From positions 62,001 to 126,000 of the forward strand of contig NZ_BATQ01000175.1 in NCBI RefSeq assembly GCF_000739635.1: DNA of 64,000 nt, read 5' to 3'. Made by a program: the position numbers and the translations under genes. Below, piece after piece: positions 1 through 64,000 of this stretch. Source of the stretch: Verrucomicrobium sp. BvORR034. GTDB lineage: Bacteria; Verrucomicrobiota; Verrucomicrobiia; Verrucomicrobiales; Verrucomicrobiaceae. Under the pieces are notes generated by a model. It searched no databases, was not told the DNA's origin, and saw nothing but the letters and a program-made list of their open reading frames with translations. Positions within the stretch are counted from its first letter, which is position 1. Each line of letters begins with the position of its first letter.

Positions 1-544
1 GAACAACCTGGCCCTCATCCTCGGCAGCAAGCGGGAGTTTGAAGAGGCTGCCAAACTCTACCGGAAAGTGCTCATCGCCCGCGAAGGCCTGCAAGGGAAA
101 GAACACCCCTCCACCTTGAAGGTGGCCGAACGCCTCGCCGGCGTGCTGGGCAATCTGAACAAGCATGAGGACTCCATCATGCTCTACAAGCGCGTGCTCG
201 ATGCCCAGGAACGCAAGCTGGGCCCAGACAATGAGGACACCCTCCTGACAGTGACCAACCTGGCCTATGCCTACTACCTCGACGGCGAATTCGAAGCCGC
301 TGAACCCCTCTTTGAACGGGCCATGACCGGCCTCGAAAAACTGCTGGGACCCGATCACCCCTTCGTGGCGCAGACCGCGCACAACTTCTCCCTCATGCGT
401 GAAAAGCAGGGGAAACTGGACCAGGCTGCCGTGCTGGCCGCCAAGGCCGTCGCCGCTGCGCAGAAGACCCTGCCGGACAATCACACGCAACGCGCCACGT
501 ATGAGAAGCACCTCGCCAGCCTGCGCGCCTCCGGATCAAGGTAA
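1..544 (+). CDS. Tetratricopeptide-repeat protein, C-terminal part
   Basis: The reading frame is open from base 2 to the stop at 542-544, so this is the 3' end of a gene that begins outside the window. The visible ~180 residues are TPR units of the kinesin-light-chain type, about 42 residues apart, with the recurring pattern A..LY.R.L...E..LG..HP (for example near LYKRVLDAQERKLGPDNEDT and LFERAMTGLEKLLGPDHP). Such repeats form protein-binding helical solenoids. No catalytic domain is visible in this part, and the partner domain, often a kinase or a CHAT peptidase, would lie upstream. The internal GTG at 68 is not the real start. Confidence 0.85.
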   Translation, partial: NNLALILGSKREFEEAAKLYRKVLIAREGLQGKEHPSTLKVAERLAGVLGNLNKHEDSIMLYKRVLDAQERKLGPDNEDTLLTVTNLAYAYYLDGEFEAAEPLFERAMTGLEKLLGPDHPFVAQTAHNFSLMREKQGKLDQAAVLAAKAVAAAQKTLPDNHTQRATYEKHLASLRASGSR

Positions 545-573
545 CAACCTGAACCGCCGGCCCCGGGTGAACC

Positions 574-915
574 CTAGTCCACCTTGATGCGCGGCTTCAT
601 CTTCTCAAAAGTCTTTTCGCCGATCCCCTTGACGTTCTTCACGTCCTCAACGGTCTGGTAGGGGCGGCCTTTGATAATCGAGTGCGCCGTCTCCGGCCCG
701 ACTCCCGGCAGAGTTTCCAACTGGACTGCCGTGGCCGTATTGAGATTGAGCACCGCCGTGGCAGGGTCATGAAACTTCCGCCAGGCCGCGATGCCTGCTG
801 CCGCCAGAATCAGGACGGCCACCAGCGCGAGAAACAAGTAGTTTCCACGACGCGACGCCGCCTTCCGCTCTTCCCGCCGGCGGACCGCCGCAGATTCATC
901 GTAGAGTTCGCCCAT
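574..915 (-). CDS. ComEA-like helix-hairpin-helix membrane protein
   Basis: 113 residues. Residues ~25-45 form one transmembrane segment after a charged cytoplasmic N-terminus. The rest is a ComEA-type HhH pair: LNLNTATAVQLETLPGVGP, then VEDVKNVKGIGEKTFEKMKP. Family knowledge: HhH_3/ComEA domains bind double-stranded DNA non-specifically and in competent bacteria act as the DNA receptor on the outer face of the membrane. Here there is only a short linker between membrane and HhH and no neighbouring com genes, so a competence role is inference. Confidence 0.85.
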   Translation of the reverse strand: MGELYDESAAVRRREERKAASRRGNYLFLALVAVLILAAAGIAAWRKFHDPATAVLNLNTATAVQLETLPGVGPETAHSIIKGRPYQTVEDVKNVKGIGEKTFEKMKPRIKVD

Positions 916-978
916 TTGCCATGAAGCATACCGGGATTTTCTCCGGGAGGCAACTCGCGGATGTGAGCGACGAACCCC

Positions 979-1527
979 TCAGGTGGTGGTCCAGTTCACC
1001 ACCACGGTCTGCTCCCGCTGGTTGCGGTCGAGGTACTTCACGTGGCCGTGCTCGGCCCCGTACTCGTGGATGCACTTGGTGACCTTCACGTCATAGCAGC
1101 AGTACTCGGCGATCTCCGCGAGCTTGCCCTGCTGCCACCAGCGAATGGCCTCCAGACCGTCCGCCGTCTTGCCCGCCCCAAGAGTGGCACTGGCCAGGGA
1201 CTCCAGCTTCAGGCGGTGCCCCACCTTGGTCTCGATGTCCGCCATCAGGTCCAGGCTCTGCAGTTCCTCCTTCAGGTCAAAGGCGTAGTAGCCCATGAGC
1301 ACCCCGTAGTCGAAGCTGATGTGGTTGAACCCAATCACGAGATCTGCCCGGCGCAGCTGGGTGATGAGATCCTGCACCGTGCTCTCCGTGTAGATGTGGT
1401 ACTGCCCCGTCTTGCTGCTGTAGGTGCAGCCGATGGACATGCCCATCTGGTGCTTGTTCTGCCAGCCTCCGACATCGTTGGCGGTGCGCTGGGTTTCGAG
1501 GTCAAAGTAAACAATATCGCGGGCCAT
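979..1527 (-). CDS. RNase H-fold 3'-5' exonuclease-like protein
   Basis: 182 residues from the ATG at 1527, chosen over an ATG seven codons upstream because AGGA sits just before it. The N-terminus IVYFDLETQ is the ExoI motif (DxE) of DEDD exonucleases; the middle has VIGFNHISFDYGVL (ExoII-like, N...FD); the C-terminal part has YCCYDVKVT (ExoIII-like Y...D). The order and spacing fit predicted DEDDy exonucleases of the YprB/DnaQ-like superfamily. No partner domain is fused to it. The substrate is unknown. Confidence 0.75.
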   Translation of the reverse strand: MARDIVYFDLETQRTANDVGGWQNKHQMGMSIGCTYSSKTGQYHIYTESTVQDLITQLRRADLVIGFNHISFDYGVLMGYYAFDLKEELQSLDLMADIETKVGHRLKLESLASATLGAGKTADGLEAIRWWQQGKLAEIAEYCCYDVKVTKCIHEYGAEHGHVKYLDRNQREQTVVVNWTTT

Positions 1528-1555
1528 GGATTCCTGTGTCCATGGCATGCGGTGG

Positions 1556-2344
1556 TCACTTTGGCAAGTTGCGCATGGCCTCCAGCATTTCCTTGCTCAT
1601 CAAAAGGGTGAGCACGCCCAGCACCAACAGGAGGGCAACCAGACCCGCCAGCACCACCATGCGCCAGGGCTCCGGCTGACCATGCTCCACCCGCGTGTGG
1701 CAGCTTTCATCCCAGGAAGTAAACCCTTTCTGGAGGAGGCGGATGCGCCACCAGGCCATGGCGATGAGGGCGATGACCGGCACCAGACAGAGGCCCATGC
1801 CCTTCAACCATACCTGAACAGAGCGCATCAACGCCTGCTGATACGTGGGCAGACTGCCATCCAGACTGCGCACCTGAATACGCAACAGCGCCTTGCCAGG
1901 GGTGGTGCCCCGTTGACTGAGAAACCAGGCCTCCAGCGGGACAAAAAGCAGCAGAGTGACGGAATTGATCAGCCACTGCTCCATCCCCGGCCTCATGAGC
2001 ACCTCCGCCGCCTCAGGAGGTAGCAACCCGCGCAAGGCCAACCCTAGCGTGAAGCTGAACCAGAAGTAGTCCACCATGCGCGCCCAGAACCGCATCCATG
2101 GCCGCGGGCGATCCAGTTCCTCCCGGGCCACATGCTTGGTGACCTCTGCCGCCGCCAGCACATCCGGGGCGGGCGGCCAGTATCCGTCAAATTCATCCAG
2201 CTCCCTGAGGGGCACCCAGTTTGGCACGCCGAGGCGCCACACCAGTTCATCCCCCTTCAGCAGACCTTCACGGATCTGCTCAATGATCCGGAACTGCGAG
2301 TGCGGTCCACTTCGATCGCCTGCGATGGAGAGATGATATTCCAT
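1556..2344 (-). CDS. GYF_2 and RDD domain membrane protein
   Basis: 262 residues. Residues 1-55 form a GYF_2 domain (YHLSIAGDRSGPHS, then LVWRLGVPNWVPL), a small cytoplasmic domain common at the N-terminus of membrane proteins in this phylum. From ~105 there is an RDD domain with four hydrophobic segments (about 108-130, 145-165, 198-215 and 235-255) and the conserved RMVDYFW and GTTPGKALLRIQV stretches. Some RDD proteins act as ion antiporters, but most are uncharacterised. No partner gene is evident. Confidence 0.8.
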   Translation of the reverse strand: MEYHLSIAGDRSGPHSQFRIIEQIREGLLKGDELVWRLGVPNWVPLRELDEFDGYWPPAPDVLAAAEVTKHVAREELDRPRPWMRFWARMVDYFWFSFTLGLALRGLLPPEAAEVLMRPGMEQWLINSVTLLLFVPLEAWFLSQRGTTPGKALLRIQVRSLDGSLPTYQQALMRSVQVWLKGMGLCLVPVIALIAMAWWRIRLLQKGFTSWDESCHTRVEHGQPEPWRMVVLAGLVALLLVLGVLTLLMSKEMLEAMRNLPK

Positions 2345-2411
2345 CCTCAGGAAAAGTGGGCAGCGAGGCTCCGTCCGCTATGGACAGGGCCCGAAGCGAA
2401 GGTAAGACCGA

Positions 2412-2816
2412 TCAGAGGCGATAGACAATACGGGCTTTGTCACCGTCATAGTGGGACATTTCCAGCTTCACCTGGTCGCCAATGACGAGACGGATGAACC
2501 GCTTGCGCATCTTGCCGGAAATGTGGGCGAGGACTTCGTGGCCGTTCTGGAGCTTCACGCGGAACATGGTGCCAGCGAGCACGGCGGAAACGGTCCCTTC
2601 CAGCTCGATCGGCTTGTCCTTGTCTTCCATGCCCTCAGGGCTCTGGCCCAACTGAGGACCGGGGCGCCCCATGAAACCGCGTCCACGCGGACCACCGCGG
2701 TGACCCCCACGACCGCGACCACCTCCGCCACTCCGACGCGGAGGGCCAGCATTTCGGGGTCCAATCCCGCCTTGCGGGGAATCATTGCGGTTCGGTTGAT
2801 TCGGCTGGGGTGTCAT
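2412..2816 (-). CDS. infA: Translation initiation factor IF-1 with RG-rich N-terminal extension
   Basis: 134 residues from the ATG at 2816. The C-terminal ~70 residues are a complete S1/OB-fold IF-1: [61 protein letters not shown]-1 binds the 30S A site during initiation. Normal IF-1 is ~72 residues; this one has ~64 extra N-terminal residues, rich in Gly, Arg, Pro and Asn with RGRGG-type repeats and predicted to be disordered. The frame stays open further upstream, but the segment beyond the ATG looks non-coding. The extension could add RNA-binding affinity (inference). Confidence 0.9.
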
Positions 2817-2937
2817 ATTTGATCTACAAAAAAACAAAGGCACAGAGATTGCCCGAAGGTGCCGCCTGAGAGGGGGGCTGACAAGCTGAAAGTGGGCAAT
2901 CCCACCCACCCTACACCCGATTTCCAATGAATTCCTG

Positions 2938-4998
2938 CTATCTTGGAACAAAAATCAATGTCCCGGTGGCAGCGTCCTTCACATACTTCACGGCGACGGA
3001 CTTCTCGCCCCTGCCGCGGGGCAGCAACCAGCCCTCCAGATCGAACTCATACGTGCGACCGTGCGAGTAGCGCGTCCACCCCTGGCACAGGCCCTGTTTG
3101 TCGTACACATACACATCACGCCAAGCCTTGCGAACGGTGAGCAGTGGATCCACATACGCCGTGGCGCCGGTGCGGTCCAAGAACTCCGGCAGCAGCACCT
3201 CGCTCAAGAGCGTGAGATTGTATTGCCGGAGGTGATACCGGATGGCGGGACTGGGCTCCTGCCAGGAGGCAGTGAGGCGGTCCTCATTCTCGCGGAGGAC
3301 TCCGTAGTCCACCAAGCGCTGCTGGGCGGCCTTGACGGCCTCCTTGGCTCCCGGTTTGGTGGAAGCGCCAATGAGCGCCTGCAACTCCGAGGTGGGCACC
3401 GTCCAGAGATCCAGCCGGTCCGCCACTTGGGACACAGCTTGCTCCATCCGCCCGGCCAGTGAACTGTTACCTTCTGTGAGTTTCGATTTGAGGCTTTCCT
3501 GGAGCTTCTTTTGAGCCTCCTCCGCCGCAACCTTGTCCGCGCCGGTGCTGAGCTTTCGCCAGGCCTCCTGTGAAGAAGCAAGGTCAGAAGCCAGACTTTG
3601 GAAGGCGACCGCCCCTTCCTTACCCAGCGCTTCCGACAGCAGGCGGATTCCCTTCGCCGCTGCGTCACTGCCCAATTTGCGGCCCAACGCGAGCCAGCGG
3701 AGGTCCGTCTCTGTCGGCAATCCCAAATCGGGATTGCCTGCATCGTAGCAAATTTCCTGAAGCCGACCCTCAGCATCGTAGAACCGCATTTCACTGGCTG
3801 GCATGGCGAAGCAGACAAACGCTGGGGCCGACCACGTGACGCCGTTTCCTACGAAGACGCCCACATCCACCCGGTGCGACGTGATGCCTGTGGCGGCCTG
3901 CGTTTGCGGCTGCCACTTCACCGTGATGCGAGCCGTGTCCCCACTGCCCTGCGGTTCGATCTTCACGCGCTCAGGATCCCCTTGCAGCAGCACCCACTTG
4001 TAAGTCAGCGGACGACGCATGAGATCGGGCGACTTCCTCGCCGTGACCACAATCTGCCGCTCCTGGGCAACCCCACGAAAAACGCGGGCGATGACGCCGG
4101 GCACATTGCCCAGCTTTTCATCCGTCACGGTATCCAGCTCAAAGAAATCCTTGTTGGGCGTAGCTCCGGTCTCCTCCAGCACTTCCAAGATGGCCACCGG
4201 GGGGATGAGCGGGGGCAGCATGTCATGCGCCTCCGCCACCATCTTCGCCTCATCGATTTGGTTGCCGTCAAACACTGGAGGATGCGCCGCACCCGTAAAG
4301 TAGTCCGCCTCAGTTTTCACCACACGGTTGCTCTTGCGAAACACAGCCTGCAAGGTGGGAGCCAGGATGCGGTTGCGCAACAGCACCTGCTGGGTCTCGG
4401 GTGGCAGGGCGGCGGCCGCGCTAAAAAAGGCCTTAAGGAAGGGCTGGTCTGTAAAGGACGAACCCTGCGAGATCACCACGAAGGGTGTGTTCGCTGGATA
4501 CAGATCGCCCCAGCCATTGCGACCATTCCACCCCGGGTCGTAGTCCTGATGCTCCGGGTAGAAGTAGAGATTGTTCCCCAGATACTGGGCATTGAGAAAC
4601 TCGAACCCCTGGCGGTTGCCCATGTAGATGCGGGGCAGGCTGCCACCCTTGTCAGCGGCGGCCGACATGGAGCAGTTCCCCAGCACGGGAAACGGGCGCA
4701 CTTGATTGGCGGGCCCTATCTCCGCCTTCCGCTCCTTTTCGACCGCTGTAGGCTGGTAGAGCTGCACCTGAGGCCAGACCTTGATGTCGTACTGGGAGTG
4801 CCCGCCATCGCGGTTTTCGTACTGGAACCCATTGAGCCCTGCCGCCGTGCCCTCGCCGTGCCACTTCAGAATGAGCTTCCCCACCTCGTCCGTCCGGGTC
4901 GTGACCTGCGCAGAAGCCCCCGTCTGCAGGAGAAGGCAAAGAGCCGCGTAGAGGCCCGGTCGAACGCCGGAAATTTGCCAAATGGTGCCGTGCTGCAT
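2938..4998 (-). CDS. Large secreted protein of unknown function
   Basis: About 686 residues from an internal ATG ([10 protein letters not shown]), which leaves a normal signal peptide ending near QTGASAQ; an upstream in-frame ATG at 5043 is the alternative start. The mature protein has no recognised catalytic motif. The N-terminal half contains many aromatic and Gly residues ([20 protein letters not shown]). A middle section ([19 protein letters not shown], then ARITVKW) looks like a beta-sandwich of the PKD/Ig kind. The following ~150 residues are Ala/Lys/Glu-rich and helical. Similar middle sections occur, from memory, in uncharacterised exported proteins of Planctomycetes and Verrucomicrobia. 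Function unknown. Confidence 0.7.
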
Positions 4999-5099
4999 GT
5001 CGTTGCCTTTCCGTGCCGTGATTCCTCCCCTGCATTCCCTCATCGCAACCCCTGCCCACGTTTAGCCACCACGCCACTGAGTGTCAACGCAGCTCCCAA

Positions 5100-5118
5100 C
5101 TGAAAACTTGAAACTGAA
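5100..5118. repeat. 19-bp inverted repeat, left copy
   Basis: CTGAAAACTTGAAACTGAA. Its exact reverse complement lies at 6158-6176, and 13 bp of it recur at 6254-6266, so the copies bracket the lipid-kinase gene. The same intergenic word is used three times within 1.2 kb. Confidence 0.75.
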
Positions 5119-5258
5119 TACCGACAGATGTGACAAAGCCGGAGTTGCGGGCAGGCGGAACCACGCTAGAGCACCGCATCGTCCAAGACGATGCTTGCGC
5201 CGTACTCCTACCGCCAGCTGCTTGTTCATTGATCTATCCGCCACCTGCAAAATCCGGA

Positions 5259-6146
5259 ATGGCCATTCCCATCATCATCAATCCTGCTGCCAACAGCACC
5301 AAGGCTTCCGCTCAGATGGAGCGCATCCGGAAACTGCACCCCTCCCCCGAGGTCCACGTGACGGAGGGCATCGGCAGCGCTCGTGAGATCGCCGCCCGTC
5401 TCGCCGCAGAGGGGCACCCCGTCGTGGTCGCCGCAGGAGGCGATGGCACCGTAAACGAGGTGGTGAATGGACTTACCGCCCACCAATTGTCCGCCCCAGA
5501 TGCCGCACAGCACACCACGCTAGGCATCCTGCCGGTAGGTACCATGAACGTCATGGCCTACGAGATGGGACTGCCGGGGCGGAATCTCGAAGCTTGCTGG
5601 GACATCATTCACACTGGTGCCACGCGTGAGATCGATCTCTGGCAGGCCAATGAGCAGTACTTCGCCCAGCTCGCCGGCGTGGGGTTCGATGCCGAGATCG
5701 TGCAACAGACTCCGTGGGAGATGAAGCGTCGCTTTGGCCCCCTCAGTTATGTGATGACCGCCGCCCGCATCCTGGGGCAGGAGGCGCCTGTGCTCTCGGT
5801 GGAAATCGAAGGCCGCCCACCCCTCTTTGGCTCCGTGGTGCTGCTGGGCAACGGCCGCCACTACGGTGGCCCGGTGCCCGTCTTCCGCGATGCCTCCAAC
5901 ACCGACGGACTGCTCGATGTCATCATCCTCCACCAGCGCCGTCCGCTGGAGGCCTTCCAGTTCCTCGCCGCCCTCGTGGCCACGGGTTACCAGGAGTGTA
6001 ACGACATCGATTATCTCCAGGTGAATTCCCTCAAGGTCACCTCAGAGCAGATTGTGCCCTATGAACTCGACGGCGAACTCGGCCTCAATACGCCGGTGGA
6101 GATCAGGCTCGCTCCCTTCAAGCTGAAGGTACGAACAGGGGCATGA
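5259..6146 (+). CDS. Diacylglycerol kinase family lipid kinase (YegS/DgkB type)
   Basis: 295 residues from the ATG at 5259, which places MAIPIIINPAAN, the usual family start, at the N-terminus; an upstream in-frame ATG (5130) would add an unrelated leader. The DAGK catalytic signature VVAAGGDGTVNEVVNGL is at ~55-71, followed by LGILPVGTMNVMAYEMGLP. The C-terminal domain ends with VPYELDGELGLNTPVEIRLAP, the conserved EDGE-like motif of the family. These soluble ATP-dependent kinases phosphorylate lipids such as diacylglycerol, feeding phosphatidic acid back to phospholipid synthesis. The exact substrate is not determined by sequence. Confidence 0.9.
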   Translation: MAIPIIINPAANSTKASAQMERIRKLHPSPEVHVTEGIGSAREIAARLAAEGHPVVVAAGGDGTVNEVVNGLTAHQLSAPDAAQHTTLGILPVGTMNVMAYEMGLPGRNLEACWDIIHTGATREIDLWQANEQYFAQLAGVGFDAEIVQQTPWEMKRRFGPLSYVMTAARILGQEAPVLSVEIEGRPPLFGSVVLLGNGRHYGGPVPVFRDASNTDGLLDVIILHQRRPLEAFQFLAALVATGYQECNDIDYLQVNSLKVTSEQIVPYELDGELGLNTPVEIRLAPFKLKVRTGA

Positions 6147-6157
6147 AGTTTTCAGTG

Positions 6158-6176
6158 TTCAGTTTCAAGTTTTCAG
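6158..6176. repeat. 19-bp inverted repeat, right copy (third partial copy at 6254-6266)
   Basis: TTCAGTTTCAAGTTTTCAG, the exact reverse complement of 5100-5118. A further 13-bp copy in the first orientation lies at 6254-6266, beyond the terminator hairpin. Confidence 0.75.
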
Positions 6177-6206
6177 CAGTTCCCAACAACACTCCCTGAA
6201 ACAAAA

Positions 6207-6238
6207 CGGCCTTCGAGTTCCCCCGAAGGCCGCTTTCA
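6207..6238. terminator. Bidirectional terminator between lipid kinase and alaS
   Basis: A 9-bp perfect stem (CGGCCTTCG at 6207-6215 with CGAAGGCCG at 6224-6232). It is followed on the plus strand by CTTTCATTT and on the minus strand by TTTTGTTT. It lies between two convergent genes. Confidence 0.75.
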
Positions 6239-6278
6239 TTTCAGTGCTGAAAACTGAAAACTTGAATCTGCTAGCTCC

Positions 6279-9033
6279 CTACGCCCCCACCAGCTTGCGG
6301 GCCTCGTCCAGGGCCGCATCCACCTTGGCCACATCCTTGCCACCGCCGCGGGCGAAGTCGGGCTTGCCGCCGCCTTTGCCACCCACGATGGGGGCGATGG
6401 TCTGGATGATCTTGCCTGCCTGAGCGCGGGCCTGATGGTCCTTGCTCACAGTAGCAATGATGGCCACGCTGCCACCCGCCGTGCCCGTGAGCACCACGAT
6501 GCCGTTGAAGAGGCTCTTGAGCGCATCGCTCACGGCCATCGCATAGTCACCGTCCACATCGCCCAGGTTGGCGATGATGGCGTCGTTGCTGGCTGAGCCG
6601 AGGAGAGCCTTCGCGCGCCCCGCAGCTTCGCGCTGCTGGGCGGACTTGAGGGCTTTCTCCAGAGCCTTCTGCTGATCCAGGAGGGTTTCGATCTTCTTCT
6701 CAAGATCCAGCGTGCCTTGAGCAAGGACCTTGCCAGCAAGAAGCTTGAGCAGGTCCGCATCGCTGCGGGCCGCCTGATAGGCTTCGAGCCCCGCGATGGC
6801 CTCGACACGACGCACCCCGGCGCTCACGGCGCTCTCAGCCACGAGGCGGAAGAGTCCGATCTCGCCCGTGGAACGGGTGTGGGTGCCGCCGCAGAGTTCC
6901 ATGCTGTAGCCATTGAGCGCATGGGCCTGGCCGCCGATCTGCACGACGCGGACCTTGTCCCCATACTTCTCTCCGAAGAGCTGCATGATGCCGGGATTGG
7001 CCTTCACCTCCGCATACGGAAGTTCGTCCCAGGAAACAACATCATTGGCCACAATACGCTCGTTCACGAGGCGCTCGATATCGGCCAGCTGGCCCTGGGT
7101 CAGCGCGGCGCTGTTGAAGTCAAAGGTGAGCTTGTCCGGCGTCACGGAGCTGCCCTTCTGGGTGGCCTCCTTGCTCACCACTTCGTGCAGCGCCCAGTGC
7201 ATGACGTGCGTGACGGTGTGGTGGCGCTCGATGGCGCGACGGCGGGTGGAATCCACCACCAGTTGAGCTTCCACGCCCACGGAGGGGGTGTCTTCCCCAT
7301 CCAGGAAATGCAGCCAGGTGTTGCCCACCTTCTGGGTGTTGGAGATCGGGAAACTGTCCGCACCGATGATCAGCGCGCCAGAGTCACCCACCTGGCCACC
7401 CATCTCGGCATAGAAGGGAGAGCTGTCGAGCACGACCGCCGCCTTGTCCTTGATGGACACCACCTCAAGGACCTTCGCAGGCGCTTCGAGGTTGTCGTAG
7501 CCGATGAACTTGGTCGGCTCCTTGGTTTCGATCTCACTGAGGGAGACGACCTGCTTCTTGCCGGCACGGTCTTCGAGGCCGCGCTTCTTCTGCTCGGCCA
7601 GGAGACGTTCGTACTCGGGCACATCCACGGTCAGACCGCGTTCACGAGCCAGCAACTGAGTAAGGTCAATCGGGAAGCCAAAGGTGTCTGAGAGGCGGAA
7701 GGCCACTTCACCCGTGACCTCTGTGCCCTTGCCCGCCAGCTTGTCGGCCTCGGACTCAAAAAGGCTGATCCCGCGGTCGAGCGTCCGGTTGAAGCTCTCC
7801 TCTTCCATCTTCAGCACGGATTTCACGTGCTCCTTGCGGGCGCGGAGTTCAGGAAACACCTCGCCCATGTGCAGGGCCAGAACGTCCACCAGCTTGTAGA
7901 AGAAAGGCTCCTTGAACCCGAGGGTGCGGCCGTACTTCACCGCGCGGCGCAGGATGCGGCGCAGGGTGTAGTTGCGGTCGTTGTTGCCGGGGGAGATGCC
8001 GTCAGCAATGGAGAAGCTCAGGGTGCGAATGTGGTCGGCGATGACGCGGAAGGCCACGTCGATCTTCTCCTGCTCCGTCTCACCGGTGCTGCCCGCCACT
8101 GGCAGGGTGCTGGCATAGGTCTTGCCACTCAGCTTCGACAGTTCGTCGAAGATGGGCTTGAAGACATCCGTGTCGTAGTTGCTGATTTTGGCGTTCTCGA
8201 AGTCCGTGAAGTTCTTCGTGCCCTGGATGATGCTGGTCACGCGCTCAAAGCCCATGCCCGTGTCCACGTGCTGGGCGGGGAGCTTCGAGAAGGTCTTGTC
8301 CGCATTCGCATTGTACTGGATGAACACGTTGTTCCAGATCTCGATACAGTCGGCGCTGCTGCCGTTCACCAGCTTGGCACCTTCGCGCTGGCGGTCCTCG
8401 TCCAGGTCGCGAGGACCAGGCGTGAGGTCGATGTGAATCTCCGTGCAGGGACCGCAGGGACCGGTCTCCGCCATCATCCAGAAGTTGTCCTTCTTGTTGC
8501 CGTTGACGATGTGGATCTCTGGATCCAGCCCCACACTGCGGAACTTCTCCGCCCAGTAGCCCCAGGATTCCTCGTCACGCTCGGCGGGATCGCCCTCACC
8601 CGGCTGGTAGATGGTCGCGAACACGCGGGTCGGCGGGAACTTCCAGCGCTCGATCACGAGTTCCCAGGCCCAGGAGATGGCGTCTTTTTTGAAGTAGTCG
8701 CCGAAGCTCCAGTTCCCGAGCATCTCGAAGAACGTGTGGTGATAGGTGTCCAGGCCGACATCCTCAAGGTCGTTGTGCTTGCCGCCAGCGCGGATGCACT
8801 TCTGGGTGTCAGCCGCGCGGGTGGGCAGGCCCTTGTGCAGGACGCCCGGCCAGGTGTCCACATCCGCCGGACGCTCCCCCAGGAAGATGGGGACGAACTG
8901 GTTCATCCCCGCATTCGTGAAAATTCGTGCTCCATCCCGGCTCGTGTAGCCGACGTTGTCGCTGGGCACGATCGTGTGCCGCTTCTCTTTTGAAGAAGTC
9001 GAGGAAACTCTGGCGGATCTGGGCGCTGGTCAT
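6279..9033 (-). CDS. alaS: Alanyl-tRNA synthetase, with an apparent +1 frameshift near the N-terminus
   Basis: Charges tRNA-Ala. From 8969 to 6279 the frame encodes 896 residues: class II catalytic core (TNAGMNQFVPIFLGE, FFEMLGNWSFGDYFKK), editing domain with HHTVTHVMHWALHE and the zinc-binding CGGTHTRSTGEIG, and a C-Ala domain ending GGKGGGKPDFARGGG. The true N-terminus (MTSAQIRQSFLDFFK) lies in another frame from an ATG at 9033. Removing one A from the AAAA run (8988-8991, minus strand) joins the two as ..FLDFFKEKRHTIVPSDN.., giving 917 residues, the family length. Either the sequence has a one-base error or the gene is frameshifted; the GTG at 8969 is internal and not a credible start. Confidence 0.93.
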
Positions 9034-9176
9034 GGGATGCGGGCGGAAAATGAGCGGGGACACTAGCCCCGTTTCGGCGGTCGGCATAGGAAAAAGTGGG
9101 GCTCCAGCCCGCGGGAGGCCGTTCGGGCAAGTCGGCGCTTGCCCCCACCGGGGGGGTTGTTCTATCTTCGGCCCGT

Positions 9177-9653
9177 ATGGACTACCAACCGCCGCCCCCG
9201 CCGTCCGAAGGTCCGAAGCCTGAAATCCCCCCCACGCCGCCCCCGGCAGCGGAGATTCCGCCGCCCCCTCCCGAAGGATCCTCCCCGCCCGGTCTGCCCG
9301 GTGCGGGCATAGCCCCGGAGGAACGGAACATGGCCATGTTCTGCCACCTGGGCAGCCTGGCGGGGTATATCCTGCCCTTGGGCAACATCCTGCTCCCGCT
9401 CATCCTGTGGCTGGTGAACAAGGACAAAATGCCCTTCGTCAACGATCAGGGGAAAGAATCCGTCAATTTCCAGATTTCCATCACCATCTACGTGCTTGCC
9501 AGCTTGTTGATTGGGATTGTCACCTGCGGGATCGGCTTGCTGCTCATGTTCGTGCCAGTCGTTTTCGCCCTGGTCATGGCTATCATCGCCAGCTTGGAAG
9601 CCAACAAGGGCATCGCCTACCGCTACCCCCTGTGCATCCGGATCATCGATTAA
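9177..9653 (+). CDS. DUF4870 membrane protein with proline-rich N-terminus
   Basis: 158 residues from the ATG at 9177. Residues 1-45 are almost entirely Pro, Glu, Ala and Gly. Then comes a DUF4870 domain: MAMFCHLGSLAGYILPLGN, VNKDKMPFVNDQGKESVNFQ, and two or three hydrophobic helices. DUF4870 proteins are small Tic20-like membrane proteins of unknown function. The next gene also encodes a small membrane protein, 118 bp downstream. Confidence 0.85.
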   Translation: MDYQPPPPPSEGPKPEIPPTPPPAAEIPPPPPEGSSPPGLPGAGIAPEERNMAMFCHLGSLAGYILPLGNILLPLILWLVNKDKMPFVNDQGKESVNFQISITIYVLASLLIGIVTCGIGLLLMFVPVVFALVMAIIASLEANKGIAYRYPLCIRIID

Positions 9654-9771
9654 CGGACTCCGTGCAGAGGTCGGATGAGACTCCCACCCCGCCCTCTGCC
9701 TCCTTCTGATTTTTCAGTTTTATCCCTTTCCCGCCGCTTTTCCTGGTCAACCTCTCTTCAACTTCATCTCC

Positions 9772-10113
9772 ATGGACGAAAAAATTCTCTCCAAGCCCAA
9801 AGACCCCCTCGACGAATCGCATGAGTCCGTCGGCCTGCTGGACGCCCTGCTAGACCTCTCGTTCAAGACGGCGATCACACCCAAGATCGTCCAGGTCCTC
9901 TACATCGTTGGCCTCATTGCGGCCGCCCTCTTTACCGGTCGCTGGGCGCTTGATGCGTTCATGAAAGGCATCATGGGCGGCATGACCTCCCTGCTCTTCG
10001 CCCCCGTCCTCTTCATCCTCTACGCCCTGCTCACCCGCATCCTCCTCGAGGTCGTCGTGGCCTTGTTCCGGATCTTGGAGCACCTGCGAAGCATTGACCG
10101 GAAGACGAAGTAG
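9772..10113 (+). CDS. DUF4282 membrane protein
   Basis: 113 residues. After a charged N-terminal tail, LLDLSFKTAITPKIVQVLY and two transmembrane segments (~42-60 and ~68-95) followed by RILLEVVVALFRILEHLRSI match the DUF4282 family. Function unknown. The last 20 bases overlap the start of the transposase gene that follows. Confidence 0.8.
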   Translation: MDEKILSKPKDPLDESHESVGLLDALLDLSFKTAITPKIVQVLYIVGLIAAALFTGRWALDAFMKGIMGGMTSLLFAPVLFILYALLTRILLEVVVALFRILEHLRSIDRKTK

Positions 10114-10735
10114 GGCTGGACGGCATTGCAAGAGGTACCGCTGGAGAAGTCTTTCCGATACAGAGCAAAAGGCTCTTCTTCAATGGCGGAAAGATCGGCT
10201 CCTGCCCCTTCACAGTCCTCCGCATGGCGCGGGTGAAGGGGCCTGCTTGCTCACTGCCTCCTGTTATGAACATCAGCCCGTCATAGGTTATACGGCGGAT
10301 CGACTTCGCGACTTTTCCGCGGCGTTGATTGAGTCGCTGTTATCAACCTGCGAGCGGGTTCACGCATGGGTCGTTCTGCCCAATCACTATCACGTCCTCC
10401 TCACCACACTGGAACTGAAGCGGACCTTGTCGAACCTCGGACGCTTTCATGGTCGAACATCCTTCCAGTGGAATGGAGAGGAGGCAAAACGTGGAAGACA
10501 AGTCTGGTGCAATACGGTGGACCGGGCCATGCGAAGTGAGGCGCACTTCTGGGCCACGATGAATTACATCCACCACAACCCAGTTCGCCATGGCTACGTC
10601 TCCAAATGGCAGGACTGGCCCTTCTCTTCCGCGCGTGAATACCTGGAGAGTGTTGGGGAAACAACTGCGGCAGATACCTGGCGCAACTTTCCCTTGAAGG
10701 ACTACGGCGCCGGCTGGGACGAACCCTCCCTATAA
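10094..10735 (+). CDS. REP-associated tyrosine transposase (RAYT), Y1_Tnp/HUH family
   Basis: 213 residues, apparently intact. HAWVVLPNHYHVLLTT carries the HUH histidine pair, and YIHHNPVRHGYVSKWQDWPF followed by SSAREY is the characteristic RAYT C-terminal block. A Trp-Arg-rich start (RYRWRSL) and HSPPH are also typical. RAYTs are single-copy relatives of IS200/IS605 transposases that bind and cleave REP palindromes. The palindromic array immediately downstream (10744-11026) is the expected partner. The ATG at 10094 overlaps the previous gene, and no later in-frame start is available before the conserved region. Confidence 0.9.
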   Translation: MTGRRSRAGRHCKRYRWRSLSDTEQKALLQWRKDRLLPLHSPPHGAGEGACLLTASCYEHQPVIGYTADRLRDFSAALIESLLSTCERVHAWVVLPNHYHVLLTTLELKRTLSNLGRFHGRTSFQWNGEEAKRGRQVWCNTVDRAMRSEAHFWATMNYIHHNPVRHGYVSKWQDWPFSSAREYLESVGETTAADTWRNFPLKDYGAGWDEPSL

Positions 10736-10743
10736 CTACGTAT

Positions 10744-11026
10744 CCAGGGCCCTGTTCGGAGTACAGACTTTAGTCTGCTCAGGGAAGCTCGGGCAGGCTG
10801 AAGCCTGTACTCCGTACAACCATGCACAGCTCCCAACGACGACACCCTGGCTCAACCTTCCCATAACAACGCACCAGGGCCCTGTTCGGAGTACAGACTT
10901 TAGTCTGCTCAGGGAAGCTCGGACAGGCTGAAGCCTGTACTCCGTACAACCACGCACAGCTCCCAACGACGACACCCTGGCTCAACCTTCCCATAACAAC
11001 GCACCAGGGCCCTGTTCGGAGTACAG
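10744..11026. repeat. 130-bp tandem array of REP-like palindromes beside the RAYT
   Basis: The unit begins CCAGGGCCCTGTTCGGAGTA at 10744, 10874 and 11004, an exact 130-bp period; the third copy stops after ~23 bp. Each full unit holds two small hairpins, CAGACTTTAGTCTG and CAGGCTGAAGCCTG. These lie inside a larger imperfect inverted repeat whose ends read CGGAGTACAG and CTGTACTCCG. The two full units differ at only a few bases. The rest of 10736-11110 holds no gene. Confidence 0.9.
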
Positions 11027-11110
11027 CTACACACCGTGCCAGCATCGCGCCCGCCCGTCCCAAAAGACGAAGGTCGCGAAGCCAGCACCAATTTCCAAGA
11101 ACCCGCGTGA

Positions 11111-13900
11111 CTACGACTTCTTGTCGTCCAAACCGCGCTCGATCTTGTAGAGCACGAACTGGGCGTGGGCCTGGTTGGCCTCTGTCAAGGGGTTCTTCTG
11201 GTACTGCGACTGGATGGTCCGCAACTGGGCCAGGGCCACGCTCTGCACTGCCGGCTGGTAGGCGCGGCCGTTTACGATGTTCAGCAGCCGGTCCACATAG
11301 TCGAGCTGGAGGTTCTGTCTCAAGGTGCTGACCGAGGCATCCGCCGCCTCACCCTTCATGATCGCGGTCGTGAGGTCCCCCATCATGGTACCGAGGACAT
11401 AACCATTGCCATACAGCGTGCTGTCCAAAATACGATGCTGCGTGTTGGGGTGCATGAGCTGATCCAGCAGGGACCGCTGGATCTTGAGGGCGCGCTCATG
11501 CAATTTGGGATCCTCCCCATTGTCACGGAAGTCAAAACCACGGCGCTGCTGTTGGAGGTGAGCCAGGAGCGGCTCTGGTGCGACCCAGGCTTCCGGGCCG
11601 AAGCCGTATTTGGCCAGGGCCTGCATGGCCGCCTTCTGCTTCTCCAGGTCCACCGGGCGGAAAGGCGAAGGAGGATTATCCTTCACCTGCCCGACATAAG
11701 CGCGCTCCACATACACGCCACCAATGTAGCGGGAAATGGCTGTGAGGGCGTTGCTCGACTCAGAGGTGAGGGAGATGTAGGCGTTGGTCAGCTCCTGCCA
11801 GCTCTTGCCCTGGGTGGGATAGTCCGCGAGCAATTTGCCGGTGGCCTGCTTGACCAGTTCACAACGGGCCACCCCATAGCTCACGGGATCGCTGCTCATG
11901 TCAAAGAGCATGGCGCGGGGGTCGATGGCCTTGCCATTTGCCCGCATGTCATCCGCATCATTGGCGAACGCGAGTTGGGACTCGTGCGAACGTCCGGCGA
12001 TGGTGGCGAGGCGCTTGGTCTCCTCCTGGGGCTCTGGGGCAGCAACGCTGTAGCCGTAGTCAATCGCCCAGTCATCATAGGGTCCGGGGGCATTGATGTA
12101 ATACTGACCCTGGCGCGCCCGGTCCGGCCCCAGGTTTAGCGGCATGTAGTCCATGACAGATCCACTCAGGCCGGTCTTCTCTGTCAGCGCGCGATTCTGC
12201 AATTCCTCCGGGCTGTGCAAGTGGCTCGCGCGGAAGTTGTGGTTCAATCCGAGAGTGTGCCCCAACTCGTGCAGGATCAACTGTGTGAGGCTTTCCTTGA
12301 GCAGCACATCGAAGTCCACATCATCCGCCTTGCGCAGGCGCATCATCTGGTTCCCAAAGAGCAGCCCCTGCTGCATGACATTGGCAGCCATGCACGAGTT
12401 CTTGTCAAAGAGGTTGCCGCCCTCGGCAGCATCCATCCCGGCCAGGCCCACCTCGTTCCAGAGACGGCGGGCCATGAGGCGGTTCTTCACAAACACGAAC
12501 TCCAGCATGATGTCGGAGCCCAGGATCTGTCCGGTTCTAGGATTTACAAAGCTGGGGCCGTAGCCACCGAAGGGGGCCTTGGGCGAGGAGGTCCAGCGCA
12601 GCACGTTGTACTGGATGTCATCCGCATCCCAGTCCGCGTCATCCGGTTGCTCCTTGATGACGAGGGCGTTTTTGAAGCCGATCTTCTCAAAGGACTTGTT
12701 CCACTGGAGCGCAGCGAGGCGGATGGTGTCGCGGAACTCGATCGGGGTTGTGTTTTCAATCCACCACACAATGGGTTCCACCGGCTCGCTCAGCGGCGCG
12801 TTGGGGTCCTTCTTCTTGAGATCCCAGCGGTGGATGAAGTCGCGCCAGGGGGTCACCTCGGTGGAGGTCTGGTCCGTGAGCTGGGTCATGAAATAACCCA
12901 CCCGCGGGTCATCCACACGGGGCTGGTAACCGTTGTCCGGCATGGCAATGAGCGTGTGCTGGATGGTCACGCTCACGTAGCGGGGGTCCGTCACATCGCC
13001 CAGCTGTTTGTCATCGTCGTTCCGCGGCGGCGTCGGATTGTCGAACACGTACTCTACCGAGCAAAGGGTGTTCTTGGGGTAGGACTTCAGCTTGGTGAAC
13101 TTGGTCTTCGTGTCGGAGAGCTTGCCGAGGAACGCCTTCTCCCCGCCGCCGGGCTTCACCTGCAACAGGGTTTCCTTGAGGAAGAGGTTGCCGGCATTGA
13201 GCAGCACACCCTCGGTGTTCTCTGCGACGACCCCTTCCACCGCCATCACGGCATGGCTGGTGTTGGCCTGCGCAGCACGGGCCAGCGGATGCATGGGGTC
13301 AAAGTAGAAGGCGGTGTTCTGCTTGATGAACTCCACCTTGTCGTAGCTGCGCTTCATCACGAACACGGTCTCGTCATGAAACTGGCCGCGGTTGTGCCCG
13401 GCAGCGAGCACCCCTTCCACCGTGTGGGAGAAGTAGATGAACTCCTTCTCCATCTGGTCCTTCCGCACAAAGAGATAGACCGTCCCATTTTCGCGATCGC
13501 GATGCAGGTTGAACAGGCCTTTGATCTCATCGCAGTTCTTCGTCACATCGGCGATGGTCTTCTTCTTGGGCGGAGCGGGTACCACCGTCACGGGCGCGGG
13601 CCTTTTCTCCTCCACCTTGGCAGCAGGTGCTTCGACGGGATTGGGTTTCACCTCCGGCTTGGTCTCTGGCTTGGCAGGTGCAGGCGTCGGTGCTGGAGCC
13701 GGAACCGGAGCAGGTGTTGGGGCCGGTTCAGGCTTGGGAGTGGGTGCAGGCGTGGGCCCAGAACCGGGCGCTGGCGCGGGAGCCGGAGCAGGGCTGGGGG
13801 CGGGCTTCGGAGCTGGCTCCTGGGCAGCGCTCCAGACGGCGATGATCAAACAGGTCAGAGGAAGCGCGAGCATCCCGACTGGGCGGAGAGAGAATTTCAT
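11111..13900 (-). CDS. Secreted zinc-dependent metalloprotease (DUF5117/DUF4953 type)
   Basis: 929 residues. A signal peptide at 1-27 ends near WSAAQ. Residues ~28-110 are a Pro/Ala/Lys-rich linker built of PAPAPA-like repeats. Then follow a DUF5117-like beta region and a metzincin domain with HELGHTLGLNHN at ~543 (HExxHxxGxxH zinc site) and a downstream SVMDY Met-turn. The C-terminal helical region matches DUF4953-type proteins. Family knowledge: large exported zinc peptidases related to EcxA, common in Bacteroidetes and the PVC group. The gene stands alone. The Pro-rich stretch is a probable wall or surface spacer (inference). Confidence 0.9.
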   Translation of the reverse strand: MKFSLRPVGMLALPLTCLIIAVWSAAQEPAPKPAPSPAPAPAPAPGSGPTPAPTPKPEPAPTPAPVPAPAPTPAPAKPETKPEVKPNPVEAPAAKVEEKRPAPVTVVPAPPKKKTIADVTKNCDEIKGLFNLHRDRENGTVYLFVRKDQMEKEFIYFSHTVEGVLAAGHNRGQFHDETVFVMKRSYDKVEFIKQNTAFYFDPMHPLARAAQANTSHAVMAVEGVVAENTEGVLLNAGNLFLKETLLQVKPGGGEKAFLGKLSDTKTKFTKLKSYPKNTLCSVEYVFDNPTPPRNDDDKQLGDVTDPRYVSVTIQHTLIAMPDNGYQPRVDDPRVGYFMTQLTDQTSTEVTPWRDFIHRWDLKKKDPNAPLSEPVEPIVWWIENTTPIEFRDTIRLAALQWNKSFEKIGFKNALVIKEQPDDADWDADDIQYNVLRWTSSPKAPFGGYGPSFVNPRTGQILGSDIMLEFVFVKNRLMARRLWNEVGLAGMDAAEGGNLFDKNSCMAANVMQQGLLFGNQMMRLRKADDVDFDVLLKESLTQLILHELGHTLGLNHNFRASHLHSPEELQNRALTEKTGLSGSVMDYMPLNLGPDRARQGQYYINAPGPYDDWAIDYGYSVAAPEPQEETKRLATIAGRSHESQLAFANDADDMRANGKAIDPRAMLFDMSSDPVSYGVARCELVKQATGKLLADYPTQGKSWQELTNAYISLTSESSNALTAISRYIGGVYVERAYVGQVKDNPPSPFRPVDLEKQKAAMQALAKYGFGPEAWVAPEPLLAHLQQQRRGFDFRDNGEDPKLHERALKIQRSLLDQLMHPNTQHRILDSTLYGNGYVLGTMMGDLTTAIMKGEAADASVSTLRQNLQLDYVDRLLNIVNGRAYQPAVQSVALAQLRTIQSQYQKNPLTEANQAHAQFVLYKIERGLDDKKS

Positions 13901-13949
13901 ATTACAATGGCTATTGCCAAAGACGCACCGATGGGGCGATTTTTTAGGA

Positions 13950-14945
13950 TTACTTTGCCGCGAGGCCAGAAGAATCCCAATCCAGGCTCACAAAAACCGG
14001 CCGGTGATCCGAGCCAAAATCCGGTCCCACCTCCCGCCCGCCCACTTTCCAGTCAGGCGAAACGAAGACGTGATCGATCATGATGCGGTCCGGCAGCCAG
14101 ACGTGCCGGGTGGCCTCAAACAGCCGCCCCTGACTGGTATCCACCAACTGGGTCTGCTGAAGGAAATCCTTGTAAAGCCAAGCCCAGGGGGTGCAGTTGA
14201 AATCGCCGGCCACGATCACCGCATGCCCCTCCTGCCGCCGCTGCAAGCTCCACAGCCTGATCCCCTCATGCATGGCACGCCGGTCCGCGATCTCACCCGC
14301 CGAGGTTGGGTGAGGGGCGTGCACATTCAGCACACTCACTGGCCGCCCCTCAAACGCAAAATCTGCAAACATCCCGATCTTCTGGGGGCCGTTTCCTCCC
14401 AGTTTATACAGGCCGGCATTTTGCCAGGGCCCCCGGCTCAGTATGGCCAGGCCCCATGATCCTTTGCGATGATACTCCAGCCGCTGGTGGGGATAGAGGT
14501 CCTTCAGGCGGGGGAGCATTTCCGCCCAGCCAGGCGAGACTTCCTGCAGCACCACTACATCCGGCTGGCGCTCCCTCAACAAGGTCTCCAGCGCAGCGTG
14601 ATTCTGATTCCGCCGGAGCAGGTTGATCGTGGCGATCTCCAGTGCCGACTCCTTGGCCACCACTGTGGCGGGTGCCGCAGCAGGCTGGGCATGAGGCCAC
14701 AGCGCAGCGATGTTCAACGCCAAGCCCGCAGCACTGAGCCCGACGAGCTTCCACCGACGCAACCCCAAGCAGAGCAACATTCCGAGAGCGAACGCCACCA
14801 CATATTGGGGTCGCAGGTGATTGTACAGATCGGGATACCAATGCCAGCGTCCTGCAAAGCCCAGCAGAGTGACCACGAGTCCAGCCGACAATCCCAACGC
14901 CAGCCAGTGCCGGACAACAAATCGGAAGAGTCTTCGCACTTTCAT
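13950..14945 (-). CDS. Membrane-anchored endonuclease/exonuclease/phosphatase family protein
   Basis: 331 residues. Three hydrophobic segments occupy ~1-90. Residues ~100-325 are an EEP domain: VLQEVSPGW (metal-binding Glu), LNVHAPHP, VIVAGDFNCTPW (GDFN), RIMIDHVFVS and GSDHRPVFVSLDW (catalytic Asp-His). The layout, several N-terminal membrane helices followed by an extracytoplasmic EEP domain, is shared by many uncharacterised bacterial proteins. The substrate (nucleic acid, phospholipid or phosphoester) cannot be read from the sequence. The next upstream gene ends at 14970 on the same strand. Confidence 0.88.
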   Translation of the reverse strand: MKVRRLFRFVVRHWLALGLSAGLVVTLLGFAGRWHWYPDLYNHLRPQYVVAFALGMLLCLGLRRWKLVGLSAAGLALNIAALWPHAQPAAAPATVVAKESALEIATINLLRRNQNHAALETLLRERQPDVVVLQEVSPGWAEMLPRLKDLYPHQRLEYHRKGSWGLAILSRGPWQNAGLYKLGGNGPQKIGMFADFAFEGRPVSVLNVHAPHPTSAGEIADRRAMHEGIRLWSLQRRQEGHAVIVAGDFNCTPWAWLYKDFLQQTQLVDTSQGRLFEATRHVWLPDRIMIDHVFVSPDWKVGGREVGPDFGSDHRPVFVSLDWDSSGLAAK

Positions 14946-14969
14946 TTCGGTAGAGGGGGAGTCACTGGG

Positions 14970-15335
14970 TCAGTTCAGCCCAAAGATCTCCGCGTCCCTC
15001 ACCACGGGATAAGCCCGCCCGCCCTGAGCACTTTCCGTCAGCAGCAGCAACTGCTGCAAGCCTGCAGGGATTTCAGAAAACAACAAGGTGACCTGAAACT
15101 CCGGTCCCGCCGCGCTCTCATCCAATGGGGTGCATTCAATCACCCACCCCTGCACACTCCATTCACGATGAAGCCCAAGCAGATCCGTTTGGATCGAGAG
15201 GGCCAGTTCTGAAGAGACTTCCAAAGCCCGACTGCTGGCGAAGATCACGCCAGTAGTGCTGATGGAACACATCCGGGTGACAACACTGCCCCCGCTCGCC
15301 GCTTTTGCCTTCCGTTGGTTCGCTCGTGTACCCAT
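14970..15335 (-). CDS. Small protein, possibly PilZ-like
   Basis: About 121 residues from the ATG at 15335; the frame stays open to 15428, with another ATG at 15374. After a basic start (MGTRANQRKAKAASGGSVV) it reads CSISTTGVIFASSRALEVS and later WVIECTPLDE. This beta-rich pattern resembles the D.S..G.....L..G..l.l spacing of PilZ domains. The RxxxR c-di-GMP motif is not clear, so this is a weak assignment. It lies between the permease pair and the endonuclease gene on the same strand. Confidence 0.5.
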   Translation of the reverse strand: MGTRANQRKAKAASGGSVVTRMCSISTTGVIFASSRALEVSSELALSIQTDLLGLHREWSVQGWVIECTPLDESAAGPEFQVTLLFSEIPAGLQQLLLLTESAQGGRAYPVVRDAEIFGLN

Positions 15336-15424
15336 GGCTTTGCCTTGGTTTGTGCAACGGAAGGCAAGCTGCATGGGGTGCTCCACGGTGTCAACCGAGT
15401 TGCATGTGAAAGATGAACATCTTC

Positions 15425-16417
15425 TCAATCAGAAGAACGCGGATCGAACGCATCTCGCAGCCCATCACCGAGGAAATTCAATGCCAGCAATGAGGTGGAC
15501 ATCAAGCCTGCAGGGAAGGCGAGCAGCCACCATTTACTGTCGAGCGGATTGATCACCTGCGCCCCATCCTTGAGCAGCGAGCCCCAGCTGGCCGCCGGAT
15601 CCTCGATGCCCAGTCCAAGGAAACTGAGGAAACTTTCGTCGCGGATCACCGCCGGAATGGTCAGGGTCAGATAGGTCAGCACAATGGTGCTGAGGTTGGG
15701 CCAGAGATGTTTCCAGATGATGGACCAGCCCCTCTGCCCCATGGCGCGGCTGGCTGTCACAAACGCCAACTCCTTCAGCACCAGCACCTGGCCACGAACG
15801 ATGCGAGCCATGGTGAGCCACTGGATGAACCCCAGGGAGAGCACCAGCAGGAAGATCCGCTTGTACGGGATCATCGCTCCGGCCCAGGCCTCCATCCAGC
15901 CCCATTGCTCCCGCTGCCCCCAGAGTCGCAGACCGTCCAGGGCGTCAGTGAAATAACCATCAAACGCCGCGATGAAGATCATCACAAAGAGCAGGCTGGG
16001 CACCGAGTTCAAGATGTCCACCAGACGCATCATGCCGCCATCCACGCGCCCCCCGGCATATCCGCTGATCATGCCGTAGGTGCCGCCGATGATGAGGCTC
16101 ACCAATGCTGCCACCAAACCCACGCCAAGGCTGACCCGGGCCCCTGTGAGCAGGCGGTAGAAAAGGTCCTGCCCGTTCACGTCCGTGCCCAGCAAATGGT
16201 GGGAGATACCGCCTTCACACCAGGACGGTGGGACATAGGATGACTCACTCACCATCTTCACCTCAGCAGGCAGAAACACCGGCACAAAGATTGCGGCCAG
16301 CGCCACCACCACCAGATACCAGAAGCAGAACATGGCCACGCGATTGCGTCGCAGCACCTGCCAGCCGTTTGGCGGCGATCCTGCCCATCGATGAGGGGTC
16401 GCAGCAGCGTCAGGCAT
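15425..16417 (-). CDS. ABC transporter permease, DppC/OppC type
   Basis: 330 residues. An N-terminal membrane helix (~25-50) is followed by the OppC_N-like region and a BPD_transp_1 domain with five further helices. The coupling EAA-type loop is seen at ASRAMGQRGWSIIWKHLWPN. HHLLGTDVNGQDLFYRLLTG is the classic OppC/DppC signature. It pairs with the permease upstream (8-bp overlap). No ATPase or substrate-binding protein is encoded in the neighbourhood. Confidence 0.92.
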   Translation of the reverse strand: MPDAAATPHRWAGSPPNGWQVLRRNRVAMFCFWYLVVVALAAIFVPVFLPAEVKMVSESSYVPPSWCEGGISHHLLGTDVNGQDLFYRLLTGARVSLGVGLVAALVSLIIGGTYGMISGYAGGRVDGGMMRLVDILNSVPSLLFVMIFIAAFDGYFTDALDGLRLWGQREQWGWMEAWAGAMIPYKRIFLLVLSLGFIQWLTMARIVRGQVLVLKELAFVTASRAMGQRGWSIIWKHLWPNLSTIVLTYLTLTIPAVIRDESFLSFLGLGIEDPAASWGSLLKDGAQVINPLDSKWWLLAFPAGLMSTSLLALNFLGDGLRDAFDPRSSD

Positions 16418-17327
16418 GCAACTGGATGCGTTTGTCGAGGAACGTGTACATGACGTCCACCACGAAGTTAAAGAACACCAGCAGGGCGGAGTACACCACC
16501 ACCGCCCCCGTCAGCAGGAAGGGGTCCGTATTCTGAATGGCATTCACAAACACCATGCCCAGGCCGGAAATATTGAAGACACTCTCCACCACGAAGGAGC
16601 CAGTGAGCACATACGCGGCCATGGGCCCGAGGTAGGTGACGACGGGCAGGATCGCCACCTTCATCGCATGCCGCGCCAGGGCGGTCGCGTCATCCAGCCC
16701 CTTTGCCTTGGCCGTGCGCATGTAGTTCTGCGACTTCACATCCAGCAGGCTGTTTCGCGTCAGCCGGGCCACATAGGCCAGAAACGGCAGCGCCAGACAG
16801 ATCGATGGCATGATGAGCTGCGGGATTGTGCCAAAACCCCCGATAGGCAGCCAGCCGAGCTTCAGGCCAAAAAGTGCCACAAAGAGCGGCCCGGTGATGA
16901 ATGAGGGTATGCTGATGGCCGCGAGGGCAAAGAACATGCTGGTGACGTCCAGCGCCGAGTCCTTGCGCATCGCCGCCACAAACCCCATCGCCACGCCGCC
17001 CACAGCTGCGATGACAAAGGCACTGCCGCCCAGGATCAGAGAGTTGGGCAGCTTCTGCCCCAGGACTTCGGTCACAGAGAGATCCTGATACCTCAGCGAA
17101 ACATTTAAGTCCCCGCGCAGCAGGCGTTTCACATAGCGCTCCAGCTGCGACCACTTGGACCCATCAAGCTGATACTTGCTCTCCCGCTCCGCCTTGGCAG
17201 CTGCGGAGAGTTTCTCCCGCTCAAACGGTCCGCCCTTCTGGGAGACCGACAGCAAAAACGTCAGCGACACCACGAACCCCAGCACCACGAGGCTGCTGAG
17301 GAATCGGCGGAGGATGAACGCGAACAT
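16410..17327 (-). CDS. ABC transporter permease, DppB/OppB type
   Basis: 305 residues. The N-terminal helix FILRRFLSSLVVLGFVVSLT is typical of OppB/DppB. A BPD_transp_1 domain follows, with the coupling loop YMRTAKAKGLDDATALARHA and a C-terminal helix pair. With the OppC-type partner it would form the membrane channel of a peptide- or nickel-type ABC importer. The substrate is unknown because the binding protein is missing from the locus. Confidence 0.92.
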   Translation of the reverse strand: MFAFILRRFLSSLVVLGFVVSLTFLLSVSQKGGPFEREKLSAAAKAERESKYQLDGSKWSQLERYVKRLLRGDLNVSLRYQDLSVTEVLGQKLPNSLILGGSAFVIAAVGGVAMGFVAAMRKDSALDVTSMFFALAAISIPSFITGPLFVALFGLKLGWLPIGGFGTIPQLIMPSICLALPFLAYVARLTRNSLLDVKSQNYMRTAKAKGLDDATALARHAMKVAILPVVTYLGPMAAYVLTGSFVVESVFNISGLGMVFVNAIQNTDPFLLTGAVVVYSALLVFFNFVVDVMYTFLDKRIQLHA

Positions 17328-17385
17328 CGGCCCCCGACTTAGGCGCGACAGCGCTCAAGGGCAAGAGGCAAACAGGAAATGATAA

Positions 17386-17498
17386 AATTCTGAATTAGGA
17401 ATGAGGAATGAACAGCCGAGCTTGGTTCCGGATCCATAATCCCCAGGTGCCACCCGGCTCTTCCGTTGTTCTCCATTCATCATTCCTAATTCAGAATT
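17386..17498. repeat. Intergenic inverted repeat, 19-bp arms
   Basis: AATTCTGAATTAGGAATGA at 17386-17404 recurs as its exact reverse complement at 17480-17498, with a 75-base spacer. Both arms are AT-rich in a GC-rich context. The element fills most of the 185-bp gap between the permease pair and the PVC dehydrogenase gene, and could be a small mobile palindrome or a weak transcription barrier. Confidence 0.7.
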
Positions 17499-17512
17499 CC
17501 TAATTTTTGCCG

Positions 17513-20500
17513 CTATTCCAGCGTAATCCCGCCCCAGTAGCCAAACTCCCAGGCCCAGCCGGTGGCGGCGCCTTCGAGCTTCACATCCACTTCCTGGCCG
17601 GCGAATTCGCTGAGGTCGGCGGTCACGGTCTTCCAGCGGTCGCCATCGTGGCCGATGACCTGCTTTTTGATGACCTTGTCTCCCACCTTGATGCGCAGTT
17701 CCCAGTCGCCCTGATCATGGGCGGCCACCACCACGGAGAGCTTGTGCGGCTTGCCGGAAGCGAGCTTCACCTTGCGCTCCAGGGTCGCGGGCTTGTTCTC
17801 CGCAAACGGGTGCATGAGCAGCACATTCTTGCGCCCCTGGTACTCCGGCAATTTCACCGGCGTGCGCTCGAAGTCGGGCGCGGAGACCTTCCACTCGGGA
17901 TTCCAGAGGGAGACGCTTTCCCAATCGATCGCGCGCCAGTTGGTCCCACCGGAAGGCTTCTTCGCTACTGGAGCATCCATGTTGGTGCTGAGGGCGATCT
18001 TCTTCTCCTTGGTCAGCGGCCCCTCCTCCGGGGGAGCCAGGATGTACCACATCAGATTGCGGAAGGCATCATCTGGCAGCGCGCCGAAGCCCATGGGCAT
18101 GAGGCTCTGGTGAGTGTTCTCCATCTTGGCCACCTGATCCCGGGGCACGATCTGCTCCGCCCCACCGATTGCCAGCACCTTCACATGAGAGGGCGTGTCC
18201 TCCACCACACGGCCGCTCACCATGCGGTTGTCCTTGGTGGTCACGTTCACCGCTTCATAGCCATTGCCGATGATCTGGTTGGGATCGATCACGTTGGACA
18301 GCAGCGCATCGAGGTTGCTGCGACCACTGCCAATCAGTTCCGGGCCGACCTTTTGACCGCCGCCGAAGAACTCATGACAGGTGGCACAGGTGGCCTGGAA
18401 CATGAGCTTGCCAGCCGCCAGATCCGGCTCCCCTTCCAGGCTCGCTTTGCGCTTGGCAGCGATGAGGGCCTTGACGTCCGCATTGGATTCACGCCAGACG
18501 CCCAGCAACTCTTCCGCCCGCTTCTTCAAAGCCGCATCTTTCTGCGTAGCAAAGAAACGGCTCACGATCACCGGCACATCCGCGCGCGCCACGCGGTTGT
18601 CCTTCACCGCATCCAGCAGAAGAGCGGCCCACTGCGGACGGCTCGTCAGGGTTTGGGAAATAGCGGTGCGCACCGCCGGGCTGCCCTTGGCCCAACGCTG
18701 CAAGAGCAGGGCAGGCAGGGCCTCGCCACCCGCCTCCGCCGTAGTACGCACGGCCTCCAGCAGCAGCGGTTCAGGCACGTCTGACTTCACGAGCGATTGA
18801 AGCCCGTCCTGGATGGCGGTGCCGCCGGCCTTGCGCGCCACTTGCAGCGCATCGATGCGCTGTTGCAGCGGCGTCCTGTCATTGAGCACCAGCGTCATGG
18901 TCTCTGCCACCGCGGCCTTGTCACCCCAGAGCACCGCCAGGTTGTGCGCCTGCTTGCGCACCTCACCGTTCTTGCTGGCGCGCCACGCCGCGAGCTGGGC
19001 GGCGGGATCCGCCGTGGGTTTCAGGACACCACTTTCCTGGCCTTTGACCAGACCATCCAGCGTCGTGGCCAGCAAGGCGTCTTCGCCTTCCAGCCTGGCG
19101 GCAAACTGCAGCGCGAGATCCATGCTCTTTGCGTCCCTCGTATCCGACAGACGGCGCATGGCCTTGTACGCCAGCGTCCGCGACATGGGCTGGGAAGCGG
19201 GTGCCACTGTCGCCAGCCACGGGACCCACTTGTCGGGCTTCACCGCAAGGTTGGGTTCGAGGGCCATCCAGAGATGGAAGGCGATGAGGCGGTCGTTCTC
19301 GGCACCGCTGGATTTCAGGAGGTTTTCGAGCGCAACAGGGTCCAGGTCGCCAATCGCATAAGAGAACGGCAATGGATAAAGTTCACGTTCCAGCGTCTTC
19401 ACGTTGGGCTCCGGGAGACGACTGGTACGTCCCAGTGGGGTTGGCATGTAATACTTCTCCAGCATCACCCCTCTGAGAGCAGCGGCCACGGCCTTCCGGA
19501 CGGTGGGGTCTCCATCGGAGGCGAGCTTTTCCAGAATGGGATAGAAGTGCCGCTTCACACGCTGTCCTTCACGCTCGTACTCCACTCCGTAATGCAACAT
19601 GTTGTCCGGCGTCTCTCCCGTGAGCCGGGCCGCCCAAATGCGCAACGCCGGATCGGCATCCGTCGCGGCAAGCTTAATGGCTTCCAGAATCTGCAGAAAA
19701 TCACTCGCTCCGCCAGCATGGAGCGCCCACAGGGCCTCCATCCGGGTGCTGGATTCTTTGGATGTCTTGAAGAGTTCCAGCAGGAGCGGTGCCGCGGCGC
19801 GATCATTCCGCTCATCCAAACAGCGGCGAGCCGTGCGCCGCACCCAGTTGTTGGAGTGCGCCACCAGCTTCACCAGTTCCGGCGTGGCGAGCTTCTCCAG
19901 ATTCAGGTCCTTTGATTCCCTCGAACCCACACTGGCTTTGACCAACGCCGGATCGTCCTTGCCGGTGTACACCACGCGCCAGATGCGGCCGCGAGCCCGG
20001 TCCACGCCTTCAGGATTGGCCTTGGCGTTCTGATAGCACGGATACTTGTCGCACCAGTCCATCACCCACAGGAAACCGTCCGGGCCGGTCTTGGTGCTGA
20101 CGGGGCGGAACCAGCCGTCGTTGGCACGCAGGAAGTCTCGCACCGGGGCGGCCTTGAAGCTGGCCCCCATGGGATTCACCACTTCCTCATGAACGGCGTT
20201 GTCATGAATGTTGCCGATGAAAAGGTGGCCATTCGTATCCGCCGGATAGCGACCACCTTGATAAATCTGGATGCCCGCATAGGCGGCACGGAAGTGCTTG
20301 AAATTCACGATGCTGGGCAGCAGCTCGTACGAGTAGGGATTCTCCGGCGCTCCACCCTGACGGACATAGAGACCGCCCGGGGACATATGAAACAAGTGAT
20401 CGATGACGCAGGCGCTGACGAAGTGATTGCCCGCAGCGTCAAAATCACATCCCCAGGGGTTGCTGGTTCCGTCTGCATACACCTCGAACATCCAGGGCGA

Positions 20501-21265
20501 GGCATTGGACTTGGAGTGCGCCTCAGAAGCCCACGATCCCACTGGCTTGCACCGCCCGATGCCGGCGTTGAACACCACCCCTTGATCCTTGGGATCCCCC
20601 GGGCGGCGCACCTTGGAGTGGGTGAAGACGCCATGCGTCATATAGAGCCAGCCATCCGGCCCCCAGGAGAAGGAGTTCAACAACTCATGCGTGTCCTCGC
20701 GGCCAAAGCCGGTCAACACCACGCGCCATTCATCCGGTTTGTCATCGCCGTCATTGTCCCGGAAGTGCAGCAGGTGCGGCTGCTGGCCGATGTACACACC
20801 GTTGTCCCCATAGAGAATGCCGCAGGCGAGATTGAGGCCTTCGAGGAAGACCGTTCGCTTGTCGGCCACGCCGTCGTTGTCCGTGTCTTCCAGAATGACC
20901 ACGCGATCTCGCGGAATCGGCCCCTTGAGATCCGGCATGGGGTGATAGAGATCATCCTTGGCCTCGCCACCGAAGGGCGCGGGGGCTGTCGAGCCTTCCG
21001 GGTACTCGTAGAGCTCCACCACCCAGAGCCGCCCCTTGGGATCCCAAGCCATGCCCACCGGATTCTCGATCATCGGTTCGTGGGCAAAGCACCGCACCTC
21101 GTACCCGGGGGGCACAGTCATTTTTTTCTGTGCCTCCTCAGGGGTGGGACAGATGGAGTTCGCGGGAGCGCGCTCGCCCACCAGCTCTTTGCTGGAGATC
21201 TGGGCGGGTGCCGCCCCAGCTAACCCCAAGGCAAGCAGCGACAGAAAAAGGGAGGAAGGTTTCAT
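17513..21265 (-). CDS. PVC-type secreted dehydrogenase with HEAT repeats and cytochrome c module
   Basis: 1250 residues with a signal peptide (ends near AAPAQ). Residues ~40-440 are a beta-propeller of the putative membrane-bound dehydrogenase family (VVELYEYPEG, DTDNDGVADKRTVF, SWGPDGWLYMTHG, WVMDWCDKYPCYQN). Residues ~450-930 are HEAT-like helical repeats. A cytochrome c domain has FQATCATCHEFFGGGQKVGP at ~957-975, with a heme-binding CxxCH. The last ~140 residues form a beta-sandwich resembling a carbohydrate-binding module. This architecture is strongly expanded in Planctomycetes and Verrucomicrobia; oxidation of sugars is suspected but not shown. Confidence 0.92.
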   Translation of the reverse strand: MKPSSLFLSLLALGLAGAAPAQISSKELVGERAPANSICPTPEEAQKKMTVPPGYEVRCFAHEPMIENPVGMAWDPKGRLWVVELYEYPEGSTAPAPFGGEAKDDLYHPMPDLKGPIPRDRVVILEDTDNDGVADKRTVFLEGLNLACGILYGDNGVYIGQQPHLLHFRDNDGDDKPDEWRVVLTGFGREDTHELLNSFSWGPDGWLYMTHGVFTHSKVRRPGDPKDQGVVFNAGIGRCKPVGSWASEAHSKSNASPWMFEVYADGTSNPWGCDFDAAGNHFVSACVIDHLFHMSPGGLYVRQGGAPENPYSYELLPSIVNFKHFRAAYAGIQIYQGGRYPADTNGHLFIGNIHDNAVHEEVVNPMGASFKAAPVRDFLRANDGWFRPVSTKTGPDGFLWVMDWCDKYPCYQNAKANPEGVDRARGRIWRVVYTGKDDPALVKASVGSRESKDLNLEKLATPELVKLVAHSNNWVRRTARRCLDERNDRAAAPLLLELFKTSKESSTRMEALWALHAGGASDFLQILEAIKLAATDADPALRIWAARLTGETPDNMLHYGVEYEREGQRVKRHFYPILEKLASDGDPTVRKAVAAALRGVMLEKYYMPTPLGRTSRLPEPNVKTLERELYPLPFSYAIGDLDPVALENLLKSSGAENDRLIAFHLWMALEPNLAVKPDKWVPWLATVAPASQPMSRTLAYKAMRRLSDTRDAKSMDLALQFAARLEGEDALLATTLDGLVKGQESGVLKPTADPAAQLAAWRASKNGEVRKQAHNLAVLWGDKAAVAETMTLVLNDRTPLQQRIDALQVARKAGGTAIQDGLQSLVKSDVPEPLLLEAVRTTAEAGGEALPALLLQRWAKGSPAVRTAISQTLTSRPQWAALLLDAVKDNRVARADVPVIVSRFFATQKDAALKKRAEELLGVWRESNADVKALIAAKRKASLEGEPDLAAGKLMFQATCATCHEFFGGGQKVGPELIGSGRSNLDALLSNVIDPNQIIGNGYEAVNVTTKDNRMVSGRVVEDTPSHVKVLAIGGAEQIVPRDQVAKMENTHQSLMPMGFGALPDDAFRNLMWYILAPPEEGPLTKEKKIALSTNMDAPVAKKPSGGTNWRAIDWESVSLWNPEWKVSAPDFERTPVKLPEYQGRKNVLLMHPFAENKPATLERKVKLASGKPHKLSVVVAAHDQGDWELRIKVGDKVIKKQVIGHDGDRWKTVTADLSEFAGQEVDVKLEGAATGWAWEFGYWGGITLE

Positions 21266-21420
21266 GGAAGGAAGATGCGTGGTCGAATGCTACGAAAAAC
21301 TGCCTGGTATCTGGCGGACAACTTTTATGCCGAATCGGTCATCATGGTCCAAGGCCTTCCCTTTGCCCCGGTTCCCAAGATGCGCCTTGTGAGCTTTGAA
21401 ATTCTCTCCAACGTCCCGAC

Positions 21421-22428
21421 ATGCAGAAAAAGCGGACCGTTAAGATCAACAAGCCCCCGATTCTCTACCCTGAAACCCAGAGAATTATCGCCCGGGTGGA
21501 GAAGAAACTGGACGGGCCCTTCATCGCCTACTGGTCCAGCGGCAACGGTTCCGTTTGCCACAATGACGTGGCGGCCTTCTTTGAGGTGCTGAAAAACCTC
21601 GGCCACCAGAAGCATCTCTATCTCTTCATCAAGTCCAACGGCGGCAACGGGCAGGCCGCCCTGCGCATCGTGAACCTGCTGCGCCAGTACGCCACAAAGA
21701 TCACCGCCCTGGTGCCACTGGAGTGCGCGAGCGCCGCCACCATGATGGCGATCGGGGCCGATGAGATTCAGATGGGCCCCCTGGCCTACCTCACGGCGGT
21801 GGACACCTCCCTCACCCACGCGCTCTCCCCGGTGGATCGCAACAACTACGCCGTGGCCGTGAGCCAGGACGAACTGAACCGCGTACTGCGCCTGTGGAGA
21901 GAGTCTTCCCAGGCCGGCGATACCAACCCCTACAAGAACCTCTACGATCACGTGCACCCGCTCGTCTTCGGGGCCATCGACCGCGCCAGTTCCCTCTCCA
22001 TCAAGATCTGCGAGGAGATCCTCTCTTATCATTTAAAGGACGCGACCCAGCGTGAGCGCATCAGCAAGCACCTCAACTCCGCCTACCCCAGCCACGGCTA
22101 CCCGATCATGCTGCGTGAGGCCAAGCGCGTGGGCCTGAAGGTCACCGAGCTCGATCCCGAGCTGAACGATCTGCTGGTGAGCCTGAGTGAGCGCTACTCG
22201 GAAATGGGGCAGCAGGCCATCACCGACTTCGACGAGAAGAACTACCACGACCACGAGATCCTCAACATCATTGAGGGCAAGGGCGTGAGCTTCAATTTCC
22301 AGAACGACAAGGACTGGCACTACCGTGAAAACGAACGGCGCTGGGTGCCGCTCAATGACCAGAGCGCCTGGAACAAAAACACCATGGTGGCAGGCAAGCT
22401 GCGCACGACTCGCTTCCACATTCGTTAA
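21421..22428 (+). CDS. ClpP-fold serine protease (SDH_sah / serine dehydrogenase proteinase type)
   Basis: 335 residues, no signal peptide. FIKSNGGNGQAALRIVNLLR is the ClpP/crotonase oxyanion-loop region, and VPLECASAATMMAIGADEI carries the probable nucleophile Ser. The size and the C-terminal region with HLNSAYPSHGYPIM match the SDH_sah family of cytoplasmic or membrane-associated proteases. No lon or clp ATPase gene is nearby. The assignment to this family rather than SppA is moderately sure. Confidence 0.75.
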   Translation: MQKKRTVKINKPPILYPETQRIIARVEKKLDGPFIAYWSSGNGSVCHNDVAAFFEVLKNLGHQKHLYLFIKSNGGNGQAALRIVNLLRQYATKITALVPLECASAATMMAIGADEIQMGPLAYLTAVDTSLTHALSPVDRNNYAVAVSQDELNRVLRLWRESSQAGDTNPYKNLYDHVHPLVFGAIDRASSLSIKICEEILSYHLKDATQRERISKHLNSAYPSHGYPIMLREAKRVGLKVTELDPELNDLLVSLSERYSEMGQQAITDFDEKNYHDHEILNIIEGKGVSFNFQNDKDWHYRENERRWVPLNDQSAWNKNTMVAGKLRTTRFHIR

Positions 22429-22473
22429 GTTCAGGGAACGCCCTGGGGCCGCTCGTGACCCACTTAGCCTGGC

Positions 22474-23529
22474 ATGAAGCCCCACATCTGCCCTCGATCC
22501 GCCATGCCATCCCACGGGCTTTCCTGGCCCGTGGTGCTGGTGATGGTGGCGCTGATCGCCTCCATAGCGGCCTATTGGTGGCACCTCCAGGATCAGGCCC
22601 ACGAGGCGCGGGTGGTGGCGAGAGTAGGACCGGCGGCGACCGCGCACGAAATCACCCGTCACCAGGTTGCCGATGCCTTGAGATCCCAGCTCTGGCGACG
22701 CAGTGAGACTTGGGGCGCGCTGTCTCCAGAGCTTCAGCAGCAGCGCCGCCTCGAAGCGCTCGACAGTCTGGTGAGCTCCCATGCCCTTCATCTTTGGACG
22801 CTCTCCCAGCCAGGGAACGAGCACCCGACGGCAGCGGAGGATGCCCTGCAAACTTTCATCAAGCAATTCGAAATCCCTGACTCCTGGAGGCAGCGCTCCA
22901 AGCTCCAGCAAATGAATGAAGCCCAGCTTCAGGCCTGGGTGGAAGAGGAGACCCGGCAGCGCCAGGCGTTCGACGCCGAGATCGGACGCCGGATGGCCCA
23001 GGTGACGCCCGACGAGATCAAGACATGGCTCCGCGACCACGCCACGGAGGTTCGAATTCCAGAGCGTATCTCCGCCAGCCATATCTTTCTGAGCGGTCAC
23101 GACAAGGACAAGCCGGACCGGAGCGCGGAAATCGCAGAGTACCATCGGCGCATCGTAGCGGGGGAGGCCAAGCTCTCCGCACTTGCGGGTGAAGTCTCTG
23201 AAGACGGTCGCAGCAACAAACTGGGCGGAAGTCTGGGCTGGTTCAGCAGGGATCGCGTTCCGGCGGATTTTGCGGAAAAGGTCTTCTCCCAGAAGGTGGG
23301 GGAACTCGGCGCTCCCTTCCGCACGGAACTGGGTTGGCACATCGTGCTGGTGCATGCGAAACGCCCCGCCCGAGCCGCCACCTTGGAGGAAGCGCAGGCC
23401 GAAGTTGCCGCCCATCTCACCTCCAGCCGGCGCAGCGCTGAATCCGCCAAGTTGATGGAGGAGATCCTGAAGCTCACGCCCGTGGAAAAGCACCTGGACC
23501 GCCTGACCGGCGTGGCCCCCGAAAACTAG
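22474..23529 (+). CDS. Parvulin-type peptidyl-prolyl isomerase (PpiC/SurA-like), membrane-anchored
   Basis: 351 residues from 22474; the ATG at 22504 is an alternative start. A single transmembrane segment (~15-37) is followed by a helical SurA-N-like region. The rotamase domain at ~200-310 has ISASHIFLSG, LGGSLGWFSRDRVPADFAEK and FRTELGWHIVLVHAKR, the conserved PpiC pattern. It would act as a folding catalyst for exported proteins in the periplasm. It lies 46 bp after the ClpP-fold protease gene, so the two may share a transcript. Confidence 0.92.
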   Translation: MKPHICPRSAMPSHGLSWPVVLVMVALIASIAAYWWHLQDQAHEARVVARVGPAATAHEITRHQVADALRSQLWRRSETWGALSPELQQQRRLEALDSLVSSHALHLWTLSQPGNEHPTAAEDALQTFIKQFEIPDSWRQRSKLQQMNEAQLQAWVEEETRQRQAFDAEIGRRMAQVTPDEIKTWLRDHATEVRIPERISASHIFLSGHDKDKPDRSAEIAEYHRRIVAGEAKLSALAGEVSEDGRSNKLGGSLGWFSRDRVPADFAEKVFSQKVGELGAPFRTELGWHIVLVHAKRPARAATLEEAQAEVAAHLTSSRRSAESAKLMEEILKLTPVEKHLDRLTGVAPEN

Positions 23530-23588
23530 GGTCAATCGACCCTGCGCAACCTCATTGCGTATTCCAGCAGTCCGCCTACTCTAGCGCC

Positions 23589-26378
23589 ATGTTTGGCAGC
23601 AAAAATAACAGCGTGGGCGTCATCGGCCTTGGCATCATCGGAAGCCGGGTGGCCGAGCGCCTGCGCAATGCGGACTTCAACGTCTATGTCTGGAACCGCT
23701 CCATCAAGCCCGAGCCAAACTTCATGGCCTCCCCTGCCGAGGTGGCGGAAGTCGCCCAAGTGATTCAGATTTTCGTACGCGATGCCGAGGCGCTCGTGGC
23801 CGTGATGGAAGACATGAAATCGGCCCTGACTCCGGATCATGTGGTGCTCTGCCATTCCACGGTCAACTCCTGGGGCATTCGCCGGGCGGTGGCCATTGCA
23901 GGCAGCGTGGGGGCAGCCTTCCTGGACGCCCCTTTCACCGGCAGCAAGACGGCAGCAGAAAAGGGCCAGCTCGTTTATTATATTGGCGGCGATCAGGCAC
24001 CCCTGGATCGCGCCAGGAAAGTCCTCGAGACCAGCGGCAAGAAAATCATCACGCTGGGGAAGGCGGGAGACGCCACCGTGCTCAAGATCGCGACCAACCT
24101 CATCAGTGCCGCAGTGATCGAAGCACTCGCCGAAGCCATGGCGATCACCAAGGCCGAAGGCATCGATATTTCCAAACTGCAGGAAGCCCTGGCTGACAAC
24201 GCGAACTCCTCCGCGCTTCTCACCATGAAGCTGCCTACCATGGCAGCCCGCAGTTACGCCCCGCATTTCTCCCTGAAGAACATGCTCAAGGACGCCCGCT
24301 ACGCTCAGGCGATTGCGGACGAGAAGGGTCTGGCCCTGCCGGTGCTGAATGCCTCCGCCCAGGCCATGGACCGCGGGGTGCGCAGCGGACAGGGTGAGTT
24401 TGACTACTCCGTGGTGCTGGAAAACTTCGCCCCCATGCTCCGGGCCGTCGAAGAACGCGCAGCCCGGTTCAAGGCCAAAGAAGCCGCTGCAGCGCCGACT
24501 CCCGCACCGGTTGAGCCAGCGCCATCTGCAGAGACACCAGCTCTGGAAGCTGGCAAGGAACCACCCGCTGCGGATGCCGCGGTGGACAAAACCAAGGCTT
24601 CTTCCCACACGAAGCTGGTACCCGCATCGGTCTCAGCCGACACGCCCCCTATTGCCAAGAAAGACGAAGGCGCCAAAGACAAAGCTGCGTCTGAGTCGGC
24701 ATCCGAACTCCCCGCAGCGATCAAGAAGGATGCCGAACAGGCTCCTGCCCAAAAAGAGATCACCGAAAGCAAAGACGCTGGCCCTGCCACGCCGGAAACC
24801 AAGGACAAACACAAGGACGCTCCTGAAATCAAGGTGGCGGGAGATACTCCTGCCGACAAGAAGGAGGGAGAGAAAAGCGACGCAGAAAAAGGCCCCAAGA
24901 CCGCCAAGGACTCCGATGAGAAAAAGGCGGAGCCAGGTGCGCCGACCGCTTCCGGTCTCCCCAAACCTCCTGCAATTGCCAAGGCCGGGCTGAAGCCCTC
25001 AGCCCCCGGCACCGACAAACCCGAGGCCGCCCCTGACAGCAAGGTGGCCGAGCGCAAGGGAGCCTCGTCCAAACCTGAGAAACCTGGCTCCGCCCCAGCC
25101 AAGGCCGAAGTCGCCCCTGTGGTCAAGCAGCCCTCCTTTGTAAGCCGCCTCTTCCGCGGCATCACCGGCAGGGGGAAAAAGGACAAACAAGATCAGACGG
25201 CACCGCCTGTGGTGAAAGCCTTCAAAACACCCGAGCTCGCAAGCGCGGCCGCGCCGACGCCGACCGCTCCGGTCACCACCGGGAAGGACAAAGATAAAGA
25301 CAAGGGCAAAGACAAACCGAAGGAGGCAGGCAAGGAGAAGGACAAGACTCCAACCTCGCCGCCGACCAGCAATTCTCAGGGCGGGTCTCTCGCCGCCGTG
25401 CTGGCCACCGAATCCAGGGAAGGCAAAGCCCCCGCGACGGACTCCGAGAAATCTGCCCTGCCCGCGACCAAACTGCCGCCCCCTCCCATCCGACCAGTTA
25501 AGCCGTTGCGGCCCAAGAATCCCGCGGCCCCCGCCACCACGCTGGTGGCCAAGCTACTGAGCGACACGGACGCGGACGATGGGGATGACGATACCGACGA
25601 GCCAGTCGCCATCGCGACCGTCGCCGCTCCTTCTCCTTCTGATAACAAGGAGAAAGAAAAGACCACCCTTGCCACCGAGCTCCCGGTTGTGATCAGCGAG
25701 GAAACGGCTGCTCCAACTCCTGTTGTCACCGCTGACTCTCCGGCTCCGACCATCAGTGAGCCTGTATCTGAACCTGTTCAGGCCGAAACAAGCCCGACAC
25801 CTGCGGACGAGAATCCTGCCCCGGCAAAAAGCGAGACGGACGCTCCGAGCGAGACCGTCGAGGATTCTCCCGCTGTGGCAGAGTCTGCTCCTGAACCCGA
25901 GGCCACTGCTGAGCATGAGCCTGGACCAGAGCCCGCTCCCTTGCCCGCCTTCGACGAGAGCAAATCGCTGGAGGACATCACCCGCGAGGTCAACGCCAAG
26001 CTCTCCGCCTTCCCGAAGATCCCGGAACGCACAGTCGTCGTGCCCGAGACGGAAGAGCCGGCCGCCGCGCCAGTCCCCGTCACTCCGCCCCAGACCCGTC
26101 TGGAGGGCACCCGTGGTTTCATCGTCCCCAATCTGGCTCCTGCCCCACCAGCACCGACCACAGTATCTGCGGAGGAACCCTCCAGCGAGCCAGTTCCTGA
26201 TCTGGAGCCAGCCACCGCCGTGACTGAAGCCGTGGCGGCTCCAGTTTCCAAAGAGGTCCCCGAGAAGGGAAAGTCCTTACGCAAGCGGGTCCCGAGCCCG
26301 CCTGAAAAAAAGCCAGAGACCCCGGACGCCCCTGAGGCGGCCGTCCCAGCGGATCGTGAAGCCCCGCCCCAAGCTTGA
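23589..26378 (+). CDS. NAD(P)-dependent 6PGDH/HIBADH-family oxidoreductase with ~630-residue disordered tail
   Basis: 929 residues. The first ~295 are a complete beta-hydroxyacid dehydrogenase: GVIGLGIIGSRVAERL (GxGxxG) with WNRS, substrate motif FLDAPFTGSKTAAEKGQLVY, and catalytic Lys in TVLKIATNLISA. The next ~630 residues are low complexity (Ala, Pro, Lys, Glu, Asp, Thr) with KDKDKGKDK-type runs and one short basic island, QPSFVSRLFRGITGRGKKD, at ~513-531. Normal family length is ~290. The ygfZ-like gene begins 2 bp after its stop, so the whole frame is read as one gene. The substrate is unknown. Confidence 0.85.
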   Translation: MFGSKNNSVGVIGLGIIGSRVAERLRNADFNVYVWNRSIKPEPNFMASPAEVAEVAQVIQIFVRDAEALVAVMEDMKSALTPDHVVLCHSTVNSWGIRRAVAIAGSVGAAFLDAPFTGSKTAAEKGQLVYYIGGDQAPLDRARKVLETSGKKIITLGKAGDATVLKIATNLISAAVIEALAEAMAITKAEGIDISKLQEALADNANSSALLTMKLPTMAARSYAPHFSLKNMLKDARYAQAIADEKGLALPVLNASAQAMDRGVRSGQGEFDYSVVLENFAPMLRAVEERAARFKAKEAAAAPTPAPVEPAPSAETPALEAGKEPPAADAAVDKTKASSHTKLVPASVSADTPPIAKKDEGAKDKAASESASELPAAIKKDAEQAPAQKEITESKDAGPATPETKDKHKDAPEIKVAGDTPADKKEGEKSDAEKGPKTAKDSDEKKAEPGAPTASGLPKPPAIAKAGLKPSAPGTDKPEAAPDSKVAERKGASSKPEKPGSAPAKAEVAPVVKQPSFVSRLFRGITGRGKKDKQDQTAPPVVKAFKTPELASAAAPTPTAPVTTGKDKDKDKGKDKPKEAGKEKDKTPTSPPTSNSQGGSLAAVLATESREGKAPATDSEKSALPATKLPPPPIRPVKPLRPKNPAAPATTLVAKLLSDTDADDGDDDTDEPVAIATVAAPSPSDNKEKEKTTLATELPVVISEETAAPTPVVTADSPAPTISEPVSEPVQAETSPTPADENPAPAKSETDAPSETVEDSPAVAESAPEPEATAEHEPGPEPAPLPAFDESKSLEDITREVNAKLSAFPKIPERTVVVPETEEPAAAPVPVTPPQTRLEGTRGFIVPNLAPAPPAPTTVSAEEPSSEPVPDLEPATAVTEAVAAPVSKEVPEKGKSLRKRVPSPPEKKPETPDAPEAAVPADREAPPQA

Positions 26379-26380
26379 AC

Positions 26381-27322
26381 ATGACCAAGGAACGCTTCGA
26401 GGAAATTTCGCAGCAAGGCGGGCTCGTCAACCTGAGCGCTCGCTCCAAGTGGCTCCTTCGTGGTGCCGACCGGGTGCGCTACCTGAACGGGCAGGTGACC
26501 AACAACGTCAAGAACGCCACCGACGCCCAGGCGGTCTATGCCTGCGTGACCAATCTCAAAGGCCGGGTGGAGGGGGATATTTTCATCCACGCCAGCGTCG
26601 TCGGCGACGGCCCAGTCCTGGTCGTGGATGCCGAACCCGATCTGCGCGAGCCTCTCGGCCTGCGGCTGGATCGTTACATTATTGCCGATGACGTGGAACT
26701 GCTGGACGTGACCGACGAGTGGCAGCTCTGGCACGCCTTCGGCGGACAGGCTGCCCGGTTTCAGGAAATGGCCCTGCCCGAGGGGGCTCATCGCACCGCT
26801 GCCTGGCGCTTTGGGCAGGAAGGGGTGGACCTCTGGTGGCCCGTTGCTGGTGAACCGCCGCTGCTGGATGCCGCAGGCACCTCACTGACGGCGGAGGAAC
26901 TGGAGACTTGGCGCATCTGCGCCGGAATCCCCCGCTGGCCGGATGAACTCAATGCGGAAGTGTTCCCCCCTGAAGCAGGTCTTCAAGAACGGGGCATGGA
27001 CTACGCAAAGGGCTGCTACATCGGGCAGGAAATCCTCTCCCGCATCAAGACCACTGGAAAGATGCCCCAGAGCCTGGTGCGGCTCCAGAGTCATGGGGAG
27101 GCCGACGCTCCCTTCTCCGCCGGGGCCCTGCTGTTTCACCAGAAGGAGGATGGCACCCTGGCCAAGGTGGGGCATGTGACGAGTACCGCCCGGCATCCAG
27201 TGCATGGCCTTCCGGTCGGCCTGGGATATGTGAAGCAGGCGTTTGCGTCTGTTCATTCGCTATTGCTTGCGTCCGAAGAGCCGCCTAAGATAACTTTCGA
27301 AGTTGATATTCTTATCTCATGA
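26381..27322 (+). CDS. YgfZ/GcvT-like folate-binding protein
   Basis: 313 residues from the ATG at 26381. LSARSKWLLRGADRVRYLNG and QVTNNVKN are the family N-terminal block, and KGCYIGQEILSRIKTTGK at ~209-226 is the diagnostic K-G-C-Y-x-G-Q-E motif. In E. coli YgfZ uses tetrahydrofolate to support repair or assembly of some Fe-S enzymes. Start is 2 bp after the previous stop, and its own stop overlaps the next gene by 4 bp (ATGA), so these three genes look co-translated. Confidence 0.9.
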   Translation: MTKERFEEISQQGGLVNLSARSKWLLRGADRVRYLNGQVTNNVKNATDAQAVYACVTNLKGRVEGDIFIHASVVGDGPVLVVDAEPDLREPLGLRLDRYIIADDVELLDVTDEWQLWHAFGGQAARFQEMALPEGAHRTAAWRFGQEGVDLWWPVAGEPPLLDAAGTSLTAEELETWRICAGIPRWPDELNAEVFPPEAGLQERGMDYAKGCYIGQEILSRIKTTGKMPQSLVRLQSHGEADAPFSAGALLFHQKEDGTLAKVGHVTSTARHPVHGLPVGLGYVKQAFASVHSLLLASEEPPKITFEVDILIS

Positions 27323-27666
27323 ACTGGAATCTTGCGCTGCTCCCGGCTCTGGCCCTTTCCACCCTTGTGCTGGCATCTTGTGAATCCACTGGCCCTGCTG
27401 GAGGCACGGTGATCACGAATCCCAATGCCGAAGAAGTCACCCACATGGAGAGCCAGTGGGGCATGAAACCCCGGATCGTGAAGCCACGTCTGCGGCCCAT
27501 GGAACCCGGCGACCTGCCGGAAAATACCGTGCCGACACCGAATCCCACCTACAACGCGGCACCAGAATCCGCCCCGTTGGCCCCTGCTCCAGCTCCCCAG
27601 CTCCAGGAACCTGTCACCTCGGAAGCACCGACGGTGGACCAGGCGACCATTCAGAAACTGCGTTGA
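27319..27666 (+). CDS. Small putative lipoprotein
   Basis: 115 residues. The N-terminus ends in the lipobox LVLASC, so Cys20 would be lipidated. The mature part is Pro-rich (LAPAPAPQLQEP) with no recognised domain. A motif HMESQWGMKPRIVKPRLRPM may be a folded core. It is translationally coupled to the YgfZ-like gene through an ATGA overlap. Confidence 0.75.
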   Translation: MNWNLALLPALALSTLVLASCESTGPAGGTVITNPNAEEVTHMESQWGMKPRIVKPRLRPMEPGDLPENTVPTPNPTYNAAPESAPLAPAPAPQLQEPVTSEAPTVDQATIQKLR

Positions 27667-27823
27667 TCCGGCCCGGAGAGTGCTGCCCCCTGGATTCTTC
27701 TGCCCAGGGGTGCCTCTCTTCCTCGCGACGCATCTCTACGCAGATTCACGCGTAAAACCGCTCGCACAAAAGGCCAATCGAGGCTAACCACGCTACGCAT
27801 AACCCGCACCCCAAGTCGTCCCC

Positions 27824-28591
27824 ATGAAGTTGTCCTTCCGCTGCCTGTTTCTGGCCACGTTCCTTGCCCTGCCTGCCGTCCATGCTGAGCAACCTGCAGC
27901 AACTGCCTCGTCCAAGCCGGCCGCCGCAGTCAAAAAGCAACTTCCTGCCGAAGCGCAGAACCTTGTGGAAGAGTCCCACAAGCTGGCGGTGATGAAAGTC
28001 GTCTTCGGTGGTGAGGAACGTCAGATCGTGTTTGAACTCCTTCCGAATGACGCCCCGGTCACCGTCCAGAACTTCGTGGACAACGTGAACAAGGGCACCT
28101 ACAACGGCCAGGCTTTCCACCGCGCTGTGGATGGCTATCTGGTGCAGACCGGGGACCCCACCAGCAAGGACAAGGACCAGCGGGACCAGTGGGGCCTGGG
28201 TGAAGAGTACACCATTCCCGGCGAGTTCAAGCTGCCGCACACCGTCGGCTCCGTCGCCATGGCCCGCCGCAGTGACAAAGTGAACCCCAATCGCAAGTCC
28301 AACGGCACCCAGTTCTACTTTGCCGTCGGTGACATGAGCAGCCTCAACGGCCAGTACAGCGTCTTTGGCAAAGTGGTCGTCGGTCTGGATGATCTGAAGG
28401 AACTCTCCAAGGTGGCCACAGACTCCAACGACTGCCCGCTGGAGCGCGCCGAGATCAAGAGCATCAAAGTGGTGGACCAGAAGGGACCCGTGGTGGCCAT
28501 GGCCTCCAGCAGCGCCAAAGGCAAGCGCGGCAAGACCAAGCCGGACTCACTCAAGAGCCCCTTCGAAAAGTTCCTGGAACGCGTGTGGTAA
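27824..28591 (+). CDS. Cyclophilin-type peptidyl-prolyl isomerase, exported
   Basis: 255 residues. A signal peptide (1-21, ending AVHA) is followed by an Ala/Lys-rich linker and a cyclophilin domain: IVFELLPNDAPVTVQNFVDN, YNGQAFHRAVDGYLVQTGDP, NGTQFYFAVGDMSSLNGQYS, FGKVVVGLDDLKEL. The catalytic Arg of the FHR motif is present. Would assist folding in the periplasm. A strong terminator follows. Confidence 0.93.
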   Translation: MKLSFRCLFLATFLALPAVHAEQPAATASSKPAAAVKKQLPAEAQNLVEESHKLAVMKVVFGGEERQIVFELLPNDAPVTVQNFVDNVNKGTYNGQAFHRAVDGYLVQTGDPTSKDKDQRDQWGLGEEYTIPGEFKLPHTVGSVAMARRSDKVNPNRKSNGTQFYFAVGDMSSLNGQYSVFGKVVVGLDDLKELSKVATDSNDCPLERAEIKSIKVVDQKGPVVAMASSSAKGKRGKTKPDSLKSPFEKFLERVW

Positions 28592-28625
28592 GCTTCGCGG
28601 GGAACGTATTCTAAACTGACCTTTT

Positions 28626-28666
28626 GGGCAGTGGAGCCACAGCGTCTCCACTGCCCTTTTTCTTTT
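28626..28666 (+). terminator. Rho-independent terminator after the cyclophilin gene
   Basis: An 11-bp perfect stem, GGGCAGTGGAG (28626-28636) with CTCCACTGCCC (28646-28656), followed by TTTTTCTTTT. Confidence 0.9.
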
Positions 28667-28821
28667 GTTGTCTCCTTTTCGTCAAAGGGCGGTTCTCCTC
28701 TGAGTTTGCCGATCCATCTGTTTACATGCTTGCCAAAGCTGCCCCCTTTTGATTGACTTTGGGATTACCCTAAACTCCACACTGCGGGTGATTCGCACCA
28801 CCCGGCTTTCTACTTCAGCAC

Positions 28822-31332
28822 ATGAGTCAAAACCGCTACGAAGTCCTGGGAAAAATTGCCGATGGCGGCCTGGGAAGTGTCTTCAAAGCGTATGACCGGA
28901 ATCTTCGGCGGGAAGTTGCGCTGAAACGGGTGCGCGCGGAGTCCGAGGAAGAAGCCGACCGGCAGGCGGAGCAGCTCTTTGAGGAGGCCAGAACGCTCTC
29001 CACCCTTCAGCATCCGCACATCGTCACCATCTTCGACGTGGGCAAGGATGAAGAAGGCGCCTACATCGTGATGGAACTGCTCAAGGGGGAAACTCTTGAG
29101 GACATCATTGAGCGTGGCGCCCTGAACGAGGGGGACTTCCGGCAGCTCGTGAACCAGTCGTTGGAAGGGATGATCGCCGCCCATGCCACGGGGCTGATCC
29201 ACCTCGACATCAAGCCGCAGAACTTCATGGTGATCTGGCTGCCCAGCGGCAAGTTCCAGATCAAGATCCTCGACTTCGGCCTCTCCAAGATCGCGCACCA
29301 GCCCATGGTGCAGGAGACCGATGCGGAAGGGGCCATCCTGGGCAGCATCTTCTTCATGGCACCGGAGCAGTTCGAGCGCTCCCCGGTGGATGTGCGCACG
29401 GACCTGTACTCATTGGGCTGCGTCTATTACTTCTCCCTCACCCAGCAGTACCCGTTCCAGGGCGAGACCGCACCGGAGGTGATGGCCAGCCACCTGTACC
29501 ACAGCTTCATCCCGCTGGCTCAACTGCGCCCCGATCTGCCGGTGGACCTCTGCCGCTGGGTGGAGTGGCTCATGAGCCGCTCCCCTGACCGTCGGCCGGC
29601 CTCGATGGACAATGCTTTCGAGTGGTTCCAGGCCGGCCAGGCCCCCCTGACCCCAGAGGAAGAGGATGCCATTGCCCGTCGCCCGCCTCCGCCGGACATC
29701 CTCAACGCGCCGCCGGCTGTGCCCAACTTCAGCGGCACGGCCAGCCAGGCCCTGCGCCGGAGCGCCCCCAAATTCACCCGTCCAGGCAGTGTCACCCAGG
29801 CCCTCGGCTCCAAGCCGGTGCCCAAGCCCCTGGCCAAACCGGTCAACATCGCGGCGGCTGCAGCCCCCAAGCACCTCCAACACAGGAAGGCGCTACCGAA
29901 GTGGTTCACGGCCGGCGTACCCGCCACTCTCGCCATCGGGGCCGCCCTTTACTTCGGCACACAGTACGTGCAGCGGATGATGGGCGAGAACCGCTTCGAG
30001 GCGCTGGCTCACATGAGCAAACCCACCGGATCGGCCAAGGATGTGAACCTGCTCCTAGGTTTTCTGGAAGACTCCCGCAACAGCGACGCCGCCGCCGAAG
30101 TGCTGGGCAAGTTCGAGGAAAAGGACGTCACCAACAAGCTCATCCTCCAGCATATCCCCCGCACCAAGGAGCCTTGGGCGAGGAAAAACATCGCCGTGCT
30201 GGCCGGCAACCGTGGCATTGCCGATGCGGTCGAACCGCTCATGCGGCACCTGGGTCGCGCCACCGAGCGCGAGGTGCGGATCGCCACTTGGAATGCCCTG
30301 AGCCGCGTGGCCACCCCGGCAGAAGTCCCTTTCATGCTGGAGGAAGTCTCTGGCTCAGATGCTGACGAACTCCGGGCGGCTGAAGGCGCGCTGGTGAACG
30401 CTGCCCGCAAGGAACCCGACGCCGAGCGCCGCAGCCTGCCTGTGCTGCAAAGCTACCGCGCGAACTCAGGAACCGATGATGTGCAAGCGATGTTGCTGCG
30501 CACCCTTGGCCGTCTCGGCGGGTCCAACGCCCTGGATGACATGCGGAAGGCACTGGAGGATGGCAATGCCAAGCTCCGCACTGCCTCCGCCCTCGCTCTC
30601 GGCGACTGGCCCAATGCCGAGCCTGTGGCGGCTCTGGAAGCATTCATCGCGCGTGAGAAAGACTCGCTCGTCCGTACCAATGCGGTGAACAGCCTGGGAA
30701 ATCTGGCTCCTTTGTCCGGCAATATTCCGCAGGAGGAAATCGCCGTGGTGCTCTCTAAAGCATTCGACGCCACCCGCGACGGTCGCGAGCAAGGTGCCAT
30801 CCTGGGGGCCATCGCCCGCGTGGCGGATCCTGCTGCGGTGAATTTCTTCCGCGATCTTGGCAATCGTGAACCCCGCCGCAAGCCGGTGGCAGACAGTGCC
30901 ATCCGCTCAGTCAATCAGGCCCTCGACCGCATGATTCCGGTGACGGCAGAGTCCACCACCTTGGAGTCCGCCAAAGCAGAGCTTCCGGCAGGTCCCCTCA
31001 CGGTGGCTGATGGCGCGATCATCAACTGGATCAACACCGGCGACCAGGTGAACTGGCTGGTGAAGATCGAGCAACCCGGTGAGTACGAGTTGCAGATCAA
31101 CCAATCCTTCGACAAGACCACGCCGGGGCGCTACCGCGCCACCATTGGCAGGGAATCCTTCCTGAAGACTGTGGACAAGACCTCCGGTGCAGAGTTCAAG
31201 ACCGTGACCGCAGGCAAAGCCCGGTTTGAAAAGCCCGGCCTCTACCGCATCTGGATCCGCCCCCAACACATCACGGATGGCGAGTACCTCCTAAAACTCA
31301 AGGACGCCACCCTCACCCGTGTCGGCAGCTGA
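28822..31332 (+). CDS. Transmembrane Ser/Thr protein kinase with HEAT repeats
   Basis: 836 residues. The kinase domain at ~5-265 has GKIADGGLGSVFKAYD (P-loop), VALKRV (Lys), LIHLDIKPQNF (catalytic loop with Asp), DFGLSK and MAPEQF. A transmembrane helix lies at ~360-382. Residues ~395-700 are HEAT/PBS-lyase-like repeats (WARKNIAVLAGNRGIADAVE and similar). The last ~120 residues form a beta-rich domain (PGEYELQINQSF, PGLYRIWIRPQ) resembling ligand-binding beta-sandwiches. A Hanks-type kinase with an external sensor is a reasonable reading; the activating signal is unknown. Confidence 0.92.
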   Translation: MSQNRYEVLGKIADGGLGSVFKAYDRNLRREVALKRVRAESEEEADRQAEQLFEEARTLSTLQHPHIVTIFDVGKDEEGAYIVMELLKGETLEDIIERGALNEGDFRQLVNQSLEGMIAAHATGLIHLDIKPQNFMVIWLPSGKFQIKILDFGLSKIAHQPMVQETDAEGAILGSIFFMAPEQFERSPVDVRTDLYSLGCVYYFSLTQQYPFQGETAPEVMASHLYHSFIPLAQLRPDLPVDLCRWVEWLMSRSPDRRPASMDNAFEWFQAGQAPLTPEEEDAIARRPPPPDILNAPPAVPNFSGTASQALRRSAPKFTRPGSVTQALGSKPVPKPLAKPVNIAAAAAPKHLQHRKALPKWFTAGVPATLAIGAALYFGTQYVQRMMGENRFEALAHMSKPTGSAKDVNLLLGFLEDSRNSDAAAEVLGKFEEKDVTNKLILQHIPRTKEPWARKNIAVLAGNRGIADAVEPLMRHLGRATEREVRIATWNALSRVATPAEVPFMLEEVSGSDADELRAAEGALVNAARKEPDAERRSLPVLQSYRANSGTDDVQAMLLRTLGRLGGSNALDDMRKALEDGNAKLRTASALALGDWPNAEPVAALEAFIAREKDSLVRTNAVNSLGNLAPLSGNIPQEEIAVVLSKAFDATRDGREQGAILGAIARVADPAAVNFFRDLGNREPRRKPVADSAIRSVNQALDRMIPVTAESTTLESAKAELPAGPLTVADGAIINWINTGDQVNWLVKIEQPGEYELQINQSFDKTTPGRYRATIGRESFLKTVDKTSGAEFKTVTAGKARFEKPGLYRIWIRPQHITDGEYLLKLKDATLTRVGS

Positions 31333-31362
31333 TCCAAGAGCCCGCGTCATTCGCCCTCAGCC

Positions 31363-31812
31363 ATGCCGCCCTCCTCCCCTCCCTTTCCTATTTGGCTGGT
31401 GGCGTTGATCCCGCTGGCGTTCTTCATCATCTTCCCACTGTTCTGGTGTTTCGTCGTCTGGCTCATCAGCCAGTTCAGTGGCTGGTCCAGGCTGGCCGCC
31501 CACTATGCCGCCAAGTCACCACCCGAAGGGAAGATGTGGTCCGGCCAATTCGGCATGGTCGGCGTTGCCAGCTACAAGGGCGTGCTGACCATCCATGCCG
31601 GACCTGCCGGTTTCTATATCGAGACCCCCTGGCTCTTCCGCACCGGGCATCCGCGGCTTTTCATTCCGTGGGCGGACATCCATGACCTGCAATTCAGCCG
31701 CCTCTTCTGGGGTCGCGAGATGGCAGGATTCGCCATCGGATATCCCAAACTCGGCTCCATGCGCCTGCCTGCGGAGATCATTCGCGAAGCGCCGGTGCCG
31801 GGTTCGAGCTAG
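31363..31812 (+). CDS. Small membrane protein of unknown function
   Basis: 149 residues. One strong hydrophobic segment at ~10-37 (WLVALIPLAFFIIFPLFW), then a basic soluble domain with VLTIHAGPAGFYIETPWLFR and LFIPWADIHDL, a pattern also seen in PH-like domains that follow a membrane helix. It starts 30 bp after the kinase gene and may be in the same transcript. No catalytic motif is visible. Confidence 0.65.
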   Translation: MPPSSPPFPIWLVALIPLAFFIIFPLFWCFVVWLISQFSGWSRLAAHYAAKSPPEGKMWSGQFGMVGVASYKGVLTIHAGPAGFYIETPWLFRTGHPRLFIPWADIHDLQFSRLFWGREMAGFAIGYPKLGSMRLPAEIIREAPVPGSS

Positions 31813-31920
31813 CACATAGCGCCTAAATCCTAACGCCAGGACGCTGGATGGCGGAGTAACAAACTGGTGAACCGGCGTGCCATCGCGCGGCAATCCTACC
31901 CTCAACCCACAAATTACGCC

Positions 31921-32442
31921 ATGAGTGGTTTTAGCGCCGGCTTCGTCCGAATTCCTGAAAACACAGATCCAGATGTGTTTACCCAAACAATCGCCGAAAG
32001 GTTCTTCTCATGGCCAAAAGTCAGAAGTTACTGCCGTGTTCAGTATGCACATGAATTTCAATGGATTCACCTCTACGGTTTCTCCAATGAGGGCGACGCG
32101 TTGACCGATACGACTATTCATCCCGCATTGCGCCCGCTACAGGCAGAAACCATAAGCCTTACAGCGCACAGCGGGAGCTCCACCTACTTCTACCGGCATC
32201 ACATCAATGAGCGATGTTTGCGCGCCATCTACAGGACTGAGGACCGGGTATCCCAGAACTTCGGCGACGAGGAGCCCTGGGAGAAAATCAGTCGCCAGAA
32301 ACTGATTTCAAAATGGGGAATGGAAACTCAGTGGCCCGCTGTGTTTGACGAAAAAGACATTATAGAGTCATTTGGCCTCCCTTCTCCTTGGAGCAACGGA
32401 ACCCCTGAAGTTTGGGATCTCGATTTTTGCTGGGAAGACTGA
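31921..32442 (+). CDS. Hypothetical protein in a lower-GC patch
   Basis: 173 residues from the ATG at 31921; the frame opens upstream from a GTG at 31867. Rich in aromatic residues (RFFSWPKVRSYCRVQYAHEF) with no signal peptide, membrane segment or known motif. Base and codon use differ visibly from the flanking GC-rich genes, with more A and T at third positions, which suggests recent acquisition. No function assigned. Confidence 0.55.
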   Translation: MSGFSAGFVRIPENTDPDVFTQTIAERFFSWPKVRSYCRVQYAHEFQWIHLYGFSNEGDALTDTTIHPALRPLQAETISLTAHSGSSTYFYRHHINERCLRAIYRTEDRVSQNFGDEEPWEKISRQKLISKWGMETQWPAVFDEKDIIESFGLPSPWSNGTPEVWDLDFCWED

Positions 32443-32610
32443 ATATCGGCCACGCAACGAATGGGCTAAAATGCCGCCGCAAAAGGGCAAACAAGCGGAT
32501 GCTGGCAATCGGGCATCACCCGTTGTCCGCCCCGTGATTTGGGTCTCCTCTCGCGCACTTGCCAACCGGGGCCAAATATCCCACACTCCAGGGACACCAC
32601 TACAAAAGCC

Positions 32611-33075
32611 ATGTCCAACGACTCAAACCCCAGCGGAAACCGGAGAATCAAGAGAATGGACAACGTCCTCATCGTTGTTGACGATCTGGAAGCCGTGAAG
32701 ACCTTTTTCCTCGAACTCGGCCTTGTTCTCGAGGGCGAAACCACAGTCGAAGGTCCAATGGTCGGGCAACTGATCGGGCTCAAGGATGTCCGGGCTACCC
32801 TGGCAATGCTGCGGACTCCCGACGGGCAGGGCATTGAACTGGACAAGTTCCACACCCCTGAACCCGTCAGGTTTGGCCCCGTGGACGCTCCAGTGAACAC
32901 CATGGGCATCCGTCGGGTCATGTTCGCTGTCGAGAACATCGACGCTGTCGTGACACACATACTCGCCCACGGGGCCGAACTCATTGGCGAAATGAACTAC
33001 GAGAACGCGTATCGCCTGGCCTACATCCGCGGGCCTGAGGGCATCATTGTTGGTCTTGCCGAACAGCTTGGTTGA
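32611..33075 (+). CDS. VOC (glyoxalase/dioxygenase superfamily) protein
   Basis: 154 residues from the ATG at 32611. Two beta-alpha-beta-beta-beta modules are evident: IVVDDLEAVKTFFLELGLVL with LAMLRTPDGQGIELDKF, and RVMFAVENIDAVVTHILAHG with YIRGPEGIIVGLAEQLG. The Glu in GIELDKF sits at the usual metal position, whereas the second module has IIVGLAE, so the full metal site is uncertain. VOC proteins include isomerases, dioxygenases and resistance proteins, and the specific reaction is not determinable. It lies in a short accessory stretch. Confidence 0.8.
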   Translation: MSNDSNPSGNRRIKRMDNVLIVVDDLEAVKTFFLELGLVLEGETTVEGPMVGQLIGLKDVRATLAMLRTPDGQGIELDKFHTPEPVRFGPVDAPVNTMGIRRVMFAVENIDAVVTHILAHGAELIGEMNYENAYRLAYIRGPEGIIVGLAEQLG

Positions 33076-34071
33076 ACCTTGAGTCAGGGATTTTTCCCGA
33101 AGTAATCGCACGCCCAACCATGCGCCGCAGCCAATCCGCAGAGCGGCGTGGGCAACGGCAGATCGATCGCTTTTGTTTCACCCAGCGGTAGGCGGGACTT
33201 TTTCGAGCAATGACCGTTGCGAAGACCTGAGACGCGGTTTTGTCACCTTACACAACCGCCGCTTATCCCTCATCGGGAAGTAAAGTGTTGGCCGGCCGAC
33301 AGGAACGTTTGATATTGCCATCCCTCGTGGCCATGGAGCACCCCTTGGGCACTTACTTGGTAGCGCTCCAGGGGGAAACTTCGCATACCGGGAAGTTAGT
33401 GCCTGCAAAGGAACCTTGAATGCGAAAGACCGCCACAACTCCTTCGGAGTAAAAACCTCCAACACCCATACCCAACGTAGACTCGCTGGAAGCTCGTCAA
33501 CGTTGGGCTTGTAGCCCCATCCTCTTCGAGGAAGAACTTCGACTGAGCGAGTGGATGGCACCGGTTCCTTGGCGACCACCTTGAAGCGCCCGCCCCAGTC
33601 CGAAGTTGATCCCCAGCGGGGATCTCTAACACAGCCCAACGTTGGACGAGCCCTAAGCGAGTCAACGTTGGGTGCCTCCGCAGAGGAGGATCAGGTGGGA
33701 AGGCCGACAGCATCTGCACTCTCCCACCGCCATCAACACCTCCACGTCGCTCGATGCGGTGTTGCACGAATGTTGGGTTGCACCTCGCGAGGCCACGCGC
33801 TGACTGACGTTCCCGGCAAGGTGCCGGAAACAGCACGCAAGATGCGTGCGCTCCCCTGGCTTCTGCGGCACGAGGCCATTTTGAGAGATCGCCAGACCGC
33901 GTTTCGCCATCACGGCTCCCTTGGGTATTCGGCAAGATTACGATCAGGTGTAGAGGACAACAAAACACCCTTCCACCCCAGCGAGATCAACACCCCCATC
34001 TCCCTCCACAACCAGGCAATACCTCCAACCTGCCTCCCCCGCTCTAACTTCACACTTCAAACTTCTAACTC
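33076..34071. other. Gene-free kilobase with decayed palindromic repeats
   Basis: No credible gene. The open frames here on both strands have odd composition and overlap each other. The clearest structures are two copies of a ~37-bp element bounded by CCCAACGT and ACGTTGGG, at 33471-33507 and 33635-33672, in opposite orientation. The inner sequence of one (GACGAGC..GCGAGTC) is the near-exact reverse complement of the other. Flanks contain short hairpins such as CTCTTCGAGGAAGA. It looks like a graveyard of small mobile palindromes. The last 60 bases are pyrimidine-rich simple sequence. Confidence 0.6.
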
Positions 34072-34854
34072 TTAACTCCCCCACGGCGGCTCAGCATCGG
34101 CCTCAGATCCTCCCAACACCACCGCCACGGCGGAAGTGCGATTTTCCACGTTCAGCTTGGCCAGGATGCGCCGCACGTGTTCGTGGATGGTTCTCACTCC
34201 CACGCGAAGGATCGTGGCCATTTCCTCGTCCCGTTTGCCCCGCGTCATCCAGAACAGCACCTCCCGTTCCCGGGGTGTGAGATGCCCGTTGATTTTGAAC
34301 TGGGCAAACAGGGCGCACCTCCCCATGACCCGCTGCACGTGAGGCTGCAGCATCGCCAGCAATGCCACCTGCTCGTCGGAATAGGTCCGGTCATGGTTGA
34401 TGACAAAGGCCATGGCCCCATAGGGCACCCCCACCAGCATGCAGGCCTGATCGCGAAAGGTATGCAGCTTTTGCACATGCCCGTAGAGGGAGATTTCACG
34501 CAACTGGCGCTCGCTGACGAAATCGGACAAACGTTGCACCGGCGTGGGCCCGTGCTTGATCAAGTGCCGCACCCCCGGATGATCGTGAATCAACTGAGGC
34601 ACCACCTCATGGATCTCCGGCAGCGCTTCGGTGTAGCGATCGTCTATGTGCTTCATAGACAAATCCACCGGATTCACATGATCCACGGACAAGCTGCTCA
34701 TGGGCAACAGTTGCTCAATCGCATCCATGATGCCCCTCAACGGATTCTCCCCGGTGGGTTCCCCATAGATACGGTGCAAAGAGTCTGAAAAGGCCTTCAG
34801 GCGGGCTTGCGACAAGTAACCTGAGGCCATGCACAAAAGTACCATCTGATGCAT
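34072..34854 (-). CDS. LuxR-family transcriptional regulator
   Basis: 260 residues. The last ~65 are a LuxR-type helix-turn-helix: LTPREREVLFWMTRGKRDEE and VGVRTIHEHVRRILAKLNVE, followed by NRTSAVAV. The N-terminal ~180 residues are not a receiver domain (no phospho-Asp pocket) and may be a GAF/PAS-like sensor (FRDQACMLVGVPYGAMAFVI). Stand-alone regulators of this build are often tied to small-molecule sensing. The gene lies next to, but on the same strand and downstream of, the kdp operon, separated by a tandem repeat. Confidence 0.85.
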   Translation of the reverse strand: MHQMVLLCMASGYLSQARLKAFSDSLHRIYGEPTGENPLRGIMDAIEQLLPMSSLSVDHVNPVDLSMKHIDDRYTEALPEIHEVVPQLIHDHPGVRHLIKHGPTPVQRLSDFVSERQLREISLYGHVQKLHTFRDQACMLVGVPYGAMAFVINHDRTYSDEQVALLAMLQPHVQRVMGRCALFAQFKINGHLTPREREVLFWMTRGKRDEEMATILRVGVRTIHEHVRRILAKLNVENRTSAVAVVLGGSEADAEPPWGS

Positions 34855-35044
34855 TGAGTTAGCAACCGGGAAATAGGTAGATTAGTTCATAGTGCTTGGT
34901 TCGGTGCAGCAGCTCGTAGCTGCAATCGTGAGAGTGCGGAAGGGTCACGTGTCATCAGCACGCCACCATCTCACAAGCGGCCTGCCCACGTTCTCACGAA
35001 CACAGCCACGACTGACTTCCTGCCCGCGCAGCCGTCGCCCCCCC

Positions 35045-35108
35045 ACTCCATCACTCCATCACTCCATCACTCCATCACTCCATCACTCCATCACTCCATC
35101 ACTCCATC
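35045..35108. repeat. Octanucleotide tandem repeat, eight copies
   Basis: ACTCCATC repeated eight times without error. It runs into the 3' end of kdpE: the final codons and the TGA stop (35091-35093) are inside the repeat. Read on the minus strand it is GATGGAGT units, so the protein ends ..DGVME. Confidence 0.95.
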
Positions 35109-35798
35109 GACCGCCAGCAGCCGATACCCAATCCCCGGCTCATTGCGAATCTGCACACCTGCCGCGTCTCCCAACTTCTTGCGCAGATGCGCCACATACA
35201 CACGCAGATACTGGGCCTGCTCGGTGGCATTGGGACCCCACACTTCTTTCAAGATCTGCTTCTGCGTGATCACCCGTCCCACATTGCGGGCCAGCAGTTT
35301 GAGCAGATTGTACTCGATCGGGGTGAGTTTGAGCGTGCTCCCGGCCAGTTTCACCTCCCGCGCGGCGAGATCGAGGAATAACTTTCCAATTCTGAGAGAG
35401 GGCTCCTCAGGGGTCTTGCGACGCCTTTGAATGGCCGCCAGGCGGGCCGCCAGTTCTGCGGTGGAGAACGGCTTCGTGACATAATCGTCAGCACCATTCT
35501 CCAGCGCTGCCACCTTGGTGTCCTCCTGATCACGAACAGACAAAACAAGCACCGGAGTCTCGGTCCACTCGCGGAGTCGTTTGAGCACCTCCAGCCCGTC
35601 CATGTCCGGCAGCCCGAGATCGAGCAGGATGACATCGGGGTGACGGAACGCCGCCTCAGAGAGGCCGAGAGAGCCGGTCCCAGCTTCAAAGACCTCATAG
35701 CCTTTGCTTTCCAGCGCCAGACGCAGCAAGCGCCGCAGTTGCACCTCGTCATCCACCACGAGGGCACGACCTTGACAGGGTATCGGGGAAGCACTCAT
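35091..35798 (-). CDS. kdpE: KdpE response regulator
   Basis: 235 residues. Receiver domain 1-120 with VVDDE, phospho-acceptor in VILLDLGLPDMDGLEVL, VLSVRD and the Lys of YVTKPFS. An OmpR/PhoB winged helix follows (LTPIEYNLLKLLARNVGRVI, then YLRVYVAHLRKKLGD). It is expected to activate the kdp operon after phosphorylation by KdpD. Its start overlaps the kdpD stop by 4 bp. The C-terminal codons and stop come from a simple tandem repeat, so the last few residues may vary between strains. Confidence 0.93.
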   Translation of the reverse strand: MSASPIPCQGRALVVDDEVQLRRLLRLALESKGYEVFEAGTGSLGLSEAAFRHPDVILLDLGLPDMDGLEVLKRLREWTETPVLVLSVRDQEDTKVAALENGADDYVTKPFSTAELAARLAAIQRRRKTPEEPSLRIGKLFLDLAAREVKLAGSTLKLTPIEYNLLKLLARNVGRVITQKQILKEVWGPNATEQAQYLRVYVAHLRKKLGDAAGVQIRNEPGIGYRLLAVDGVME

Positions 35799-38446
35799 GG
35801 CAGTGAGGGGGTGGTCAGCGTTTCTACAGGCAGCGTGATGACAAACTCCGCCCCTCCCTCCGGCCGGTTCGAGGCTTTCACGTCACCATCCAGCGAGCGC
35901 AGTAATGCTCGAGAGATGGAAAGCCCCAGTCCCGTGCCTCCCGTAGGGCTGCCGGGTCCGCGGTAAAACTTCTGGAACACCTGCTCCTCCCCGTCCTGCG
36001 GCAGACCGGGGCCACGATCCGCGATGCGAACCGCAAGGGTGCCGCCATGCCGCAGCGCTGCATGAATCTCCAACGGGCTCCCGGCAGGCGTGTACACCGC
36101 CGCATTGTGCAGGATGTTTGCCAGGGCCTGGGAGAAAAGATTGGGGTCGAGCTTCACAGCGGGCAGGTCTGCAGGAATGTCCATCGCAAGCGGGTGATTG
36201 TCGAGCGCCTCCCCCACGGACTGGCGGACCTGCTCAATCAGGTCTCCCAGCAGGCACCACTCCCGCACCGGCTGGACCGCCGCGGATTCGATGCGTGTCA
36301 TCTGCAGCAGATGGTTCACGACCCGCTGCAACCGTGCCGAGGCAGTGTGAATCTCGTCAATGTACGGGTTCTTCACGCCTGACAGCCCCTCCAATGCCGC
36401 ATGAATGACGGCAAGAGGTGTCTTCAACTCATGCGACACGCTGTCCAGCAAAGTGCGCTGCAGGCGCTCGGACTGCTCCATCAACTCGGCATGGCGCACA
36501 GCGAAAATGAAGTGCTCTTTCTCAAGGACCAACGCCAATTGCAGCGCAAAAGCTTCAATGGACTGGCGCGTCGTGAAATCCATCAGGGCCTTTTCCGACA
36601 GGCGGACTCCAAAGACTCCCATCAAGGAAGTCGCCGTCTGCAACGGAAACCAGGTGGCTTCAGATTCGGGCAGCGTGTCCGTGAAGCGGCCGGCGGGCTG
36701 CTTGTTTTGATAGCTCCAGTTGATCACCCCCCACTCTTTAGCGCTTGGCTGAAGCGTGCTGGCCTCGTGCACCGCGTGCGGCAGCGAGCGATCCATGTTT
36801 CGCACCACCACAGCCGCGTCGGCACGCAGGAACTCATTGATAGCACGCAGCGCCTCTTCCAGACCACGATCTGGCTCCGCCGTGAGGGCGGCGCTCTGGG
36901 TGACTCGCAAGAGGGCGGCAGTCTGCCGCTGTCTCCGGCGTTCTGCCTGCTCGCGCTGCCGCAGCCGTGTCGTCAGATGTCCCATGCTGAAGGCGACAAT
37001 GAAGAACATCACGAACATGACGATGTCATGCGGCTGGTTGATGTGGAGCGTGAACCGGGGAGGGATGAAGAAATAATCCCAGGTGAAAGCACTCAGCGCG
37101 GCCATGGTCAGCACCGGCCCCCTGCCGAGGCGGACGGCGGCAACGATCACCGCCAGCAAGAAGACGAGACCTGCAAAAACATAACCTGTATAAGGGAGGA
37201 GCAGCCAGCCAAGCAGCGCCACGACAAAGGTGAGCCCCAAGGCCCAGACATACTCTGAAACCAGACCGACAGGAAGCTCAACGGCCTGCGGTTTGTCCGC
37301 CCTGGCTGAACCACTCGCCAGTTCCGGCCGCACCATGCAGACGTCAATGTCACCACTTTCCTGAACCAGCCGGTCAGACAAGGAGCGGTGCCACCATGCT
37401 CTGGGTCCTGGTTTTCCGACCACGATCTGGCTCACATTACGGTCTCGAGCGATCTGCAGCAGGGAAACCGCCACATCCTCTCCCGTGACGCTCACCACCT
37501 CCGCCCCCAACTTGCGGGCCAGCGCCAGAGATCTGGCCAGACGTTCTTCATCAGCCGGTGCCAGCCTTTTGGAGCCCTCCACCCACGCCACGATCCATGG
37601 GCAGGAAAGCCGGTTGGCCGCCCGGCGTGTCCAGCGGATGAGGCTCTCCGAGTACGGGCTGGGCCCCACTCCCACCAGCAGCCGGGCATTCGTCTTCCAG
37701 GCCGTGCTCACCCGCTTCGCCCGCCGGATGTCCTCCAGATCGCGATCCACATGCTCAGCCGTGAAACGCAGCGCCATTTCCCGCAGGGCCGTGAGGTTGC
37801 CTTCCTTGAAGAAGTTGGACACCGCCCACTCCGCACGGTCTCCAAGGTACACCTTGCCCGCCGCCATGCGGTCGAGCAGTTTTTCCACACTCAAATCCAC
37901 CAGCTCGATCTCGTGCGCATGATCAAGGATCGAGTCCGGCACGGTCTCTTGAATGGTGATGCCCGTGATCTGCCGGACGATGTCCACCTGGCTTTCGATG
38001 TGCTGGACATTCACCGTGGTGTAAACATCCAGCCCCGCTCCAATGAGCTCAATCACGTCCTGGTGTCGCTTGGAATGGCGGGAACCAGGGGCGTTGGTGT
38101 GCGCCAGTTCGTCCACCAGGACGAGTTCCGGACGCTGTTGAAGCACGGCATCCAGGTCAAACTCCTCCAGGGTGTGCCCGCGATGCTCGAGCATCTTGCG
38201 GGGAAGAACCTCCAGATCCTTGAGCAGCGCGGCCGTCTCCGACCTCCCGTGAGTTTCCACGACCCCCACGATCACCTTGACCCCTTCTTTCTGGCGCTGA
38301 CGTGCTGCCTGCAGCATCGCGTACGTCTTGCCAACGCCCGGGCACATGCCCAGGAAAATGAAGAGGCGTCCCAGACGGGACTCCCTTTCAGCACGCTGCA
38401 ACTCTGCCAAAAGGGCATCGGGATCTGGCCGGTTGGGTTCAGTCAT
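35795..38446 (-). CDS. kdpD: KdpD osmosensitive K+ sensor histidine kinase
   Basis: 883 residues. The N-terminal KdpD domain has the Walker A GMCPGVGKTYAML and VVETHGR, then a Usp-like domain (~235-370) and four transmembrane helices (~395-500). A GAF-like region precedes the dimerisation/phosphoacceptor helix (LDSVSHELKTPLAVIHAALE, with His) and an HATPase_c domain (LANILHNAAVYTP, ADRGPGLPQ, GTGLGLSISRALL). It senses low K+ or osmotic stress and phosphorylates KdpE. All modules look intact. Upstream lies a glycosyltransferase-like gene with only 15 bp between them. Confidence 0.95.
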   Translation of the reverse strand: MTEPNRPDPDALLAELQRAERESRLGRLFIFLGMCPGVGKTYAMLQAARQRQKEGVKVIVGVVETHGRSETAALLKDLEVLPRKMLEHRGHTLEEFDLDAVLQQRPELVLVDELAHTNAPGSRHSKRHQDVIELIGAGLDVYTTVNVQHIESQVDIVRQITGITIQETVPDSILDHAHEIELVDLSVEKLLDRMAAGKVYLGDRAEWAVSNFFKEGNLTALREMALRFTAEHVDRDLEDIRRAKRVSTAWKTNARLLVGVGPSPYSESLIRWTRRAANRLSCPWIVAWVEGSKRLAPADEERLARSLALARKLGAEVVSVTGEDVAVSLLQIARDRNVSQIVVGKPGPRAWWHRSLSDRLVQESGDIDVCMVRPELASGSARADKPQAVELPVGLVSEYVWALGLTFVVALLGWLLLPYTGYVFAGLVFLLAVIVAAVRLGRGPVLTMAALSAFTWDYFFIPPRFTLHINQPHDIVMFVMFFIVAFSMGHLTTRLRQREQAERRRQRQTAALLRVTQSAALTAEPDRGLEEALRAINEFLRADAAVVVRNMDRSLPHAVHEASTLQPSAKEWGVINWSYQNKQPAGRFTDTLPESEATWFPLQTATSLMGVFGVRLSEKALMDFTTRQSIEAFALQLALVLEKEHFIFAVRHAELMEQSERLQRTLLDSVSHELKTPLAVIHAALEGLSGVKNPYIDEIHTASARLQRVVNHLLQMTRIESAAVQPVREWCLLGDLIEQVRQSVGEALDNHPLAMDIPADLPAVKLDPNLFSQALANILHNAAVYTPAGSPLEIHAALRHGGTLAVRIADRGPGLPQDGEEQVFQKFYRGPGSPTGGTGLGLSISRALLRSLDGDVKASNRPEGGAEFVITLPVETLTTPSLP

Positions 38447-38461
38447 CAGAGTACGGGCGGA

Positions 38462-39904
38462 TCAGGTGGTTGACAGCAGACCGGGCTTGATGCGCTTGTT
38501 TTTAACACGGGTCTGCGGAAAGGGCTGTTTGTCTTTTTGATAATAGCAGATTTCCACGAGAGTCGGCCAGAGCTCGAGCGAGGCGTGGATCTGGCTGATG
38601 ACATCATCCACAATACGACTCACGTTCTGCTGGAAGAAGTCCGGCTCAAAACCATAGAACACTTTCGCCAGATTTTCTGCGAAGAGGTTGAGGGTGTGCT
38701 TGCGCTCAGGGTCCGCGGCCGATTCCGCAAAAGTCAGCACCCGGGAATGGACCGCCATGACCTTGCTCAGAATCTCCTGCGTATCCTCCAGGGTCACCTC
38801 CCCGTTGTAGCGGAACTTGATGCCCAAGTCGTCACGGTGGTACACGCTGTCCTTGATATTCTTCTTCAGCAGGCTGCAGAGCTCTTCGTTGAAGACCTCC
38901 ATGGCCAGCGGATTGCGCATGTAGTTGTTCTTCGTGTGGCGCTGCACCGCATCCACATGGGCCGCCGCCACTCCGGGCTGCTGAATCCAGAGACGGTAGA
39001 TGTAGTCCTCGAACCTGAGGCGGGTGGGGAAAAAGGGAGGCAGCCCCAGCCGGTTGTCATAGCCGGAGACGCCGCAGTCGATGCGCCAGTTCTTCTTGGT
39101 CACCACGGGGCGGAAGTTCACCAGGACGTACACGTCGTTCAGGGCATTGATGTCCGACTGTTCTTCATCGGCAAGAAACATCTCCACATAGTCGAGCGCA
39201 TCAATGTCGTTTGTCCCCGTGCGGTAGGTCTGGGCGATCTTCACCACCGACTCCCTCGGCAGGCGGCCGGGTTGGAGCATCAGGGAGTTCTCGCGGGAGA
39301 AAGTGCTGGTGGTGTTGGTCTCCAGGTCCATCGAGGTATCCACCAGCATCTCCCCCCGTTCGTAGTTCGCCGGCATCTGGCCCGCCTTCTTGCCCAGAGC
39401 ATCCTTGAACGCGGCCAGCAGGTCAAAGGACTTGCTGACGTAGCCGTTCTCCGAGGTCCGGCAGAGCTTGCCGCGGCAGACTTCGTTGGCCGCCAGGCTC
39501 TCCATGCTGTCCTCGATGAGCGCATCCGGCCGCATGTCGTCATCGGAGCTGATCAGATAGTGACCAAGCGTGTACATCAGCGTGAAATTCCGGTTCCCGC
39601 CATAGCTGGGCCGGAAGAGATTCCGCACCAGTGATTCAAGTTTTTTGTCACGCAGCTTGCGGTTCAGGAAACCAATGAACTCCTCCTTCTCCCTCGGCCC
39701 CACATAGAAGAGCTCGTTGGCGGTGCGGGTCTGCTCCAGGAGACTGTAGTATTTCTGGTGGGCAGCCAGGCTGGAGTCGTCGAAGACCAGCATCCGTGCG
39801 GCATGGCCGTTGCGCCAGAAGTTGTCGTCGTAGGCTTCGATGGTGGCGGCCACATCCCGTAATCGATAGGTGGGAATGGCGAAATGCGTCTGGGCAGAGT
39901 TCAT
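38462..39904 (-). CDS. Glycosyltransferase-like (GT-A fold) protein inside the kdp operon
   Basis: 480 residues, no signal peptide. The N-terminal part resembles a GT-A domain: FAIPTYRLRDVAATIEAYDD with ARMLVFDDSS (the first strand and the DD of a nucleotide-sugar site), then YLISSDDDMRPDALIEDSME, a DxD-type metal motif near residue 122. The C-terminal half is helical with no known motif. The link to GT-2-type transferases is by motif only. It sits 15 bp upstream of kdpD on the same strand and follows a hairpin-containing gap after kdpC2. Similarity to an established kdp component was not recognised, so its role in K+ transport or signalling is open. Confidence 0.65.
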   Translation of the reverse strand: MNSAQTHFAIPTYRLRDVAATIEAYDDNFWRNGHAARMLVFDDSSLAAHQKYYSLLEQTRTANELFYVGPREKEEFIGFLNRKLRDKKLESLVRNLFRPSYGGNRNFTLMYTLGHYLISSDDDMRPDALIEDSMESLAANEVCRGKLCRTSENGYVSKSFDLLAAFKDALGKKAGQMPANYERGEMLVDTSMDLETNTTSTFSRENSLMLQPGRLPRESVVKIAQTYRTGTNDIDALDYVEMFLADEEQSDINALNDVYVLVNFRPVVTKKNWRIDCGVSGYDNRLGLPPFFPTRLRFEDYIYRLWIQQPGVAAAHVDAVQRHTKNNYMRNPLAMEVFNEELCSLLKKNIKDSVYHRDDLGIKFRYNGEVTLEDTQEILSKVMAVHSRVLTFAESAADPERKHTLNLFAENLAKVFYGFEPDFFQQNVSRIVDDVISQIHASLELWPTLVEICYYQKDKQPFPQTRVKNKRIKPGLLSTT

Positions 39905-39977
39905 GTTAGTAGGCGATTCAACTTGGATGACGTGTCAGTGAGCATTGCAGTGCAATGGGATGTGCCCATGATGAGGC

Positions 39978-40020
39978 AATCCCGGGGCACCTCACGATCT
40001 GCGTGGGATGCCCCGGGATT
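39978..40020 (-). promoter_or_regulatory. Hairpin between kdpC-like gene and glycosyltransferase-like gene
   Basis: A 12-bp perfect stem, AATCCCGGGGCA at 39978-39989 with TGCCCCGGGATT at 40009-40020, with a 19-base loop and no U-tract. A second short GC-rich hairpin (CCGCCCTCAACAGGGCGG) lies at ~40029-40046. It may lower read-through or stabilise the upstream message so that kdp transporter genes are expressed above kdpDE (inference). Confidence 0.55.
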
Positions 40021-40059
40021 GTCCCGACCGCCCTCAACAGGGCGGCGGGCGGGCTTCCC

Positions 40060-40485
40060 CTACGGCAGTTCGTCCAGGGCCAGATTGAGACGCCAGACAT
40101 TCACCCGGTCGGTGCCAATGGCACGCGAGGGTGGCGGCTCTGTGAGATTGTCGATGAGTGCCTCCGCTCTTTTGATGCCCTCAGCATTCAGGCCGCGCTC
40201 TTTGGCAATCCCCTCGATCTGCTGGCGCGCCTGGAAGGAGCTCAGATAGGGGTGGGGTGTTTCCACAGTGGACTCACCGAGTTTGAAGTAACGTGGCCCG
40301 GTCAACTTCTCGGCCAGGAGCTGTTCCGCCACGACTTTCTCGTCGGGAATGGAGAGCTTTTTGCCCTCGCGGTGGCTTCGCATAAAATGGGCGACACCCG
40401 AGAAGAAGAGGAACAGCACCACCAGTGCGACGGCATAGAGGCCGAGGATGCGAATCGGAAAATTGTCGTTAACCTGGGATTTCAT
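40060..40485 (-). CDS. Short KdpC-like membrane protein (second KdpC)
   Basis: 141 residues. One transmembrane helix at ~12-33. The C-terminal half aligns with KdpC: PHPYLSSFQARQQIEGIAKERGL matches the PHISP..A..Q..RVA.AR.L block, and the ending VNVWRLNLALDELP matches KdpC VNVLRLNRALEQLP. The central ~70 residues of normal KdpC, including the GSNLGPTS-type region, are absent. KdpC normally assists K+ and ATP binding in KdpFABC. The gene lies between kdpC and the glycosyltransferase-like gene, all on the same strand. It could be a diverged duplicate with a regulatory or accessory role; it is not a random remnant, as the frame is intact. Confidence 0.75.
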   Translation of the reverse strand: MKSQVNDNFPIRILGLYAVALVVLFLFFSGVAHFMRSHREGKKLSIPDEKVVAEQLLAEKLTGPRYFKLGESTVETPHPYLSSFQARQQIEGIAKERGLNAEGIKRAEALIDNLTEPPPSRAIGTDRVNVWRLNLALDELP

Positions 40486-40511
40486 GGCAGGACGAGGTTG
40501 TGGAGTCCACA

Positions 40512-40539
40512 GGCGGGCCCGGCCTGAACCAGGCCCGCC
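40512..40539 (-). promoter_or_regulatory. GC-rich hairpin between kdpC and kdpC-like gene
   Basis: GGCGGGCC at 40512-40519 pairs with GGCCCGCC at 40532-40539. No U-tract follows, so it is more likely an RNA-processing or stability element than a full terminator. Confidence 0.5.
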
Positions 40540-40565
40540 CTGAGATCCATTTCAATCAGCTAGTG

Positions 40566-41174
40566 TTATTTCATCGTAGAAGGCAGCTGCTCCAGGGCCC
40601 GGTTCAAGCGGAGCACATTGACACCCGCATCCCCCAGCACGCCCAGATCAGGTCCCTCAGTGCAGGATTGAACAAGGCTGCGCACCTGGTCTTCAGACAG
40701 GTTTCTGGCCCGGGCCACCCGTGCAGTCTGCAGGGCAGCGTTGCGCGGGCTGATGTGAGGGTCCAATCCGCTGCCGGAGGCCGTCACCGCATCGGCAGGC
40801 ACCGGTTCGTCCGCCTTGAGCCCATTGGTCTCACGATAGGAGGCAATGCGATCCTTCACGGCATCCGCCAGCTTCTGCGACGTGGGGCCGAGGTTGGACC
40901 CGCTGGAGCTGGCAGCATCATATCCATTGGCACCGGCTGCTGAAGGACGAGGTTGAAACCAGGCCTCCCCAGTAAAGTTCTGCCCCAGCAGAGAAGAGCC
41001 TCGGAGGGTGCCGTCAGCATCTTTGATGAGGCTGCCGTTGGCCTTGTCCCGAAAGACGCCTTGGGCAACTGCCCAGACCACCACGGGATAGAAGCCGCAA
41101 AGCACCACCACAAAGACCAGGGTGGAGACCACCGCCCCACGCACATCAAGTAAGAACGATTTCATAAGATTCAA
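40566..41174 (-). CDS. kdpC: KdpC, potassium-transporting ATPase subunit C
   Basis: 202 residues. Single N-terminal membrane helix (~15-38), then GSSLLGQNFTGEAWFQPRPS, SSGSNLGPTSQKLADAV, GSGLDPHISPRNAALQTARV and the C-terminal VNVLRLNRALEQLP, all canonical. KdpC is the periplasmic-facing subunit that stabilises the KdpFABC complex. Start abuts the kdpB stop. Confidence 0.95.
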   Translation of the reverse strand: MNLMKSFLLDVRGAVVSTLVFVVVLCGFYPVVVWAVAQGVFRDKANGSLIKDADGTLRGSSLLGQNFTGEAWFQPRPSAAGANGYDAASSSGSNLGPTSQKLADAVKDRIASYRETNGLKADEPVPADAVTASGSGLDPHISPRNAALQTARVARARNLSEDQVRSLVQSCTEGPDLGVLGDAGVNVLRLNRALEQLPSTMK

Positions 41175-43211
41175 TCAAGCGAGGTTAAGAGTCGTGATGA
41201 TGACGTCGATGGCCTTGATGCCTGCAAAGGGCAGGAGGAGGCCGCCGAGTCCGTAGATGCAAAGGTTGCGCTGGAGCACTGCCACCGCACCGACCGGGCG
41301 GTATTGCACCCCACGCAAGGCCAATGGGATCAGGGCAATGATGATGAGCGCGTTGAAGATGATGGCGCTCAGGATCGCGCTCTGTGGCGAGGCCAGGCCC
41401 ATGATGTTGAGCGGGGCAATGGCCGGGAAGGTGACCATGAGCATGGCAGGAATGATGGCGAAGTACTTCGCCACGTCGTTGGCGATGCTGAAGGTGGTCA
41501 GCGAGCCGCGGGTCATGAGGAGTTGTTTCCCAATCTCCACGATCTCGATGAGCTTCGTGGGGTTGCTGTCCAGATCCACCATGTTGCCGGCTTCACGGGC
41601 GGCCTGGGTGCCGGTGTTCATGGCCACGCCCACATCCGCCTGGGCCAGGGCCGGGGCATCATTGGTGCCGTCCCCGGTCATGGCCACCAGGTGACCCTGC
41701 GCCTGCTCGGAGCGAATGCGCTTGAGCTTGTCCTCCGGTGTGGCCTGGGCCATGAAGTCATCCACGCCCGCTTCCGCGGCAATGGCGGCGGCGGTCATTG
41801 GATTGTCCCCGGTGATCATCACCGTGCGGATGCCCATCTTGCGCAGTTGGGCAAAGCGTTCCTTGATACCGCCTTTCACCACGTCCTTCAGCTCCACCAC
41901 GCCCAACACCTTCTGACCATCCACCACCACGAGGGGCGTGCGACCCGCGCGAGCGGCGGCTTCCACGGTCTTCTCCACCTCGGCGGGATAAAGACCGCCC
42001 TTCTCCTCCACATAGCGCCGGACGGACTCTGCCGCACCTTTGCGCACGCTCCGCCCGTCAATGTCCACCCCGCTCATGCGCGTCTGCGCCGTGAAGGGGA
42101 TGAAGGTGGCATGGGGCTCCGCCACCTCACGACCACGGATGTTGAACTTCTCCTTGGCGAGCACCACGATGCTGCGACCTTCTGGAGTTTCGTCCGCCAG
42201 GGAGGCCAGTTGCGCGGCGTCCGCCAACTCCTGTTCGGTGACTCCGGCAGCAGGGCGGAAGTCCGAAGCCATGCGGTTGCCGATGGTGATGGTGCCCGTC
42301 TTGTCGAGCAGCAACACATCAATGTCCCCGGCAGCCTCCACGGCACGACCACTGGTGGCCATGACATTGCGACGGATGAGGCGGTCGATGCCGCTGATGC
42401 CGATGGCGCTCAGCAGTCCACCGATGGTGGTGGGGATGAGGCACACCAGAAGGGCGATGAGCACCGGGATGGTGAAGTTCGTGCCAGCATAGATGCCGAA
42501 GGGTTTCAACGTCACCACCACCAGCAGGAAGATCAGCGTGAGGGCCGAGAGCAGAATGGTCAGGGCAATCTCATTGGGTGTCTTCTGGCGCTTGGCCCCT
42601 TCCACCATCGAGATCATGCGATCCAGGAAGGTATTGCCCTTCTCCGACGTGATCCGGATGATGATGCGGTCACTGATGACCCGTGTGCCGCCGGTGACGG
42701 CACTGCGATCACCACCGCTTTCACGAATGACCGGGGCAGACTCGCCGGTGATGGCTGCCTCGTCCACGCTGGCAATGCCTTCGATCACCTCGCCATCAGC
42801 AGGGATGACGTCGCCGGCGTCACACACCACGACATCACCTTTTTGCAACTCAGGAGCAGGCACCCGCTCCTCTTTGCCGCTACGCACACGGCGGGCGACG
42901 GTATCCTTGCGAGCTTTGCGCAGGGAATCGGCCTGAGCCTTGCCGCGGCCTTCAGCCATGGCCTCCGCGAAGTTGGCAAACAGGACAGTGAACCAGAGCC
43001 AGATGGCCAGCTGGACGATAAAGAAGCGGTCCACCGGGGCGGTGAAGATGCTCACAGTGGTCAACACCGCACCAACCAGCGTCACGAACATGACGGGGTT
43101 TTTGATCATCAGGCGCGGATCGAGTTTCTTGAACGACTCTCCAATCGCCGGACCGGCGATCTTCCAGTCAAAGAGGGAGGGAACTTGATGGGACATGGTA
43201 GTAGGAAACAA
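41175..43211 (-). CDS. kdpB: KdpB, P-type K+ ATPase catalytic subunit
   Basis: 678 residues. The phosphorylation site [14 protein letters not shown] is at ~300-313, with the actuator motif [10 protein letters not shown], nucleotide-binding [19 protein letters not shown] and the usual membrane helices (first at ~40-85). KdpB hydrolyses ATP and is coupled to K+ uptake through KdpA. Gap to kdpA is 5 bp. All catalytic motifs are present. Confidence 0.97.
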
Positions 43212-43216
43212 ATGGT

Positions 43217-45028
43217 TTAGAAGAGCTGGCCCTTGAGCATCAGGAAGTGCTCAACAATGGGGCCCAGGGCGAGGGCAGGAAGGAAGTTGAGAGCGCCGAC
43301 GAGCAGCACCGTGCCGATCAGCAGGATGGTAAAGGTCACTCCAGCCACCGGGAACGTGCCCACACTGGGAGGTGCGATTTTCTTCTGCACCAGCGAGCCC
43401 GCCAGCGCCATGATCGGGATGATCATGAGGAACCGTCCAATGAGCATCGCAAAGCCCAGCGTGACGTTGTAATGCGGATCCCCGTTGGCAGGATTCGCAG
43501 TGAGGCCGCCAAAGGCACTGCCGTTGTTGGCGGTGGTGGAGCTGTAGGCATAGAGCATTTCGCTGAAGCCGTGCGGGCCACTGTTGTTGAGCCCGGCCAG
43601 CCCCCAGTCACTCACGGATGCCCAGGCGGTGAAGCCGAGGATGGAGAGGCACAGGACCAGCAGGGAGAGCATGGCCATCTTCACATCGTAGGCCTGGATC
43701 TTTTTGCCGAGGTATTCAGGCGTGCGACCCACCATCAGTCCGGCGATGAACACGGCGAGCACTACAAAGACGAGCATGCCATAGAGCCCGGCACCCACAC
43801 CGCCGATGACCACCTCACCCAGTTCCATCATGAACAAGGGCACCAGGCCGCCGATGGCGGTGAAGGAGTCATGCATCGCGTTGACCGCACCACAAGAAGC
43901 CGCCGTGGTGACCGTGGCGAAGAGGGAGGAGTTGAAGATGCCGAAGCGCACCTCCTTGCCCTCCATGTTGCCATCGCCCAATACGACGCCGAGCCCCTGG
44001 TGAATGGGATTGCCCCGAGACTCCGCCCACCAGCAGGTGATCACACCTGCCAGAAAGAGGACCATCATCGCACCCCATACGGACCAACCGTGCGCCTGGT
44101 TCTTGGTCATGCGGCCGAGGTAGTAAGTCAGCCCGCTGCCAATCGCAAAGATGGAGAGCATCTGCAGGAAGTTGGAGAGCGGAGTGGGGTTCTCATAGGG
44201 ATGCGCCGCATTGGCGTTCACAAAACCACCGCCGTTCGTGCCCAGCATCTTGATCGCCACCTGGGAGGCCATGGGCCCCTGGGCGATGACCTGGTCGGTG
44301 ATCACCTGCTCTTCCATGACGGGTTTCCCATCAGCGCCAAGCACCGTTTCACCGGCATCATTCTTCTTTTCCACCTGCACCTTCTGCGGCTCCAGAAGCG
44401 TGGCCGTGTCATACGGTTTGAAGTTCTGGATCATGCCCTGGGAGACCAGGAAGATCGCTAACACCAGACTTAAAGGCAGCAGGAGGTAGTAGGTGGATCG
44501 AACCAAATCGACCCAGAAATTCCCCAGCACACCTGCCGAATGGCGTGTGATGCCACGAACGAGGGCGGCGGCAATGGCAATCCCGGTGGCGGCCGAGGTG
44601 AAGTTATGCAACGTCAACCCCACCATCTGGGAGAAGTAGGACATTGTCCCCTCCCCGCCGTAGCTCTGCCAGTTGGTGTTGGTGGTGAAACTGATGGCCG
44701 TGTTGAAAGCCAGATGATGGTTCAACGGACCGAGGCCCTGCGGATTGAAGGGCAGCAAATGCTGCAGGCGCAGGATCGCGTAGGTCAGCGCACAACCAGC
44801 CAGGCTGAAGAGCAGCATGGCCACGGTGTATTGCTTCCAGTTCTGCTCCCGGGTGCGGTCCACGCCCATGACGGCGTAGGTCAGCCGCTCCAGCGGCCCC
44901 ACCACAGGGTCCAGCAGCGTTTTGCCGTTCGCATCCAGCACCTTTGTGAGATAGATGCCCAGCGGCTTGGTAATGAGGGCCAGCAGCCCGACGAAGAGGG
45001 CAAGCTGAAGCCAGTCTGATGTATGCAT
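43217..45028 (-). CDS. kdpA: KdpA, potassium-binding and translocating subunit
   Basis: 603 residues with about ten transmembrane helices. Selectivity-filter-like segments are seen at [40 protein letters not shown] and [20 protein letters not shown]. It starts 34 bp downstream of the KdpF peptide stop. Forms the K+ pore of KdpFABC. Confidence 0.97.
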
Positions 45029-45062
45029 GAAAAGGTTCAGGTGAATGGGTTTCAGGAAAGTG

Positions 45063-45146
45063 TTAGAACTTTTGCGGCCGGATCATGGCCGTGAAGAGGT
45101 AGATGAAGAGGAGCAGCGCAACGCCGCCCACGAGGATGGTTTCCAT
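45063..45146 (-). CDS. kdpF: KdpF membrane peptide
   Basis: 27 residues beginning [14 protein letters not shown] and ending MIRPQKF, a single hydrophobic helix with a short basic C-terminus. Length, hydrophobicity, the C-terminal RPxxF and position directly before kdpA match KdpF, the small stabilising subunit of the complex. Confidence 0.88.
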
Positions 45147-45169
45147 GGCAATGCAGGATGGGTCAGGGG

Positions 45170-45253
45170 TTAGAGCTTCTCGCAGAAGCGGATGTAGAAG
45201 CCGCTCGCGAGGAAAAAGCCGGTGAAGGCCGCGATGTAGAGGAGGTCAGTCAT
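45170..45253 (-). CDS. 27-residue membrane peptide at the head of the kdp operon
   Basis: 27 residues, starting MTDLLYIAAFTGFF and ending FYIRFCEKL; one hydrophobic helix then a short charged tail. It lies 23 bp upstream of kdpF and is the first open frame after the presumed promoter. From memory, similar peptides (MSDLLYIALT.. ..CERL) precede kdpF in several phyla, but their role is unknown. It could be a second small KdpFABC subunit. Confidence 0.7.
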   Translation of the reverse strand: MTDLLYIAAFTGFFLASGFYIRFCEKL

Positions 45254-45876
45254 GGGTGGTTCCAGAGTGAAAGTTTCATTGGAACCACGATCTTCCACCC
45301 GCCCCGGCCCTCGAATTAAAAGGGGGCCAGGAGGTGTTAAAAAAGTGTTAAAACGGGGACATTGTGCGCTCCGGCCTTCGACGCCGACAGCCCCCGGAGG
45401 TCAATCAACCTGTACACTCCCATCATCTGGCGACGAAGTCGCTGTGGAGTGCGTGCGTGAAACGAAGCCCATCCCTCCGTTCGCGCCACATCGCCATCAG
45501 CCCGACACAGGACTCCCTAAAGCGGCGATTCTCGCCGCACTCCCAAAGATGCTTCGCATCCAGGTGGTGGGCATCCATTCTGGCCTGCCATTCGTTCACC
45601 CTCCAATATCGCAAGCTCCCTGAAGCAATCTGTCCCCACCACTCCCATCACCTGACGGCGCAGCCGTTTTGGGACTGCGGTGAGCATCACCGCTTTCGCT
45701 ACGCCTTGTGAGGTTCGATCTCCTTACATCCTCCAGCGAAACCCCGCTCAAACTCCAAACCGAACACGAAGAACCCTCCCCCAGGCGCTCGCGCCGCCTA
45801 AACCAGCGGAGCGCCTCAACAGCCCGCTTGCGGGCCCCTCAACCATCCCGCTTTGCGGGAGCGCCTAAACCTCGCC
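45254..45876. repeat. Repeat field upstream of kdp: three REP-like copies plus small hairpins
   Basis: No gene in these 623 bases. Copies of one ~50-bp palindrome-rich element (core CACCTGGCG.CGAAGCCGCTGTGG..TGCG..GTGAAGCGCCGCTTTCG) lie at ~45425-45467 (plus), 45519-45571 (minus) and 45647-45703 (plus). The same family surrounds the frameshifted RAYT at 59-60.2 kb. The remaining 45770-45870 stretch holds short hairpins (CCCGCTTGCGGG, CCCGCTTTGCGGG) with the word GAGCGCCT repeated. Confidence 0.75.
45333..45353 (-). promoter_or_regulatory. Candidate KdpE operator: 11-bp-spaced direct repeat
   Basis: On the minus strand TTTTAACAC occurs twice with an 11-base period (45344-45352 and 45333-45341), ~80-100 bases upstream of the first kdp peptide. 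AT-rich direct repeats about one helical turn apart are the known form of KdpE-type sites (E. coli TTTATA...TTTACA). Sequence match is only general, so the call is by position and form. Confidence 0.4.
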
Positions 45877-46725
45877 TCAAGCAAACTTCCGCATGCGCGT
45901 CCGCACGTCATCCTTCAAACGATCCACAAACCCCAGGGCAAAGTCCTCAGGGTTCAATGTATCATCCTGAATGAGAGGGGTCAGGTCCATCGCGAACGTC
46001 AGCGAGTTCGTCGCGTCCGTGGTGTGGGAGTCAAAGTAAGTCGCATTGGCACGGCGCAGGCCTTCTTCGGCCAGGTCATAGCGCTTGCCGCCGCTGATCT
46101 GGGAGTCAAACACCGCCAGCAGGGCACCAATCAAATGTGGATACTGGTCCACCCAGAGCATCACCTTGTCTTCGCTCAGCAGCCAGTCGAGCTTGCGCCA
46201 GACTTCACAACCATAGACGCGCTGGGGGCGCGCCTCTTTGGGCAGGGAGCGCAGGGCCTCCAGGCAGCGCAGGAAGGTTGCCACATGCGTATCATGACGG
46301 TCAGCGGGATTGTGCAGATAAACAAACTGGGGCTGGGTGAGCTTGAGGATGCGCAGCAAGTCATCGGACACATCTTCCCTGCGGCCGGACTTCACGTCCT
46401 CACTGGGATAGCCCAGCTGGACCATCACGCTGTACTCCCCCACGAAGGCGGCCTTGCGCTGCTCGTGCTTCCGCACTTCCAGCATCTCCTCGTCCGTGTA
46501 GTGGGCATACGGCCCTTTGCGCGGACTGCCGGAGCCGTTTGTCACCACCACACCGCCGAACCACTTCTCATCCCGCCGGAAGCACTCGGTGATGCCATGA
46601 TAGGCCGCGATTTCCAGGTCGTCCTGGTGGCTGACGATGCCAAGGTGGGTCACCCGGGCAAATGCCTGGGCGGGGTCGGTCTGGTCGGGGACAAACAAGT
46701 CGGCTTTGGAGTGGCGAAAGAGCAT
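45877..46725 (-). CDS. PIG-L family deacetylase
   Basis: 282 residues from the ATG at 46725 (MLFRHSKADLF); the frame is open to 46872 but that part is not family-like. VTHLGIVSHQDDLEIAAYHG carries the HxDD zinc/catalytic motif, FVYLHNPADRHDTHVATFLR the HxxH zinc ligands. Members deacetylate N-acetylglucosamine conjugates (GlcNAc-PI, mycothiol or bacillithiol precursors, glycan metabolites). The substrate is not indicated by the neighbours. Confidence 0.88.
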   Translation of the reverse strand: MLFRHSKADLFVPDQTDPAQAFARVTHLGIVSHQDDLEIAAYHGITECFRRDEKWFGGVVVTNGSGSPRKGPYAHYTDEEMLEVRKHEQRKAAFVGEYSVMVQLGYPSEDVKSGRREDVSDDLLRILKLTQPQFVYLHNPADRHDTHVATFLRCLEALRSLPKEARPQRVYGCEVWRKLDWLLSEDKVMLWVDQYPHLIGALLAVFDSQISGGKRYDLAEEGLRRANATYFDSHTTDATNSLTFAMDLTPLIQDDTLNPEDFALGFVDRLKDDVRTRMRKFA

Positions 46726-47132
46726 GGCAGGTGGTTCACGATGAGCGGAAACCGCCTTGGAGCAAGGCGATTGGTGGCATTCCGAAGAACGAATGTCCGA
46801 AACCTGCCCATTGTGAGCATAAATCTCCAACAATCGAGCCAGACGGGCCAAGGTTCCCGAAGCGGCTGGCACGCTTTAGGCATGCAACGGTTATGTCACG
46901 CGATTCTCCATGAAAATGGAGGGATCGTGGTTTTTATGCTTGCCGTTGCCACTCAAAGTCGTGTTTACTTTGACGAACTTAATTAATTCGGATGCACGCT
47001 TCATCCGCACGACCCCAACCCCCCGAGGACGCCTGCGCGTTTCTTACGGGCGGTTTTCTTTTCCCCCCATGGTCAGGCTGACCGCACCGGTCCGCCGCCC
47101 CTGAACCTCAACCACCCCAAACAACGCCCTAT
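46726..47132. other. Intergenic region between PIG-L and PhoH genes
   Basis: About 400 bases between divergent genes, where both promoters should lie. An AT-rich block at ~46937-46990 (GTTTACTTTGACGAACTTAATTAATTC) is the most promoter-like part. No RNA gene or repeat family was recognised. Confidence 0.4.
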
Positions 47133-48722
47133 ATGCTCCACGAAGCCGCTCCTTCCCCCGAACTGATGCTGAGTCTCGAAGAGGAAATCACCAACGGGAG
47201 GGAAAACGGCAACGGGGGCGGCGTCCAGTACGGAGGCGGGGGGACAGGGACGCGAAGGAAACGAGGAGCCAACGGGCGGAACGGCTCCGTCCAGAGCACC
47301 CGGGTGAAGTCCTTTGTGCTGGATACCAACGTGCTTCTGCATGATCCGGCCTGCCTGCAAAGGTTCGAGGACAATGAGGTGTGCATCCCCGTGGATGTGC
47401 TGGGTGAGCTGGACCGGTTCAAAAACGAACCCAGCGATCGAGGAGCCAACGCACGCGAGGTGCATCGCGCCCTCTCCCGCGCCTTTTCACAGCCGGGTGC
47501 CGATGTCATGCAGGGTGTCACCACCGCCGGTGGCGGCCGGGTGCGCCTGGTGGTCTTTGACCTCAAGGAAGCCCTTCAGTCAAAGCCGGTGCAGCGCTTT
47601 GAACGCGTGTTTCATGACATGGAGAAGCCGGATCATCGCATTCTTGCATGCGCTCTCTGGCTCGGTCACCTCTCGGATCATCCGGTGATCCTTGTCAGCA
47701 AGGACCTGAACATGCAGCTCAAGGCACGCGCCGTGGGCATGCCCTGCGAGGACTATCTGCATGACAAGGTGGAGGCCCGGGAAGTTTCCCAAACCGAGCT
47801 CGTCACCGTGCAGGTCACCTCCCATGAGTTGCAGCGGTTCGCCAGCAGCAGCATCCTGGAGCTGGAGCCACGCCGCTATCCCGCCCTGGCCGTCAATGAG
47901 TACGTCCTGCTCTCCGCCGGCGAGAAGAACACCATGCCCGCGCGGTTTAGCGCCACGGGCTCGTTCATCAAGCTGCACGTCCCGGAGTCGCTCAAGATCC
48001 TGCAGGGCCGCACCATCAAGCCCATGAACCTGGGCCAGGCCTGCCTGCTGGATGCGCTCATGAATCCGGAGATCTCCCTCGTCACGTGCTTTGGACAAGC
48101 AGGCACGGGCAAGACGCTGCTGGCCTGCGCCGCAGGTCTCTCTCAGGTGATGGGCAACACCTACTCCGGCATCACCGTGAGCCGGCCCATCGTGGCCATG
48201 GGTCAGGGCATCGGCTTCCTGCCAGGTTCCCTGCATGAGAAGATGCGCCCGTGGCTCCAGCCAGTGTACGATGCGCTGGATCTGCTGACCCGCCCGGCCG
48301 CCAATCCCAGCTTCAGCAAAAAGAAGACTTCCCGCCACGGCAACCCCAACCCGCCCCTGCAAGGCATGACACCGGGCAGTGCGGCCGCGCCGTACGATCC
48401 GCTGGTGCAGTCCGGCGTGATCGAGATCGAAGCGCTCTGCTACATCCGCGGTCGCAGCATTCCAGACCGCTTTTTCATCCTGGATGAAGCGCAGCAGCTC
48501 ACGCCGCTGGAGGCGAAGACCGTCGTCACCCGCATGTCCCGTGGCAGCAAGCTGGTGCTCATCGGCGATCCCGCCCAGATCGACAACCCGTATGTGGACA
48601 GCCGCAGCAACGGTCTGGTGTACACCCGCCAGCGCATGCGCGGCCAGTCCTTCGCCGCCCACGTCCCACTGGGCAAAGGCGAGCGCAGCCCGCTCGCGGA
48701 GGCCGGGGCACGCCTGCTTTAG
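47133..48722 (+). CDS. PhoH family protein: PIN nuclease plus PhoH ATPase
   Basis: 529 residues. PIN domain ~55-190 (SFVLDTNVLLHDPACL, VDVLGELDRFK, ILACALWLGH). A linker rich in Gly and Asn precedes it. The PhoH ATPase has Walker A GQAGTGKTLLACAAGL (~320) and Walker B FFILDEAQQLTPLEAKTVVT with IGDPAQIDNPYVD. PIN-PhoH proteins (YlaK/PhoH2 type) couple ATPase/helicase activity to RNA cleavage in the cytoplasm. A terminator-like hairpin follows. Confidence 0.94.
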   Translation: MLHEAAPSPELMLSLEEEITNGRENGNGGGVQYGGGGTGTRRKRGANGRNGSVQSTRVKSFVLDTNVLLHDPACLQRFEDNEVCIPVDVLGELDRFKNEPSDRGANAREVHRALSRAFSQPGADVMQGVTTAGGGRVRLVVFDLKEALQSKPVQRFERVFHDMEKPDHRILACALWLGHLSDHPVILVSKDLNMQLKARAVGMPCEDYLHDKVEAREVSQTELVTVQVTSHELQRFASSSILELEPRRYPALAVNEYVLLSAGEKNTMPARFSATGSFIKLHVPESLKILQGRTIKPMNLGQACLLDALMNPEISLVTCFGQAGTGKTLLACAAGLSQVMGNTYSGITVSRPIVAMGQGIGFLPGSLHEKMRPWLQPVYDALDLLTRPAANPSFSKKKTSRHGNPNPPLQGMTPGSAAAPYDPLVQSGVIEIEALCYIRGRSIPDRFFILDEAQQLTPLEAKTVVTRMSRGSKLVLIGDPAQIDNPYVDSRSNGLVYTRQRMRGQSFAAHVPLGKGERSPLAEAGARLL

Positions 48723-48750
48723 AAGATCACTCCCGCTCTCAGACACTGAT

Positions 48751-48785
48751 GCCGGTCCGGGTCCCATGCCCGGGCCGGCATTGTT
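48751..48785. terminator. Hairpin between convergent phoH-like and serpin genes
   Basis: GCCGGTCCGGG (48751-48761) pairs with CCCGGGCCGGC (48769-48779) with one G-U, 11 bp, followed by ATTGTTCCC. U-tract is weak. Confidence 0.6.
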
Positions 48786-48813
48786 CCCTCAAGTTATTTC
48801 ACCGAACTCCTGA

Positions 48814-50058
48814 TCAAGGGTTGCCTACACGTCCCATCACCAGAATCAACCCGCTGGGCCGGTGGCGGATGTAGAACAGAAAGGGATGATTCGCGATGAA
48901 GAGCACGGGTATCGGCCCCCTCTCCTCCGGAGGCGCGCCGCTGGCGAAGGGATCTGCAGGAGCAACGATGGCAGCCGTCGCCTCTGCGCCAGCTTCATTG
49001 ACGTCCACCGTGGTCTCCTTATAGAGGCCACTGAGGTACAGAGGCTGGCTCCGGCTCATCGGCCCCAGTTCCGCGACCTTTGGAGTGATCATGCTTCCGG
49101 CCCCCAAGGCGCGTAGCAGCATCGAGAACTCCCCGCCCAGGGAAAAGGAGAACCTGGGCAGGTGCACCGTCACCAGAGTTGACTCCAGCTTGCCAATTGC
49201 TTCTTCCAGCCCCGCTTGAGTAAGCGCCTTCTCCACAGCAGGCAGCCCCTCCTGTGCCACGGGCAACAGGATGAGCATGCTGTAGTCCTGCGACCGATCA
49301 CCCATGGGCAGTTCCAGCAGGCCATACCCCTGCGCCACCATCTTGGCATGACGCAGCCTGCCTTGCCTGCGCATCATCATGACCTGCTTGTCCCTTCGGA
49401 CGGAAGGCACCCAGAACGCCCGCTGCACGGTATCCTGCGCAGGAAAGCGGTCTGCCCAGGGCCCCTTGAAATACAGCGTGCTCACTAGTGAGAGTGCGTT
49501 GGTATCACGCACCAGCCCACCAGGAGGCACCAGATTCGTGATGCGTCCCCGGGTCCCGCGCCGGATCAGCTCATTGATGCCTTCGACCGCACTGACCGGG
49601 TCGTCGCTCTTGATCACCAGTGGGGGTACACCATAGGTGTTCTGGGCCACATCCAGAAAGGGATCCTCCAGTTGTACGCCCTTGCGTATCAGCAGGTGCA
49701 TCGTGGAATCGATGATCACTTTGCCATCCGCCGCCGATTTTCCCAGGGACTCCCCGAGGCGCTTGACGGCCGCAGCCCTGGCTGCGGCGTCCCCCTCCCA
49801 ACCCAGCAACTGGATCATTTCCTCACGGGTTTTCCCCTCCGCTCCCTCCAGCACCAGGGACAGGGTGCGGTGCAGGGCATACGGACACATCACATAGTTA
49901 TCCGGCATCGTTTGCAATGCGGGTGCCAGCTTGAAGGCCAGGACATTCGATGCCTGGGCCCCCACCCGGGGCGTCTCCGCCTGCGATGACATGGAGCCCA
50001 GCACCCCCAACAATCCTGTAGCCACCCATCCCAACCACCAGCGTGAACACACTTTCAT
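48814..50058 (-). CDS. Secreted serpin (serine protease inhibitor)
   Basis: 414 residues. Signal peptide (~1-28, ending SSQAE). Serpin fold: PYALHRTLSLVLEGAEGKT, TLYFKGPWADRF, GLLELPMGD, and the C-terminal signature NHPFLFYIRHRPSGLILVMG followed by R. The hinge of the reactive loop is VNEAGAEATAAIVAP, with Gly and small residues at the P15-P9 positions, as in inhibitory serpins. The reactive bond lies in the following ADPFASGAPPEERG region and cannot be placed exactly. It is probably exported and inhibits host or self proteases at the cell surface. Confidence 0.92.
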   Translation of the reverse strand: MKVCSRWWLGWVATGLLGVLGSMSSQAETPRVGAQASNVLAFKLAPALQTMPDNYVMCPYALHRTLSLVLEGAEGKTREEMIQLLGWEGDAAARAAAVKRLGESLGKSAADGKVIIDSTMHLLIRKGVQLEDPFLDVAQNTYGVPPLVIKSDDPVSAVEGINELIRRGTRGRITNLVPPGGLVRDTNALSLVSTLYFKGPWADRFPAQDTVQRAFWVPSVRRDKQVMMMRRQGRLRHAKMVAQGYGLLELPMGDRSQDYSMLILLPVAQEGLPAVEKALTQAGLEEAIGKLESTLVTVHLPRFSFSLGGEFSMLLRALGAGSMITPKVAELGPMSRSQPLYLSGLYKETTVDVNEAGAEATAAIVAPADPFASGAPPEERGPIPVLFIANHPFLFYIRHRPSGLILVMGRVGNP

Positions 50059-50213
50059 GAAGCAAAATCATGCCGTCCCCTTCAAAAGAAGAGAAGAAAA
50101 AAATCTGCAACTAAGCCTCCCGGCCAACGTTCATCCAGCCTCGTGCTCCATGCCATCCGAATTGGAGTGCGTGCCAAACCATAACATCAGCAATACTCAT
50201 TCAGATACCGATC

Positions 50214-50585
50214 ATGAAAACGATGCTCACCCTTTTCGCGCTGGCGCTCAGCGCCTCTCTCGCCCTTGCCGCTGACGGCGACAAGCCCAAGCCCCCCGGC
50301 GGTGACGGTGCCAAGCGCAATCCCGAAGAAGCCTTCAAGAAGCTCGACGCCAACGGCGACGGCTCCCTGAGCAAAGACGAATTCAAAGCCGCCCCCTTCG
50401 CCCAGAAGAATCCTGAGCGTGCCGAAAAAGGCTTCGAAGCCAAGGACAAGGACAAGGACGGCAAGCTCTCCAAGGAAGAGTTCGCCACCCGCCCAGAAGG
50501 CCGCCCCGGCAAGCCCGGTGAAGAAGGCAAAAAGCCCGCCAAGCCCGAAGGTGACAAGAAACCTGAAGGCGACAAGAAGCCCTGA
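50214..50585 (+). CDS. Secreted EF-hand protein A
   Basis: 123 residues. Signal peptide 1-19 (ends LALAA). Two EF-hand loops, DANGDGSLSKDEF and DKDKDGKLSKEEF, have all calcium-ligand positions filled. The C-terminal ~30 residues are KPEGDKK-type low complexity. Paralogue of the next gene. It would bind Ca2+ in the periplasm or outside. Confidence 0.88.
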   Translation: MKTMLTLFALALSASLALAADGDKPKPPGGDGAKRNPEEAFKKLDANGDGSLSKDEFKAAPFAQKNPERAEKGFEAKDKDKDGKLSKEEFATRPEGRPGKPGEEGKKPAKPEGDKKPEGDKKP

Positions 50586-50738
50586 TCCGGCACCCTCCTC
50601 CGCCCCCAACTGTCATTTTCCTGAAAAATAGGTGCAATGACGGCGGGGGCGCTTCGTTTCAGCTGCAAGCACCTCCAGGCCCAGGCCTGCGGCGTGCCAC
50701 TGAAACCCAAAGCATAACCAAATCAGAGTAACATAGTC

Positions 50739-51038
50739 ATGAAAATCACCGCAGTTCTCTTCGCTCTCCTTGCCACCGCTTCCCTTTCCTTTGCCGCTGA
50801 CGAAGCCGCCAAGAAGCCCGAAGGTGACAAGCCCAAGGGCCCGACCGAAGCCGCCTTCACCAAAAAAGACGCCAACGGCGACGGCAAGCTGACCAAGGAC
50901 GAGTTCACCAAGGGCGCTCCGGACGCTGCCAAGGCTGAGAAGCAGTTCGAGCGCAAAGACAAAGACAAGAGCGGCGACGTGAGCAAGGAAGAATTCCTGG
51001 CCGTGGGCGCCAAGAAGGAAGCCAAAGAGGCCAAGTAA
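50739..51038 (+). CDS. Secreted EF-hand protein B
   Basis: 99 residues. Signal peptide 1-19 (ends SLSFAA). EF-hand loops DANGDGKLTKDEF and DKDKSGDVSKEEF. The same architecture as the preceding gene without the long Lys/Pro tail, so the two are tandem duplicates. A terminator follows. Confidence 0.88.
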   Translation: MKITAVLFALLATASLSFAADEAAKKPEGDKPKGPTEAAFTKKDANGDGKLTKDEFTKGAPDAAKAEKQFERKDKDKSGDVSKEEFLAVGAKKEAKEAK

Positions 51039-51086
51039 GCCCAGCTCTCTTCCCAACGTACGGGACCACCCGATCGTTTTGAATTT

Positions 51087-51119
51087 GGCCGTCTCCACGT
51101 GGGTGGAGGCGGCCTTTTT
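51087..51119 (+). terminator. Terminator after EF-hand pair
   Basis: GGCCGTCTCCAC (51087-51098) with GTGGAGGCGGCC (51103-51114), one G-U, then TTTTTG. Confidence 0.85.
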
Positions 51120-51186
51120 GTTTTGCTGGAAGAAATGCGGGACCTTCTGTCAAAATGGAGGCTCGCAACCCGTTTTTTCTTCACTC

Positions 51187-51633
51187 ATGCCTCCTCCCGC
51201 CGTCAAACCAATCGATCCGGCCGAACTTCCCGCCCTGGCCCAGGCCACCATGCGCACGGCCAAATTTCCCATGCTCTCCAGCATGGATGGTGACCAGCCA
51301 CGGGTGCGTCCCGTATCCCCAGTCAAAACGGAAGGGTTCACCGTCTTCGTTGCAAACCTCCGGAGCTATCACAAGACCGGCGAAATCGCCCAAAACCCGA
51401 AGGTCGAACTCTGCTACTTAGACACTGACCACAATCAGGTGCGCATCACCGGGGTGGCGGAAGTGGTCACGGATCGCGGCCTGCTGGAGAGCATCTGGGC
51501 TGGGAACGCCCTGCTGCGCGCCTACCTGGGCACGCCTGACAATCCGGACCTCATCATCTACCGCATCCTGCCCCACCAGGTGCGGTACATGCGCGAATGG
51601 GCGCTGCACTATCATGAGGTGCCGCTGGTGTAA
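51187..51633 (+). CDS. Pyridoxamine 5'-phosphate oxidase-like flavin protein
   Basis: 148 residues from the ATG at 51187. FPMLSSMDGDQPRVRPVSPV, YHKTGEIAQNPKVELCYLD and the following VRITGVAEVV form the split-barrel flavin-binding fold of the PNPOx-like/general stress family. It binds FMN, F420 or heme in related proteins; substrate not known. Closely followed by a secreted protein gene. Confidence 0.85.
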   Translation: MPPPAVKPIDPAELPALAQATMRTAKFPMLSSMDGDQPRVRPVSPVKTEGFTVFVANLRSYHKTGEIAQNPKVELCYLDTDHNQVRITGVAEVVTDRGLLESIWAGNALLRAYLGTPDNPDLIIYRILPHQVRYMREWALHYHEVPLV

Positions 51634-51669
51634 GAAATCCGCCTTCCTCCCCTCCCACGCCCCTTACCC

Positions 51670-52548
51670 ATGGACCGTCGCACCTTTCTCGCCACGCTCA
51701 CCGCAGCCACCGCGCCGATTTGCGCGCAGGATCCGATGCCCGCATCAAAGCCCACCCTGCACCTTGCGGGGGAAGGACACTGGCTCGTCATCAAGGGCAA
51801 CCACCTGCCCAAGGGGGAGATCCGCATCAACTACCTGGAAGCCTATTGTCGCGCCAGCTCCACCACGGCAGACTGGGTGACGCACACGACCGTGGGACAC
51901 ACCACGGAACTCGTCTCTGCCGCGCCAGACGGCAAAAGCCTGCGGCTGCGCTGCCAGGTGAAAGACGGGCTGGTGGTGGATCATGAGATTCAGGCTGGGG
52001 ACGATGAAATCACCTTCCACCTCAAGGCTCACAACCCGACCTCCCGCCTCAACGAGGCCCACTGGGCCCAGCCGTGCATCCGCCTGGGTGACTTTGCCGG
52101 AGGTGAGACCGCCGACCCCAGGGAGGTGAACATCAAGCTGGATCGTAGTTTCATCTTCCTCAATGGCCGACTCACCCGGCTGCCCACCAATCCCTGGGCC
52201 ACCCAGGCGCGTTATATTCCCGGCCAGGTCTGGTGCCCCAAGGACGTGCCCCGCACCGATGTGAACCCACGCCCCCTGAGCACCCTGGTGCCCAGCCACG
52301 GCCTCATCGGCTGTTTCAGCCAGGATGATCAGTGGATCTTCGCCGTTGCCTTCAGCCCCTATCAAGAGTTGTTCCAGGGCGTCGCCCGGTGCCTGCACAG
52401 CGACTTCCGCCTCGGCGAGGTGAAGCCCGGCGAAACGAAGGCGATTCTAGGAAAAATCTATGTCGCCCCCAATGCGCACGATGAAGGGGCGTCGCTGTTG
52501 CAGCGGTATCAGAAGGATTTTGCCGACGGAGGCAGAGGCAACGATTGA
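51670..52548 (+). CDS. Secreted protein of unknown function, Tat-like N-terminus
   Basis: 292 residues. N-terminus MDRRTFLATLTAATAPICAQ resembles a Tat or Sec signal. The mature part is beta-rich (EIRINYLEAYCRASSTTADW, VDHEIQAGDDEITFHLKAHN, TPWGTQ-like turns) and looks like a beta-sandwich. A conserved-looking GVARCLHSDFRLGEVKPGET is present. No catalytic motif recognised; 36 bp downstream of the flavin protein gene. Confidence 0.65.
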   Translation: MDRRTFLATLTAATAPICAQDPMPASKPTLHLAGEGHWLVIKGNHLPKGEIRINYLEAYCRASSTTADWVTHTTVGHTTELVSAAPDGKSLRLRCQVKDGLVVDHEIQAGDDEITFHLKAHNPTSRLNEAHWAQPCIRLGDFAGGETADPREVNIKLDRSFIFLNGRLTRLPTNPWATQARYIPGQVWCPKDVPRTDVNPRPLSTLVPSHGLIGCFSQDDQWIFAVAFSPYQELFQGVARCLHSDFRLGEVKPGETKAILGKIYVAPNAHDEGASLLQRYQKDFADGGRGND

Positions 52549-52549
52549 G

Positions 52550-52727
52550 TTTAACCACAGAGGCACAGAGAACACAGAGGAATGATTTTTAGACAGAATT
52601 GACGGAATTAACAGAATTGGGATTCAAGTCGAGGATCTTGTTGAACACACGCCTCACGGGAAGCTGAACCTAATTCTGTCTAAATCTCAGTTTCAGTCTC
52701 TGTGTCCTCTGTGCCTCTGCGGTTAAA
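52550..52727. repeat. MITE-like nested inverted repeat
   Basis: Left arm 52550-52579 and right arm 52698-52727 are 30-bp inverted repeats with two mismatches, beginning TTTAACCACAGAGGCACAGA. A second perfect pair, TTTAGACAGAATT at 52588-52600 and 52672-52684, lies inside. The whole element folds as a long hairpin, is AT-richer than its surroundings and contains no open frame. Confidence 0.85.
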
Positions 52728-52768
52728 AAGATTTCACTCTCCCGCGAGCAATGCCACCAACCTCACCC

Positions 52769-53158
52769 ATGTTGAAACACCACTTTCTAATTGTCCTCCT
52801 TGCCATATTGGCTGGCCCCTTCACCGCGTCCGTCAGAGCCGATTCGGCACAAACCACACCATCATCGCTTGCCGGATGTTATGTCCTCGAAGCAGATGAC
52901 AGCCAGGCTCAGTCCACCATCGTTTTGAGTGTTCACGCCCCCTCGCCAGATGTGCTTCGACTGACTGCCGTGCATGTTCGTCAGGCCGAGTTGCTCGCGA
53001 GCCCCGAAGTCTCCGTCATTACCGATCTCAGATACGACCAAAACACCCAGACGCTAATCAAGGAGTCGGGACAGGTTTGGGCAGAGCTTGCCAGTAAGCA
53101 AGCCAAGGTATCATTGAAAATCGACAACGAAGTGCACCTGCAACAACCCACTCGTTGA
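52769..53158 (+). CDS. Small exported protein of unknown function
   Basis: 129 residues from the ATG at 52769 (52751 is an alternative). Signal peptide ends near SVRADS. The mature part has ITDLRYDQNTQTLIKESGQV and no known domain. It lies directly after the MITE-like element. Confidence 0.5.
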   Translation: MLKHHFLIVLLAILAGPFTASVRADSAQTTPSSLAGCYVLEADDSQAQSTIVLSVHAPSPDVLRLTAVHVRQAELLASPEVSVITDLRYDQNTQTLIKESGQVWAELASKQAKVSLKIDNEVHLQQPTR

Positions 53159-53174
53159 AAAATTCAGTTGGCTC

Positions 53175-53933
53175 TCACCCATCCACCACCAGATCCCAGA
53201 ACAACTTGGCCGTCAGCGCCGCGACCACGGTCAGGAACACGGGCCGGATGAACTGCGCCCCTTTCTTCACCACCAATCCAGATCCCAGGCGAGCCCCGAC
53301 CAGCTGTCCGGCGATCATGGCCCCGCCCGCCCCAAAGTGCACCGCGTCGTGCATGAGGAAGATCCCCAGGGCCCCGACGTTGCTGGCCAGATTGGCCGTC
53401 TTCGTATAGCCCGTGGCCGTCCTGAGATCGAGCCCGAGCAAGGTCACCACAGCCACGGTCCAGAATGAGCCGGCGCCGGGACCAAAAAAGCCGTCATAGA
53501 AGCCAAGTGCCGCACCTGCCAGCAAGGCGAACACCACGGGAGCAACCCGCTGTTCACCGGCAGTGAGCCCGAACTTCCGGTTCAGCATGGTGTACACCGC
53601 CACGGCCGCCAGAAGCCACGGGATGAGCTTCTTGAGCAAAGTCGTGTCCAGCGCGCTCACCGCCCAGGCCCCGGCCATGGAGGAGAATAGCGCCGCCACC
53701 ACCGCCAGCCAGAGCCAGGGGGTGCCCAGAAGACCGGCGCGGGCATACCGCACCACGGCGATCAATGTGCCGAACGAGGACTGGAGCTTGTTGGTGCCCA
53801 AGGCCACTTGAGGCGGCAGTCCCACCGCCAGCAGCGCTGGCACTGTGACGAGCCCGCCGCCGCCCGCGATGGAATCGATGAACCCGCCGGTCAAACCGGC
53901 CAGGAAAAGCAGAAACCAGACGTAGATCGGCAT
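53175..53933 (-). CDS. TSUP (TauE/SafE) family sulfite/organosulfur exporter-like permease
   Basis: 252 residues with about eight transmembrane helices. GGFIDSIAGGGGLVTVPALL and LGTNKLQSSFGTLIAVVRY (N-terminal repeat) and GFYDGFFGPGAGSFWTV (second repeat) are the family hallmarks. Transports organic sulfur anions in characterised members; the substrate here is unknown. Its start is near the stop of the esterase-propeller gene on the same strand. Confidence 0.92.
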   Translation of the reverse strand: MPIYVWFLLFLAGLTGGFIDSIAGGGGLVTVPALLAVGLPPQVALGTNKLQSSFGTLIAVVRYARAGLLGTPWLWLAVVAALFSSMAGAWAVSALDTTLLKKLIPWLLAAVAVYTMLNRKFGLTAGEQRVAPVVFALLAGAALGFYDGFFGPGAGSFWTVAVVTLLGLDLRTATGYTKTANLASNVGALGIFLMHDAVHFGAGGAMIAGQLVGARLGSGLVVKKGAQFIRPVFLTVVAALTAKLFWDLVVDG

Positions 53934-53951
53934 GACCGGCGACGCCTGGGC

Positions 53952-55772
53952 CTAGAGCTTGGGGGCGGCGGGTTTGATGGGAGCCTGCTGGCCACTGACG
54001 ACGCCATGGACCCTGGTCTGGCGCTTGAAGAGACGTCCCTCACTGAGAGTATAAAACGTGGAGAGGTCCTTGCCGGCAAAAGCCACGTCCGACACATGAT
54101 CCATGGGCGTGGGGACGATGAAATTAACACGGCCCGCCTGATCGCAGACCTGGATGCCTGAGGCAGTGGCCACGTAGAGCCGCCCTTCCGCATCCACAGT
54201 GCTGCCCGTCGCACCCACATTGTCCATGGGGCGGCGGGTGTCGCGCTCCAGCCGGAAGTAGCGCTGGCCGTTCGCAAAGAGATGGCGCTCATCCGCCTGG
54301 AAACTGGCCACGGCCCCTTCATAGGACTCACCCGGGGTGTAGATGAGGGTCTGATCTGGCGACAGCACGACTGACTCTGGTTTGCTGAACTGATCCGCAG
54401 GGATCTGCAGGGTTTCCACCTCCCCCTTGGGAGAGACGGCGAACAACATCGACTGGTCGGCATCATTGAAATAACACCACCCGGCATGGGAGAAGCACAG
54501 GTCCTGCGGATTGGGCCGGTCATTGCCCTTCACCGGTGGCACCTCAATCGCTTTGCCCGTCTCCGTCCCCTTCTCATCCAGAGCGAGAATGCGCAGGGCA
54601 TCGTGCTCCCACGCCGCCACCCGCAGCCTGCCCTGGGGATCCACAGCGAGGCCCTTGATCTCTTTGCAACTGGCTGCAAACGGCGCTGCAGTACCGGTCA
54701 CATCCACTTTCCACAGCCCCTCTTCATAGTGTGGCGGTGCATCCCCGGGCACCTCCACCTTGCGACCACTCACAAAGAGTTCGCCCGCCACGTTGGCGGC
54801 CAGTTGCGCGCCTCCCCAGAACTCACCCGGCAGGGAGACCTCCTCCCACTGGCTGTCCTGTGGAAACACTTCGTAGCCGCGCCATTTGGAATCCTTGCGC
54901 GGATTGGCCGTGACCAGTTCATTGGGATAGCCCTTCCAGAGCCATCGCAGCACGTCAGGAAAAATGGCCGTGGCGTGCTTCTGATTGTGCCCGCCATCGC
55001 CCCATTCATGCTTCACGTCGTACCCCGCCCAGGTGAAGGAGCGCTCCATCATCTGGTTGGCCATCCACCAGTCTCCGCAGTACAGATTATTGTCATTCAC
55101 TCCGCTCTGGAGGAAGAGACGCAGGGGCTTGGGCTCCACCTTCCGCACCAGGACCGGGAGCTTGTCTGCACCGTGAATGCCCACGTAGGTTCCCACATTC
55201 GTGAACACCCGTTGAAACTGGTCTGGCCGGTGCCACGCCACCATAAAGGCGCAGATGCCACCGCTGCTGCTGCCCGCGATGGCTCGCGCCCCAGGATCCT
55301 CGCTGAAGTGGAGCCCATGCTTGACCTGCAGGGCGGGAAGAAGCTCGGTCAGCAGGAAGCGCGAGTAGTCATCCGTGACGCTGTCATATTCAAAACTGCG
55401 ATTGAACCGCGGCAATGCGTTGTCACTGACAGCAGCCAGCACGCCGGGCTTGATGAAAATGCCAATCAGCGGCGGGATCTCCTTGCGGGCAATGAGATTG
55501 TCAAAAACCGCTGGTGCCTGGTAAATGATGCCGTCCTGAAACACCATGATGGGTGCTGGCTTGGAGCGATCCAGTCCTGCGGGGATGTAGATCGTTACCT
55601 CCCTGCTGGTACCCGGGTACACTTGCGAATTGTCAAAGACGTCTTTGATCAGCTCTCCCTTGGCCACCCCGGCTTGCGGCTGGGAATCCGGTCCCGGTTT
55701 GTAGTCATCCGCTCCGCGCAAACCGGGCATGGCAGTGGCCAGCATGACAGCAGTGAAAAGTGGGAGGCGCAT
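53952..55772 (-). CDS. Secreted esterase-propeller fusion (alpha/beta hydrolase plus SMP-30-like)
   Basis: 606 residues from the ATG at 55772 with a signal peptide (ends LRGAD). Residues ~25-310 are an esterase-D-like alpha/beta hydrolase: PIMVFQDG, nucleophile elbow IAGSSSGGICAFMVAW and the His region GDGGHNQKHATAIFPDVLRW. Residues ~320-600 are a six-bladed propeller of the SMP-30/gluconolactonase type (LAVDPQGRLRVAAWEHDALR, TVDAEGRLYVATASGIQV). The order matches proteins in this phylum annotated as esterase/gluconolactonase fusions. It may hydrolyse a sugar ester and then a lactone (inference). Confidence 0.88.
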   Translation of the reverse strand: MRLPLFTAVMLATAMPGLRGADDYKPGPDSQPQAGVAKGELIKDVFDNSQVYPGTSREVTIYIPAGLDRSKPAPIMVFQDGIIYQAPAVFDNLIARKEIPPLIGIFIKPGVLAAVSDNALPRFNRSFEYDSVTDDYSRFLLTELLPALQVKHGLHFSEDPGARAIAGSSSGGICAFMVAWHRPDQFQRVFTNVGTYVGIHGADKLPVLVRKVEPKPLRLFLQSGVNDNNLYCGDWWMANQMMERSFTWAGYDVKHEWGDGGHNQKHATAIFPDVLRWLWKGYPNELVTANPRKDSKWRGYEVFPQDSQWEEVSLPGEFWGGAQLAANVAGELFVSGRKVEVPGDAPPHYEEGLWKVDVTGTAAPFAASCKEIKGLAVDPQGRLRVAAWEHDALRILALDEKGTETGKAIEVPPVKGNDRPNPQDLCFSHAGWCYFNDADQSMLFAVSPKGEVETLQIPADQFSKPESVVLSPDQTLIYTPGESYEGAVASFQADERHLFANGQRYFRLERDTRRPMDNVGATGSTVDAEGRLYVATASGIQVCDQAGRVNFIVPTPMDHVSDVAFAGKDLSTFYTLSEGRLFKRQTRVHGVVSGQQAPIKPAAPKL

Positions 55773-55873
55773 GCCGCAGCATGGCGCATCCCCGCTTTCC
55801 CTCCAACAATTTGAGCGCTCCTGTGTCCAATTCCCCAGCAACTTAGTAACCAGAGGCCGCCTCCAATCAGATC

Positions 55874-56362
55874 ATGCCAAAATTTTTCAGCACGGTGGTG
55901 TTCCTGTTTGGCGGCCTCATGATGGTGGTGGTCGCCGTGAGCATGGTCCAACGGTACATTCCATGGGGCGATCAACCTGCGGATACAGCCGCTCTGATCC
56001 CCCCTTCGGACCTTCCCCCACTGGATCTGGGTACGCAGGAGGAGTTTCATCAAACGCTGGACCGTCTCTACACAGAAGGCGGCCTGCCCATGGTACAGAG
56101 CTGGGTGGAGAGCCAGCTCGTGCCAGGCCGCACCCTTTTGATCGCAGATGCCACGCCCACCCGCCTGACTCTGATTGACCGCGAAGTGCGCCCCTGCGAC
56201 CGGAGCGGCGCCCTCCTGATGAACCGGCCAGCCTCCGTGCCTCGCAGAGACGCTGATCTGAGGCTGGGTCCGCAGGCTGTGACGGTCAGCTGGAACCGGC
56301 TGGAGCCCCCCACCCCCTACGCGCTTACCACATGGAGCCTCCCCGTTCGGGAGGCGCCCTGA
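55874..56362 (+). CDS. Membrane-anchored hypothetical protein
   Basis: 162 residues. An N-terminal helix at ~5-27 (FFSTVVFLFGGLMMVVVAVS) is followed by an acidic, Pro-rich stretch and a domain with LLIADATPTRLTLIDREVRP. No known motif. It stands between the divergent esterase gene and the small cysteine protein. Confidence 0.5.
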   Translation: MPKFFSTVVFLFGGLMMVVVAVSMVQRYIPWGDQPADTAALIPPSDLPPLDLGTQEEFHQTLDRLYTEGGLPMVQSWVESQLVPGRTLLIADATPTRLTLIDREVRPCDRSGALLMNRPASVPRRDADLRLGPQAVTVSWNRLEPPTPYALTTWSLPVREAP

Positions 56363-56478
56363 GATCCACCTTCAGGAAGGGTACAGTCTCTGCCACGGCG
56401 CGGAAATTGCTGCACAGTTCCCAGTACTGGGCACGTTCCAGTTCATCCCCTGCGCTGTTTCAACCGTATTTCCGCACG

Positions 56479-56721
56479 ATGAAATTCTCCCTTCTTCTCG
56501 TCCTCGCCCTGACCACCCTCTCCGCCTTCGGAGCAGACCCCAAGCCCTACAAGCTCAATACCTGCCCCGTCTCCGGTGAGGGCCTCGGCACCATGGGCAA
56601 GCCCTATTCGTTTGTGAAAGACGGGCAGGAAGTGAAGCTCTGTTGCAAGGGCTGCCTGAAAAACTTCGAGAAGGATTCCGCCAAATACCTCAAGGAAATC
56701 GCGGAAAAGAGCGCGAAGTAG
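56479..56721 (+). CDS. Small exported cysteine-rich YHS/TRASH-like protein
   Basis: 80 residues from the ATG at 56479. Signal peptide 1-19 (ends AFGAD). The mature part has NTCPVSGEGLGTMGKPYSFV and VKLCCKGCLKNFEKDSAKY, the C...CC..C pattern of TRASH/YHS-type metal-binding domains. It would bind a metal ion, perhaps copper or heme-related, outside the cytoplasm. Confidence 0.72.
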   Translation: MKFSLLLVLALTTLSAFGADPKPYKLNTCPVSGEGLGTMGKPYSFVKDGQEVKLCCKGCLKNFEKDSAKYLKEIAEKSAK

Positions 56722-56835
56722 CCCCTGGCTCCTCCCCTGCAGTCGCAGAATGCCCTGCGCAAAAAAAGAGAAAAGATTGAGGCCGCCGGGCTGACACGTT
56801 TAGAATGGCCCGCACCTTTTTCTCTTTCTCACTGC

Positions 56836-57738
56836 ATGCCCTCACGTCGCTCCGCTCTCCGCTGGATGGCTGCCGGTTCCGGCCTGGCCGCCCTCGCCCC
56901 CAAACCCTCCCCGGCTGCCGCGGAGACCCCGCTCAAACACGCCAAGATCAAACAAAGCATCGTGCACTGGTGCTTTGAACGAGGATCCAAGTGGAAGGTG
57001 GAGGACACCATCAAGGCCGCCAAGGAACTGGGCTGCGTGAGCGTGGAAGGCCTCGCCCCCCAGCATTGGGACCTGCTCAAGGCCAACGACCTGAAGTGCG
57101 CCTACGTCGGTGCCCATGGTTTTGTCAAAGGCATGAACCAGCCCGCCTTCTGGGACGCCAACCTCAAGGTCATTGAAGAGCGCATCAACCAGTGCGCCGA
57201 ATATGGCAACCCCAACGTGCTGAGCTTCACGGGATTTGCCGACACCACGGCCCAGGGCGGTGGCGTGGTGAGCCTGGAGCAGGGAAAGAAGAACTGCATC
57301 GAGGCCTACAAGAAGATCATCGGTCACGCGGAGAAGAAGGGCGTCGTGCTCCTGCTCGAGCACCTCAACACCCGTGATTCCGCGGAGATGAAAGGCCACC
57401 CCGGCTATCAGGGCGACAACATCGACTACTGCGCGGAGATCGTGCGCGGTGTGGACTCGCCCAACATGAAGCTCCTCTTCGATATCTATCACGTGCAGAT
57501 CATGCACGGCGACATCCTCCGCCGGCTGGAGTCCTGCAAGGACATCATCGGCCATATCCACACCGCCGGAAATCCCGGCCGCTGTGAAATCGGTGCCGAT
57601 CAGGAGATCAACTATCCGCCTGCCATGCGGAAGCTGCTCGAGGTCGGCTACACGGGTTACGTAGGCCACGAGTTCATCCCCACCAAGGATCCGATGGTGG
57701 GGCTCCGTGAGGCCGTCACCCTGTGCGACGTGGCCTGA
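56836..57738 (+). CDS. Hydroxypyruvate isomerase-like TIM-barrel protein, Tat-exported
   Basis: 300 residues. Twin-arginine-like start MPSRRSALRWMAAGSGLAAL. An AP-endonuclease/Hyi TIM barrel: LGCVSVEGLAPQHWDLLKAN, VLLLEHLNTRD (Glu ligand), FDIYHVQIMHGD, HIHTAGNPGRCEIG and YVGHEFIP (Glu). Metal ligands are in the usual places. A sugar or hydroxy-acid isomerase is likely, though export is unusual for the enzyme family. The next gene starts 42 bp downstream. Confidence 0.88.
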   Translation: MPSRRSALRWMAAGSGLAALAPKPSPAAAETPLKHAKIKQSIVHWCFERGSKWKVEDTIKAAKELGCVSVEGLAPQHWDLLKANDLKCAYVGAHGFVKGMNQPAFWDANLKVIEERINQCAEYGNPNVLSFTGFADTTAQGGGVVSLEQGKKNCIEAYKKIIGHAEKKGVVLLLEHLNTRDSAEMKGHPGYQGDNIDYCAEIVRGVDSPNMKLLFDIYHVQIMHGDILRRLESCKDIIGHIHTAGNPGRCEIGADQEINYPPAMRKLLEVGYTGYVGHEFIPTKDPMVGLREAVTLCDVA

Positions 57739-57779
57739 AGCGCCCACTTCCACCGAATTTCCCTTCAGTTCATTATTTC

Positions 57780-58961
57780 ATGAAACCACGTCTCAAACCC
57801 ACCCTTCTGTCTGCCCTCGCCGTGGGCCTGTTGGCCGTTGATGCCAGCGCCTACACCCTGAAGCCCGCGTACCCCAACGTGGTCACCGAGCTGCCCACCA
57901 GCGCGATCATTCCGCCTGACGGCTCCAACCGCCTCTTCCTGCTGCAGCAGCGCGGCAAGATCCTGGTGCTGCCCAAGGACGAGTCCTCCGCCGACGCCAA
58001 GGTCTTCCTGGACTTCACCAGCCGCGCCATGGAGGCCAAGGACGGCAAGTTCGAGGAAGGACTGCTAGGACTCGCGTTTCACCCGGAGTTCGCCAAGAAC
58101 CGCAAGTTCTACGTGTACTACTCCCAGCAGGACCCCAAGCGCAGCATCGTCAGCGAGTTCCAGGTGTCCGAAAGCGATCCCAACCAGGCCGACCTGAAGA
58201 CTGAGCGCATCCTTCTGGACGTTCCCCAGCCCTTCTGGAACCACAATTCCGGGAACCTGCTCTTCGGACCCGATGGCTACCTCTATATTGCCTTTGGCGA
58301 CGGCGGGAAACGCGATGACGTGACCCGCACCGCACAGAACCCCTTTTCACTCCTGGGCAAGATCCTGCGCATCGACGTGAACACCAAGCAGGGCAGCCGT
58401 CAGTACGGCCTGCCCGCCGACAACCCGTTCCCGAACGTCAACGGCACCCGCCCGGAAATCTACGCCCTCGGTCTGCGCAATCCCTGGGGCCTGAGCTTTG
58501 ACGCGGACGGCACCCTCTGGTGCGCCGATGTCGGCCAGGACATCTGGGAGGAGATCAACCTCATCGAAAAAGGCGGCAACTACGGCTGGAGCTTCCGCGA
58601 AGGCGCCCGCCCCTTCCCCATCCGCACCGATGCCCCGCCCGCCGATGCCAAATTCATCGAACCCATCCATGAGTACCCGCACTCCGACGGCATCAGCATC
58701 ACCGGCGGTTTCATCTACCGTGGGGAGAAGCTGCCCAAGTTGAAAGGCGCCTACATCTATGGCGACTGGGCCTTCGGCAAAATCTGGGCGCTGAAGTATG
58801 ACAAGGCCGGCAAGAAGGTCATCAGCAATGAGCTGATCTTCCAGGCCCCGCTCAACCCCAAGGGCCAGGGTTTGATGAAACCCAGCGCCTTCTGCGAAGA
58901 CCTGAACAAGGAGATCCTCGTCCTGGACTGGAACGGCAAGCTCCTCCGGGTGGAGGAGTAG
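57780..58961 (+). CDS. PQQ-dependent sugar dehydrogenase (soluble GDH / sorbosone dehydrogenase type)
   Basis: 393 residues from the ATG at 57780. Signal peptide ends near DASA. A six-bladed propeller: EEGLLGLAFHPEFAKNRKFY, YLYIAFGDGGKRDDVTRTAQ, LGKILRIDVN, IYALGLRNPWGLSFD, DVGQDIWEEINLIEKGGNYG, GGFIYRG. These are the conserved blocks of the GSDH family. Oxidises sugars with PQQ (cofactor inferred from the family). Probably acts with the Hyi-like enzyme upstream; a strong terminator follows. Confidence 0.93.
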   Translation: MKPRLKPTLLSALAVGLLAVDASAYTLKPAYPNVVTELPTSAIIPPDGSNRLFLLQQRGKILVLPKDESSADAKVFLDFTSRAMEAKDGKFEEGLLGLAFHPEFAKNRKFYVYYSQQDPKRSIVSEFQVSESDPNQADLKTERILLDVPQPFWNHNSGNLLFGPDGYLYIAFGDGGKRDDVTRTAQNPFSLLGKILRIDVNTKQGSRQYGLPADNPFPNVNGTRPEIYALGLRNPWGLSFDADGTLWCADVGQDIWEEINLIEKGGNYGWSFREGARPFPIRTDAPPADAKFIEPIHEYPHSDGISITGGFIYRGEKLPKLKGAYIYGDWAFGKIWALKYDKAGKKVISNELIFQAPLNPKGQGLMKPSAFCEDLNKEILVLDWNGKLLRVEE

Positions 58962-58993
58962 CTACTGGTGGAGAAAAAGTAGTGCGTTTTTGA

Positions 58994-59024
58994 AGAGGCG
59001 GTGCGGCGCACCGCCTCTTTTTTA
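58994..59024 (+). terminator. Terminator after sugar dehydrogenase
   Basis: AGAGGCGGTGC (58994-59004) pairs with GCACCGCCTCT (59008-59018), followed by TTTTTTAG. Confidence 0.92.
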
Positions 59025-59084
59025 GTTTTTGGGGGGCGGAGGGACGGAAGATGAACGATCTCCAAACAATTGAACCAGTTCCAA

Positions 59085-59290
59085 CACCTGGCGGCGCAGC
59101 CGCTGTGGAGTGCGGCGTGAAGCGCCGCTTTCGTGGCCCCAGGGGATGGACGCAGAGATGATGAGGGGGGAGCAGGGGGCGGGTATGGTCGACCGGCTGA
59201 ACGATGTCCAACCATCATTGCCCGCTCCATCGGCCGAACAAAGCGGCGCTTCACGCACGCACTCCACAGCCCCGCAAGCGGGGCCAGGTG
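59085..59290. repeat. Convergent REP pair upstream of second RAYT
   Basis: Copy at 59085-59138 on the plus strand and copy at 59240-59290 on the minus strand, of the same ~50-bp element found upstream of kdp. Ends of the pair read CACCTGGCGGCGCAGCCGCT and its reverse partner. Both copies contain the hairpin core GTGAAGCGCCGCTT. There is no gene in 59025-59373. Confidence 0.8.
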
Positions 59291-59373
59291 TTGGAAGTCT
59301 CAAGATTGGAGTCATCAATAGACCCTGCTATGTCTGTTGCAAACCTGTCATGCAGAGCGTAAAAGATTGCGCC

Positions 59374-59953
59374 ATGGAGTCGATAAATTTCACTTCCGAA
59401 ACAGCCGCGACGTCGCTCCCATGGCCCCATGCTCCTCCCCATCAACTCGACACTCAGAGCACATTCTTCGTCACAGGGAGCACCTTCGAAAAGGCGCACC
59501 ATTTTCACTGCTCTCAGCGACTGACTCTTCTGCATGACAAGCTGCTTCAGGAGGCCAAATCACACGGATGGCAACTTGAGGCGTGGGCAGTATTTCCCAA
59601 CCACTATCACTTCGTTGCTCGACCGGACATACAGTCGACCAGCACTTCGTCCTTACGTGACTTCATCAACAAGCTGCACACCGTCACGGCGATCGAGGTC
59701 AATCGACTCGATGGTTCTCCTGCGAGAAAAATCTGGCACAACTACTGGGACACGCGTCTGACATACCACAAGGCCTACATCGCCAGGCTCAGCTAATGTA
59801 CACAACAATCCCGTCAAGCACGGTCTTGTCCCCTTGGCGAGCAACTATCGTTGGTGCTCAGCCTCGTGGTTTGAGAGAACCGCATCCAGGGCTTGGTTGA
59901 AAACAGTGAGCGCGTTCAAGACGGATCAGATCAAGATACCCGACGACTTTTGA
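59374..59953 (+). pseudogene. RAYT / Y1_Tnp transposase, frameshifted
   Basis: From the ATG at 59374 the frame encodes 140 residues: FFVTGSTFEKAHHF, then LEAWAVFPNHYHFVARPDIQ with the HUH pair, RKIWHNYWDTRLTYHKAYIA, and stops at TAA (59794-59796). Deleting one A at ~59795 continues the same protein as SYVHNNPVKHGLVPLASNYR, then CSASWFER, to a TGA at 59951-59953, giving 192 residues, a normal RAYT length. The catalytic core precedes the break. Either decayed, or a one-base sequence error. REP-like pairs lie on both sides. Confidence 0.85.
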
Positions 59954-59989
59954 GTCCGGTTCGATGTCCAACACACGGGAAGGCCCCAT

Positions 59990-60192
59990 CACCTGGCGAC
60001 GAAGTCGCTGTGGAGTGCGTCCGTGAAGCGCCGCTTTCGCGGCCCCCATGCAGGCTCGCCTCGTTCTAGCACCTGAACAGTGCCACAGGAAGGTCATCGG
60101 CGGGACGACACGCCATCCTCACCGCCGCTCCATCGCCAGGACAAAGCGGCGCTTCACGCCGCACTCCACAGCCCCGCAAGCGGGGCCAGGTG
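59990..60192. repeat. Convergent REP pair downstream of second RAYT
   Basis: Copy at 59990-60043 on the plus strand and copy at 60142-60192 on the minus strand; same element and same convergent layout and spacing (~205 bp overall) as the pair upstream of the gene. There is no gene in 59954-60320. Confidence 0.8.
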
Positions 60193-60257
60193 ATCGCCGG
60201 GCAGGATGAGCCACCTCGCATCAGCCTCCAACGTCCCACTCACCCCCCCAAACAAAA

Positions 60258-60281
60258 AGCGCCCCGGTTTCCCGGGGCGCT
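60258..60281 (-). terminator. Terminator after Gfo/Idh/MocA gene
   Basis: On the minus strand AGCGCCCCGG pairs with CCGGGGCGCT (10 bp), followed by TTTTTGTTT. The gene ends at 60321, so the hairpin is ~40 bases downstream. Confidence 0.88.
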
Positions 60282-60320
60282 CTATGAAGTTCTAGCAAAC
60301 TACCAAATCAGCAGACGGCC

Positions 60321-61796
60321 TTAGGCCACTTCCGCGAGCTTGAATCCGTCGCGATAGACGTCTTCGGTGGCCAGCTTGTTGGCCTCGGCAGCGAATTCGC
60401 CTTCGAACTGCAGGGTGTCGGGGTTCAGCGTCAGCCAGGGGCCGACGTGGGCCTGATCCACACCGATGTCGATCTTGTTGGCAGCCAGGTTGGCGGCGAA
60501 GTCCTCGAAGGTTTCGAGGGCGAACTTGTCACCCTGGAGACGCTCTTTGATTTCGGCGGGGGCCACCTTCTTACCAAGGCGATAGGAGATGTTGGCGATA
60601 TGAGCCAGGGCCGCGGCATGGTGACCGTGGGACACGTGAAGGTTCGGGTTCACCAGCTTGCCGGCCTGGATGGAAAGGATGAAGTTCTTCATGTGATCCG
60701 GGCCGTCCTGGATCGCGAACTTCTGGCCGTTCCACTTGCCTTCGTTGTCGTAGGCCTTGGCTTCAGCGATGTAACCGCCTTCGCAATGCACGACGTTGCC
60801 AATGCGCACCACGTTCTTGTAAACGGGCTCGAACCCTGCCTGCCAGTTCATGTCGGCCTTGGGAAGACCGCGGTTGTCGAAGAGGATCGGCGCGGTGCCT
60901 TTGCCGTAATCATACAGTGCCAGCTGGTTGTTGGCGGTCTGGCCGTCGTCATCATAACCCCAGCGGTTGCCAAAGCTCATCACGCGGGTCGGCAGCTTCT
61001 CAGGGTTGTGGAGCATCCAGCGGGCCACGTCGAGCTGGTGCGGGCCCTGGTTGCCGATGTCGCCGTTGCCGTAGGCCCACTGCCAGTGCCAGTCATAGTG
61101 AAACTTCTCGCGCATGACGGGCGCTGTTTCGCGCGGACCGCACCAGAGGTCGTAGTTCACCGTGGACGGCGGCTGCTGTGGGCCGGAGACCTTGCCGATG
61201 GACTTGCGGGCCTTGTAGTTCACGCCACGGGAGAGGAGCGTCTTGCCCAGCGCGCCGGACTTGAGGTACTCCTCAGCGGCTGCCCAACCGAGGTCGGAGC
61301 GGCGCTGCATGCCGTGCTGAAGGATCAGCTTGCCTTCCACCTTGGAAGCGGCCTTCACGAGGGCGGCACCTTCATGGACGTTGTGGGAGACGGGCTTCTC
61401 CACATACACATGCTTGCCAGCGGCCAGGGCGGCCAGGGCGATGACGGTGTGCGTGTGGTTCGGCGTCGCGATGGTCACGGCGTCAATGTCCTTGTCTTCC
61501 AGAAGCTTGCGGTAGTCCGTGTAGCTCTTCACCTCAACGTTGTTCTTCTTGAGGTTGGCGACGTGCTTGTCCATCACCTCGGAGTCCACATCGCAAAGAG
61601 CCACGATGCGCACACCTTTGATCTTCGACAGGCTGCCAATGTGACCAGAGCCACGGCCTTTGAAACCGATGACAGCAATCCGAATGTCGCCGTTGGATCC
61701 GGCGGCGTTGGCCCAGGTCGGCAGGGCGAGAGCCGTGCCGGCGTAAACGGTGCTGCGCAGCACGTCACGGCGATTCATGGAGGTGGGTGTGTTCAT
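60321..61796 (-). CDS. Gfo/Idh/MocA family oxidoreductase, Tat-exported
   Basis: 491 residues. N-terminus MNRRDVLRSTVYAGTALALP is twin-arginine-like (second ATG at 61778). Rossmann domain: RIAVIGFKGRGSGHIG, ALCDVDSEV, DAVTIATPNHTHTVIALAAL, YVEKPVSHNVHEGA (EKP). The C-terminal GFO_IDH_MocA_C domain has WHWQWAYGNGDIGNQGPHQL followed by DVARW. It oxidises a sugar or sugar derivative with NAD(P). The paired DUF6807 gene upstream on the same strand suggests a joint sugar-degradation unit. Confidence 0.92.
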   Translation of the reverse strand: MNTPTSMNRRDVLRSTVYAGTALALPTWANAAGSNGDIRIAVIGFKGRGSGHIGSLSKIKGVRIVALCDVDSEVMDKHVANLKKNNVEVKSYTDYRKLLEDKDIDAVTIATPNHTHTVIALAALAAGKHVYVEKPVSHNVHEGAALVKAASKVEGKLILQHGMQRRSDLGWAAAEEYLKSGALGKTLLSRGVNYKARKSIGKVSGPQQPPSTVNYDLWCGPRETAPVMREKFHYDWHWQWAYGNGDIGNQGPHQLDVARWMLHNPEKLPTRVMSFGNRWGYDDDGQTANNQLALYDYGKGTAPILFDNRGLPKADMNWQAGFEPVYKNVVRIGNVVHCEGGYIAEAKAYDNEGKWNGQKFAIQDGPDHMKNFILSIQAGKLVNPNLHVSHGHHAAALAHIANISYRLGKKVAPAEIKERLQGDKFALETFEDFAANLAANKIDIGVDQAHVGPWLTLNPDTLQFEGEFAAEANKLATEDVYRDGFKLAEVA

Positions 61797-61933
61797 TTTC
61801 AGTATGTAGTTGGCGTTTTGGCGGATTCGTTTGGCTGGAATGGAAAGCGTTCCCGGTGCCGGAAGAGGTCAGTACAACGGGGGTATTTCAGCCATTTTGC
61901 GTTTTTTCACAGATTTGATGGGTTAACCCGGCA

Positions 61934-62890
61934 TCATTGAGCCGAGTATTCGGTAAACTTCGCGGCCAGCGGGGTCGGAGTCGGTTTGCCTTTGGAGAAA
62001 TAAAAGCGGTAACGCAGTGTCAGGCTCTCTCCCTTGGCCAGCTTGTGATCGCCCAAGTGTTTCTCGTCTTTTTTGGCTTCAAAATCATGAATGCCGAACG
62101 GGTTCGCGGCAAACAAACCGTAGTCCCGGGCATGCCACCAGGTGGGGGCGCGGAAGTTTTTCGTGTGTTCGAACATGACCACGCCGACCACATTGCCCTT
62201 GGGGTCCGGGCCATAGTAGGCCACCCAGGGAGCGCGCTTGCCCCAGACATCCTTGTTCTTGTCCGTGCCGCTGTTGTAGGCGCGGCCGGCGGCGCCTTCA
62301 CCCTTCAGGCTCAGACCGGAGCTCAGGCGGATGGCCATGGTACCTTCCTTGGTGTCGCCGAAGATGACTTCGCCTTCCGTCGCCTTGAGCGTGATGTCGA
62401 AGTCGATGTACTTCTCGCCTTCCGGCAGTGCGGTCACGGTGATCTTGCGGGAATCCGTGAGTTGCACCTTGCCATTCGGGGCCACCCACTTGGTGTCTGC
62501 CACGAAGGAGCCCTTGTTACCTGTGGCGTTCACCTCGGAGAACTGCACATGCTCCTGACGACCAAAGTCTTTCTCCTCGCTCCAGAAGTCCATGTCGTTC
62601 ACCGAGCCATGGGCGAACCACAGACCACGATGGTGCTTGTGGTCCTTGGCCTCTCCCGCGACATCCTGCACCATGGGGAAATTGCGCACCACATTCTCCC
62701 CCGCCCCACCGATGATGGGATAGAGGAACGGCCGGGGCACGTCCTTCGTGTGATACTCAGTGAATAGCTTGCCGTCGATTTCGACTTTCAGCCCCGTATC
62801 GCCCGGCTTGAGCGTCACGGTTTGAGCCCCCAAAGAGGAGACCAGGGCGAGAAAGACGGTGGCAATGAGGGGAGGTGAGGTTCTACGCAT
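61934..62890 (-). CDS. DUF6807 (PmoA-like) secreted protein
   Basis: 318 residues. Signal peptide ends near SLGAQ. FTEYHTKDVPRPFLYPIIGG, DHKHHRGLWFAHGSVNDMDF and WWHARDYGLFAANPFG are the hallmarks of the family once labelled methane oxygenase PmoA, which is misleading. The clustered His residues suggest a metal or sugar site. Found together with Gfo/Idh/MocA enzymes in polysaccharide-using Planctomycetes and Verrucomicrobia. Start is the ATG at 62890. Confidence 0.9.
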   Translation of the reverse strand: MRRTSPPLIATVFLALVSSLGAQTVTLKPGDTGLKVEIDGKLFTEYHTKDVPRPFLYPIIGGAGENVVRNFPMVQDVAGEAKDHKHHRGLWFAHGSVNDMDFWSEEKDFGRQEHVQFSEVNATGNKGSFVADTKWVAPNGKVQLTDSRKITVTALPEGEKYIDFDITLKATEGEVIFGDTKEGTMAIRLSSGLSLKGEGAAGRAYNSGTDKNKDVWGKRAPWVAYYGPDPKGNVVGVVMFEHTKNFRAPTWWHARDYGLFAANPFGIHDFEAKKDEKHLGDHKLAKGESLTLRYRFYFSKGKPTPTPLAAKFTEYSAQ

Positions 62891-63171
62891 GCAGCCAGAA
62901 ATTTTGGAGTGAAGGCAACGGAAAGGAAAGGAAAACCTTTCAAGGGGACTCTCAGGTCCTCACCCGACAGCCTGCGGGAACTCCTTGAGTATAAAGGGCG
63001 GGAGCCGCCTTCTGGTAGCTTTGTGACACTTTGCCCTCACAAAATCCGATCCACCCGATTCCGACCTCTGCCCTCATGTCTCAAGGCCTTACCCGCACGT
63101 ACAGACGATGTCACCGCCCGAACCGACACGACACATCTGTACCGCCCCGAATGAGCAAGGCCGGGCCAGCT

Positions 63172-64000
63172 TCACAGGGCAATGACGTCTTTCACCACCT
63201 TGAGCAGCGTCTTTGCCGTGTAGGGCTTGGGCAGGAAGATCTTCACACTGGCCCCGGCCGCCTTGGCCGTGACATCGCTGGCACTGACGCCGCTCACCGC
63301 CACGATCTTGATCGCGGGATTCATCTTGGTCAGCACCTTGATGGTGGCCTCACCATCCATGACGGGCATCATCATGTCGGTCAGCACCAACGCGATCTGT
63401 TGACGATGCTCCACGTAGGTGGTCACTGCTTCTGCGCCGTCACAGGCCAGGATCACCTTGTAGCCAAAGGCCTCCAGCGTCTGCCGGGTGATCATACGAA
63501 TGGCCGCCTCGTCGTCCACCACCAGCACCGTTTCGCCCTTGCCCCGGGGCACCTTGGAGTCTTCGTCCGCCGCGGGCTGATTCTGTCCCATACTGCGAGC
63601 TGGCAGATAGATGCGGAACTTCGCTCCCTTGCCAGCCTCGCTGCGGGCTCGCATGAAGCCGCCATGGCTCTTGATGATCGCCATGGAGGTGGACAGGCCA
63701 AGCCCGGTCCCCTTCCCCACCGCCTTCGTGGTGAAGAACGGATCGAAGATCTTGTCCATGATCGCCGCCGGAATGCCGGTGCCGGTGTCTTCCACCTGAA
63801 TCACCAGGTAAGGACCTGATTTGGCCTCCAGGTTCATGGCCGCATAGTGAGCGTCCAGCGTGACGTTCTCCACGGAGATGGCAATGTTCCCGCCCTCCGG
63901 CATGGCGTCACGGGCGTTCACACACAGGTTCAGCAGCACTTGGTGCAGTTGGGTCAGATCACCCGTGACGATCCAGAGGTCGCTGCCCACGTTGGTGCGG
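63172..64000 (-). CDS. Hybrid histidine kinase / response regulator, C-terminal part
   Basis: The frame is open to the window edge, so the N-terminus lies outside. Visible are the HATPase_c boxes LHQVLLNLCVNARDAMPEGG, VEDTGTGIPAAIMDKIFDPF, GKGTGLGLSTSMAIIKSHGG, and a receiver domain with VLVVDDEAAIRMI, phospho-acceptor Asp in LVLTDMMMPVMDGEATI, and FLPKPYTAKTLL. Input domains and the phospho-His are not in view. No partner gene is visible. Confidence 0.92.
   Translation of the reverse strand, partial: RTNVGSDLWIVTGDLTQLHQVLLNLCVNARDAMPEGGNIAISVENVTLDAHYAAMNLEAKSGPYLVIQVEDTGTGIPAAIMDKIFDPFFTTKAVGKGTGLGLSTSMAIIKSHGGFMRARSEAGKGAKFRIYLPARSMGQNQPAADEDSKVPRGKGETVLVVDDEAAIRMITRQTLEAFGYKVILACDGAEAVTTYVEHRQQIALVLTDMMMPVMDGEATIKVLTKMNPAIKIVAVSGVSASDVTAKAAGASVKIFLPKPYTAKTLLKVVKDVIAL

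Follow-up and report, generated by a model that had tools for sequence, protein, structure and literature searches.

The window, the 64-kb stretch of DNA that was analysed, carries a complete kdp cluster on the minus strand. In the direction of transcription it comprises two small hydrophobic ORFs, kdpA, kdpB, kdpC, a truncated kdpC paralog termed KdpC2, a gene termed X480, kdpD and kdpE, together with the following features:

45333..45353, minus strand: KdpE-type box TTTTAACACTTTTTTAACACC, with 3/19 mismatches to the E. coli KdpE site and a leave-one-out score of 34.4 bits
45170..45253, minus strand: small hydrophobic ORF MTDLLYIAAFTGFFLASGFYIRFCEKL, 5' of the kdpF-like ORF, recognised by reading the sequence
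45063..45146, minus strand: small kdpF-like ORF, 27 aa, the likeness judged by eye from the sequence
43217..45028, minus strand: kdpA, 603 aa, with a 47-residue loop; PF03814, above the TIGR00680 cut-off
41175..43211, minus strand: kdpB, P-type ATPase subunit, TTG start listed; PF00122 and PF00702
40566..41174, minus strand: kdpC, full length, TTG start listed with an ATG 3 codons in; PF02669 at E=3e-69, above the TIGR00681 and NF001454 cut-offs
40512..40539, no strand given: hairpin in the kdpC/KdpC2 gap, 11-nt arms, 91% complementary; z of the gap -3.3
40060..40485, minus strand: KdpC2, truncated KdpC paralog, 141 aa, ATG start, with a hydrophobic helix at residues 13-31, LLAEKLTGPRYF at 56-67 and a KdpC C-terminal domain at 79-140
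39977..40021, no strand given: hairpin in the KdpC2/X480 gap, 20-nt arms, 90% complementary; z of the gap -4.7
38462..39904, minus strand: X480, 480 aa, between KdpC2 and kdpD, with no significant family match
35795..38446, minus strand: kdpD, sensor kinase; PF02702 at E=1.3e-91
35091..35798, minus strand: kdpE, response regulator; PF00072 and PF00486

The spacing between kdpC and KdpC2 in the window is 80 nt. Hairpins in the gaps flanking KdpC2 were also observed in genome G003, and another form of them in G002; they are possibly RNA processing sites or dispersed repeats.

Relation of KdpC2 to KdpC

KdpC is a periplasmically oriented single-helix subunit of KdpFABC. An earlier note, made from the letters of the window, had described an intact 141-residue ORF after kdpC and had read it as a KdpC-like protein. 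The ORF was borne out, and the likeness was confirmed by a significant Pfam match, in which residues 79-139 of KdpC2 align with positions 125-182 of the PF02669 profile (E=2.7e-13; 50.5 bits, gathering score 24.1). The window's genome contains two PF02669 matches, kdpC and KdpC2, and the two adjoining proteins share 34% identity over 64 aa in BLASTP (E=2e-8). All 14 KdpC2 members tested matched PF02669 at E<=0.01, and a profile-profile comparison of 21 KdpC2 copies with KdpC from the same genomes gave a probability of 98.3%. As judged from these sequence comparisons, KdpC2 is a real gene and is homologous to KdpC.

The profile alignment pairs the (S/T)GP.YF segment of KdpC2 with FTG..YF of KdpC and then resumes at the C-terminal domain, leaving 54 KdpC columns within RPSA...SGLDP unmatched. 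The deletion therefore covers about 54 residues and not the ~70 that the earlier note had estimated, and alignments confirmed that the central KdpC region RPSA...SGLDPH is absent from KdpC2. The rest of that description, a protein keeping both ends of KdpC, held for the C-terminal block, which is a domain of ~62 residues, and for the presence of a hydrophobic N-terminal segment, but homology of the predicted helix at 13-31 to the KdpC helix was not demonstrable. All 21 copies possess a hydrophobic 19-residue window near the N-terminus (mean hydropathy 1.35-2.83). The lowest value belongs to the copy in G227, in which the segment terminates in LASC, a lipoprotein-type box. The charges flanking residues 13-31 of the window's KdpC2 do not clearly favour an N-in orientation, which is likelier in genus g25.

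KdpC and KdpC2 have in common the ~62-residue C-terminal domain, the (S/T)G..YF block, an N-terminal hydrophobic segment and a place in the kdp operon. KdpC2 differs in lacking the ~54 central residues, including the RPSA...SNLGPTS...SGLDPH stretch, in having 3 residues inserted into the helical hairpin of its C-terminal domain, and, in most copies, in motifs of its own, PDEK before the block and PSR.VG..R.N in the domain. It also accompanies a full KdpC in all 20 genomes in which it was found, and it is not restricted to the kdp operon. KdpF, an accessory subunit of the pump, is likewise a small membrane-anchored product of the kdp operon, from which KdpC2 is distinguished by a predicted extracytoplasmic domain of KdpC descent.

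An AlphaFold2 model of KdpC2 alone, built from a two-row alignment (the window and locus L013) and unreliable in the linker part, has a mean pLDDT of 65, with the blocks within 81-140 at pLDDT 65-80. Its C-terminal domain is arranged as beta-alpha-alpha-beta-alpha. When the C-terminal part was compared with the PDB by Foldseek, the top 7 rows were KdpC chains (prob 0.97-1.00, E 0.01-0.034), and no row of the search with the KdpC2 model reached an E of 0.001. KdpC also came first in the VIA-align list (6hrb_C, Z 6.1, 68 residues), with an unrelated chain at Z 5.8. The predicted C-terminal fold matches that of KdpC; because the Z margin is thin, the fold argument rests on the sequence profiles, in which the KdpC2 profile matched PDB 5mrw_C at E=5e-9.

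The earlier note had suggested that the protein could replace KdpC. Membership of the same family and gene cluster speaks for a substitute for KdpC in KdpFABC under some condition, but all 20 genomes with KdpC2 retain a full-length KdpC, which argues that KdpC2 does not replace it. The loss of the ~54-residue middle argues in the same direction, as do scores below every NCBIfam KdpC cut-off (29.8 bits against 152.55 for TIGR00681; 42.8 bits, the best, against 178 for NF001454). We therefore regard substitution as highly improbable.

Distribution and constraint

A search of 386 sampled genomes of the order with a 14-row profile (E<=1e-12) gave 21 copies of KdpC2, in 20 genomes. Of the five genera concerned, three belong to the family of the window and two to another; a 6-row profile detected the gene in 10 of the 68 genomes of the window's family, and genus g25 has it in 6 of 18. 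The close relative Verrucomicrobium sp. BvORR106 carries a KdpC2 that is 70% identical, and a scan of genome contigs gave one locus, L013. Two phylum-wide samples of 387 genomes yielded no full-length match outside the order: such matches came from the order's own G000, G227, G293 and G349, and rows that cover no more than roughly positions 76-142 are ordinary KdpC. A plasmid collection gave three ordinary kdpC genes.

In a tree of 85 C-terminal domains, the 21 KdpC2 copies form one clade (support 99/97), beyond which the tree resolves little because it is based on only 57 columns. Nineteen of the copies are located between kdpC and kdpD. Their distance from kdpC is -4 nt, an overlap, in 5 cases, 4-80 nt in 13 and 2418 nt in one. 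Among 12 KdpC2-less relatives with a readable kdpC-kdpD junction, kdpD starts no more than ~20 nt after kdpC in nine, and ~790-900 nt separate the two genes in G008, G054 and G024.

Selection on KdpC2 was examined through Nei-Gojobori estimates of dN/dS, in which the more distant pairs are near saturation. The values for KdpC2 and KdpC were 0.124 and 0.121 in the pair G000/G003 and 0.145 and 0.101 in G004/G014. In genus g8 they were 0.29-0.48 for KdpC2 versus 0.04-0.14 for KdpC, indicating weaker constraint on KdpC2 there. KdpC2 is therefore selectively maintained, more loosely in g8. The survey of related kdp operons thus found the gene in relatives, and the single clade within the KdpC family, the position of 19 of the 21 copies and the purifying selection in two genera lend support to the earlier proposal of a duplicate KdpC reduced to its ends, including the option of an adapter.

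The relaxed constraint in g8 might also suggest a remnant of a kdpC duplication that has no present function and is kept by chance. A 4-residue gap in the aligned C-terminal domain of the G448 copy would fit such a relic, as would the absence of KdpC2 from 23 of 30 kdpC-bearing relatives, in which the pump therefore works without it. We nevertheless consider a relic very unlikely, since all 21 ORFs are open and contain GP.YF, a 14-row alignment has 15 invariant columns, dN/dS is 0.12-0.15 in the g1 and g2 pairs, and a copy of KdpC2 stands at kup with a KdpE-type box, as described below.

Two further candidates were rejected as KdpC2. G413:C212 is a false match that looks by eye like a band-7 protein, and G271:C12 is a short KdpC piece that still bears DPHIS and lies beside kdpDE without kdpAB in the 10.5 kb examined. 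The latter locus (L102), with kdpD, kdpE and the short KdpC piece only and no kdpA or kdpB match in that stretch, is apparently a decayed second kdp locus.

Among the matches listed in a search of open-licence PMC papers, none dealt with a truncated or second KdpC, and the main text of a paper on essential genes of V. spinosum (PMC12283558) contains neither 'kdp' nor 'potassium'. KdpC2 belongs to a family that is already known; it is new as a KdpC paralog trimmed of its middle and with a portable genomic setting.

KdpE-type boxes and KdpC2 copies apart from kdpC

The E. coli KdpE site lies within CATTTTTATACTTTTTTTACACCCCGCCCG and has the half-sites TTTATA and TTTACA, as given in an excerpt of PMC3264566. 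The box at 45333-45353 is the one close match to this site in the 64 kb of the window, the next best having 6 mismatches. Promoter boxes of kdp operons were scored in 17 of the 20 KdpC2 genomes, with G448, G531 and G593 left out. In all 17 operons, the best-scoring position within 700 bp upstream is located ~242-356 bp before kdpA and reaches 18.9-34.4 bits in leave-one-out scoring. Positions of at least 18 bits numbered 25 among the 574,200 scored at the 17 kdp loci and four more loci, the kdp promoter boxes included. A whole-genome search of the 20 KdpC2 genomes with a consensus pattern, one mismatch allowed, detected 25 sites in 17 genomes versus 2 for the reversed pattern used as a control; G293, G227 and G601 had no site at this stringency. 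A predicted direct-repeat box of the KdpE type therefore lies upstream of the transcription unit, as expected for a member of the KdpE regulon.

Two copies of KdpC2, the second copy of G349 and the sole copy of G468, are located 5' of a co-oriented Kup gene on a contig other than the kdp contig, and the kdp operon of G468 has no KdpC2. The neighbouring gene product matches PF02705 at E=2e-177 and scores above the TIGR00794 cut-off and below that of NF008015. G349 and G468 have two kup genes each, and within their genus, in which 11 of 18 genomes have kup, they are the only two cases of KdpC2 at a kup locus (2 of 13 loci). At both of these loci a KdpE-type box of 30.5 bits lies 5' of KdpC2, at ~40 and ~85 bp, and the other 11 kup loci of the genus reach at most 12.7 bits anywhere. 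The pattern has just two sites in each of these genomes, one at the kdp promoter and one at the KdpC2-kup locus. The kup start follows the end of KdpC2 by ~270 and ~370 nt, gaps that make co-transcription uncertain. Both G349 copies group with the G468 copy in the tree, without strong support, and this grouping would fit a KdpC2 copy that moved out of the kdp operon in that lineage.

A divergent gene occupies the 2418-nt gap between kdpC and KdpC2 in G593; its product is a homolog of KimA, a K+ importer (PDB 6s3k, E=3e-64; Pfam AA_permease_2; no NCBIfam match), and the sole pattern site in the genome is found ~125 bp 5' of KdpC2. With the sites in G349, G468 and G593, all three copies that stand apart from kdpC therefore have a predicted KdpE box of their own. 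G000, G002 and G003 have one extra one-mismatch site each, beside genes that were not recognised as K+ genes.

The Kup-side copies bear on the proposal of the earlier note that the protein might inhibit KdpFABC. A competitive inhibitor would take the place of KdpC during assembly and limit the amount of active KdpFABC, as a brake governed by the order of the genes and the coupling of their translation. KdpC2 keeps the C-terminal domain of KdpC without the core and is encoded in the same gene cluster, with a 4-nt overlap with kdpC in five genomes, all of which would suit such a brake. However, this explanation gives no reason to expect KdpC2 at kup behind a KdpE-type box of its own, nor a kdp operon without KdpC2 in G468, and the membrane helix, which a competitor of KdpC would be expected to need, is exchanged in G227 for a segment ending in a lipobox. 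We retain inhibition as a rival and think it unlikely.

Several other arrangements were noticed around these loci. In L137 (G531), a KdpE-type box lies directly 5' of kdpB, and a search of the 13 kb examined gave no kdpA, perhaps a split kdp operon. In genus g8, kup is located directly 5' of the kdp operon in five genomes with KdpC2 (L106-L109, L235) and also in at least two without it, for which the stretches examined reach only ~1 kb upstream. Because KdpC2-less genomes show this arrangement too, it is neutral evidence. In L106, L107, L109 and L110 of the same genus, kdpE is followed by a second KdpD-like match, of the C-terminal half only, and a KdpE-like match, with KdpE-type boxes nearby. 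G453 (L236) has a KdpE-type site directly 5' of kup.

Possible roles of KdpC2 and features of its neighbours

The role of KdpC itself in the pump is described as open in PMC8385062 and in PMC9651954, the latter stating that its 'function is still unknown'. KdpC has been likened in role to the beta subunits of Na+/K+- and H+-ATPases (PMC6255902, PMC8385062) and has been called a 'structural chaperone' (PMC12629597). Our best explanation, to which we give an even chance, is that KdpC2 is an exported, membrane-tethered accessory protein that is made via KdpD/KdpE at K+ limitation, acts beside KdpC and tunes K+ importers. As a KdpC paralog that has lost the ~54-residue middle, KdpC2 would be exported and, like KdpC, tethered on the periplasmic face of the inner membrane. 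The predicted boxes suggest that it is produced under K+ limitation through KdpD/KdpE. It would then work beside KdpC as a 'second beta-like' accessory protein that may dock on K+ importers from the periplasm, in most species on KdpFABC and in two on Kup, and may tune their stability, activity or apparent K+ affinity; docking and tuning are suggested by the roles proposed for KdpC in the papers cited above. An accessory protein fits better than a replacement or a dedicated KdpFABC inhibitor because KdpC coexists with KdpC2, the middle is lost, the anchor has been exchanged and the Kup setting has a KdpE-type box. If so, KdpC2 would resemble the ATPase beta subunits, in a comparison of role only, in having a single anchor and an extracytoplasmic domain beside a K+-handling pump; it would differ in being a second such subunit and in standing also beside Kup. 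Weighing against the accessory explanation are the looser constraint in g8, the 23 of 30 kdpC-bearing relatives that lack KdpC2, the ambiguous charges around the helix of the window's copy, the extra pattern sites in G000, G002 and G003, the distances from KdpC2 to kup, and a KdpA loop association that did not hold up, as described below.

The best reading of the genomic settings is that KdpC2 is not tied to KdpFABC. A broader proposal, which we put forward only tentatively, is that KdpC2 is a portable periplasmic module, coupled through KdpE to unrelated importers (the P-type KdpFABC, Kup and perhaps KimA) and raising their performance at low K+. If this is true, the C-terminal domain of KdpC would have an independent role, one not confined to KdpA or KdpB. 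Should KdpC2 bind both Kup and KdpFABC, bacterial K+ importers from more than one family would have a common regulatory or affinity-tuning partner. As a KdpC without its middle, kept beside a complete KdpC, KdpC2 sets the C-terminal domain apart from the rest of KdpC, so that the role of this domain can be studied by itself.

The KdpC2 contexts all share predicted KdpDE control, which keeps in play a different partner, KdpD. KdpC2 might be a periplasmic K+- or ion-responsive protein that signals to KdpD and in this way controls the expression of kdp, and of kup. All 19 kdp-linked copies are located between kdpC and kdpD, with X480 intervening before kdpD in five genomes, and a KdpE-type box is present at each of the three displaced copies, as such a partnership would lead one to expect. 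Two copies, however, lie on a contig other than that of kdpD and beside a transporter gene, and the periplasmic loops of KdpD are usually described as short. We consider a KdpD partner improbable, and the accessory protein acting on importers remains our preferred explanation.

A docking site for KdpC2 on KdpA was considered and rejected. The KdpA loop before GPxASQxAIK has 47 residues in the window versus 18 in most relatives measured, and its lengths cluster by lineage. Loops of at least 28 residues occur in 15 of 17 operons with KdpC2 and in 8 of the 46 that have no KdpC2 alongside (Fisher 3.9e-7), a count that lacks G531 and G054, which yielded no KdpA, and G448, which was left out. The eight include the operon of G468, a genome that has its KdpC2 beside kup. 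The two short loops in KdpC2-bearing operons are those of G453 and of G593, the latter cut by the end of the sequence piece. In a KdpA tree built without the loop, only 3-4 independent pairs were available (sign test p 0.5-1), and the association fails this phylogenetic test. It was dropped because shared ancestry explains the loop pattern equally well. A strict dependence is also contradicted by G453, which has KdpC2 and a loop of 18 residues, by G035, which has no KdpC2 and a loop of 47, and by six further long-loop genomes without KdpC2 (G016, G068, G171, G192, G296 and G354).

X480 gave no significant match in Pfam, NCBIfam or PHROG and no PDB chain match, and its structure model has a mean pLDDT of 31. 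By eye, its N-terminal residues (IPTYRL...FDDSS...SSDDDM) may resemble those of a GT-A glycosyltransferase. X480 is present in 5 of the 386 genomes of the order, the window's own included, always between KdpC2 and kdpD, and the other four copies are 77-99% identical to that of the window. The cyanobacterium Trichormus variabilis has a homolog with 69.8% identity on its plasmid A, 3.7 kb 3' of kdpC. By homology and gene neighbourhood, X480 is a Kdp-linked gene common to different phyla. The Trichormus locus also contains a gene annotated as KdpF (L162:7337-7609), whose product has 90 aa, the last 24 of which match the KdpF model at 20.2 bits (cut-off 26.85).
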